Program-made: the position numbers and the translations under genes
The notes under the pieces: model-generated
Databases searched by the model: none
What the model saw: the letters and a program-made list of their open reading frames with translations, nothing else
What the model was told of the DNA's origin: nothing
From: Streptomyces sp. SID3343
GTDB lineage: Bacteria; Actinomycetota; Actinomycetes; Streptomycetales; Streptomycetaceae
Reading direction: 5' to 3'
NCBI RefSeq assembly: GCF_009865215.1
Contig: NZ_WWJX01000773.1
Location: 1 to 35,562 of the forward strand
Length of the DNA: 35,562 bases
In this document: in pieces, positions 1 to 35,562 of the stretch
Numbering within the stretch: the stretch's first letter is position 1
Layout: every line of letters begins with the position of its first letter

Positions 1-2
1 GC

Positions 3-563
3 CAGGCGGGGCAGCCGCCGGGGGCGCAGGGCCGGCGTCCGGGCTCGCGGGGCGGCAACGCGCCGCAAGGGTTGGGCAACCCCACCCCGGGTCAGGGGGC
101 AGGTCGCGGCGGCATGGGCGGCCTGCTCAACGGCAGCACGCCCGGCGCGGCGGTGACCAAGGCGCTGAAGCAGAACGCCGGCCGCTTCACGTGGGTGGCC
201 GCGGCGGTCGGGTCCAACAGCGCGTCGGGCTATCAACTCGCCACCGGGAAGCCGGTGATGCCGATCGGCGGTTTCAACGGCAGCGATCCGTCGCCGACCT
301 TGGCCGAGTTCCAAAAGTTGGTCACGGATGGTCGGATCCACTACTTCATCGGCGGCGGCGGGGGCGGCCTGCCCGGCGGCGGCGCGGCGGGGGGCGGAAT
401 GCGCAGCATGGGCGGTAGCAACCAGTCCCAGGCGATCGCCACTTGGGTCGAGCAGACGTACGCGGCGACCACGGTGGACGGGGTGACCCTGTACGACCTG
501 ACCGACACCCGTACCGATGCCGACGTCGGCGACGGAGCGGACGAATCGTCACCAACTGTCTGA
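3..563 (+). CDS. Membrane mannosyltransferase (YkcA/B-like), C-terminal part
   Basis: Partial gene: the frame is open to the left edge, so the membrane-spanning catalytic part lies outside the window. The visible 186 residues begin with a Gly/Pro/Gln-rich linker. A compact domain follows with the marks of the C-terminal domain of GT39-related YkcA/B-like mannosyltransferases: FTWVAAAVGSNSASGYQLAT, then a VMPIGGFNGSDPSPTL segment, then GRIHYFIGGGGGG, and a late ATWVEQTY...LYDLT. In this family the domain is extracytoplasmic and the enzyme transfers sugar from a polyprenyl-phosphate donor; that function is known for relatives and is not visible in this fragment. The long poly-Gly stretch around 351-405 is typical of actinomycete members. 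The stop is TGA at 561-563, 67 bp before the VWA gene, which could be cotranscribed. Confidence 0.8.
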   Translation, partial: QAGQPPGAQGRRPGSRGGNAPQGLGNPTPGQGAGRGGMGGLLNGSTPGAAVTKALKQNAGRFTWVAAAVGSNSASGYQLATGKPVMPIGGFNGSDPSPTLAEFQKLVTDGRIHYFIGGGGGGLPGGGAAGGGMRSMGGSNQSQAIATWVEQTYAATTVDGVTLYDLTDTRTDADVGDGADESSPTV

Positions 564-630
564 CGTGGTGTCAAGCCTGGTGGGGCGGGCGGCAAACGGG
601 GTGCCCCGATGATCCGTAGGATCCTCCCCC

Positions 631-1905
631 GTGACGACGATCAAGATGCGAAGGGTCGGGGCCGGACTGATCGGCCTGCTGACGACCTTGGCCATGGTGG
701 GCGGGACCGCACCGTCCGCGATGGCCGACGAGACCGAAGCGACCGCGCCGCCGCCCAAGGTCGAGCTTGTGCTCGACGTGAGCGGTTCGATGAAGGCGCA
801 AGACGCCGGCGGGTTGACCCGCATCGAGGCGGCGAAGAAGGCGTTCAACGAGGTGGTGGACGCGGTTCCGGGTGAGGCCGAACTGGGCGTGCGCGTACTG
901 GGTGCGACGTATCCGGGCAACGACAAGAAGCTCGGATGCGTCGACACCCAGCAGCTCGCCCCGGTGGGCAAGCCGAACAAGGTGGAGATCAAGACCGCGA
1001 TCGCGACGCTGCGTCCGACGGGCTTCACCCCGATCGCGCTGTCGCTTCGCGAGGCCGCGAAGGACCTCGGTACGGGTGCCGGTACCCGCAGGATCGTGCT
1101 GATCACCGACGGCGAGGAGACGTGCGCGCCGCCGGACCCGTGCGACGTGGCCCGCGAGTTGGCCGCGTCCGGGCTCAACCTGGTCGTGGACACGCTGGGC
1201 CTGGTCCCGGACGAGAACACCCGCCGTCAGCTGTCCTGCATCGCGGACGCGACGGGCGGCACCTACACGTCGGTCCAGAACGCGGACGAACTGTCCCAGC
1301 GTGTCCAGCAGATCGTCAAGCGCGCGGTGCGCGAGGCGGACGAGACGCCCGCGACCGTCAAGGGCAGCCCCAACGGCTGCCCGGACGCACCGGTGCTCGC
1401 GCCCGGCGTGTACAGCGACCGCGAGGAGTTCGGCCAACACCTGTGGTACAAGGTCCCGGTCAAGCCCAACCAGGAGTTGCGGGCGACCGCGACGGTGGGC
1501 GCGGACCGCAAGGTGGCGCGTGACTACGACGTCACGGTCACCGCGTTCAGCGAGGACGGTCGCGAACTGGTCGGCAACGCCGGTGCGGGCAACGGCCGTA
1601 CCGACGTCCAGTCGGCGGGATTGCGCTACCCGTACCGCACCGACTCCGACAACGCGAAGACCAGGACGATCTGTCTCGTGGTCACCAACGCGTTCGCGGC
1701 GCAGCCGGGCGTGGCCACCGCGCCGGGCCTGCCCTTGGAGTTGACCGTGGACCTGGTCCACGCGTCGCACGCGAAGGCCGCGAACGTGCACGGTCTGGGC
1801 CGGGGTTGGGTCTTCCTGGGTGTGCTCGCACTGTTCGGTCTGGTCGCCGGCATTGTGATCGGTTGGCTGCGTCGTGGCATCAAGGCGATCGGAAAGGCTC
1901 TGTGA
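631..1905 (+). CDS. VWA-domain protein, secreted and C-terminally membrane-anchored
   Basis: 424 residues. The N-terminus is a signal peptide (basic MRR, hydrophobic run, AMADE cleavage region). A von Willebrand A domain follows with a complete metal-ion-dependent adhesion site: DVSGS at residues 49-53, Thr133 in GFTPIAL, and Asp160 in LITDGEE. About residues 240-385 form a beta-rich segment (GVYSDREEFGQHLWYKVPV) resembling a jelly-roll or PPC-like fold. The C-terminus has one membrane helix followed by a basic tail (GWLRRGIKAIGKAL). VWA domains bind protein ligands through a divalent metal, so this is probably a surface interaction protein, with an unknown ligand. I used GTG at 631; ATG at 646 (MRRVG) is an equally good start. 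The stop overlaps the start of the next gene by one base (TGATG), so the two are almost certainly translationally coupled. Confidence 0.85.
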   Translation: MTTIKMRRVGAGLIGLLTTLAMVGGTAPSAMADETEATAPPPKVELVLDVSGSMKAQDAGGLTRIEAAKKAFNEVVDAVPGEAELGVRVLGATYPGNDKKLGCVDTQQLAPVGKPNKVEIKTAIATLRPTGFTPIALSLREAAKDLGTGAGTRRIVLITDGEETCAPPDPCDVARELAASGLNLVVDTLGLVPDENTRRQLSCIADATGGTYTSVQNADELSQRVQQIVKRAVREADETPATVKGSPNGCPDAPVLAPGVYSDREEFGQHLWYKVPVKPNQELRATATVGADRKVARDYDVTVTAFSEDGRELVGNAGAGNGRTDVQSAGLRYPYRTDSDNAKTRTICLVVTNAFAAQPGVATAPGLPLELTVDLVHASHAKAANVHGLGRGWVFLGVLALFGLVAGIVIGWLRRGIKAIGKAL

Positions 1906-2708
1906 TGCGGGCGATCTCCCTGCCGAGGGTGAGGAAAATGTTCGCCGCGACGGCTGCGGCCCTCGTGGGCGTGGCGCTGTTCGCCGCACCGGCGAGCGCG
2001 GAGCAGGACGTACCGCCGGGCACGTCGTTCACGGCGGCCGGCAAGCTCAAGACGGGTGACGAGGCGCGCTGGTCGGCGTCCGCGGGCGAGTATCTGTACT
2101 GGCAGTTCCCGGCGACGGCCGGCAAGGACATCAAGGCCAAGGTCGACCTCGAACTCGCGCCGGGTGCCGCGCGCAGCGGTCCGGTGACGTATCGGATCGA
2201 GATCTACGACGGCCTGCGTCGGCGCCAGCCGTGCGTCGAGGGCAACCAGGTCGCCGCCGCGCAGAAGACCGACGCGAAGGTCAGTCTGACCTGCACGCCG
2301 CGCACGGTCCGCGACTGGTCCGAGCCGTGGTCGACCGACCCGCTGCCGGGCACGTACTTCGTACGGGTCGCGGCGATGGAGGTCCCGGAGCTGGACGCCG
2401 GTCTGCCGATCAAGGTGACCGTGCGGGTGGATACCAAGGACGGCGACGATCAGGTCCCCACGTCGGACCGGCAGCTGTCCGATCCGCTGGTGCCGATCAC
2501 CAAGGCCGGCGCCGTGCTGCAGAAGGGCCAGTCCTCGGACACGCGCAGTATCGCGTGGGACGAGGAGGAGGACCACTGGTACACGTGGGACTGGATGTCG
2601 GGCCCGAACGCCCGCTGGTTCTGGACCGCGCTCGCGACGTTCGTGGCGGCCCTGATGGGCATCCTGGGCTTCCAGCTGACCCGCAAGAAGCGCAGCTGGT
2701 TCAGCTGA
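1905..2708 (+). CDS. Secreted, membrane-anchored partner of the VWA protein
   Basis: 267 residues; no named family recognised. Visible parts are a signal peptide (MRAISLPRVRKM, hydrophobic run, APASAEQ), an ectodomain of about 200 residues rich in predicted beta strands, and one C-terminal helix (FWTALATFVAALMGILGF) followed by a basic tail RKKRSW. The ectodomain opening (GTSFTAAGKLKTGDEARW, then YLYWQFP) resembles the beta-rich C-terminal half of the preceding VWA protein (VYSDREEF, then LWYKVPV), so both may carry the same kind of beta-sandwich. Two cysteines near residues 109 and 127 could form an extracytoplasmic disulfide. The ATG at 1905 overlaps the previous stop by one base; ATG at 1938 is an alternative. 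The two-gene unit ends at a strong hairpin at 2726-2766. Formation of a two-protein surface complex is inferred. Confidence 0.75.
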   Translation: MRAISLPRVRKMFAATAAALVGVALFAAPASAEQDVPPGTSFTAAGKLKTGDEARWSASAGEYLYWQFPATAGKDIKAKVDLELAPGAARSGPVTYRIEIYDGLRRRQPCVEGNQVAAAQKTDAKVSLTCTPRTVRDWSEPWSTDPLPGTYFVRVAAMEVPELDAGLPIKVTVRVDTKDGDDQVPTSDRQLSDPLVPITKAGAVLQKGQSSDTRSIAWDEEEDHWYTWDWMSGPNARWFWTALATFVAALMGILGFQLTRKKRSWFS

Positions 2709-2725
2709 GGGTGCGCAACGGCCCT

Positions 2726-2766
2726 TCGGGTCGCCCCGGCGCGCATCGCGCCGGGGCGACCCGAAA
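2726..2766. terminator. Perfect 19-bp hairpin terminator
   Basis: The arms 2726-2744 (TTCGGGTCGCCCCGGCGCG) and 2748-2766 are exact reverse complements around a three-base loop (CAT). It sits 17 bp after the stop of the VWA partner gene. There is no T tract, as is usual for GC-rich actinomycete terminators. Confidence 0.8.
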
Positions 2767-2833
2767 TGATTCGACCCGGCACCGACAGTCGTCGGAGCAG
2801 TCGTCGAGGTTTTTCCCAGGAGCGGAGCACGCC

Positions 2834-3142
2834 ATGGTGGTCGAGCACGTGGACATCGCCGTCACGCCGGGTCGCGAGGAGGAATTCGAGGCCGCGTTCG
2901 TTCGAGGCCGCGAGGTCCTCGCCGAGGCCGAGGGCTTTCGGTGGGCGCGCCTGCTCCGCCAGATCGAGGCCCCGTCGTCGTTCCTGGTGCTGATCGGCTG
3001 GGACACCCTGGAGGCGCACACGGTGGGCTTTCGCGAGTCGGAGCTGTTCGGGCAGTGGCGCGCCGTGGTCGGTCCGTTCTTCGCGGTGCCGCCGACGGTC
3101 GTGCACTACGCCGGCGAGCTGACCCCCGCCGGCGACGCGTAG
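2834..3142 (+). CDS. Antibiotic biosynthesis monooxygenase (ABM) domain protein
   Basis: 102 residues, a single small ferredoxin-like (dimeric alpha/beta barrel) domain of the ABM/YgiN superfamily. The pattern is an N-terminal strand VVEHVDIAVTPGREEEFEAAF, a helix with REVLAEAEGFRWARLLRQIE, a central strand SSFLVLIGWDTLEAHTVGF, then ESELFGQWRAVVGPFF and a final beta strand VVHYAGEL. Relatives are cofactor-free oxygenases or stress-related quinol/heme-binding proteins, so the exact substrate cannot be called. The ATG at 2834 follows AGGAG at 2818-2822. It stands alone between the hairpin at 2726-2766 and a convergent minus-strand gene. Confidence 0.8.
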   Translation: MVVEHVDIAVTPGREEEFEAAFVRGREVLAEAEGFRWARLLRQIEAPSSFLVLIGWDTLEAHTVGFRESELFGQWRAVVGPFFAVPPTVVHYAGELTPAGDA

Positions 3143-3202
3143 TCCTTGCCGCGACGCCGCGGGTTGCGACGCCGCGTGTTGCGAGTCGCCCAGGCCCCTC
3201 GT

Positions 3203-3219
3203 CCCGAATCGAAATCGGG
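3203..3219. terminator. Weak hairpin between convergent genes
   Basis: CCCGA (3203-3207) pairs with TCGGG (3215-3219) around ATCGAAA, between the ends of convergent genes at 3142 (+) and 3244 (-). The stem is only five base pairs, so this is a tentative bidirectional terminator. Confidence 0.3.
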
Positions 3220-3243
3220 GTGGGGGGCCTTCGCGTCGGCCGG

Positions 3244-3651
3244 TCACCGGGTGCGCCGCAGCACCTCGTCGAACTCGACCTCGCCCACGGTGGTGAGCAG
3301 GCGTAGCTCGCCCGCATGGCGCTGCGGATCGGCGAAGTACTGGCGGTGGACCACGTCGGTGCGACCGTGCGCGAGGTCGATGCCGCCGTCCAACGCCTCG
3401 CCGGGCCCGAAGCCGCCTTGGCCGCCGCCCGGTCCCGTGGCCAACCGCGACCACTCGCCGCGCACGGACTCCAACGCCAGGAAGGTCAGGTCGCCGTGCC
3501 ATTGCGGCCCGATCACCGTGACCCGAACCTCCAGGAGGCCACCGGTCTGCGCGCGCGTCAGCGCCGATCGCCACACGTACAGGGTGGGTTCCGCCGCCAA
3601 CACCCGAGGCTCACCGAATACGTAGTTCTCCTTGCCGCGTAAAAGGCCCAT
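3244..3651 (-). CDS. Uncharacterised 135-residue protein
   Basis: No family recognised. It is a soluble sequence of 135 residues with no signal peptide or membrane segment. The N-terminal half looks beta-rich (NYVFGEPRVLAAEPTLYVW, LLEVRVTVIGPQWHGDLTFLALES). The middle is Gly-rich (GPGGGQGGFGPGEALDGG) and the C-terminus is acidic then basic (TTVGEVEFDEVLRRTR). The start ATG at 3651 has GGAG a few bases upstream on the minus strand. Another unknown minus-strand gene ends 76 bp upstream, so the two may be cotranscribed. Codon use matches the neighbourhood, which supports a real gene. Confidence 0.6.
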   Translation of the reverse strand: MGLLRGKENYVFGEPRVLAAEPTLYVWRSALTRAQTGGLLEVRVTVIGPQWHGDLTFLALESVRGEWSRLATGPGGGQGGFGPGEALDGGIDLAHGRTDVVHRQYFADPQRHAGELRLLTTVGEVEFDEVLRRTR

Positions 3652-3727
3652 GCCGCTCCAAAGGCAACCGAACCGGCCAAGGGCTACAGTCCACCATCGC
3701 AGCCGAACACACGGAAGCCCGTTGCGC

Positions 3728-4237
3728 TCACTCCTCCCACAGACCGGCGACCGTCAGCCCCGGGTCGATGTCCGCGAGGGCCTGCGTCGGGTCGAGGGCC
3801 GGCACCACCCGATGCGTGGCGGCGGCGTGCGCGTAGACCAGGAGCAGGTCCTCGGCCGTCCATCGGATCGACGGCCACAGTGCGTCACGCCCCGGTCGCA
3901 GTCGGGTCAACCTGGTGTGGAACTCGTCGAGTTCGGCCGGATTGGCGAAGCTGCGGGCGGCCTGCATCGCGTCGTCGTCGGTACGCAGGAGGGCATGCGC
4001 AGGGACCACGGGCACCCGCATGACCGCGTCGGGGTCGGTATCGGGCATGCCCATGCCGTGGGCGACCCGGTGCAGCGCGGACGCCATGAGGAGCGCGACG
4101 AGCAATCCACTGTCCTCTCGGACACCACCGGACGGGAAGAACCTCGCGTCCCAGAAGTACTGTTCGGCGTTCAGGTGCTCGCGCACGAGCATGCAGCCGA
4201 TTCCCACACAACTCTGCGGCAGGGTTCTCGCAGCCAT
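3728..4237 (-). CDS. Uncharacterised 169-residue protein
   Basis: No family recognised. The predicted protein is mainly helical and soluble, with conspicuous stretches EHLNAEQYFWDARFF, LLVALLMASALHRVAHGMGM and WTAEDLLLVYAHAAATHRVV. It is rich in His and Met, including HRVAHGMGMPDTD and an N-terminal CVGIGCM with two cysteines; a metal-binding role is possible but unsupported by any recognised motif. The ATG at 4237 lacks a convincing Shine-Dalgarno sequence; an internal ATG (MLVREHL, 15 codons in) is an alternative. It is transcribed divergently from hrpA across a 310-bp spacer and may share a transcript with the 135-residue gene downstream. Confidence 0.55.
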   Translation of the reverse strand: MAARTLPQSCVGIGCMLVREHLNAEQYFWDARFFPSGGVREDSGLLVALLMASALHRVAHGMGMPDTDPDAVMRVPVVPAHALLRTDDDAMQAARSFANPAELDEFHTRLTRLRPGRDALWPSIRWTAEDLLLVYAHAAATHRVVPALDPTQALADIDPGLTVAGLWEE

Positions 4238-4547
4238 ACCGTCACCGTACGGGTCCGGTGGCGCGCCGTGGCGTGGTTCCGGTTATTTACGACACTGCCC
4301 CTTTCGGATCATCACTCGCCGCGCGCAGCCGCCGATCGTCGCGCACGGATACGGCCGGCAACGTTCGGTGACCGCGATCGAGCACTCGGACGCACGCTGC
4401 GTCACGGCGTGGTCGCCCAAAAAAACCGCTCGTCGCGACCACCCCCCGGTCGGATCGGCCCGAGGACGCCACCAGGCGCGCCGCGCGGCCGTCGGGAGTA
4501 ATCCACTGGCCGGCTCCCCCTGGGTGCCACTTATCCTTGAGCACGTA
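4238..4547. promoter_or_regulatory. Divergent intergenic region upstream of hrpA
   Basis: This 310-bp spacer separates the unknown minus-strand gene from hrpA. It holds an 8-bp inverted repeat, GTGGTCGC (4409-4416) and GCGACCAC (4435-4442), enclosing an A7 tract. Position and symmetry suggest a leader hairpin or operator, but no named element is recognised. I see no convincing sigma-70 promoter, although promoters for both genes must be here. Confidence 0.35.
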
Positions 4548-7500
4548 ATGGGAACGCCAGTAGCCACATCTCCGCTCGCCGACCTCGAGGCGCGCCTGCC
4601 CCAGCTGATGCTTCGCGATCAGTACCGCCTGCGACGCCGCCTCGACGCGGTCCGCAAGGGCCGCAGAGGCCCGCACAAGGCCGCCGACAAGGGGCGCCTG
4701 GATGCCGAGTTCGACGCCGCCGAGACGCGGGTGGCGAACCGGCGCGCAGCCGTGCCCGCGATCAGCTATCCGCAGGCCCTGCCGGTCAGTCAAAAGAAGG
4801 ACGACATCCTCGCCGCGATCCGCGACCACCAGGTCGTCATCGTCGCGGGCGAGACCGGATCCGGCAAGACCACCCAGATCCCGAAGATCTGCCTGGAGCT
4901 GGGCCGCGGCGTCCAGGGCCTGATCGGGCACACCCAGCCGCGCCGGATCGCCGCCCGCACCGTCGGCGACCGGATCGCCGAGGAGCTGGGCGGACAACTC
5001 GGCGACGTGGTCGGCTACAAGGTCCGCTTCACCGACCAGTCGAGCGACAGCACGCTGGTCAAGTTGATGACCGACGGCATCCTGCTCGCCGAGGTGCAAA
5101 ACGACCGGATGCTGCGCCAGTACGACACGCTGATCATCGACGAGGCGCACGAACGCAGCCTCAACATCGACTTTCTGCTCGGCTACCTCAAACAGCTGCT
5201 GCCGCGCCGACCCGACCTCAAGGTGATCATCACCTCCGCGACGATCGACCCGGAGCGCTTCTCGCAGCACTTCGACGACGCGCCGATCATCGAGGTCTCG
5301 GGGCGTACGTATCCGGTCGAGGTGCGCTACCGCCCGCTCGTCGCGGACGCCGAGGACGGTGACGACGACGAGGGCGACGCCAAGCGCCGACCCGACGATC
5401 GTGACCAGGTGCAGGCGATCAGCGACGCGGTCGACGAGCTGATGGGCGAGGCGTCCGGCGACATCCTGGTCTTCCTCAGCGGCGAGCGGGAGATCCGCGA
5501 CACCGCCGAGGCGCTGAACAAACGGCAGTTGCGCAACACCGAGGTACTGCCGCTGTACGCGCGCCTGTCGGCCGCGGAGCAGCATCGGGTGTTCCAGCAG
5601 CACTCCGGTCGCCGGATCGTCCTCGCGACCAACGTCGCGGAGACCTCGCTGACCGTCCCCGGCATCAAGTACGTGATCGACCCCGGCACCGCCCGGATCT
5701 CCCGCTACAGCCTGCGTACCAAGGTGCAGCGGCTGCCGATCGAGGCCGTTTCACAGGCGTCGGCCAACCAGCGCAAGGGCCGCAGCGGGCGCACCTCCGA
5801 CGGCATCTGTATCCGGCTGTACTCCGAGAGCGACTTCGAGTCGCGCCCCGAGTTCACCGACCCGGAGATCCTGCGCACCAACCTGGCCTCGGTCATCCTC
5901 CAGATGACCGCGCTCGACCTCGGCGACATCGCCGCGTTCCCGTTCGTCGAACCGCCCGACCGGCGCAACATCAAGGACGGCGTGCAACTCCTGCACGAGC
6001 TGGGCGCGATCGACCCCGACGAGCAGGACCACCGCAAGCGGCTGACCCCGATCGGCCGCAAGCTCTCCCAACTCCCGGTGGACCCGCGACTGGCCCGGAT
6101 GATCCTGGAGGCCGAGCGCAACGGTGTCGTGCGCGAGGTGCTGATCATCGCGTCCGCGCTGTCCATCCAGGACCCGCGTGAGCGGCCCGCCGACCAGCAA
6201 CAGCACGCCGATCAGATGCACGCGCGGTTCGCCGACAAGGAATCCGACTTCCTCGCGTATCTGAACCTGTGGAACTACATCAAGGAGCAGCGCGACGAGT
6301 TGTCGTCGAGCCGGTTCCGCAAGATGTGCAAGAGCGAGTTCCTGCACTACCTGCGCATACGCGAGTGGCAGGATCTGCACAGCCAGTTGCGCCAAGCCGC
6401 CAAGTCGATCGGGATCGAGGCGGCGAGCGGCGAACCCCAGGAACCGAACACGCAGTTCATCCACACCGCGATCCTGTCGGGGCTGCTGTCGCACATCGGC
6501 CTGATGGACGCCGCCAAGCGCGAGTACGGCGGCGCGCGCGGCACGCGCTTCTCGGTCTTTCCCGGTTCGGCGTTGTTCAAGAAGCCGCCGCGGTGGGTGA
6601 TGGCGGCCGAACTCGTCGAGACGTCGAAGCTGTGGGCCCGGATCGCGGGACGGATCGAGCCCGAGTGGATCGAGCCGCTCGCGGGTCACCTGATCAAGCG
6701 CACGTACAGCGAGCCGCACTGGGAACTGAAGATGGCCGCGGTGATGGCCTACGAGAAGGTCACGCTGTACGGCGTCCCGATCGTGGCCGCGCGCAAGGTC
6801 GGCTACGGCAAGGTCGACCCGGAGATGTCGCGTGATCTGTTCATCCGCCACGCGCTCGTCGAGGGCGACTGGCGCACCCACCACAAGTTCTTCGCCGAGA
6901 ACCGCCGACTGCTCGCGGACGTCGAGGAGCTCGAACACCGGGCCCGGCGCCGGGACATCATGGTGGACGACGAGACGCTGTTCGACTTCTACGACGAGCG
7001 GATCCCCGCCGACGTGGTCTCCGGGCGGCACTTCGACGCGTGGTGGAAGAAGGCCCAGCGCGCCGAGCCGGACCTGCTGAGCTTCGAGAAGTCCATGCTG
7101 ATCAACGCCAAGGCCGGCGGGATCACCGAGGAGAACTACCCGAACACGTGGGTGGTCGAGGGCATCGAGCTCAAGCTGACCTACCAGTTCGAGCCGGGGT
7201 CCGACGCCGACGGCGTGACCGCGCACATCCCGGTCGCGGTGCTCAACCAGTTGACCGGCGAGGGCTTCGACTGGCAGATCCCGGGCCTGCGCGAGGAGTT
7301 GGTGACCTCCTACATCCGCTCGCTGCCCAAGAACATGCGCCGGGGGTTCGTGCCCGCGCCGGACTACGCGCGGTCGATCCTGACCCGTCTGAAACCGGGT
7401 CGGGGGTCCTTGGTGGACGTCCTGGAGCGGGAGTTGAGCCGCATGGCCGGCATGCCGGTCAAGCGGGAGACGTGGGACCTGTCGAAGATTCCCGAGCACC

Positions 7501-8501
7501 TGCGGATGACGTTCCGGGTGCTCGACGACAACAAGCGCACGCTCGCCGAGGGCAAGGACCTGGAAGAGCTCAAGCTCAAGTTGCGCGACCGGATGCGCGC
7601 GGCGGTCTCCGAGGCCGCGAGCACGCTGGACATGGAACGCTCGGGCGTCACTTCCTGGACGATCGGCGAGTTGCCGCGCGTGGTCGAGCAAAAGCGCGGG
7701 CCACTGGTGGTCAAGGCGTATCCGGCGCTCGTCGACGAGGGCGCGAGCGTCGCGGTACGGCTGTTCGACCGCGAGCCGGAGCAGATGCGCTCGATGTGGC
7801 TCGGCACCCGGCGGCTGGTGCTGCTGAACGTGCAGTCACCGGTGAAGCAGATCCAGGGCCGGCTGCCGAACATGGCCAAGCTGACGCTCAGTCACAATCC
7901 GCACGGCGGCATCGACGCCCTCTTCGAGGACATCCTCGCGTGCGCGAGCGACATGCTGATCGTGGACGCGGGCGGCCCGGCGTGGGACGAAGCGGGCTTT
8001 GCCAAGCTGCGGGAGCGGGTGAAGGCGGGGCTGCCGCGACTGACCGAGGACACCGTGGTCAAGGTCGAGCGGATCCTCGGCGCGTCGCACAACGTCGCCG
8101 GCCGGCTCAAGACCACCCGCAGCCCGGCGTTGGCGCCAGCGCTCGCGGACCTCAAGGCGCAGTACACCGCGCTGATCCACAAGGGTTTCGTGGCCGAGTC
8201 CGGCTGGCGCCGACTGCCGGACGTACACCGCTACCTGCAAGCCATGGAGCGACGCCTGCAACGCCTGGAGGCGGACCCGGTCCGCGACCGCGAGCGCATG
8301 CTGAAGGTCCATCAGATCCAGGCCGCCTACCAGGAGTTGATGGGCCGTCAGGCCAAGTCCGCGCCGATTCCCACCGAAATCGCGGCGATCCGCTGGCAGA
8401 TCGAGGAACTGCGCGTGAGCTACTTCGCCCAGTCGCTCGGCACTCCGCAGCCGGTGTCGGACAAGAGGATCCTGAAGACGATCGAGGAGTTGGCCGGCTG
8501 A
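4548..8501 (+). CDS. hrpA: ATP-dependent RNA helicase HrpA (DEAH box)
   Basis: 1317 residues, the usual size for bacterial HrpA (about 1300). All DEAH/RHA helicase motifs are present: Walker A GETGSGKT (101-108), DEAH (198-201), SAT (230-232), motif V ATNVAETSLTVPG, and motif VI QRKGRSGR (408-415). The helicase-associated winged-helix/ratchet and OB-type regions follow, then the long DUF3418-type C-terminal region that distinguishes HrpA from shorter RNA helicases. A short acidic insert (DAEDGDDDEGDAKR) lies between the two RecA domains. HrpA unwinds RNA in an NTP-dependent way; in E. coli it acts on stalled or collided ribosomes. I chose ATG 4548 because homology starts near MGTPVATSPLADLEARL; the frame stays open much further upstream but overlaps another gene there. 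The Shine-Dalgarno is weak. Confidence 0.95.
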   Translation: MGTPVATSPLADLEARLPQLMLRDQYRLRRRLDAVRKGRRGPHKAADKGRLDAEFDAAETRVANRRAAVPAISYPQALPVSQKKDDILAAIRDHQVVIVAGETGSGKTTQIPKICLELGRGVQGLIGHTQPRRIAARTVGDRIAEELGGQLGDVVGYKVRFTDQSSDSTLVKLMTDGILLAEVQNDRMLRQYDTLIIDEAHERSLNIDFLLGYLKQLLPRRPDLKVIITSATIDPERFSQHFDDAPIIEVSGRTYPVEVRYRPLVADAEDGDDDEGDAKRRPDDRDQVQAISDAVDELMGEASGDILVFLSGEREIRDTAEALNKRQLRNTEVLPLYARLSAAEQHRVFQQHSGRRIVLATNVAETSLTVPGIKYVIDPGTARISRYSLRTKVQRLPIEAVSQASANQRKGRSGRTSDGICIRLYSESDFESRPEFTDPEILRTNLASVILQMTALDLGDIAAFPFVEPPDRRNIKDGVQLLHELGAIDPDEQDHRKRLTPIGRKLSQLPVDPRLARMILEAERNGVVREVLIIASALSIQDPRERPADQQQHADQMHARFADKESDFLAYLNLWNYIKEQRDELSSSRFRKMCKSEFLHYLRIREWQDLHSQLRQAAKSIGIEAASGEPQEPNTQFIHTAILSGLLSHIGLMDAAKREYGGARGTRFSVFPGSALFKKPPRWVMAAELVETSKLWARIAGRIEPEWIEPLAGHLIKRTYSEPHWELKMAAVMAYEKVTLYGVPIVAARKVGYGKVDPEMSRDLFIRHALVEGDWRTHHKFFAENRRLLADVEELEHRARRRDIMVDDETLFDFYDERIPADVVSGRHFDAWWKKAQRAEPDLLSFEKSMLINAKAGGITEENYPNTWVVEGIELKLTYQFEPGSDADGVTAHIPVAVLNQLTGEGFDWQIPGLREELVTSYIRSLPKNMRRGFVPAPDYARSILTRLKPGRGSLVDVLERELSRMAGMPVKRETWDLSKIPEHLRMTFRVLDDNKRTLAEGKDLEELKLKLRDRMRAAVSEAASTLDMERSGVTSWTIGELPRVVEQKRGPLVVKAYPALVDEGASVAVRLFDREPEQMRSMWLGTRRLVLLNVQSPVKQIQGRLPNMAKLTLSHNPHGGIDALFEDILACASDMLIVDAGGPAWDEAGFAKLRERVKAGLPRLTEDTVVKVERILGASHNVAGRLKTTRSPALAPALADLKAQYTALIHKGFVAESGWRRLPDVHRYLQAMERRLQRLEADPVRDRERMLKVHQIQAAYQELMGRQAKSAPIPTEIAAIRWQIEELRVSYFAQSLGTPQPVSDKRILKTIEELAG

Positions 8502-8530
8502 CCATCGGCTCGGGTCCGGCCCGGTTCGGC

Positions 8531-8560
8531 TCGGCCCGGTTCGGCCCGGCTCGGCCCGGC
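8531..8560. repeat. Three tandem 10-mers after hrpA
   Basis: TCGGCCCGGT, TCGGCCCGGC and TCGGCCCGGC lie head to tail, within a longer degenerate CGGCTCGGCCCGG-type run from about 8511. The block sits between the hrpA stop and the end of the convergent YiaA/B gene. It is simple-sequence DNA with no recognised function. Confidence 0.7.
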
Positions 8561-8567
8561 GTCTGGC

Positions 8568-8861
8568 TCAGACCAGGTCGTTCTTGAACAGGTCGTGGTC
8601 GGTCAGCAGCTTCTCCAGGCGGGCCTGGTCCACGCGGCTGACCACGGCCTCGCTCTCCTGCCGGTCGCGCACGACCTTGGCGAGGGTGATGCTGGAGGTC
8701 ACGACGTAGAGCACGCCGATGCCCAGGAAGGCCCGGATCCACCGGTCCACCGGCAGGTAGGCGATGCCGATCAGCACGGCGCTGACGGACACCGCGAAGG
8801 ACAGCGCGGACTGGACGAAGAAGCCCTGGGTGTTGTTGGTGTTGCGCAGCGGCGTTGTCAT
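8568..8861 (-). CDS. YiaA/YiaB two-helix domain membrane protein
   Basis: 97 residues. Two hydrophobic helices (FFVQSALSFAVSVSAVLIGIAYL and AFLGIGVLYVVTSSITLAKVV) are joined by a short loop containing PVDRW, as expected for the YiaA/B two-helix domain. A charged cytoplasmic tail of about 35 residues follows (RDRQESEAVVSRVDQARLEKLL). The inner-membrane family has no established function. The gene is convergent with hrpA. A perfect 6+6 palindrome (8896-8911) lies 35 bp upstream of its start. Confidence 0.85.
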   Translation of the reverse strand: MTTPLRNTNNTQGFFVQSALSFAVSVSAVLIGIAYLPVDRWIRAFLGIGVLYVVTSSITLAKVVRDRQESEAVVSRVDQARLEKLLTDHDLFKNDLV

Positions 8862-8895
8862 GCCTCAAGTGTTCGCCGACAGGCGGCGCCGCACA

Positions 8896-8911
8896 TGAGT
8901 ACGACTACTCA
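8896..8911. promoter_or_regulatory. Perfect inverted repeat upstream of the YiaA/B gene
   Basis: TGAGTA-CGAC-TACTCA has perfect 6-bp arms and a 4-bp centre, 35 bp upstream of the start codon at 8861. The symmetry and position fit a repressor or activator site. I cannot assign a regulator family. Confidence 0.5.
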
Positions 8912-8923
8912 ACTCGCGGGATC

Positions 8924-8979
8924 GGTCCCGGAGTCGGGGGCGGCCGCGAAGTGACGCCGGCCCCCTCGACTCCGAGACC
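8924..8979. terminator. Long imperfect hairpin between two minus-strand genes
   Basis: The left arm (GGTCCCGGAGTCGGGGGC...) pairs with the right arm (...CCCCCTCGACTCCGAGACC) over about 20 positions with a few mismatches and a short loop near GAAGTGA. It lies just after the end of the minus-strand gene at 8992 and is therefore its likely terminator. Confidence 0.55.
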
Positions 8980-8991
8980 TATTCCGGTCGG

Positions 8992-9747
8992 CTACGCCGC
9001 GCGCCACCTGACACGGCTGTCGCCGGCCTTGGCGGAGCAGACCATCAAGGTGCCCTTGACGGTGGTACCGGTCGCACCCTCGGGGCTGCAGAACGCCCCC
9101 GGATGGACGGAGCCACCGGTGTCGGGCGGCGGGTCCTTCTTCGGCGGATCCTCCTTGGGCGGGTCCTTCTTCGGCGGGTCGGCCTTGGGTGGGTCCTTCT
9201 TCGGGGGGTCGGCCTTGGGTGGGTCCTTCTTCGGGGGGTCCGCCTTCGGGGTGTCACGCTTCGGCGGGTCCGCCTTGGGCGGGTCCGGTACGTTCGCCGT
9301 TTCCGGCGTCGGTTCGATCACCGGCGGCTGCTCGACCGGAGCGGCCGTGGTCGGCGGCGGTTCCGTGGTCGGGGCCGCGGTCGTCGGGGGCGCCGACGTG
9401 GCCGGGACGGCCGTCGTGGTGACGGGGGTCGGGAGCGGTGAGGACGTCGAGGCCGGCGTGACCTTGTCGGCGTCCTTGCCGTCCTTCGAGTCCCCGATCG
9501 CACCCGACGCCGCGCCGAGGAACAGCAGACCGGCCGCGACGCCGGCGCCGATCTTCACCGGCTTGAGCCACGTGGTGAATTTGATCATCAGGAAGATGCC
9601 GACCGGCGCGAACAGGACGAGCAGCACGACGATCCACAAGGTACGTCGATACCAGGGAAGTGGCGGCTGGGGTTGCGGAGGGAACCTGTGTGGCTGCGGA
9701 GGGTACGCGTCTCCGAAGCCCGGGCCCCCACCCGTTCCATATGACAT
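8992..9747 (-). CDS. Pro/Lys-repeat membrane-anchored protein
   Basis: 251 residues. The order is a Pro/Gln-rich N-terminus (about 35 residues), two closely spaced hydrophobic helices (LWIVVLLVLFAPVGIFLMI and IGAGVAAGLLFLGAASGAI), a Ser/Thr/Pro-rich linker, then a striking run of DPPKKDPPKAD-type pentapeptides of about 55 residues. The final domain (HPGAFCSPEGATGTTVKGTLMVCSAKAGDSRVRW) has two cysteines and recurs at the C-terminus of many actinomycete surface proteins. The Pro/Lys block could span peptidoglycan and present the last domain at the surface; that is inference. In DNA the block is a tandem repeat of about 30 bp (about 9128-9290). Palindromes at 9780-9806 lie just upstream. Confidence 0.75.
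   Translation of the reverse strand: MSYGTGGGPGFGDAYPPQPHRFPPQPQPPLPWYRRTLWIVVLLVLFAPVGIFLMIKFTTWLKPVKIGAGVAAGLLFLGAASGAIGDSKDGKDADKVTPASTSSPLPTPVTTTAVPATSAPPTTAAPTTEPPPTTAAPVEQPPVIEPTPETANVPDPPKADPPKRDTPKADPPKKDPPKADPPKKDPPKADPPKKDPPKEDPPKKDPPPDTGGSVHPGAFCSPEGATGTTVKGTLMVCSAKAGDSRVRWRAA
9128..9290. repeat. In-frame 30-bp tandem repeats (Pro-Lys-Asp coding)
   Basis: Near-identical units containing GGGTCCTTCTTCGG and GGTCGGCCTTGGGT alternate about every 30 bp. On the minus strand they encode PPKKD/PPKAD pentapeptides. Copy number is likely to vary between strains. Confidence 0.8.
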
Positions 9748-9779
9748 GTGCGCATGGTGGCAGCAGCGACACGTGTGAA

Positions 9780-9806
9780 TCGATCACGTGATCGAATCGA
9801 GATTCG
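9780..9806. promoter_or_regulatory. Two overlapping palindromes upstream of the Pro/Lys-repeat gene
   Basis: TCGATCACGTGATCGA (9780-9795) is a perfect 16-bp palindrome. It overlaps CGAATC-GA-GATTCG (9793-9806), a second perfect inverted repeat. Both lie 33-59 bp upstream of the start at 9747 and may form a compound operator. No regulator is assigned. Confidence 0.5.
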
Positions 9807-9867
9807 GCCACCAACCGCCTTGTAGGCGAGTGGCCGATAAATGCCGTGGTTTCGGCTCGACGCGCAA

Positions 9868-9907
9868 AGGGGCGCCGGGCCGTCCCGAGGGATGGCCCGG
9901 CGCCCCT
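9868..9907. terminator. Terminator of lon
   Basis: Perfect 14-bp stem: AGGGGCGCCGGGCC (9868-9881) pairs with GGCCCGGCGCCCCT (9894-9907) around a 12-base loop. It lies about 50 bp past the lon stop codon on the minus strand. Confidence 0.8.
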
Positions 9908-9959
9908 GCCGCGGCTACGGCAACAATCGCGCCTACGTCGCCTACCGCGACTACCGCGA

Positions 9960-12377
9960 CTACGCGGCGATCGAGTGCGTCGCCGTGGCCGGCTCCAACG
10001 CCAACTCCAGCACCTCGCGCACGTCGGCGACCGCGTGCACGGTGAGCCGGCTGAGGACCTCCTCGGGGACGTCGTCCAGGTCGGCCTCGTTGCGCTTGGG
10101 GATCAGCACCGTCGTGACGCCGGCCCGCTCCGCCGCGAGCAGCTTCTGCTTGACGCCGCCGATCGGCAACACCCGCCCGGTAAGGGATACTTCACCGGTC
10201 ATCGCGACATCCGACCGAACCGGGCGCCCGGTCAGCAGCGACACCAGCGCCGTGGTCATCGTGACACCGGCACTGGGACCGTCCTTGGGCACGGCGCCCG
10301 CGGGGACGTGGATGTGCACGCCGCGGTCCTTCAGATCGCCGACCGGCACCTCCAGCTCCGCCCCGCGCGAGCGCAGGTACGACAGCGCTATCTGGGCCGA
10401 CTCCTTCATCACGTCGCCGAGCTGACCGGTCAGGGTCAGCCCCGTACCGCCCGTCTCCGCGTCCGCCAGCGACGCCTCGATGTACAGCACGTCGCCGCCC
10501 GCACCGGTGACCGCCAGGCCGGTGGCCACGCCCGGAACCGCCGTACGCTGCTCGGCCTTGCTCAGCAACGACTCCGGGGTGTGCCGCGGCCGGCCGAGGT
10601 AGTCACGCAGGTCGCCCGCGTCCACGACGATCGGCAACGGGTGCGATTCGGCGTCGAGCGCCTGCCGGGCCGCGACCTTGCGCAGCACCCGGGCAATGGA
10701 GCGCTCCAGGGTACGCACGCCCGCCTCGCGGGTGTACTCCCCCGCGAGCAGCCGCAGCGCGTCCTCGGTGAAGCTCACCTCGCTCGCGTCCAGGCCCGCC
10801 TTGTCGAGCTGGCGGGTGATCAGGTGATCACGGGCGATGACGACCTTCTCGTCCTCGGTGTAGCCGTCGAGCCGGACCAGTTCCATCCGGTCGAGCAGCG
10901 GCTCGGGGATGGTCTCCAGCACGTTGGCCGTGGCCAGGAACACGACGTCGGACAGGTCGAGTTCGACCTCGAGGTAGTGGTCCCGGAAGGTGTGGTTCTG
11001 CGCCGGGTCCAAGACCTCCAGGAGGGCCGCCGTCGGATCGCCCCGATAGTCGGAGCCGACCTTGTCGATCTCGTCGAGCAGGACGACGGGGTTCATGCTG
11101 CCCGCCTCCTTGATCGCCCGAACGATCCGACCGGGCAGCGCACCCACGTACGTCCTGCGGTGACCGCGGACCTCGGCCTCGTCGCGCACCCCGCCGAGGG
11201 CGACGCGCACGAACGAGCGGCCCATCGCGCGGGCGACGGACTCGCCCAGCGACGTCTTGCCGACGCCGGGCGGACCCACGAGCGCGAGCACCGCGCCGGA
11301 GCGCCGACCGCCGACGACACCCAGACCGCGCTCCTCGCGACGCTTGCGAACCGCCAGGTATTCGACGATGCGCTCCTTGACGTCCACGAGACCCGAGTGG
11401 TCCGCGTCCAGGATCGCGCGGGCCTCGGCGATGTCGTACGCGTCCTCGGTCCGCTCGTTCCACGGCATTTCCAGGACGGTGTCCAGCCACGTGCGGATCC
11501 AGCCGCCCTCGGGCGACGCGTCGGACGCGTGCTCCAGCTTGTCGACCTCCTTGAGGGCCGCTTCGAGCACCTTCTCCGGCAGGTTCGCGGCCTCGACCCG
11601 CGCCCGGTAGTCCTCTTCCTCACTGTCCGGGGTGCCGTTGAGCTCGTTGAGCTCCTTGCGCACCGCGGCGAGCTGCTGCTTGAGCAGGAACTCGCGCTGC
11701 TGCTTGTCCATGCCCTCCTGGACGTCCTTGCGGATCGTCTCGGCGACGTCGAGCTCGGCGAGGTGGTCGCGCGTCCAGCCGACCACCTTGGTCAGCCGCT
11801 CCCGGACGTCGACGGTCTGGAGCACGTCGATCTTCTGCTGGAGCGTCAGGTAGGGCGCGTATCCGGAGTTGTCGGCCAGGTCACTGGGGTCCTCCAGCGC
11901 CTGGACGTGGTCCACGACCTGCCACGCGCCACGCTTGCCGAGCACGGTGGTGACCAGGGCCTTGTACTCGCGGGCCAGCTCCTGGGTCTGCTCGTCGGCC
12001 TCGACGTCCGCCACCCGGGTCGCCTCGACCCACAGGGCCGCGCCCGGCCCGGTCGTACCACTGCCGATGCGCACCCGACTCACCCCGCGTACGACCACCA
12101 CGGACTCCCCGCCCGGCAGCCGCCCGACCTGCTCGATCACCCCGAGCGTGCCGACGGCGGGGTATTGCCCGCCGTCGCGTGGAACAAGCAGCACCCGCGC
12201 CTTGCTCTCCGTACGGATGCCCGCCCCGCTCTGCTGCCCGGCGGCGGCGCGGGCGGCATCCACGGCCGCGCGCGTCTCGGCGTCGTCGAGTTCGAGCGGG
12301 ACCACCATGCCGGGCAGAACGACAACGTCGTCCAAGGGAAGAACCGGCAGGGTCAGAGTCCCGATGGTCTCGCTCAT
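9960..12377 (-). CDS. lon: ATP-dependent endopeptidase La (Lon)
   Basis: 805 residues, normal for LonA. The N-terminal substrate-binding LON domain (LPVLPLDDVVVLPGMVVPLEL...) is followed by a coiled-coil region (KQQREFLLKQQLAAVRKEL), an AAA+ module with Walker A GPPGVGKT (368-375) and Walker B VVLLDEIDK, and a C-terminal protease domain. The catalytic Ser-Lys dyad is Ser702 (DGPSAGVT) and Lys745 (VKQKLL); their spacing of 43 equals that of E. coli Ser679/Lys722. It degrades damaged and selected regulatory proteins in the cytosol. The ATG at 12377 follows a GAGGGG Shine-Dalgarno. A HAIR-like element at 12410-12430 suggests HspR control, as known for lon in Streptomyces. The gene is monocistronic, ending at the hairpin 9868-9907. 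Confidence 0.97.
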   Translation of the reverse strand: MSETIGTLTLPVLPLDDVVVLPGMVVPLELDDAETRAAVDAARAAAGQQSGAGIRTESKARVLLVPRDGGQYPAVGTLGVIEQVGRLPGGESVVVVRGVSRVRIGSGTTGPGAALWVEATRVADVEADEQTQELAREYKALVTTVLGKRGAWQVVDHVQALEDPSDLADNSGYAPYLTLQQKIDVLQTVDVRERLTKVVGWTRDHLAELDVAETIRKDVQEGMDKQQREFLLKQQLAAVRKELNELNGTPDSEEEDYRARVEAANLPEKVLEAALKEVDKLEHASDASPEGGWIRTWLDTVLEMPWNERTEDAYDIAEARAILDADHSGLVDVKERIVEYLAVRKRREERGLGVVGGRRSGAVLALVGPPGVGKTSLGESVARAMGRSFVRVALGGVRDEAEVRGHRRTYVGALPGRIVRAIKEAGSMNPVVLLDEIDKVGSDYRGDPTAALLEVLDPAQNHTFRDHYLEVELDLSDVVFLATANVLETIPEPLLDRMELVRLDGYTEDEKVVIARDHLITRQLDKAGLDASEVSFTEDALRLLAGEYTREAGVRTLERSIARVLRKVAARQALDAESHPLPIVVDAGDLRDYLGRPRHTPESLLSKAEQRTAVPGVATGLAVTGAGGDVLYIEASLADAETGGTGLTLTGQLGDVMKESAQIALSYLRSRGAELEVPVGDLKDRGVHIHVPAGAVPKDGPSAGVTMTTALVSLLTGRPVRSDVAMTGEVSLTGRVLPIGGVKQKLLAAERAGVTTVLIPKRNEADLDDVPEEVLSRLTVHAVADVREVLELALEPATATHSIAA

Positions 12378-12409
12378 GTCATACCCCTCAAGTCGCCACA
12401 GTCGAAAAA

Positions 12410-12430
12410 CTTGCGCTGCATTGACTCAAG
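12410..12430 (-). promoter_or_regulatory. HAIR-like element (HspR operator) upstream of lon
   Basis: Read on the lon strand: CTTGAGT-N7-GCGCAAG. The HAIR consensus bound by the heat-shock repressor HspR is CTTGAGT-N7-ACTCAAG, so the first half-site is perfect and the second matches at five of seven positions, with exact spacing. It lies 33-53 bp upstream of the lon start. HspR repression of lon is established in Streptomyces. A further CTTGAG (12387-12392, minus strand) adjoins the ribosome binding site. Confidence 0.8.
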
Positions 12431-12683
12431 AAACAAGAGCCCCCCTTTGTTCCCCACCTCTTGCCCCGGGTGTTCGCCCTCGGCGAATTCCTGTCCTACG
12501 ACGTGTCTCTTCGCGCGACGCAGACAAAGCGCGCTCGCGTGAGATGGGGGTTTCGGCCGGTGGGGCTCGGCTGTGACCTCGCCGGTCGTCACACGCGCGA
12601 GCCGCCCTCGCTTCCCCGTCGTCTTTCCTCACCCCTCCCGGGGAATCCGGCGGTGAGGAACGCCGACGGCTGTCCCGAGGGCG

Positions 12684-13523
12684 CTACCGCTCCGGGCCGG
12701 CGTCCCGGTGGTGGGTGGCGTGCAGGCTGCCGAGCAGGGAGAGCGCCTGGGCGCTGGGGCTGCCCGGTTCGGCGTGGTAGATCACCAACTGCTGGCCGGA
12801 CGCGCCGCGGACGTCGAAGGTCTGGTAGGTGAGGTCGAGGGGCCCGACGTCGGGGTGGACGAGCTTCTTGCCGTCACGGGACTTCCCGTGGACGCTGTGC
12901 GCGGACCACAGGGCGGCGAACTCGTCGCTCTCCTCGATCAGGGCGTCGACGAGATCGTGCAGGCGCCGATAATTCGGGTCCAGGCCCATGGCGTGGCGCA
13001 GTCCGGCGACGACCGCCTCCGCTGCCCGCCCCCACTGCGTGAAGAAGTCTCGCGCGGCCGGGTCGAGGAAGGTCATGCGCGCCATGTTGTCCATGGTCTC
13101 GAACGCGGAGAACAGCGCGACGGCCAGCGCGTTCGACGCCAGGAAGTCGTCGGCCGGGTTCAGGACGAACGCCGCCGCGTTCGGATACGCGTCCAGCAGT
13201 TGCCGCAGCGCGGGACTGACCGCCTCCCTCGGCTGCCGCCGACTCTCCGGCGCGGTGCCCGCCAACCGGAACATGTGCGCCCGCGCTTCGTCGTCCATCA
13301 GCAGCGCGCCGCCGATCGCTTCGAGGATCTGCGGGGAAGGGCTGCGCTCGCGGCCCTGTTCGAGGCGGGCGTAGTAGTCGCTGTTCATGCCGGCCAAAAC
13401 GGCGACCTCCTCCCGTCGCAGCCCCGCCACCCGGCGCGCGCCGTAGGAGGCGAGCCCGACGTCGTCGGGTCGCAGGCGGGCGCGGTGGGCGCGGAGGAAT
13501 TCTCCGAGATCGTTGCCGTTCAC
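12684..13523 (-). CDS. XRE-family regulator with MmyB-like ligand-binding domain
   Basis: 279 residues. The N-terminal helix-turn-helix covers about residues 5-75 (LGEFLRAHRARLRP, then VAGLRREEVAVLAGMNSDYYARLEQGR). The C-terminal part of about 170 residues matches the MmyB-like ligand-binding domain (ALRQLLDAYPNAAAFVLNPADDFLASNALA..., and near the end HPDVGPLDLTYQTFDV). This class is abundant in actinomycetes and usually controls a divergent dehydrogenase or reductase gene. Here it is divergent from an Atu4866-like gene and an SDR, with an 11+11 inverted repeat (13553-13581) in the 127-bp gap. Local autoregulation and control of the operon is therefore likely but inferred. MmyB-type domains are reported to bind fatty-acid-like ligands. 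Confidence 0.9.
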   Translation of the reverse strand: MNGNDLGEFLRAHRARLRPDDVGLASYGARRVAGLRREEVAVLAGMNSDYYARLEQGRERSPSPQILEAIGGALLMDDEARAHMFRLAGTAPESRRQPREAVSPALRQLLDAYPNAAAFVLNPADDFLASNALAVALFSAFETMDNMARMTFLDPAARDFFTQWGRAAEAVVAGLRHAMGLDPNYRRLHDLVDALIEESDEFAALWSAHSVHGKSRDGKKLVHPDVGPLDLTYQTFDVRGASGQQLVIYHAEPGSPSAQALSLLGSLHATHHRDAGPER

Positions 13524-13552
13524 CCCTCCAGGCTAGGTCGTCCTCCACGGCG

Positions 13553-13581
13553 CGTGCCTGGGTGCGCCGTACCCGGGCACG
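13553..13581. promoter_or_regulatory. Candidate operator between the MmyB-type regulator and the SDR operon
   Basis: CGTGCCTGGGT (13553-13563) and ACCCGGGCACG (13571-13581) pair at 10 of 11 positions around a 7-bp spacer. The site lies 30 bp upstream of the regulator start and 70 bp upstream of the divergent operon, a good place to control both. Confidence 0.55.
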
Positions 13582-13650
13582 ACTCGTCCTGGTTCGGCTC
13601 CCTCCGGCCGCCCACGCTGGTGATCGGCATCCGCGAAAGCAAGGGAGCGC

Positions 13651-13944
13651 ATGGTGGGAAAGCAGTCGAGTACGCCGGAGGACGCCTCCGGGCGAAGGAC
13701 CGGTGACGTGGACGTGGTCGGAATGTGGGTGACGGCGGACGGGCACATCCGGCAGGAGCTCCGCGCCGACGGCCGCTACGACGAGGCCCGCGGCACCCGT
13801 CGCAGCGCCTACACCGGCCGCTACACGGTGACCGGCGCCCATCTCGACTACGTCGACGACACCGGCTTCACCGCCACGGGCGACATCCGCGACGGCGTGC
13901 TCTTCCACGAGCACCTCGTCCTCCACAAGGAAGAGCTGGCATGA
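13651..13944 (+). CDS. Atu4866-domain protein
   Basis: 97 residues. After about 20 disordered residues comes a compact beta-rich domain: VVGMWVTADGHIRQELRADGRYDEARGTRR, then YTGRYTVTGAHLDYVDDTGFTATGDIRDGVLFHEHLVL. This matches the small Atu4866-type family named after an Agrobacterium protein of solved structure and unknown function. The pattern of addressed W/G/D residues around a beta barrel suggests small-ligand binding. The stop overlaps the next start by four bases (ATGA at 13941), so it is translationally coupled to the SDR. It is the first gene of a two-gene operon divergent from the MmyB-type regulator. Confidence 0.8.
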   Translation: MVGKQSSTPEDASGRRTGDVDVVGMWVTADGHIRQELRADGRYDEARGTRRSAYTGRYTVTGAHLDYVDDTGFTATGDIRDGVLFHEHLVLHKEELA

Positions 13945-14789
13945 CTCACACGACCAAGACCTTGCTGATCACCGGCGCCGGCAGTGGCCTCGGCCGCGCC
14001 TTCGCCATCGCGGCTCTCGACGCCGGACACACCGTCGTCGGCACCGTCCGCAAGGACGCCGACGCGACCGCCTTCACCGCCCTGCACCGCGAGCGTGCGC
14101 ACGCCCGCATCCTCGACGTGACCGACGACGAGGCCGTGTTCGCCGTGGTGGGTGAGGTGGAGGACGTCGTCGGCCCCATCGACGTGCTGATCGCCAACGC
14201 CGGCTACGGCCTGGAGGGCACCTTCGAGGAGACGCCCCTGGCCGACCTGCGCGCCCAGTTCGACGTCAACGTCTTCGGCGCGGCAGCCACCGTCCAGGCC
14301 GTCCTGCCGTTCATGCGCGAACGGCGCCGCGGGCACATCCTGGCCGTCACCTCCATGGGCGGCCTGGCCGGCTTTCCCGGGGTATCCGCCTACTGCGGCA
14401 GCAAATACGCCCTCGAAGGCATCCTCGAAGCCGTCGGCAAGGAAATCGCGGCCTTCGGCATCCACGTCACCGCGATCGAGCCCGGATCCTTCCGCACCGA
14501 CTGGGCCGGGCGCTCGATGATCCGCGCACCGCGGTCCATCCCCGACTACGACGACCTGTTCGAACCCATCCGCGCCGCCCGCCGACAGGCCGACGGGCGG
14601 CAACTCGGCAACCCGGCCCAAGCGGCCGCCGCCGTTTTGCACATCCTCGACGCACCCGACCCGCCCGCCCACCTCGTCCTCGGCTCCGACGCCCTACGCC
14701 TGATCCGAGCAGGCCGCGACGCCGTCGACAGTGACCTGAACACGTGGGAAGACCTCGCCCGTTCCACCGACTTCCCCCAGGGAAGCTGA
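13941..14789 (+). CDS. SDR family oxidoreductase
   Basis: 282 residues, classical short-chain dehydrogenase/reductase. It has the cofactor motif TGAGSGLG (11-18), the NAG motif (ANAGYG), the structural segment ILAVTSMGGLAGFPG, and the catalytic pair Tyr151-x3-Lys155 (YCGSK). A PGSFRTDW segment follows, typical of the subfamily annotated as oxidoreductases with DHRS-like specificity. It probably reduces or oxidises a small carbonyl/alcohol with NADP(H); the basic residue Arg38 after the second strand (TVRKDAD) favours NADP, which is inference. The ATG at 13941 lies inside the stop of the Atu4866 gene. A strong hairpin at 14882-14927 ends the operon. Confidence 0.9.
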   Translation: MTHTTKTLLITGAGSGLGRAFAIAALDAGHTVVGTVRKDADATAFTALHRERAHARILDVTDDEAVFAVVGEVEDVVGPIDVLIANAGYGLEGTFEETPLADLRAQFDVNVFGAAATVQAVLPFMRERRRGHILAVTSMGGLAGFPGVSAYCGSKYALEGILEAVGKEIAAFGIHVTAIEPGSFRTDWAGRSMIRAPRSIPDYDDLFEPIRAARRQADGRQLGNPAQAAAAVLHILDAPDPPAHLVLGSDALRLIRAGRDAVDSDLNTWEDLARSTDFPQGS

Positions 14790-15095
14790 GCCGGCGAGCA
14801 GACACCCCGCTCGGTACGCAAGCCCGGAACCCGGAACCGGGGGGACCGGGAACCGCAGCGGAACCCGGGCGGGAATCGAGGCTGCCACCCGCACCGCCGC
14901 CATGTCGGCGGCGTGCGGGGCCGGCAGTGACAGGTCTTCACCCTCTGTAGGCGGCCTGTTCACGTGGGGGCGAAGGTGCGGTAGTGCCGATAGGCGATCA
15001 TGGGGGCGGGTGTAAGAACCCGGGACACCGCCATCGGGACCCGCGGACCCGTCCGGCGGATCCGTATTCGCGCTCGGACCCACGAAGGACGGCAC
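14790..15095. other. Intergenic region with a terminator and GGAACCGGG-type repeats
   Basis: 306 bp between the SDR stop and the SRSC protein. It holds degenerate direct repeats of CCGGAACC/ACCGGGAACC type at about 14823-14875, the hairpin at 14882-14927, and presumably the promoter of the next gene. I see no riboswitch or small gene that I can support. Confidence 0.5.
14882..14927. terminator. Terminator of the SDR operon
   Basis: CTGCC-A-CCCGCACCGCCGCC pairs with GGCGGCGTGCGGGGCCGGCAG around a short ATGTC loop, with small bulges. It lies about 93 bp after the SDR stop. Confidence 0.65.
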
Positions 15096-15368
15096 GTGAC
15101 CGACTACGAGGACCACATCGTCATCTATCGACGAGAGCACAGCCGTTCGTGCCGACACATGCTCCCGATCGTCCGCACGATCGCCAACGGCATCGGTATC
15201 CCGCTGCGGGAAGTGGTGATGGACACCGCCGCGGCCGACCACGCGGGACTACCGGTCCTGCCCACGACCCGTCGCATCCGCAACGGGACGATCATCGGCG
15301 AGGTGATCGGGGCGATGCCGCCGACCCAGGTGGTGGCGGCGCTGGCCCATCCGATGCCGCGGAGCTGA
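15096..15368 (+). CDS. Small thioredoxin-fold protein with an SRSC active site
   Basis: 90 residues. It aligns by eye with thioredoxin: HSRSCRHMLPIV (15-26) matches the WCGPCKMIAPIL active-site helix, VVMD (40-43) the central strand and Asp, and LPVLPTTRRIRNGTIIGEVIGA (52-73) the cis-proline strand (Pro56) and the following Gly-rich hairpin. The N-terminal resolving position is Ser16 rather than Cys, leaving Cys19 alone. The usual buried N-terminal strand is shortened. A single-thiol protein cannot do normal dithiol exchange, so a monothiol/glutathione- or mycothiol-linked or binding role is possible; this is inference. GTG 15096 follows AAGGAC; the frame is open to GTG 15000, but that adds an Arg-rich stretch with no Shine-Dalgarno. 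A T-tract terminator follows. Confidence 0.65.
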   Translation: MTDYEDHIVIYRREHSRSCRHMLPIVRTIANGIGIPLREVVMDTAAADHAGLPVLPTTRRIRNGTIIGEVIGAMPPTQVVAALAHPMPRS

Positions 15369-15396
15369 GCACACACCGGTAATCCATGACCACCAC

Positions 15397-15437
15397 ACGA
15401 CGGCGACGCTGCCCGAAACGGCGTCGTCGTTTTTTCG
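15397..15437 (+). terminator. Terminator with T tract
   Basis: CACGACGGCGACGCTGCC and GGCGTCGTCGT form an imperfect stem around CGAAAC, followed by TTTTTT. It lies about 30 bp after the SRSC protein gene. Confidence 0.65.
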
Positions 15438-15529
15438 TGGGTCAAGCACGCGGACACGGTCGCGGGCCCGGAGAACCGGGTCGCGGGAACCGAGCGCCGG
15501 ATGCACGCAGTTGCCCGACCAAACCACGC

Positions 15530-15560
15530 TTGACTTCAAGTGAGCTTTAGCTTCTAACGT
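15530..15560 (+). promoter_or_regulatory. MerR-type promoter/operator of the FMN reductase-MFS operon
   Basis: TTGACT (15530-15535) is followed by a CTTCAAGT-GA-GCTTTAG imperfect dyad and then TAACGT (15555-15560), leaving a 19-bp spacer. An overlong spacer with a dyad between -35 and -10 is the hallmark of promoters activated by MerR-family regulators. With 17-bp spacing, TCTAAC (15553-15558) would be an alternative -10. The start codon is about 60 bp downstream. Confidence 0.6.
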
Positions 15561-15620
15561 TTCTCTCGTCACCCGGCGCACCGGTCGCCGGGGACACCCA
15601 GTACCTCTCGGGGGAACGCC

Positions 15621-16244
15621 ATGAGCATCGCCACGAACTCGATCACCGACACCGCCGCCACCGCATCGGCCACTCGTTTCCGTCTCGCCGTCATCGTCGG
15701 CAGCACTCGCGAGGGCCGCTTCGCGCCGGTCGTCTCCGACTGGTTCGCCGAGAAGGCCGAGCAGCACGGCGACTTCGCGGTGGACGTGATCGACCTCGCC
15801 GAGATCGAACTCCCGGCCGTGTGGTCCGCGATGGGCAGCGAACCGGCCGCCGTGGTCAAGGCGTTGGGTCTGCGGCTCGCCGCCGCCGATGCCTTCGTCG
15901 TGGTCACGCCGGAGTACAACCACAGCTTCCCGGCCGGCCTCAAGAACATGATCGACCTCTACCGCGGCGAGTGGCAGGGCAAGCCGGTCGGTTTCGTGTC
16001 GTACGGCGGTATCTCCGGCGGCCTGCGCGCCGTCGAGCAGCTTCGGCTGATCTTCGCCGAGCAACACATGGTCACCACGCGGGACGGTCTGGCCTTCCCG
16101 ATGGCGTGGGAGAAGTTCGACGCCGACGGTCGTCCCGTCGACGTCGCGGGCACCGACGGCGCGGCCGCGGTGATGCTCGACCAGCTCGCCTGGTGGTCGC
16201 ACGCGACGCGGCAGATGCGCACGAGCCGCCCCTACGGCGTCTGA
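15621..16244 (+). CDS. NAD(P)H-dependent FMN reductase family protein
   Basis: 207 residues with a flavodoxin-like fold. The phosphate-binding loop is GSTREGR (27-33), and the flavin-binding loop TPEYNHSFPAGLKNMIDL starts at residue 96. A third FMN-contact segment, FVSYGGISGG, follows. These are typical of NADPH-dependent FMN reductases and azoreductase-like quinone reductases, which act in the cytosol with bound FMN. Start ATG 15621 follows GGGGGAA. An MFS pump starts 42 bp after its stop, so the pair is probably one operon under the MerR-type promoter at 15530-15560. Such pairing suggests defence against an electrophile, quinone or drug, with the reductase modifying the compound and the pump exporting it; that is inference. 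Confidence 0.9.
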   Translation: MSIATNSITDTAATASATRFRLAVIVGSTREGRFAPVVSDWFAEKAEQHGDFAVDVIDLAEIELPAVWSAMGSEPAAVVKALGLRLAAADAFVVVTPEYNHSFPAGLKNMIDLYRGEWQGKPVGFVSYGGISGGLRAVEQLRLIFAEQHMVTTRDGLAFPMAWEKFDADGRPVDVAGTDGAAAVMLDQLAWWSHATRQMRTSRPYGV

Positions 16245-16285
16245 CTCGCCCCGCCCGTTCCCGCCGCGACCGCCAGGAGCCCGTG

Positions 16286-17860
16286 ATGGCAACAACCACC
16301 GTGCCCGCACCGCAGCCGTCCACCTCCGCCCGCCCGCGCGGCGTCGCCGCGATCGCCGTCGTGGTCGTCCTGGGCTCGGTCATGTCGGTGCTCGACATGA
16401 CCGTGGTCAACGTCGCGCTCAACCACCTCTCGCAGGACTTCGACGCCCCGCTCGCCACGATCCAGTGGGTGGCCACCGGCTACACCCTGGCCCTGGCCAC
16501 GGTGATCCCGGTCGCCGCGTGGGCGATGGGCCGCTTCGGTACCAAGCGCCTGTACATGTTCTCCATCACGACGTTCGCGGCCGGTTCCGTCCTGGCGGGT
16601 CTGGCCTGGTCGGCGGAGTCGCTGATCGCCTTCCGGGTGGTGCAAGGGCTGGGCGGCGGCCTGATCATGCCGGTCGGCATGACCATCCTGGCCCGGGCGT
16701 CCGACCCGAGCCGAATGGGCCGCACGATGGCCATCCTGGGCATCCCGATCCTGATCGGCCCCCTCGCCGGGCCCATCCTGGGCGGCTGGCTCGTGGACGA
16801 CGTCTCGTGGCGGTGGATCTTCTTCATCAACGTCCCGATCGGCGCCCTGGCACTGGGACTTGCCGCGCGAGTGTTCCCGCGCGATACCCCGCAACCGACC
16901 AGGCCGCTGGACGTGATCGGCCTGCTGATGCTCTCCCCCGGACTCGCGCTGCTGATCTACGGACTGGCCACCGGCGGCGAGAAGGCCGACTTCACCGGCC
17001 CCGGAACGCTCGTGCCCGCACTGCTGGGCGCACTGTCGGTGGTCGCGTTCGTCATCCGGGCGCTGCGCGTCGAGCACCCGCTGATCGACCTGGGCCTGTT
17101 CCGCAGCCGGGCGTTCGCCGCCGCGGCCGCGACGATGGTGCTGTTCGTGTGCGCCTATTTCGGCTCGATGATGCTCGCCCCGATGTACTACCAACTGGTG
17201 CGCGGCGAAAGCGCGACCGCGTCCGGTCTGCTCGGCGCGCCGCAGGCGATCACCACCGCGGTCACCATGCAGTTCGCCAGCCGACTCAGCGACCGGATCG
17301 CGCCGGGACGAATCGTCCTGGCCGGGATCGTGGTCGGCGCCTCGGGCTTCCTCGCCTTCACCACGCAGGTCGCCGCCGACACCCCCTACTGGGTACTGAT
17401 GGGCTGCCTGGCGGTGACGGGCGTCGGCGTCGGGATGACGCTCATGCCGACCACGGCGTCGGCGCTGCGGGAGATGTCCCACGAGCAGGTTCCGGTAGCG
17501 GGCACCACATTGACGATCGTCCAGCAGATCTCGGCCGCGCTCGGCGGCGCGCTGGTGTCGGTACTCCTGGCCGGCGCGATGCGCGACAACCTGCCCGAGG
17601 GTCGGGGCGCGGGCGGTCTGGGCGAACTGCACTCGCTGTCGCCGACCACCGTCCACGAGATCGCACCGCGCCTCGCGGACGCGTTCCAAAGCTCCTACTC
17701 GTGGTCGGTCGCGTTGATGGCGTCGGCGTTCCTCCCCGCGCTGTTCATGAGCCGCCGCCGGCCGGCAACGGCCATCGGGCCCGAGGCCGCGCAGCCCGTC
17801 GAACCTGCCACACCCCGCCCCGAGGAGGACCGGACCAACCCCGCCCCCACTCACGTCTAG
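16286..17860 (+). CDS. DHA2-family MFS drug efflux transporter (EmrB/QacA type)
   Basis: 524 residues with about 14 predicted membrane helices, the DHA2 size. Motif D1/antiporter signatures are visible: SVLDMTVVNVALNHLSQDF in helix 1, WVATGYTLALATVIPVAAW in helix 2, a motif-A loop GRFGTKRLYM, and GLGGGLIMPVG plus LGIPILIGPLAGPILGGWL (motif C-like) in helix 5. The C-terminal 45 residues are a Pro/Glu-rich cytoplasmic tail. It should be a proton-coupled multidrug exporter in the cytoplasmic membrane; the substrate is unknown. ATG 16286 follows CAGGAG; GTG 16283 is one codon earlier. The gene is downstream of and likely cotranscribed with the FMN reductase. A bidirectional hairpin follows. Confidence 0.92.
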   Translation: MATTTVPAPQPSTSARPRGVAAIAVVVVLGSVMSVLDMTVVNVALNHLSQDFDAPLATIQWVATGYTLALATVIPVAAWAMGRFGTKRLYMFSITTFAAGSVLAGLAWSAESLIAFRVVQGLGGGLIMPVGMTILARASDPSRMGRTMAILGIPILIGPLAGPILGGWLVDDVSWRWIFFINVPIGALALGLAARVFPRDTPQPTRPLDVIGLLMLSPGLALLIYGLATGGEKADFTGPGTLVPALLGALSVVAFVIRALRVEHPLIDLGLFRSRAFAAAAATMVLFVCAYFGSMMLAPMYYQLVRGESATASGLLGAPQAITTAVTMQFASRLSDRIAPGRIVLAGIVVGASGFLAFTTQVAADTPYWVLMGCLAVTGVGVGMTLMPTTASALREMSHEQVPVAGTTLTIVQQISAALGGALVSVLLAGAMRDNLPEGRGAGGLGELHSLSPTTVHEIAPRLADAFQSSYSWSVALMASAFLPALFMSRRRPATAIGPEAAQPVEPATPRPEEDRTNPAPTHV

Positions 17861-17881
17861 CCGGCAACACACCACCCACAC

Positions 17882-17914
17882 AAGGGGATCGCCCACTCAC
17901 CGGGCGATCCCTTT
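17882..17914. terminator. Bidirectional terminator between convergent genes
   Basis: GGGATCGCCC and GGGCGATCCC pair perfectly around ACTCACC, flanked by AA...TTT. It lies between the MFS stop (17860, +) and the HdeD-like gene end (17941, -). Confidence 0.75.
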
Positions 17915-17940
17915 CGGCGCGCACGGCGAACCGCGCGGCG

Positions 17941-18720
17941 CTATCCGGCCTCGTGGCGACGCTCGGTCATCGCGTCGGGGCCCTTGAACCCGCTCGCGGA
18001 ATCGCGTTCGGCCTCCCGGTCCGCGTTCCACTCGGTGGCCTGCGGCAGTTCCTCCGCTGCCGTCGCAGGTACCGGTACTTCGGCCTCGCGCACCATGCCC
18101 ACGATCCGACGACCCGTCAGGCCCAGGCTGAGCAGGCCCACGCCGTCGAACAGCAGGGCCAGCGAGATGAACGCGCCGATCGCGTATCGGCTGTTGCTCG
18201 GCCATTCGGCGAGCACCAGCAGGCCCAGGGCCAGGTCGGCCACGCCGACCGTGATCGTCCAGACCATCGCGGCCGACAGACTGGCCACACCGCCGACGAC
18301 GCGGAACATGCCCGCGCCGAGCAGCAAAAGCGCCACGAACAGGGTCAGCGTCGCCGCCGCGACCTCCGGCCGGCGCAGCAGGATCACGCCCGCCGCGATG
18401 TTGAGCGCGGAGACGGCGACGACGAGCCAGAACGCGTTCTCCTTGCGGGCCTGGATCGCCTGAACCAGCCCGATCACACCGCCGATCGCCAGCAGCCAAC
18501 CGAACAACAGCATGCTCGTGAGCGTGGCCGTCGCCGTGTACAGCAGGCCGACGACGCCACCGAGCACGAGCACCGTGCCGAGCGCGACGAGCAGGCCGAA
18601 GCCGAACCCCTTGCCGCTGCGCCGGTGTCGACCCGTACCGGCTCCCGCTGCGGTCGCGGTCGCGGAGCCCTTCGCGGAGCCTTTCTCGGAGCCCTTCGTG
18701 GAGCCCTTCGTGCTGTCCAT
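17941..18720 (-). CDS. HdeD-like (DUF308) membrane protein
   Basis: 259 residues. The N-terminus has KGS tripeptide repeats (STKGSTKGSEKGSAKGS) and a basic segment RHRRSGKG. Six hydrophobic helices follow in closely spaced pairs, including GLLVALGTVLVLGGVVGLLY, LFGWLLAIGGVIGLVQAI, WLVVAVSALNIAAGVILL and ATLTLFVALLLLGAGMFRVV. The paired-helix pattern with G-x-x-x-G and LLRRPEVAA is characteristic of the HdeD/DUF308 family, whose E. coli namesake is an acid-stress membrane protein. The last 60 residues are hydrophilic. ATG 18720 has GAGGAG upstream; a longer frame to 18801 exists without a better signal. It lies 98 bp after the ligase gene on the same strand, so it may be distal in that transcript, but the function looks unrelated. 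Confidence 0.85.
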   Translation of the reverse strand: MDSTKGSTKGSEKGSAKGSATATAAGAGTGRHRRSGKGFGFGLLVALGTVLVLGGVVGLLYTATATLTSMLLFGWLLAIGGVIGLVQAIQARKENAFWLVVAVSALNIAAGVILLRRPEVAAATLTLFVALLLLGAGMFRVVGGVASLSAAMVWTITVGVADLALGLLVLAEWPSNSRYAIGAFISLALLFDGVGLLSLGLTGRRIVGMVREAEVPVPATAAEELPQATEWNADREAERDSASGFKGPDAMTERRHEAG

Positions 18721-18817
18721 GGGTGCCACTCCTCGGATGTGCCCCACGCCCGCCGTATCGCGCGCGCAGTACGCCTTCCCACTGGAAAGCGACATATCCA
18801 CAGGTTCGGTCGCGTGT

Positions 18818-20653
18818 TCAGCGACCGGGACCCGGTGGCAGCGACGGCGGCAGCGCCGACCGCACCGGTGACAGTGCCGGCGCGAGCGCCGGACGCGACG
18901 CCGGGGCGGGGGTCGGCGCCGGCACCGGAACCCCGCGCACGGCCGAGCTCGGACGGTCCGTCAGGCCCAGGAAATGTCGGCGCAGCCGATACTTCTCCAC
19001 CCGCCCGTTGGGCGTCCGCGGCATCCGCGCGACGACCCGCACCCAGGTCGGGCGCATGTACGCGGGCAACGACTGCGCACACCACGCGCGTAGCTCGTCG
19101 GGGTCGAGCGCGCGCCCCGGTTCGGGCTCCGCGTACAGGACCACCTCGTCCTCGTCGCGCGCGTCCGCCGGGACCCCGAAGACCGCGCCCACCGCGATGT
19201 CCGGATGCTGATTGACCAGGTCCTCGATGTGATAAGCCGACACGTTCTCGCCGCGGATCCGGATCCGGTCCACGACCCGGTCGACGAAGTGCAGCAGCCC
19301 GTCCTCCTCGTCGAACACGGCCGCGTCGCCGGTGTGGAACCACAGGTTGCGGGTGGCCTCGGCGATGCTGAGCGGGTCGTCGAGGTATTCCTGCACGAGC
19401 AGGCCCGGCAGATGCGGGCGGATCGCGAGGTGGCCGACGACACCACGTGGGCACGGCCGGTCGTAGTCGTCGAGCACGGCCACCCGGGCGAACGGCAACG
19501 GCGCGCCCAGGCACCCCTTGCGCACGATCGCGGCCCCGTCGACCACCGGCACGCCCAGCCGGGCGCACACCGCCGCGACGGCCTTGTCGGTGAGCCCGCG
19601 CCGCAACGACGGCGGCGTCCCCAGCGCAGGGGGAACACCGGTGAGCACCGCCGCGATCGGCAGCCCCGTCTCGACCTGGCCGTACGCCGCCACGACCGTA
19701 TCGATGCCGAACCGACGCGCGAACGCGTGATGATTGGGCGGCAGCGGCTGGATGAGCACCTTGGTGAGCGGGTTCGACTGCTCGCCGCGACGCTCGGGCG
19801 CGCCGGAGAGCCAGCCCACCATGTGATCGGTCAGTACCGCGCCGGTCGCCCCCGCGCCGACCACCCGTCGCCAGAACTCGACCGGGTGGAAGCGGTCCCA
19901 CAGGGACACCGTCGCGCCCGCCCAGGCCGCGCGGGCCACGCCGGCGAAGGCGCCCACAGCCGTGTGCAGCGGCAGGTCCACGTGCACCACGTCGTCGGGG
20001 GTGGTCAATCGGCGCAGCAGCAGCGTGTACGCCGCGAGCCAACGGTGCGGCAGCACCGACGCCTTGGGCCGGCCGGTCACGCCGGCGGTGAAGACGATCA
20101 TGCCGGTGTCGGCGGGGTCGATGGCCACGGCCGGCGGGATCGCGCGGGCGAGGAAGTTGCCGTAGGGGATCTCGGGGTAGCCGTGGGGCGGTCGCGGCCC
20201 GACCGCGTCGTGCACGGTCAGCCGCGGGGGGCGGGTCAGGTGCCGGCGGACCGCTTCGAGCGCGGCGACCTGCCCGCGCTCGGTGACCACCAGGGCGGGC
20301 TGGATCGCGTCGAGTCGGTCGAGCAGTGCGTCGCCGAAGACCTCGGGGTCGAGCGGGCAGTAGACCGCGCCGGCCTTCCAGATCCCGAACATCCACAGCG
20401 CGGTGGCGTAGGCGCTGCGACAGTGCACCACCACCCGGTCGCCGCGCCGGATGCCGGCCCGGTCGAGGTTGCCGGCGATCGTGTCGGTGGCGCGCTTGGC
20501 CTCGGCGTAGCTGAGGTCGAGGCCGTGCTCGCCGTAGTGGATGAAGACCCGCATCGGAGAGTGCACGGACCACATGTCCAGGGCCGCGGTGACCGATTCG
20601 CCGTCCGCTGCGAGCTCGGCGGCGAGACCCGCCTCGACTTCTTCGGCGGTCAT
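18818..20653 (-). CDS. Acyl-CoA ligase / AMP-binding enzyme (CaiC-like)
   Basis: 611 residues, ANL superfamily. The P-loop (residues 189-198, TAGVTGRPKA) is divergent from the usual TSGTTGxPKG. The later motifs are good: AAYGQVETG, WFHTGDAAVFDEEDGLLHFVDR, then RIRGENVSAYHIED, and the C-terminal catalytic Lys554 in PNGRVEKYRLRR. This pattern is closest to crotonobetaine/carnitine-type CoA ligases and related acyl-CoA ligases. The reaction would be ATP + acid + CoA to acyl-CoA via acyl-AMP. A Pro/Ala-rich tail of about 45 residues follows the last helix and is unusual. ATG 20653 is preferred over ATG 20725 because homology begins near EEVEAG. It is divergent from two acyl-CoA dehydrogenases, so acid activation followed by alpha,beta-oxidation is the likely pathway. 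Confidence 0.88.
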   Translation of the reverse strand: MTAEEVEAGLAAELAADGESVTAALDMWSVHSPMRVFIHYGEHGLDLSYAEAKRATDTIAGNLDRAGIRRGDRVVVHCRSAYATALWMFGIWKAGAVYCPLDPEVFGDALLDRLDAIQPALVVTERGQVAALEAVRRHLTRPPRLTVHDAVGPRPPHGYPEIPYGNFLARAIPPAVAIDPADTGMIVFTAGVTGRPKASVLPHRWLAAYTLLLRRLTTPDDVVHVDLPLHTAVGAFAGVARAAWAGATVSLWDRFHPVEFWRRVVGAGATGAVLTDHMVGWLSGAPERRGEQSNPLTKVLIQPLPPNHHAFARRFGIDTVVAAYGQVETGLPIAAVLTGVPPALGTPPSLRRGLTDKAVAAVCARLGVPVVDGAAIVRKGCLGAPLPFARVAVLDDYDRPCPRGVVGHLAIRPHLPGLLVQEYLDDPLSIAEATRNLWFHTGDAAVFDEEDGLLHFVDRVVDRIRIRGENVSAYHIEDLVNQHPDIAVGAVFGVPADARDEDEVVLYAEPEPGRALDPDELRAWCAQSLPAYMRPTWVRVVARMPRTPNGRVEKYRLRRHFLGLTDRPSSAVRGVPVPAPTPAPASRPALAPALSPVRSALPPSLPPGPGR

Positions 20654-20719
20654 TGCTGTGAAGCACCCCCTGCGATGCCCGGAAACCCGTGAAGTCCGAC
20701 TGATGTCCGGCGTGTACTC

Positions 20720-20736
20720 CGTCACACGGGATGACG
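20720..20736. promoter_or_regulatory. Inverted repeat in the ligase/dehydrogenase divergent promoter
   Basis: CGTCA-CACGGGA-TGACG has perfect 5-bp arms and a 7-bp spacer, in the 231-bp gap between the divergent ligase and dehydrogenase genes. It could be a TetR-type site for acyl-CoA metabolism; no regulator gene is adjacent. Confidence 0.35.
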
Positions 20737-20884
20737 AACATATCGCCTGGAGCGGTTGCTTGGGGGGCTCGGAGCGGGGTTCCTACCGGTGGGTTCGGCG
20801 CATAGCATCCAGGGGGCCCGGTTGTCGACGGTGTGTCAGGAAAACCTCGACGGGTCGTCATGACGGAGAACGGAGGCACCGCTT

Positions 20885-22127
20885 GTGGCAGATCGGGGCA
20901 GCGTGACCGATACCGGCGACACGACACGTGCGGGCGCGATCGACGCGCACGACATGCGGCGGCGCGTACGCGAGCTTGTCGCGGCGCACGATCCGACGAC
21001 GATGGAGCCGGTCGAATTCCTCGGCCGGCGTTTCGACGCGGGCCTGGCCTGGGTGCACTTCCCGGTGGGTGCCGGCGGCCTGGGCGTCTCCAGGGCCCTG
21101 CAGCAGCCGGTCGAGGACGAGCTGATCGCGGCGGGCGCGAAGCCCGCCAGTGGATATCGCAACCCGATCGGCCTGGGCATGGGCGCGCCGACGATCGCCG
21201 CGCACGGTGGCGACGAGCTCAAGGCGCGGTTGCTGCGCCCGCTGTGGACCGGGGGAGGAGATCTGGTGCCAGCTGTTCAGCGAGCCGGGCGCGGGGTCGG
21301 ACCTCGCGGGGCTGGCCACCCGGGCCGTGCGCGACGGTGACGGCGACTGGATCGTCAGCGGGCAGAAGGTGTGGACCTCGCTCGCGCACAAGGCGCGTTG
21401 GGCGATGCTGTTGACGCGCACCGATCCGGATCTGCCCAAGCACCAGGGGCTGACCTACTTCTTTCTCGACATGACGTCGCCGGGTGTGGAGGTGCGGCCG
21501 CTGCGGCAGGCCACCGGGCAGGCCGAGTTCAACGAGGTCTTCCTGACCGACGTGCGAATCCCCGACGCCTACCGCGCCGGCGACGTGGGCCAGGGTTGGG
21601 CGGTGTCGAACACGACGCTGATGAACGAGCGGGTCGCCATCGGCGGCGCCGCGGCGGCCCGCGAGGCGGACGCGATCGGCGCCGTCGCGCGGATGTGGCG
21701 CGATCGGCCGGAGTTGCGTACGCCGGGGCTGCACGATCGGCTCCTGCGTGCGTGGGTGGAGTGCGAGGTCGCGCGCCTGGGCAACGAGCGGATTCGGCAG
21801 CAGTTGGCCGCCGGCGCGCCCGGGCCCGAGGGTTCGGCCGCCAAGATCGCCTACGCGCGGCTGAACCAGGACGTGACGCGGTTGTGGTTGGAGCTGACCG
21901 GCGAGGACGGGCTCGGCTACGACGACTGGACGATGCGGCGCAGCGAGTTGGGTCAGGCCGCGCTCGGCGCGCGGGCGGCGGGCTACTACTACCTGCGGGC
22001 CAAGGGCAATTCGATCGAGGGCGGCACGAGCGAGGTGCTGCGCAATGTGATCGCGGACCGGGTGTTGAACCTGCCGCGCGAGCCGCGTACCGACACCAAG
22101 GTGGCGTGGAAGGAGATCCCTCGGTGA
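20885..22127 (+). pseudogene. Acyl-CoA dehydrogenase, frameshifted by one extra G
   Basis: Two frames together give a normal acyl-CoA dehydrogenase of about 413 residues. The first runs from GTG 20885 (GGAGG at 20871-20875) to LLRPLWTG. The second continues GEEIWCQLFSEPGAGSDLAGLATRAV, WIVSGQKVWTSLAHKA, and the C-terminal KGNSIEGGTSEVLRNVIADRVLNLPRE. The break is at 21251-21255, where GGGGG would need to be GGGG to keep frame. The FAD/substrate motif QLFSEPGAGSD and the catalytic-Glu position in SIEGGTSE are intact, so the rest looks under selection. A homopolymer sequencing error is the simplest explanation; a genuine mutation is possible. The stop overlaps the next dehydrogenase by four bases (GTGA). 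Confidence 0.85.
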
Positions 22128-23317
22128 CTGATCCCCGTGTCGAGTCGGCTGCCGATCCGCACATCGGTGCCCGCTCCGAGCCCCGTATCCCGTCGCTGCT
22201 GTACGGCGAGATCGAGGAGGAACTACGCGCGACCCTGGGCGAGTTGCTGCACGATCGGTGCGCGTGGCACGACGTGCTCGCGCGCGTCGACACCGACGAG
22301 GCGTACGACGAGGGCCTGTGGAAGGCGGTGGCGGCCGAGTTGGGCCTGGCCGGGCTGCTGATTCCCGAGGAATACGGCGGGGCCGGGGCGGGGCCGCGAG
22401 AGGTCGCGGTGGCCTTGGAGGAGTTGGGCCGCGCGGTGGCGCCGGTGCCGTTTTTGGCCAGCGCGGTGCTCGCGACCCAGGCCCTGCTCGCGTCGCCCGC
22501 GTCTGCTGCTCGCGACGCGGCGCTGCGCGCGCTCGCGGACGGAACCCGCACCGGCACCCTCGCGGTGACCGCGAACACCTGGCCGGGGGCGGGCTTTCCG
22601 CTGTCGGTGACCGGTTCACCCGATGCCGACGGGCTGTTGCTGACCGGCGCGGTGACCGGGGTGTTGGCCGCGGACCGGGCCGATCTGCTGGTGGTGCCGG
22701 CGCTGGTGGACGGCGAGCGGCAGCTGACCCTGGTGGCCGGTGACGCGGCGCATCTGGTCCGGCGTTCGGTGACCTCGCTCGACGCGACGCGCCCGGTGGG
22801 CGAGTTGACCCTCGATCAGGTCCGGGCGGTGGTGGTGGCCGGCCCCGACACCGCCCAGGAGGCGCTGGGGCAAGCCCTGCGCTACGGCGCGGCGTTGCTC
22901 GCGTCGGAGCAACTGGGCGTCGCGCAAAGGGCGTTGGACGAGGCCGTGTCGTACCTGAAGGTGCGTCACCAGTTCGGCCGGCCGATCGGGTCGTTCCAGG
23001 CGCTGCGGCACCGGGCGGCCGACCTGTGGTCGGACATCGCCGCCGCACGGGCGGCGGCGCGCTACGCGGCGGCCTGCCTGGCGGAGGGCTCCCCCGACGC
23101 GGCGGTGGCCACGGCGTTGGCGCAGGCGTACTGCGGTGACGTGGCGGTGCGCGCGGCGGAGGAGTGTGTCCAGATGCACGGCGGGATCGGCTTCACGTGG
23201 GAGCACCCGGCGCACCTGTACCTCAAGCGCGCGATGTCCTCGGCGCTGCTGCTGGGCACCGCGGACCGGCATCGGAGCACGCTGGCGACGCTGGTGGATC
23301 TGCCGCCGTCGATCTGA
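22124..23317 (+). CDS. Acyl-CoA dehydrogenase, second subunit-type
   Basis: 397 residues, acyl-CoA dehydrogenase fold. Recognisable parts are the N-terminal helical domain (LLIPEEYGGAGAGPREVAVALEELGRAVAPVPF), a degenerate middle beta domain without the usual WxTSG block, and the C-terminal helical domain with RHQFGRPIGSFQALRHRAADLW and ECVQMHGGIGFTWEHPAHLYLKRA. GTG 22124 overlaps the preceding stop (GTGA), so expression is coupled. Pairs like this in actinobacteria, one subunit with a full active site and one divergent, form alpha2beta2 FadE-type heterotetramers acting on sterol side-chain or other bulky acyl-CoAs (established for mycobacterial ChsE complexes). Assigning that architecture here is inference from gene order and sequence divergence. 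A 14-bp perfect terminator follows at 23360. Confidence 0.88.
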   Translation: MTDPRVESAADPHIGARSEPRIPSLLYGEIEEELRATLGELLHDRCAWHDVLARVDTDEAYDEGLWKAVAAELGLAGLLIPEEYGGAGAGPREVAVALEELGRAVAPVPFLASAVLATQALLASPASAARDAALRALADGTRTGTLAVTANTWPGAGFPLSVTGSPDADGLLLTGAVTGVLAADRADLLVVPALVDGERQLTLVAGDAAHLVRRSVTSLDATRPVGELTLDQVRAVVVAGPDTAQEALGQALRYGAALLASEQLGVAQRALDEAVSYLKVRHQFGRPIGSFQALRHRAADLWSDIAAARAAARYAAACLAEGSPDAAVATALAQAYCGDVAVRAAEECVQMHGGIGFTWEHPAHLYLKRAMSSALLLGTADRHRSTLATLVDLPPSI

Positions 23318-23359
23318 GGCACCGCCGCCGCGGTCGGGTCGCGCCGGCCCGGACATGCC

Positions 23360-23390
23360 TGTGGGCGGCCCCGAACCGGGGCCGCCCACA
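23360..23390. terminator. Bidirectional terminator, perfect 14-bp stem
   Basis: TGTGGGCGGCCCCG (23360-23373) and CGGGGCCGCCCACA (23377-23390) are exact complements around AAC. It separates the dehydrogenase operon (+) from the convergent small membrane protein gene (-). Confidence 0.85.
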
Positions 23391-23449
23391 CGCGTGTTCG
23401 GCCGATGTCGTGGTCGGTAACGGTTTCCGCTCACGACACCACGTGGCCC

Positions 23450-23683
23450 TCAACTGCGAAGCATCAGCACGATCATCACGACCGCCACCGCCATCAGCAC
23501 GGTCCACACGATCGTGACCAGGCGCAGGCGCCTTCCGTCCCGAGGGGCCGGGTCGTCCCGAGGGGCGGAGCCGTCCCCGGGGGCTGATTGGTCCCGACGT
23601 GCGGACTCGTCCCCGAGGGCGGGAGGCTCGGCGGGGCCCGGAACCCCTGGTCCCGGCTCCGCCGTTTGCGGATTGTCGCTCAT
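23450..23683 (-). CDS. Small C-tail-anchored membrane protein
   Basis: 77 residues; family not recognised. The first 48 residues are disordered and rich in Pro, Gly, Asp and Arg (EPGPGVPGPAEPPALGDES..., with repeated APRD). A basic RRLRLV and one hydrophobic helix (TIVWTVLMAVAVVMIVLML) close the protein. GAGGGG lies upstream of ATG 23683. It is the last gene of a minus-strand series behind the branched-chain amino-acid transporter, 83 bp after the 170-residue membrane protein. No function can be assigned. Confidence 0.55.
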   Translation of the reverse strand: MSDNPQTAEPGPGVPGPAEPPALGDESARRDQSAPGDGSAPRDDPAPRDGRRLRLVTIVWTVLMAVAVVMIVLMLRS

Positions 23684-23766
23684 CTTTTGCTACCCCTCGC
23701 AGGTGCTGCGCGCGGCGACCGTCCCGTTCAGGATGCCACCGCGCGCCGCCCGTTGAGGAGTGTTTG

Positions 23767-24279
23767 TCAGTGGCCCGCCGGGATCGTGGGGAGCACCGTG
23801 GTGGCGTCCTCCGCGCGGCCCGCGGCCTGCGGAATCTGCTGGGCGGCGATCAGACGCGCCAGCCAGAACCGCATGAACGTGGACAGCGAATAGCGCAGGA
23901 AGAGGGCGAAGCCCAGGATGGAGACCGGGATCGCCGACAGACCCAACGTGATCGCGTCGTTCTGCGTCAGGTAGAGCGTGGTGTTGTGGGACATGAAGTA
24001 GGCGCCGACGCCCATCACGATCCCCAGACCCATGAGCCCGACGCCCAGCCACATGAGCTGGGTGTCGAGTGTGGTCTTGGGCGCGCGCAGCTTCAGCTCC
24101 CCGACGTCGGCGGTGAACTGCCGGGTCCGGTCCTGGGTCGCCGGGGCGCCCAGTGCGGCGTGCTTGGGGTACGGCGGCTGTGGGGGTGCGGCCGGCGGCA
24201 CCCCCTGCTGCAGGGTCGGCGCTTCGCCGGCCGAGCCGCCCGTAGGGTGCCCGTCGGCGTTCACGCTGTTCATACTCAT
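23767..24279 (-). CDS. Two-helix membrane protein next to the Liv-type transporter
   Basis: 170 residues. A Pro/Gln-rich N-terminus of about 45 residues (with QQGVPPAAPPQPPYPKHAAL) leads to a conserved-looking segment RQFTADVGELKLRAPKTTLDTQL. Two membrane helices follow (MWLGVGLMGLGIVMGVGAYFM and AITLGLSAIPVSILGFALFLRY), then an amphipathic end (FMRFWLARLIAAQQIPQ). I do not recognise a named family. It lies 57 bp downstream of livF and shares its strand, so it may be an accessory of the transporter. ATG 24279 has a GAGGTGAC-type Shine-Dalgarno; ATG 24273 is two codons later. Confidence 0.7.
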   Translation of the reverse strand: MSMNSVNADGHPTGGSAGEAPTLQQGVPPAAPPQPPYPKHAALGAPATQDRTRQFTADVGELKLRAPKTTLDTQLMWLGVGLMGLGIVMGVGAYFMSHNTTLYLTQNDAITLGLSAIPVSILGFALFLRYSLSTFMRFWLARLIAAQQIPQAAGRAEDATTVLPTIPAGH

Positions 24280-24336
24280 TTAAAGGGTCACCTCGTGGGT
24301 CGCCGTGAGGTTGATGCGTACCCGACGGCCATCGGA

Positions 24337-25110
24337 TCAGCCGCCCAGATACGCGCTGTGCAGGTCGCCGGCGATCTCGTCCGGGGTGCCGACCTGAAGG
24401 ATCCGGCCACCGCTCATGACCGCGGCCAGGTCGGCGACGGCGAGTGCCGTACGCGCGAACTGCTCGACCAAGAGCACGGTGACACCGGTCTCGGCGATCT
24501 TCCCGACCACGCCGTACAGCTGGTCGACGACGAGGGGCGCCAGGCCCATCGACAGTTCGTCCAGCAAGATGATGGCCGGGTTGGTGGCGATCGCCCGGGC
24601 GACGGCCAGCATCTGCTGCTCGCCGCCCGACATCGTGCCCGCCGCCTGGGTCCGGCGTTCCTTGAGGCGGGGGAAGATCGGGAAGACCTTCTCCTCGATC
24701 TCCTTGCGGGAGACGCCTCGGTAGGTAGCCATCCACAGGTTCTCGGACACGGTGAGATTGGGGAAGACCCCTCGGCCTTCCGGAATGCTGCACAGGCCGA
24801 TCCGCGCGAGGTCCACGGGAGCGGCCCCGGTGACGCACCGTCCGGCGAGGTAGACGTCCCCGCCGGTGGGCTGGTGGAGCCCGGTGATCACCTTGAGCAT
24901 CGTGGTCTTGCCCGCGCCGTTGGGGCCGAGCACGGCCATCACACCGCCGGCGGGGACCGCGAGGTTGACCTTGTGCAGCACCTCGACCTGCTCGTATCCG
25001 GCACTGATGTTCCGGAGTTCGAGCAGCGGCGGAGCGGTGGGGGGCCCGGCAGGCCGGGTGTCGGTCGACGGGGCGCCGGCCGGCTGGGAGTCGGCCACAT
25101 TCAGGGTCAT
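24337..25110 (-). CDS. livF: Branched-chain amino-acid ABC transporter ATPase LivF
   Basis: 257 residues. A 28-residue Pro/Ala-rich N-terminus precedes a complete ABC domain: Walker A GPNGAGKT (62-69), Q-loop region IPEGRGVFPNLTVSENL, signature MSGGEQQMLAVARA, Walker B IILLDELSMGLAP, and the H-loop region with LLVEQFARTAL. The IPEGRGVFPNLTV segment and the short length are typical LivF. It pairs with LivG to energise uptake of branched-chain or other hydrophobic amino acids, or amides. ATG 25110 overlaps the LivG stop by four bases (ATGA). In Walker B the usual Glu is followed by Leu (DELSMGL), as is common in LivF. Confidence 0.92.
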   Translation of the reverse strand: MTLNVADSQPAGAPSTDTRPAGPPTAPPLLELRNISAGYEQVEVLHKVNLAVPAGGVMAVLGPNGAGKTTMLKVITGLHQPTGGDVYLAGRCVTGAAPVDLARIGLCSIPEGRGVFPNLTVSENLWMATYRGVSRKEIEEKVFPIFPRLKERRTQAAGTMSGGEQQMLAVARAIATNPAIILLDELSMGLAPLVVDQLYGVVGKIAETGVTVLLVEQFARTALAVADLAAVMSGGRILQVGTPDEIAGDLHSAYLGG

Positions 25111-25868
25111 ACGGTCTCCTGAAGGACTTCGTCGGCCTCCGCGGCGTCGGCGGTGCCGAGGTACGCGGCCTGCACGGCCGCGTTGGTGCGAATCTCGTCG
25201 CACGTACCGTTGGCGATTTTTTTGCCGAAGTCAAGCACGTGCAGTTCGTCGCACGTGGACATGACGAGATCCATGTCGTGCTCGACCAGCAGCACGGCCA
25301 CGCCGTCGCTCGCGATGTCACGCAGGAGCTGCCCGAAGCCGCGAGTCTCCTCGTCGTCCTGCCCCGAGGCCGGCTCGTCCAGCAGCAGGATCTTGGGTCG
25401 GGCCGCCAGGGACCGAGCCAGCTCCACCAACCGCCCTTGCCCGGTGGGGAGTTGGTCGGCGCGCACATGCGCGATCTCGGTCAGGTTCAACCGCAGGAGC
25501 AGCCGCGCCGAGGTGTCCTGCGGGGTCTCCTTGGTACCGCGGTTGAGTCTGCGGTACTGCGCGGCGGCGATCTGGATGTTCTCCCGTACCGTCAACGACC
25601 CGAAGAGTTCCAGGCGTTGGAAGGTACGGGCCATGCCCAGACGGGCTCGCCGGTAGGGCGCGAGCTTGCTGACGTCGCGCCCGTCCATGACCACGCGGCC
25701 CGCGTGCGGCGCCTGAAGTCCCGTGATGACGTTGAAGATCGTGGTCTTGCCCGCGCCGTTGGGCCCGATCAGACCGGTGACCTTGCCCTCGTGCGCCCAG
25801 ATGTTGACGTTGTTCAAGGCGGTGTGGCCGCCGAAGCGAACCGTGACGCCCTCGACCTCAAGCCCCAT
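25107..25868 (-). CDS. livG: Branched-chain amino-acid ABC transporter ATPase LivG
   Basis: 253 residues. Walker A is GPNGAGKT (35-42), followed by the LivG-typical GMARTFQRLELFGSLTVREN. The signature region reads LPTGQGRLVELARSL instead of LSGGQQR, and Walker B continues LLLDEPASGQDDEET. The H-loop is LLVEHDMDLVM. The signature departure is seen in several actinomycete Liv-type ATPases and may reflect a distinct subfamily rather than loss of function. The ATPase partners LivF and the fused permease. Its 5' end overlaps the permease 3' end by 11 bp, and its stop overlaps livF by four bases, so the three are tightly coupled. Confidence 0.92.
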   Translation of the reverse strand: MGLEVEGVTVRFGGHTALNNVNIWAHEGKVTGLIGPNGAGKTTIFNVITGLQAPHAGRVVMDGRDVSKLAPYRRARLGMARTFQRLELFGSLTVRENIQIAAAQYRRLNRGTKETPQDTSARLLLRLNLTEIAHVRADQLPTGQGRLVELARSLAARPKILLLDEPASGQDDEETRGFGQLLRDIASDGVAVLLVEHDMDLVMSTCDELHVLDFGKKIANGTCDEIRTNAAVQAAYLGTADAAEADEVLQETV

Positions 25869-28086
25869 GGCGCGCTCCAGGCTGGGTGGTTGACGATGCC
25901 TCGACCATCACGGCGGTCGGCAGCGACGGCAGGCTGATCAGCTTGTCGAGCGCGTCCAGGTCGGCCGGCTTGAACCGGCCGCCGTTGAGGCCCAGGCCCT
26001 CGGGCTGCTCGGACAGGCCCTCGGCCTTGGGCTCCTCGGCGTGCCAGGCCAGGATCATCGCCTCGATCTTGAGCGCCGCGGGGATCCCGATCACGGCGAG
26101 CAGGACACCGATGACGAACGGCCAGTTCGCGATCACGTCGGTGAAGCGCAGGACGACCAGCACGATCTGGACCACCACGCTCGCCGCGATCACGAACGGC
26201 CGCTTGAGGGCCGGCTCCCACTCGGGGCGAATCTTCGCGGCGATGAAGCCGTTCGGGTTCTTGCCGAGCGCGATGCCGTTGAGGCCGATCAGGATCATGG
26301 TGAGCTGGGTGTACTCGGGGAAGAGGTTCTTCATCAGCGGCGTGCCGATGAAGATGCCCGCGAACAGCGCGGCGCCCGGCGAGGTCAGGCCCGCGATGAC
26401 CATGAGCATCAGGATGGACAGACCCGCGGTGAAGTCGAAGCGGCTCGGCGGGACGCTGGTCAAGGCCCCGCTGTAGATGGCGCCGCCGACACCGGCCATC
26501 GCGCTCGACAGGGCGAACACGGTGAGCGTGGTCAGCTTGTGGTTCATGCCGATCGTCGCGCACGCGGCCGGGCTGTCCTTCATCGCCAGGAGCCTGCGGC
26601 CGAACTCGCCGCGCCGGATCCACACCACCACGAGCGAGGTGAGCGCGAAGAACACTCCGCCGAAGACGAAGTAGGCCTTGTGCGAGGAGATGTCGAAGCC
26701 GGGCCAGTCGAAGCGCTCGACCTGGAGCGTGCCGCTGTTGAACAGGTCGATCTCGGTGTCGCCCCACGTGAACTTGGGCAGCGTGAACACCCAGCGGTCC
26801 AGCGCGACGGCGAACGCCGCGGTGGCCAGGGCGAGATAGATCCCGGACAGGCGCAGCGCCGGCAGCGCGACGACGGCGCCGATGGCGCCGCAGATCAACG
26901 CGGCCCACAGGATGCCGAGCGGGTTGCCGCCCTGGCCCAGGTGCGCGACACAGATCGAGCCGATGCCGGCGAACCCGAGTTGGGCCAACGACATCTTTCC
27001 GGCGTAGCCCACGAGCGGGATCATCGACAGGCCGATGATGCCGATGCCCCACATCTGCGAACTCTGGTACAGGTCACCGGGAGCGAGCAGACGCGAGGTG
27101 ATGATCGCGCCGGCGATCACCACGCCGGAGAAGACCAGCGACCCGGTCCAGGTGGGCCGGTGCGCGATCTCGCGGGTGCGCGAGGACGCGTGGCCGCGCA
27201 GCTTGGCCTGCGGCAGCAACAGCAGTGCCACGAACAGGACCAGGACCGGCATCGTGACGTACAGCTCGGAGATGTACGGGGCCGCGGTCGGGAAGTGCTT
27301 GTCGGTCAGGTAGCCGTGCGCGTACTCGACGGTCAGGCCGATGATGACCGCTCCGCCGAACGTCCACGGCAGGTTCTTGAGCCGGCCGATCACCGCCGCC
27401 GCGTAGGCGTTGACGATCAGCAGGGTGAGCGGGAGCGGGGCCAGCGAGATCTTGGGCGCGATCAGGATGCCCGCGATCGCGGCGAGCGTGGTGCCGATCG
27501 CCCACGCGAGCATGCCGGGTACTTCCGGGCGCGAGCCGTTGAGCACCGCGAGGTTGCGGTCGTCCACGGTGGCGCGCATCGCGACGCCGGCCCGGGTCGA
27601 GCGCAGCAGGATCCACAGCAGGATCGCCACGATCAACGCCACGGCGAGGGTGATCAGGTCGTGGTACGCCACCCTGGTCCCGGCGAAACCGACCGCCTCG
27701 CCCGCGAAGAACATGTCGCTGCTGCGGTTGATCTTCGGGTCCCAGATCCACATGACCGAGGCCATCAGGCTGAGCAGCAGGGCGACGGTGACCATGAGTC
27801 TGGTCGTCTCGGACGTGCCTTCGAGCCTGCGCATGATGCCCAGGTGCAGGACCGCGCCGAACGCGGGTGCCAGGATGAACAACACCACGATCAGTGAGGC
27901 CCAGACCGGCCAACCCCAGTCGGTGTGCAACTGCCAGTACGAGAACGCGGCGAGCGCGCCGGTCGCACCATGGGCGAAGTTGAAGATGCCCGTGGTGGTG
28001 TAGGTCAGGGTCAGGCCACCGGCGGTGATGGCGTAGATGCCGCCGGTGACCAGGCCGCTGATGGTGAAGAGGATGAAGTCGTGCAC
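25858..28086 (-). CDS. Fused LivH-LivM permease of a branched-chain amino-acid ABC importer
   Basis: 742 residues from a GTG start (GGAGGG upstream). Residues 1 to about 290 are LivH-like (ISGLVTGGIYAITAGGLTLTYTTTGIFNFAHGATGALAAF, plus MRATVDDRNLAVLNG and LAPLPLTLLIVNAYAAAVIG). Residues about 310-620 are LivM-like (QSSQMWGIGIIGLSMIPLVGYAGKMSLAQLGFAGIG, then FGRRLLAMKDSPAACATIGMNH). Both EAA-like cytoplasmic loops that contact the ATPases are present. The C-terminus adds two further helices (FVIAASVVVQIVLVVL and FVIGVLLAVIGIPAAL) and a hydrophilic tail of about 80 residues. In most bacteria LivH and LivM are separate; one polypeptide forms the channel here. Expression follows the binding protein gene after a 140-bp gap with a hairpin. 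Confidence 0.93.
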   Translation of the reverse strand: MHDFILFTISGLVTGGIYAITAGGLTLTYTTTGIFNFAHGATGALAAFSYWQLHTDWGWPVWASLIVVLFILAPAFGAVLHLGIMRRLEGTSETTRLMVTVALLLSLMASVMWIWDPKINRSSDMFFAGEAVGFAGTRVAYHDLITLAVALIVAILLWILLRSTRAGVAMRATVDDRNLAVLNGSRPEVPGMLAWAIGTTLAAIAGILIAPKISLAPLPLTLLIVNAYAAAVIGRLKNLPWTFGGAVIIGLTVEYAHGYLTDKHFPTAAPYISELYVTMPVLVLFVALLLLPQAKLRGHASSRTREIAHRPTWTGSLVFSGVVIAGAIITSRLLAPGDLYQSSQMWGIGIIGLSMIPLVGYAGKMSLAQLGFAGIGSICVAHLGQGGNPLGILWAALICGAIGAVVALPALRLSGIYLALATAAFAVALDRWVFTLPKFTWGDTEIDLFNSGTLQVERFDWPGFDISSHKAYFVFGGVFFALTSLVVVWIRRGEFGRRLLAMKDSPAACATIGMNHKLTTLTVFALSSAMAGVGGAIYSGALTSVPPSRFDFTAGLSILMLMVIAGLTSPGAALFAGIFIGTPLMKNLFPEYTQLTMILIGLNGIALGKNPNGFIAAKIRPEWEPALKRPFVIAASVVVQIVLVVLRFTDVIANWPFVIGVLLAVIGIPAALKIEAMILAWHAEEPKAEGLSEQPEGLGLNGGRFKPADLDALDKLISLPSLPTAVMVEASSTTQPGARHGA

Positions 28087-28185
28087 GCGCCCTCCGTTCG
28101 GGCCGGGCCGTGTCGCGGGGCGATCGGTCTCGGAAAAGACTGGTGCGGCACGGCCGTTGACAGGTCGTCAGGGCCGCTGGGCGGC

Positions 28186-28216
28186 GCCCTCTCCGTCTGC
28201 GTGGGACGGAGAGGGC
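28186..28216 (-). terminator. Intercistronic hairpin between binding protein and permease genes
   Basis: GCCCTCTCCGTC (28186-28197) pairs exactly with GACGGAGAGGGC (28205-28216) around a 7-base loop. It lies 11 bp after the binding-protein stop and 100 bp before the permease GTG. It could partly terminate transcription or protect the upstream mRNA, giving more binding protein than permease, as is common in ABC importer operons. Confidence 0.7.
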
Positions 28217-28226
28217 GTCCCGGATG

Positions 28227-29987
28227 TCAGATGGTCGAACCGGTGCTGTCCCCGGTGCTGTCCCCGGTGGTGGAACCGTCGGTGGTGCCGGCGGTGGAGC
28301 CGTCCGTGCTGCCGTCGGTGGTACCGGCCGTCGAACCGTCCGTGGTGCCCGCGACGGAGCCGTCGGTGGTGCCCGCGACGGAACCGTCCGTGCTGCCGTC
28401 GGTGGTGCCGGCCGTCGAACCGTCGGTGGTACCCGCGGTCGAACCGTCGGTGGTGCCGGCGGTCGAGCCGCTGGTGTCGGCCGGCGGTGTGTCGGTCGAC
28501 GGGTCCGCGGGCGTTTCGGTCGACGGCGTTTCGGTCGAGGGCACGTCGGTGGAGGGTGTGTCGGCCGGCGGAGTCTGCGCCGGAGGCGCGCCCGCCGCGA
28601 CCTCCGCGACGTTCTTCGGGTCGCAGTTGAAGATGCCCTTGTTGGGCCTGGCGAGGCCCTCGTCGTAGATGAAGCCCTTGTTGGTCACCTTGACGACCGT
28701 GAAGCAGTCGTTGGCCCGCATGTTCGCGGCGTCGGTGATCGGACCGGGCGCGAACAGGCCGCCGGCGTCCCACATCGGACGCTTGCCCTTGGCCAGCACG
28801 CACTCGGTGCTCAGGTCCGTACCGCACTCCTTGACGGCGGTCGCGAACAGCAGCCACGAGTTCAGGCCCGACATGTGGAAGAACTCGAGGTCGTTCTTGG
28901 GCTTGGCCTTGTGCAGGATGTCCAACGCCTGCTTGGCGACCGGGTTCTTGTCGGCGAGCGACTGCGGGACGAACGTCGGGTAGATGTACGTCTCCGGCAT
29001 CTGCGTCTTCTTGGCCGTGTCGAGCGTGTAGCGGTTGTAGCCCGAGGTGTCGCTGATCATCACCTTGGGGTGCCAGCCGATCGCGTCCATCTCCTGGAAC
29101 ATCGACGTGGAGTTCACGGCGAGCCAGGTGGTGACGAGCATCTGCACGCCGTCGGCCTTCATCTTCTCGATGGAGGTACGGCCGGGAGGCGCCGTCGCGG
29201 CGACGTCCTCCTTGTAGACGATCTTGCCGCCGGCGGCCTCGACGCCCTTTTGGTAGCGCTGCATGACCGGGATGAGGTCGGGCACCGACTGGCCGAGCAG
29301 ACCGACGTGGTCCTTGACGTCGGGGTACTTGTCGAAGATGGCCTTGTAGGCGCCGGTGACCGTGGTGGTGGTCGGCAGACCGACCGCCAGGTCCTGAAGG
29401 GCGGCCTGTGCGGACGCCTCGGAGACGACGTAGGCCGGGAAGGCGCCCAGCTTGCAGTCCACCCGGGGCTTGACGCCCGCGGCGTCGAACGGGTTGCCGC
29501 CGCCGACCACCATGAAGTCGGTCTGGCACGCGTCGGTCATCGCCTTGCCGACGTCGAACAGACCGCCGTCGCGCTTGGTCAGCGCGATCTTGCGGCCGTT
29601 GATGCCGCCGAGTTCGTTGCACCACTTGGTGAAACCGTCGGCCATGTCGAAGAACTCTTGACCCAGGCCGGGCTGGAAGGTGTTCTGGGGATCGCCCATC
29701 ACCGAGACCTTGATCTCGGTGTCGCTGACGCCCTTGCCCTTCTTGGTGAGGGCTTGACCGTCACCCTTGCCGCAGACGCCCTTGAGGGTACCGAAGTCAC
29801 CTCCGCCACCTCCCGGCGTGGGGACCGAGTTGTTCGGCTGTTGCGGGTTCACGGCCTCTCCGGAACCCTTGGCGATCGCGTCGTCACCCGAGCGGCTACA
29901 GCCGACCGCCATGATGAGTGGCAAAGCCAGCACGCCGGCCGCCACTCGCCGGCGCATCCCATGCCGCCCGGCGGAAGTTGATGCCAT
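28227..29987 (-). CDS. Substrate-binding lipoprotein of a branched-chain amino-acid type ABC importer
   Basis: 586 residues. A lipoprotein signal peptide ends at the lipobox AVGC with Cys30. After a linker (NPQQPNNSVPTPGGGGGD) comes a periplasmic-binding type I fold of about 370 residues, with EIKVSVMGDPQNTFQPGLGQEFFDMADGFTKWCNELGGINGRKI at its start and ADGVQMLVTTWLAVNSTSMFQEMDAIGWHPKVMI later. The last 125 residues are low complexity: PPADTPSTDVPSTETP, then many copies of GSTAGTTD. Such a long Ser/Thr/Gly tail is unusual for this family and could be O-glycosylated or span the wall; that is inference. I chose ATG 29987 because of GGGAGGG just upstream; ATG 30002 and ATG 29957 are alternatives. 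The gene heads the transporter operon. Confidence 0.9.
   Translation of the reverse strand: MASTSAGRHGMRRRVAAGVLALPLIMAVGCSRSGDDAIAKGSGEAVNPQQPNNSVPTPGGGGGDFGTLKGVCGKGDGQALTKKGKGVSDTEIKVSVMGDPQNTFQPGLGQEFFDMADGFTKWCNELGGINGRKIALTKRDGGLFDVGKAMTDACQTDFMVVGGGNPFDAAGVKPRVDCKLGAFPAYVVSEASAQAALQDLAVGLPTTTTVTGAYKAIFDKYPDVKDHVGLLGQSVPDLIPVMQRYQKGVEAAGGKIVYKEDVAATAPPGRTSIEKMKADGVQMLVTTWLAVNSTSMFQEMDAIGWHPKVMISDTSGYNRYTLDTAKKTQMPETYIYPTFVPQSLADKNPVAKQALDILHKAKPKNDLEFFHMSGLNSWLLFATAVKECGTDLSTECVLAKGKRPMWDAGGLFAPGPITDAANMRANDCFTVVKVTNKGFIYDEGLARPNKGIFNCDPKNVAEVAAGAPPAQTPPADTPSTDVPSTETPSTETPADPSTDTPPADTSGSTAGTTDGSTAGTTDGSTAGTTDGSTDGSVAGTTDGSVAGTTDGSTAGTTDGSTDGSTAGTTDGSTTGDSTGDSTGSTI
28240..28470. repeat. 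24-bp in-frame tandem repeats (GSTAGTTD coding)
   Basis: Degenerate units such as GTGGTGCCGGCGGTGGAGCC and GTGGTGCCCGCGACGGAACC recur at 24-bp steps, with 12-bp insertions (GSTDGSVAG...). They encode the C-terminal tail of the binding lipoprotein. Length variation between strains is likely. Confidence 0.85.
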
Positions 29988-30427
29988 CAGCCCTCCCAGC
30001 ATTTCGTTTCCGCGGGCCGGGCCGAGGTGCCCGGTGCGCTCTCACGTTCTGCTTTCACTGCGCGCCTGCCGTCGTTCTTCGTCGTGTGCTTGCCCCGGCC
30101 CCGGGGTCCCGCCTGCGAGGCGTCCCTGCGACTGGATCTGACATGCCATCAGTCAATGGGCCATGAAGCAATGGCCGGGACCTTAACGGGGTGTTCCACA
30201 GGGTGCAAGGGTCACCGATCCGGCGAAAACCGCTGGCTGTGAGGCCGGCGACGGCGTTGAGTGGGGCGGAGCGCGTGACTACACACGTGTCACCATTTGG
30301 GCCGTCAGGATCGGAATTCTTCGGTTCCGTGATGGCACCGTTATGAGCGGTGCCGGACCCGGGATCGAGCGAGAAAGCGACACGGCGACACCCCTTCTCC
30401 ATAAAGCGACAAGGAGTCAGCGAACCG
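29988..30427. promoter_or_regulatory. Divergent promoter region of the transporter and SpeE-like genes
   Basis: 440 bp without a gene. It contains two dyads: GTGAC-N9-GTCAC (30275-30293) and GGCACCG-TTATGAG-CGGTGCC (30334-30354), the second about 75 bp upstream of the SpeE-like start. AT-richer islands near 30130-30190 and 30310-30350 are the likeliest promoter positions. No named operator is recognised. Confidence 0.4.
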
Positions 30428-31105
30428 ATGCACGCGATCGACACGACAACCGGTACGGACGAGATCGAGCGCGTCCCGGCCGCGGACGGCGAACTGGTCC
30501 TGCGACGTGCGGGTGAGCACTACGAGATCATCAGCAACGGGTGCTTTTTGATGGACACGCGGGCGGGTGAATCCGAACGGCTGCTCGTGCGTACCGCGTT
30601 CGCGGCGCTCGACGAACTGCCCTCGTTGCGAATCCTGGTCGGCGGCCTGGGCGTGGGATTCACGCTGCGCGAAGCGCTGACCGAACCGCGCGTCGAGCAC
30701 GTGTGCGTGGTCGAGCGCGAGGCGCACGTCGTGCGGTGGGGCCGCGGCCCGCTCGCGCGGTTCTCCGCGAACGCGCTGGACGACCCCCGCGTGAGCGTCG
30801 TCACATCCGACCTCGTCGCGTGGATCCGCTCCCCCGACACGACGCAGCGATTCCACGCACTGTGCCTGGACATCGACAACGGCCCGGACTGGACGGTGAC
30901 CGACGGCAACGCGTCGCTGTACGACGACGCCGGACTCGACGCCCTGCGCGCGCGGTTGCTGCCCGGCGGTGTGCTGACGGTATGGAGCGCGACCGCGAGT
31001 CCGGCCTTCGCGGACCGACTGCGGGGGCGGTTCGCACGGGTGACCGTGCATCAGGTGCCGGTACCGCGAGGGGAACCGGACGTGGTGTTCGTCGCGCGTA
31101 CATAG
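30428..31105 (+). CDS. Spermidine-synthase-like Rossmann methyltransferase-fold protein
   Basis: 225 residues. The glycine-rich nucleotide loop is RILVGGLGVGFTLREAL, with GGLGVG at 72-77, followed by an acidic strand end (VCVVEREAHVVRWGRGPLA). A later strand reads HALCLDIDNGPDW (Asp148, Asp150). True spermidine synthases have GGGDGG and a catalytic D-S-T motif; here the Asp of the first is replaced and DST is absent (DIDNGP). This subfamily is usually named spermidine synthase or spermine/spermidine-synthase domain protein in actinomycetes, but aminopropyl transfer is doubtful. It is more likely to bind decarboxylated or ordinary S-adenosylmethionine for another purpose. ATG 30428 follows AAGGAG at 30411-30416 (11-bp spacing). 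Confidence 0.75.
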   Translation: MHAIDTTTGTDEIERVPAADGELVLRRAGEHYEIISNGCFLMDTRAGESERLLVRTAFAALDELPSLRILVGGLGVGFTLREALTEPRVEHVCVVEREAHVVRWGRGPLARFSANALDDPRVSVVTSDLVAWIRSPDTTQRFHALCLDIDNGPDWTVTDGNASLYDDAGLDALRARLLPGGVLTVWSATASPAFADRLRGRFARVTVHQVPVPRGEPDVVFVART

Positions 31106-31441
31106 GGACGCGGGCGCGCGCGGGGCTGCCGGGCTGCCGTCGGGTTGCCGTCGGGCTGCCGTCGGGCTGCCGTCGGGCCGTTGCCGGCCGCTGCTCAAGC
31201 ACCGCCCGACCGCCGCCGCGACTGCGGCTCAGGCACCGGCCTACCGCTGTGCGACCGTCGCTTGACCACCGTCCGACCGCCGTCCCACCGCCGTCCGACC
31301 GTCGCTCAACCGCCGCCCGAGCACCGCTCAACCGCCGCCGACCTGCGCGAGAGATGTAACTGACACGACGTCAGATTAACTTGCATGTGTCATTCAACTG
31401 GTGCCAGCATGCGATGACGGCAGCGGGTCGAAAGGGTGGAC
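31106..31441. repeat. Simple-repeat-rich intergenic region upstream of the SnoaL-like gene
   Basis: 336 bp without a supported gene. Two blocks of minisatellite-like DNA are visible: GGGCTGCCGTC units repeated about five times at 31128-31178, and degenerate CCGACCGCCGTCC/CTCAACCGCCGCC units at about 31264-31340. The last 90 bp are AT-richer and carry the dyad described at 31358-31372. Confidence 0.75.
31358..31372. promoter_or_regulatory. TetR-type inverted repeat upstream of the SnoaL-MFS operon
   Basis: CTGAC-ACGAC-GTCAG has perfect 5-bp arms, set in an AT-richer stretch (GTAACTGAC...GTCAGATTAAC) about 70 bp upstream of the start. TetR-family operators often look like this next to efflux pump genes. 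The adjacent GATTAACTTGCATG may hold promoter elements. Confidence 0.5.
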
Positions 31442-32083
31442 ATGCACGACGACGAGGCGGATTCGCATGTTCTGCGCGATCGAGGTGACCGGCGCGATGA
31501 AGGTGACCCGCGTGATCGAGGTGCCCGTCGCGACCTGGGCGACCGTCGCGACCCAGGTGACCGTCGCGACCGAAGCGACTCGCACGATCGCGGCCACGTG
31601 CGCGATCACAGCCCCTTGCCCGACCGAAGCCTCGACCGAAGCCCCCTGCACGACCGAAGCGAGATACGCGACGTAGTGCAGACCTACGCGCACGGCGCGG
31701 ACCGTCGAAAGCCGGAGCTCGTCGCGTCGATGTTCACGCCCGAGGGCCGCCTGATCATCCACCGCGACCCCGGATCGACCGAGCCGCCGGCCGTACGCAC
31801 CGGTCGCACCGAGATCGCCAAGGCCCTGACCAGCCTCGAACGCTACCTGGCCACCACACATCTGATCGCCAATCAGCTCGTGTCGTTCGAGCCCGGCGGC
31901 GACCGCGCGAACGCCGAGACGTACTGCACCGCGCACCACATCTACGAGTCGAGCGGAGTACGGCGCGACCGGGTCATGTCGATCCGCTACCTCGACACCT
32001 TCGCGCGCACCGACGAGGGTTGGCGCATCGAAACCCGCACACTGCACTGTGACTGGGTCCAGGACCGGCCACTCACGGGATGA
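31442..32083 (+). CDS. SnoaL-like (NTF2 fold) protein with Arg/Asp-repeat N-terminus
   Basis: 213 residues. The C-terminal 140 residues form a SnoaL-like/NTF2-type cone: EIRDVVQTYAHGADRRKPELVASMFTPEGRLIIH, then TGRTEIAKAL, TTHLIANQLVSFE, ANAETYCTAHHIY, and RDRVMSIRYLDTFARTDEGWRIETRTLHCDW. Members are polyketide cyclases, isomerases or dehydratases, or plain ligand-binding folds. The first 70 residues are almost entirely Arg, Asp, Gly, His and Ser (DRGDRRDEGDPRDRG type), a mixed-charge low-complexity region not seen in ordinary SnoaL proteins. ATG 31442 has AAAGGG at a 5-bp spacing; GTG 31436 has none. The stop overlaps the MFS start (ATGA at 32080), coupling the two. Joint action on one small aromatic compound is inferred. 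Confidence 0.75.
   Translation: MHDDEADSHVLRDRGDRRDEGDPRDRGARRDLGDRRDPGDRRDRSDSHDRGHVRDHSPLPDRSLDRSPLHDRSEIRDVVQTYAHGADRRKPELVASMFTPEGRLIIHRDPGSTEPPAVRTGRTEIAKALTSLERYLATTHLIANQLVSFEPGGDRANAETYCTAHHIYESSGVRRDRVMSIRYLDTFARTDEGWRIETRTLHCDWVQDRPLTG
31480..31665. repeat. GCGACC-type minisatellite encoding the Arg/Asp stretch
   Basis: GACC/GCGACC/GATCG words recur throughout, for example CCCGTCGCGACCTGGGCGACC, then CGTCGCGACCCAGGTGACC, then CGTCGCGACCGAAGCGAC. All three forward frames are low complexity here (Arg/Asp, Val/Ala/Thr, or mixed), which points to DNA-level repeat expansion rather than selection on one peptide. Confidence 0.75.
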
Positions 32084-33567
32084 GCACCACCGCCGACGGG
32101 ACCGAGCGCGCGCAAGCCAAGCGCTACGGCCCCACGATGATCCTTGTAGCGCTGTCCTTCGCGGCCACCACCGTGGCCGTCATGCAGACCGTCGTCTCAC
32201 CGATCCTGCCTCGCCTGCAGCACACCCTGGGGGTGTCCAGCTCGGCCATCGCGTGGGTGCTCACCGGCAACCTGCTCGCGGCCGCGGTCGCGACGCCGCT
32301 GCTCGGCCGACTCGGCGACCTGCGCGGCAGGAAACGATTCCTCTTGTTCGCGCTGGGCGCGGTGGCGGTCGGTTCCGTCCTCGCCGCGTGCACCACGTCC
32401 TACGTCATGCTCATCGCGGGGCGCGTCCTGCAGGGCATGGGCGGCGGCGTGGTCCCGCTCGCGCTCAGCGTCGTCCGCGACGAATTCCCGAAGGAACGTT
32501 CCGCGGGCAGCATCGCCACGATCGGCGCGACGATCAGCGTCGGCGCGACCTTCGGTTCGGTGATGACCGGCCTGATCGCCGACCGCTGGGACTACCACCT
32601 GCTGTTCTGGCTCTCCGCACTCGTCGCGGTGCTGTCGCTGCTGATGGTGTGGCGGGTCGTACCGGACACCGCGCGACGGCGCGAGGGACGCGTGGACCTG
32701 GTGGGCGCGGCGACGCTGTCGGGCTGGCTCGCGTTCCTGCTCGCGGCGATCAGCATGGGCAGCCGCTCGGGCTGGACCGACCCACTCGTGATCGGCGGCC
32801 TGATCCTGGCCGCCCTCACGTTCGCGGCCTGGATCGCGTGGGCCCTGCACCACCCCGAACCGCTCGTGGACCTACGGGTGATGGCCAAGCGCCCGGTACT
32901 GCTCGCGAACCTGTCCGGCATCTTCAGCGGCATGGCGATGTACGGCTCGTCACTGCTGTTCCCGCCGTTCCTCCAAGCACCGTCCGCACTCGGCTACGGA
33001 TTCGGCAAGTCGGTCCTGATGGCGGGCCTGATCATGCTGCCGGGCACGATCGGCAACCTCGCGGCGGCCCCGGTCGCGGGCCGAATGATCAACCGCTACG
33101 GACCCAAGCCCGCGCTCGTCCTCGGCCCCCTGCTCAGCGGCACCGCATTCGCGCTGCTGTTGCCACTGCACGGGTACTGGTGGGCCTTCTCCATGATCGG
33201 CGTCCTGTTCGGCTTCGGCCTGGGCCTCGCCTTCTCCGCGATGCCGGCCCTGATCAACGACAACGTACCGGCGGACATGACAGGCGTCGCCAACGGCATG
33301 AACTCGGTCCTGCGCACGGTGGGCGGCGCAACCGGCACCGCAGTCCTCGGCGCGATCCTGGGCGCGGTCACCGTCGACGGCACAACCGCCCAAGCAGCCG
33401 GCGTCGCACACGCCCCAAGCCTGACGGCCTACCTGATCTGCTTCGGCATGCTCGCCACAGGCTGCGTAATCGCAGCCCTGATGACCGTGTCCATCCCCAC
33501 CACCCCCCGCACCCCGACAGCCGCCCCGATAGCCACCTCCCCCAACCGCGTAGACGCCGCACGGTAG
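32080..33567 (+). CDS. DHA2-type MFS efflux transporter
   Basis: 495 residues, about 14 predicted membrane helices. Helix 1 contains TTVAVMQTVVSPILPRLQ and helix 2 AWVLTGNLLAAAVATPLLGRLGDLRGRKRF, whose GRLGDLRGRKR is a full MFS motif A. GRVLQGMGGGVVPLALSVVRDEF is motif B-like and IGATISVGATFGSVMTGLIAD a motif C-like helix. A proton-coupled drug exporter is expected; the substrate is unknown. ATG 32080 overlaps the SnoaL-like stop by four bases. The C-terminus (about 20 residues, PTAAPIATSPNRVDAAR) is encoded by the first copy of the repeat array, so the gene's own end may have been replaced by repeat sequence. Third-position A and C rise sharply in its last 500 bp. Confidence 0.92.
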   Translation: MSTTADGTERAQAKRYGPTMILVALSFAATTVAVMQTVVSPILPRLQHTLGVSSSAIAWVLTGNLLAAAVATPLLGRLGDLRGRKRFLLFALGAVAVGSVLAACTTSYVMLIAGRVLQGMGGGVVPLALSVVRDEFPKERSAGSIATIGATISVGATFGSVMTGLIADRWDYHLLFWLSALVAVLSLLMVWRVVPDTARRREGRVDLVGAATLSGWLAFLLAAISMGSRSGWTDPLVIGGLILAALTFAAWIAWALHHPEPLVDLRVMAKRPVLLANLSGIFSGMAMYGSSLLFPPFLQAPSALGYGFGKSVLMAGLIMLPGTIGNLAAAPVAGRMINRYGPKPALVLGPLLSGTAFALLLPLHGYWWAFSMIGVLFGFGLGLAFSAMPALINDNVPADMTGVANGMNSVLRTVGGATGTAVLGAILGAVTVDGTTAQAAGVAHAPSLTAYLICFGMLATGCVIAALMTVSIPTTPRTPTAAPIATSPNRVDAAR

Positions 33568-34499
33568 GAGCAGGGCCTGACCCTCAACGGCCCGGGCACC
33601 CGACCCACCCCGACCCAACGGCCCTCCCCTGGACCCCGCCACGCGATCACGCCACCGACGCCCCCGCCCGCCCCGGCCCATCCCGCGGCACCCCGACAGC
33701 AGCCCCACCCAACCGCGCAGGCGCCGCACGACAGCCGGGAACAAACCGCCGACAACACAACCACCCGAGCAACCGGCACGATCCCTGCCCAACCCAACGG
33801 CCTACCCAACCCCGGCACACACACGCCCCGACCACGCAATCGCGCCCCCGACGCACCCCGGCAGCAGCCCCCAACCGCGTAAACGCCGCACGGCCGGAGA
33901 AGGGAGTGACTGTCGACGAGACACCCACCCGAACGACCGCCGCAACACACACCAAACCCGACGACCCACCCAATCTCCACCCCGCCACATGCCCGCCCCG
34001 GCCACGCAATCGCCACCCCGACGACCATGCCGAGCCACCCAACACCCGCCGGCCGCAACCCCGTTAGCCGTCCCACCCAACCGCGTAGACGCCGCACGAT
34101 AAACGACGAGAGTCACCGCCGACGACGCGGCAACCACACACCAAACCCGAAGGCCCACCCAATCCGCCCCGGCACACGCCCGCCCCGGCCACGTAATCGC
34201 CACACCGACGACCACACCCACCCCGAGCCACCCAACACCCCCCGACCGCAACCCCGTTAGCCGTCCCACCCAACCCCGTAGACGCCGCACGATAAACGAC
34301 GAGAGTCACCGCCGACGACGCGGCGACCGCCCGACCACACACCAAACCCGACGGCCCACCCAATCCGCCCCGGCACAACACGCGACCGGGCCACGTGATC
34401 GCGGCACCAACGACCGCGCCCACCCGGCCACCCGCCGCGCCCCGACAACCAGCCGGACAGCCACCAGCCGACAGCACCCAACCGCGTGACCGCCGCACG
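33542..34499. repeat. Six-copy degenerate tandem repeat array between the MFS and TPR genes
   Basis: The core CAACCGCGTAGACGCCGCAC recurs, with small changes, at 33543, 33710, 33872, 34078, 34271 and 34479, spaced 167, 162, 206, 193 and 208 bp. A second block, CCACG(C/T)(A/G)ATC(G/A)C, follows each of the first five copies at 33639, 33832, 34002, 34189 and 34391. Copies 4 and 5 are nearly identical over more than 50 bp, including ATAAACGACGAGAGTCACC, and their upstream flanks ending CCCCGTTAGCCGTCCCAC are also shared. Copy 1 holds the last seven codons and stop of the MFS gene; copy 6 runs to 20 bp before the TPR start. Unit lengths are not multiples of three, so the array is non-coding. No flanking target-site duplication or transposase is visible. 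Confidence 0.9.
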
Positions 34500-34517
34500 G
34501 TAGGAAAGACTGTCCCG
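33568..34517. other. 950-bp region without a supported gene, C-rich strand
   Basis: The stretch is the body of the repeat array. It is very rich in C and A and poor in G and T on the + strand (for example CCACCCAATC, ACACACCAAACCCGACG). Open frames on both strands are repeat-derived and change frame between units, so I do not call genes here. The promoter of the TPR gene, if separate, would lie at the right end. Confidence 0.6.
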
Positions 34518-35027
34518 ATGACCGCGAACGAACGAGACGCCGTACTGGCCGAGGCGATCGCGCTGCGCGAAGCAGGTCGAGCCGAGGAGGCCCGCGAACC
34601 GCTGGTACGGCTGGTCGAACAACACCCGGGCGACGCCCAACTGGCCTACCAGGCGGCATGGGTCCACGACGTGCTCGGCCTCGAACGCGAGGCAGTCCCG
34701 TTCTACGAATGGGCCTTGATCGGCGACGGCCTCCCCGCCTCCGACCGCCTGGGCGCCTTCGTGGGCCTGGGCAGCACCTACCGCGCCCTCGGGGCCCACG
34801 ACAAGGCCGTGACCACCCTCCGCCGAGGACTCACCGAGTTCCCCGCCGACCCGGCCCTGACCACCTTCCTGGCCATGGCCCTGTACAACTCGGGCGCGGA
34901 CGCAGCAAAGGAAGCAGTCGAGTCCCTCCTACGAGTAATCGCCACCACAACCAACGACCCACGCCTGACCCCATACCGCCCAGCGATCACCCACTACGCA
35001 ACGAACCTGGACGTCACCCACGACTAA
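34518..35027 (+). CDS. Tetratricopeptide-repeat protein
   Basis: 169 residues, all helical. Repeats of TPR type follow one another: LAEAIALREAGRAEEAREPLVRLVEQHPGDA, then QLAYQAAWVHDVLGLEREAVPFYEWALIGD, then RLGAFVGLGSTYRALGAHDKAVTTLRRGLTEFPADP and a less regular last pair. The Trp/Tyr-rich AAWVHDVLG and GLGSTYRALG motifs match the small tetratricopeptide-repeat family (about 160 residues) found in Bacillus and Streptomyces. TPRs mediate protein contacts; the partner is unknown. ATG 34518 has GGAAAG upstream, within the last repeat copy of the array. Codon use is A- and C-rich at third positions near the 3' end, like the neighbouring repeats. No downstream gene is supported. Confidence 0.85.
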   Translation: MTANERDAVLAEAIALREAGRAEEAREPLVRLVEQHPGDAQLAYQAAWVHDVLGLEREAVPFYEWALIGDGLPASDRLGAFVGLGSTYRALGAHDKAVTTLRRGLTEFPADPALTTFLAMALYNSGADAAKEAVESLLRVIATTTNDPRLTPYRPAITHYATNLDVTHD

Positions 35028-35562
35028 CCGCCTCGCCCGGCCCGGCCCTCAAAACCGTCGACCACCCGAGGCCCCGTCACACCGCCCGGCGTTGGCGTTG
35101 AGGGCGCCCAAACACCCACCGAACACCCAGCAAACCAAGCACCGCGGACCCCGCCCATCCGTCCGGCAAGCAAGGGCACCCGACCACCTGCCGAACGCGC
35201 CCGGCCACCCAGACCACCCGAACCCGCCGGCCCGCCCGACGACCGAGGCACCCGAGCACCCGGCACCCGAGCACCCGCCGAACTCCTGTTTCACCCGAAC
35301 AACACCGACCCGCCCGGGGCTCCGACAACACCCAACGCCGCACGCACACACCCAAATCCACCATCCGCCAGGCCGCACCCCATACTCTCCGCGCAGCCGG
35401 ATACAGCCCAACTCCCCCAGCGTGCCCAGCGCTTGACGACGCCCTGAACCACCTACCCCACAAGCCATCGAGAGCAACCCAGGCAGGCGCAGCCGGGCGA
35501 GGCGGGGCCGGGCGGGCGCACACGGGCAGAGCCGGGCGGGGCGGGGCTGGTGCAGCAGGGCA
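35028..35562. other. Intergenic low-complexity C-rich DNA
   Basis: 535 bp to the window edge without a supported gene. It is C/A-rich on the + strand to about 35480, with one perfect 2 x 15-bp tandem (GGCACCCGAGCACCC at 35247 and 35262). At about 35500 it flips to a G-rich run. Open frames here are low complexity on both strands and I reject them. Confidence 0.6.
35504..35546 (+). other. G-quadruplex-forming motif
   Basis: G runs at 35504-35507, 35510-35512, 35514-35516, 35524-35526, 35534-35536, 35538-35541 and 35543-35546 are separated by loops of one to seven bases. This satisfies the usual G3+N1-7 pattern at least twice. Confidence 0.6.

Follow-up and report, generated by a model that had tools for sequence, protein, structure and literature searches.

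A decayed tandem repeat array between an MFS transporter gene and a TPR protein gene of Embleya, probably derived from the 3' end of the transporter gene

In the Mycobacterium tuberculosis complex, the junction between rnc and fpg1 (ETR-F / VNTR3239) is occupied by 279-358 bp of direct repeats, compared with 1-54 bp in the other mycobacteria shown and 6 bp in six of them, and the length of these repeats has been connected with downstream gene expression (PMC2734929, in the part of that article used here). MIRUs are dispersed (41 sites), apparently mobile and contain an ORF that is coupled to the gene that follows (PMC12548453, PMC2734929, in the parts used here). The rnc-fpg1 junction, as these parts of the sources portray it, is the closest precedent found in the literature for the locus described here. 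A more general background is offered by partial tandem gene duplication, in which slippage or unequal recombination leaves head-to-tail copies of a segment at its own locus, with mosaic similarity between neighbouring copies. No case of tandem duplication of a gene tail was named among the matches listed in a narrow literature search of open-licence articles.

The window, which is the whole stretch of DNA analysed, corresponds to an entire contig of 35,562 bp from a draft assembly of 11.06 Mb in 1,645 contigs. Judged by its closest named relatives, the genome (G000) belongs to the genus Embleya, and it was compared with E. hyalina NBRC 13850 (G001), E. scabrispora DSM 41855 (G002) and a further Embleya genome (G003). 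The features of the junction are collected in Table 1. Relatives of the MFS transporter were found in E. scabrispora (85% identity in the best segment), E. hyalina (83%) and Yinghuangia soli (72%), and in E. scabrispora the MFS gene is adjoined by a TPR relative with 80% identity.

Table 1. Features of the MFS-TPR junction, with positions in the window.
Feature	Position	Strand	Basis or remark
SnoaL-like gene (PF13577)	31436-32083	+	Pfam; ATGA overlap with the MFS start
MFS transporter gene (PF07690)	32080-33567	+	Pfam; 495 aa, C-terminus PNRVDAAR-stop
Copy 1, the repeat source: 3'-terminal part of the MFS coding sequence	33369-33567	+	Alignments; from about ACCGTCGACGG to the stop, start approximate
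C/A-rich, T-poor zone (+ strand) covering the array	33451-34500	.	GC skew about -0.40, AT skew about +0.70
Unit 2 (167 bp), most decayed	33568-33734	+	Body at chance level; alignment including the core significant
Unit 3 (162 bp)	33735-33896	+	Alignment to the MFS tail
Unit 4 (206 bp)	33897-34102	+	Alignment to the MFS tail
Unit 5 (193 bp), 87% identical to unit 4	34103-34295	+	Alignment
Unit 6 (208 bp), final copy, with stop-codon equivalent TAG at its end	34296-34503	+	Alignment
14-nt spacer GAAAGACTGTCCCG ahead of the TPR ATG	34504-34517	+	Matches GGAAGACTGCCCGG of E. scabrispora
TPR protein gene (PF12688)	34518-35027	+	Pfam; 169 aa
Second C/A-rich zone, at and past the TPR end	34951-35500	.	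Composition close to that of the array

Six copies of one block lie between the MFS and TPR genes. Their 20-nt cores were located at 33544, 33711, 33873, 34079, 34272 and 34480, and carry, in this order, 0, 2, 1, 0, 1 and 3 mismatches to AACCGCGTAGACGCCGCACG. When units are delimited at the MFS stop codon and its equivalents, units 2-6 sum to 936 bp (33568-34503), and the successive copies are spaced 167, 162, 206, 193 and 208 bp apart. The earlier note on this DNA had described five to six tandem copies of a variable, frame-breaking unit of about 160-210 bp, the first ending the MFS gene and the last abutting the TPR gene, and had preferred a DNA- or RNA-level role to a coding one; the arrangement is confirmed, the final stop equivalent lying 14 nt before the TPR start and the unit lengths breaking the reading frame, and a DNA-level nature, as opposed to a coding one, is supported. 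Its description of copies 4 and 5 as near-identical is roughly right, holding for all but one position of the 33-nt core and for 87% of positions across the units. Units 5 and 6 share 83% identity, and whole-unit divergence between copies ranges from 13 to 35%, with indels in addition. Tandem Repeats Finder (TRF) by itself detects just 33933-34433, with a period of 193 and 2.6 copies.

The source of the repeated block is the gene immediately upstream. Units 3-6 align head to tail and on the same strand to the end of the MFS coding sequence, over its final ~200 bp, with a body identity of 67-68%. After removal of the core, units 3, 4, 5 and 6 scored 71, 98, 91 and 111 against the MFS tail (from ~33369), compared with mean scores of 36 to 49 for dinucleotide shuffles (z 7.6, 8.4, 7.6 and 9.8; 0 of 300 shuffles in each case), and the origin of these units is thus established. 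The body of unit 2 scored 39 against a shuffle mean of 40.2, which is not significant, and this unit can be recognised as a copy by its core alone, the alignment that includes the core reaching z 4.6. With the C-rich stretch behind the TPR gene taken as a control instead, z was 0.6-0.9 in the case of units 3, 5 and 6, 3.0 in that of unit 2 (1/300 shuffles) and 2.4 in that of unit 4 (4/300), so that a little of the similarity of the last two reflects shared local composition. In the alignment, the units start at approximately one place in the gene (ACCGTCGACGG), directly after a remnant of stop and spacer, and the unit therefore consists of gene tail, stop codon and a piece of spacer.

We regard the array as a decayed tandem duplication of the MFS 3' end, comprising the stop codon, the ~200 bp of coding sequence ahead of it and some of the spacer behind it, with a probability of roughly 0.86. 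The array belongs to the class of intergenic minisatellites made by partial tandem gene duplication, and is most likely a near-neutral one built from gene tails; both the near-neutrality and the mechanism, slippage or unequal recombination, are inferred. The unit being the MFS gene's own 3' end, an origin of the array as a set of binding sites or RNA structures, as initially proposed, is not supported. The first event would have been the tandem duplication, in the present lineage, of the ~200-bp MFS tail together with its stop and a piece of the spacer, and it would have been tolerable because the C-terminus and stop of MFS are still provided by copy 1, as is the TPR leader by copy 6.

The junction of E. 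scabrispora lacks the array. Its genes occur in the order SnoaL-like, MFS (with the ATGA overlap found again) and TPR, the last following after a 14-nt gap, so that the distance from MFS stop to TPR start is 950 nt in the present genome and 14 nt in E. scabrispora. The 950 nt are the 936 bp of the five extra units plus 14 nt, and the spacer before the ATG is nearly the same in both species. In E. hyalina and G003 an apparent histidine-kinase/response-regulator pair (by eye) comes after the MFS gene, and this leaves E. scabrispora as the sole informative relative for the junction. The gene 3' of TPR in E. scabrispora had no match in the present genome at E 1e-20.

The copies have changed in one direction. 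Between the MFS tail and the copies, 65 of 91 T cells had become C and 63 of 190 G cells had become A, against 3 of 339 for C to T and 26 of 129 for A to G. The array is composed of 50% C, 24% A, 22% G and 4% T, and the non-coding DNA past the TPR gene of 49% C, 22% A, 22% G and 7% T. These one-way substitutions and the matching composition indicate that the copies moved to the local composition; after duplication, the copies remaining between the two genes would have drifted toward the strand-asymmetric composition of the locus. At the thresholds used, C/A-rich, T-poor zones occur only here, as two patches, in 447,818 sampled bases of G000 including the window, and elsewhere 11 such patches were found in 631,001 bases of G003, one in 140,000 bases of G002 and none in 22,108 bases of G001. 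The E. scabrispora locus is C/A-rich too, from the TPR 3' end onward.

Several observations concern this composition in its own right. A strand asymmetry with a + strand rich in C and A and poor in T is present in two Embleya species (window 33300-35500; L067:3001-5000), and the C/A shift extends to third codon positions in the last ~95 MFS codons and in the TPR gene (by eye, in 40-codon bins). C-rich 3' ends across the genome were considered as a source of the composition and rejected, the median downstream GC skew in the G000 sample without the window being 0.0, with 2 of 141 values below -0.35. The DNA past the TPR gene (35028-35562) bears a weak resemblance to two of the five repeat consensuses compared (z 4.1 and 3.2), among them that of a 180-bp tandem repeat of G003 (z 4.1). 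Past the TPR gene of E. scabrispora (L017:6150-6310), three short CCGGCGTTTGAGGAC-like copies were seen by eye, and a CCGGCGTTTGAGGAC-like motif is also found inside the 180-bp tandem repeat of G003 (L026:672-1033), the whole giving the impression of an interspersed motif (by eye).

The timing of the duplication was approached through the positions at which the MFS tail of the present genome (own) and that of E. scabrispora differ. Counted in cells, which are not independent events, the copies carried the own base in 150 cases, the E. scabrispora base in 24 and another base in 26 where the bias favours the own base; the corresponding counts were 32, 14 and 10 where the C/A bias opposes it, and 47, 13 and 20 where the difference is neutral to the bias. 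The own base prevails in all three classes, which suggests that the duplication is younger than the split from E. scabrispora, and on this sequence comparison the array most likely arose in the present lineage. Alignment of the unit bodies to the E. scabrispora tail gave nothing significant (z -1.3 to 1.5). An older array may have been lost by recombination in E. scabrispora, a course of events compatible with synteny alone.

Within the array, similarity is distributed as a mosaic. The first aligned segment of units 5 and 6 is identical at 36 of 36 positions; units 4 and 5 resemble each other over their later part (52/57, with 32/33 in the core), and units 4 and 6 are less alike. This mosaic similarity of units 4-6 points to the duplication, out of register, of a segment that covered two units. 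A later out-of-register re-amplification would thus have left units 4 and 5 with a shared later part, and units 5 and 6 with a shared start. The earlier suggestion of repeated duplication is supported, in the sense of tandem duplication at different times.

The alternative that fares best holds that the array began as tail duplications and is now under selection, the 25-30 nt core acting as a repeated protein-binding, RNA-processing or termination site. The core is indeed better conserved than the rest: the last 33 columns hold 26 changes in 155 cells against 49.7 predicted from base-specific body rates, and every one of the best 25-column windows, for which at least 100 of the 125 cells had to be filled, falls in the core, reaching up to 0.90 identity against 0.76 elsewhere. 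This excess conservation, the single result pointing beyond drift, implies that uniform neutral drift does not account for everything, although the units were found via that same core, and a choice of units that relies on the block conserved best introduces a bias into the comparison. Selection, conversion between cores, or recognition of units by the core block could each produce it, gene conversion having the same appearance as selection.

A kept hairpin was rejected as the reason for core conservation. The hairpin described in the earlier note for copies 1 and 6 was found there, with a slight advantage over shuffles (z -1.5 and -2.1), but not as a property of the core in general: copy 3 forms a weaker hairpin that is no better than shuffles, copies 2, 4 and 5 form none (z 0.0 to +1.4 for copies 2-5), and the hairpin thus beats shuffles in just two of the six copies. 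In folding, the + strand RNA of the whole array showed no advantage over 20 shuffles (z +1.07), and the reverse strand a small one (z -1.68, 1/20 shuffles). Rfam (E up to 1), ARAGORN and a promoter consensus scan yielded no match, and terminator-like sites numbered 3, about as many as expected by chance (mean 2.8).

The distribution of the core also weighs against a selected site. Outside the array, the 11.06 Mb assembly contains five matches, all at 3 mismatches, compared with four for a reversed-pattern control, and within 2 mismatches the core has no second locus in the present genome, being confined to the array. In the three other Embleya genomes, there were five matches at 2 mismatches, against one for the reversed control, and these are scattered. 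We consider a selected core unlikely on this balance; a later regulatory role of the core may nonetheless have been added to a near-neutral tail-duplication array.

Whether such duplications recur in Embleya was addressed by a survey of gene ends, with gene calls from a simple codon-based finder that was trained on eight window genes and misses some genes. In a first survey of 865 genes, the top two scores were whole tandem paralogs in G003 and the MFS gene ranked third; inspection of the next four scores (46-48) revealed one rho tail, one paralog pair and two cases of uncertain kind. Among 813 gene ends from four Embleya genomes, a sample to which only G000 contributed its rho locus, the last 30 nt were repeated (at least 24 of 30) within 1.5 kb downstream in three, all of them in the present genome: the MFS gene, rho and a gene resembling a LuxR-type response regulator (by eye). 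The mirror image at gene starts occurred in 0 of 784, and for internal 30-mers there were 0-2 matches per offset, which trace back to the MFS array, to tandem paralogs and to P-loop-like motifs. Counts of 3/813 and 0/784 are too small for a claim that tail duplication is a frequent process.

The individual tandem 3' ends may be described as follows. The last 29 nt of rho, including the stop, are repeated in tandem together with the following DNA at L097 (~16430-16520, - strand), L116, L117 and L118. The rho tail occurs in two copies in G000, two in G001 and three in G003 (77-bp unit, 99%), and only the start of the repeat is visible in G002, where the contig end cuts it. At L102:11372-11585 and on, the LuxR-type regulator-like gene has its tail and stop repeated ~85 bp apart, with 2.5 copies of period 86 reported by TRF, and three clear copies plus fainter remnants recognised by eye. 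In E. scabrispora (L144:1360-1530), a small gene repeats its tail, its stop and an inverted repeat, the inverted repeats lying within 1 and 3 mismatches of the one that follows rho. The inverted repeats of the rho-type and L144 tails fold no better than shuffles (z -1.2, -0.5, +0.8 and +0.7), and a terminator role is accordingly not supported.

A broader reading would have duplication of 3' ends across the stop codon as a recurrent and partly selected process in Embleya, yielding tunable termination or attenuation arrays with rho among the targets. It would count, as its instances, the tandem ends of the MFS, rho and LuxR-like genes in the present genome, those of rho in the three others (one partial) and that of one E. 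scabrispora gene. We regard this generalisation as unlikely.

That the array belongs to a dispersed, MIRU-like or mobile intergenic repeat family which landed at this junction is very improbable. Its tandem position between two co-directional genes recalls MIRUs, and a dispersed tandem family of ~208 bp does exist in other Embleya, but the core has no second locus in 11 Mb, the array matches only itself by BLAST in the present genome (40 of 267 candidate places scored), no match was found in plasmid or phage collections at E 1e-5, and the unit is MFS coding sequence. Relatedness of the array to the 208-bp family was itself tried and not supported, with whole-array z values of -0.6 to 1.3 and values of up to 2.4 for units 4-5 (60 shuffles).

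The 208-bp family is described here as a separate observation. It comprises at least 157 matches in G003 and at least 88 in G001, with loci at L081:11551-13573, L069:13381-14882 and L079:7674-8189 in the former and at L152 in the latter; at E 1e-5, none was found in G000 (40 of 115 candidates scored) or G002 (40 of 167 scored). Copies flank, in opposite orientation, a centre of ~0.4-0.5 kb in L081, L069 and L152 and of ~0.1 kb in L079. A 620-nt stretch around the L081 centre shares 75% identity with L152 and 73% with L069, and holds a long inverted repeat.

An assembly artefact is conceivable in a draft of 1645 contigs, tandem repeats being error-prone, yet it is highly unlikely to explain the array, as the copies differ by 13-35% plus indels, which is not what assembly error would make, an artefact being expected to yield identical copies; among units 4-6, where similarity is greatest, the assembly may still have the wrong number of copies. 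Finally, attachment sites of integrative elements typically show repeated gene 3' ends with the stop codon, but the notion that the units are scars of such elements, each restoring the MFS tail on integration, is barely tenable, given that units 3-6 consist, in their bodies, of MFS coding sequence and not of foreign DNA, and that the ORFs of the array are short or in frames overlapping known genes, with no integrase recognised in the ORF list.

A near-neutral origin by tail duplication may still have had consequences for the downstream gene. The array would have ended the close spacing of MFS and TPR by inserting ~0.94 kb of untranslated, C-rich and G-poor RNA. In the array, 67 of 86 windows of 78 nt have at least 40% C and C at no less than twice G, compared with 1515 of 98,398 in other sampled G000 DNA on both strands. 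The array thus presents what is looked for in a region of Rho-dependent termination, namely long untranslated RNA, C well above G and little structure, and C-rich stretches have served as an indicator of Rho-dependent ends in work on Streptomyces (PMC2422843, in the part used here). Among ORFs of at least 20 aa, the only one on the + strand that reaches the TPR start is a GTG extension (34395) of the TPR frame, and no ORF coupled to TPR was found in the array transcript. With C-rich, G-poor, weakly folded RNA, a rho gene encoded in the present genome and no TPR-coupled ORF, a reduced or uncoupled expression of TPR is plausible. Judging from sequence features, we tentatively suggest, at somewhat worse than even odds, that the array RNA favours Rho-dependent termination and thereby lowers or uncouples TPR expression.

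The event is of an ordinary kind, with a few unusual details. It illustrates that a long intergenic repeat can come from a gene's own end with both neighbours left intact, and the species pair, with 14 nt and 950 nt at the same junction, allows the effect of such an insertion on adjacent genes to be asked. If tail duplications recur, they would offer a cheap route to new untranslated regions in high-GC actinobacteria, and possibly to termination arrays.

Compared with known systems, the array resembles partial tandem gene duplication in its head-to-tail copies at their own locus and in the mosaic similarity of neighbours, but differs from the ordinary form in that the segment spans the stop codon, so that the gene stays intact; the breakpoints are approximate. 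It shares with the rho 3'-end repeat of Embleya the head-to-tail repetition of gene tail, stop and following spacer, the rho repeat differing in its unit of ~77-82 bp with an inverted repeat, its 2-3 copies and its far lesser decay. With MIRUs, in the parts of the sources used, it has in common short units that are often tandem, intergenic and in contact with gene ends; unlike them, it is confined to a single locus, derived from a gene and devoid of a small ORF overlapping the next start codon. The rnc-fpg1 repeats, as that part of the literature describes them, begin 40 bp past the rnc stop, whereas the present unit was copied out of the upstream gene itself, comprising the 3' coding end and the stop codon, and the present copies, unlike those, are strongly decayed; what the two junctions share is that near-adjacent neighbouring genes have been pushed apart by direct repeats in one lineage.
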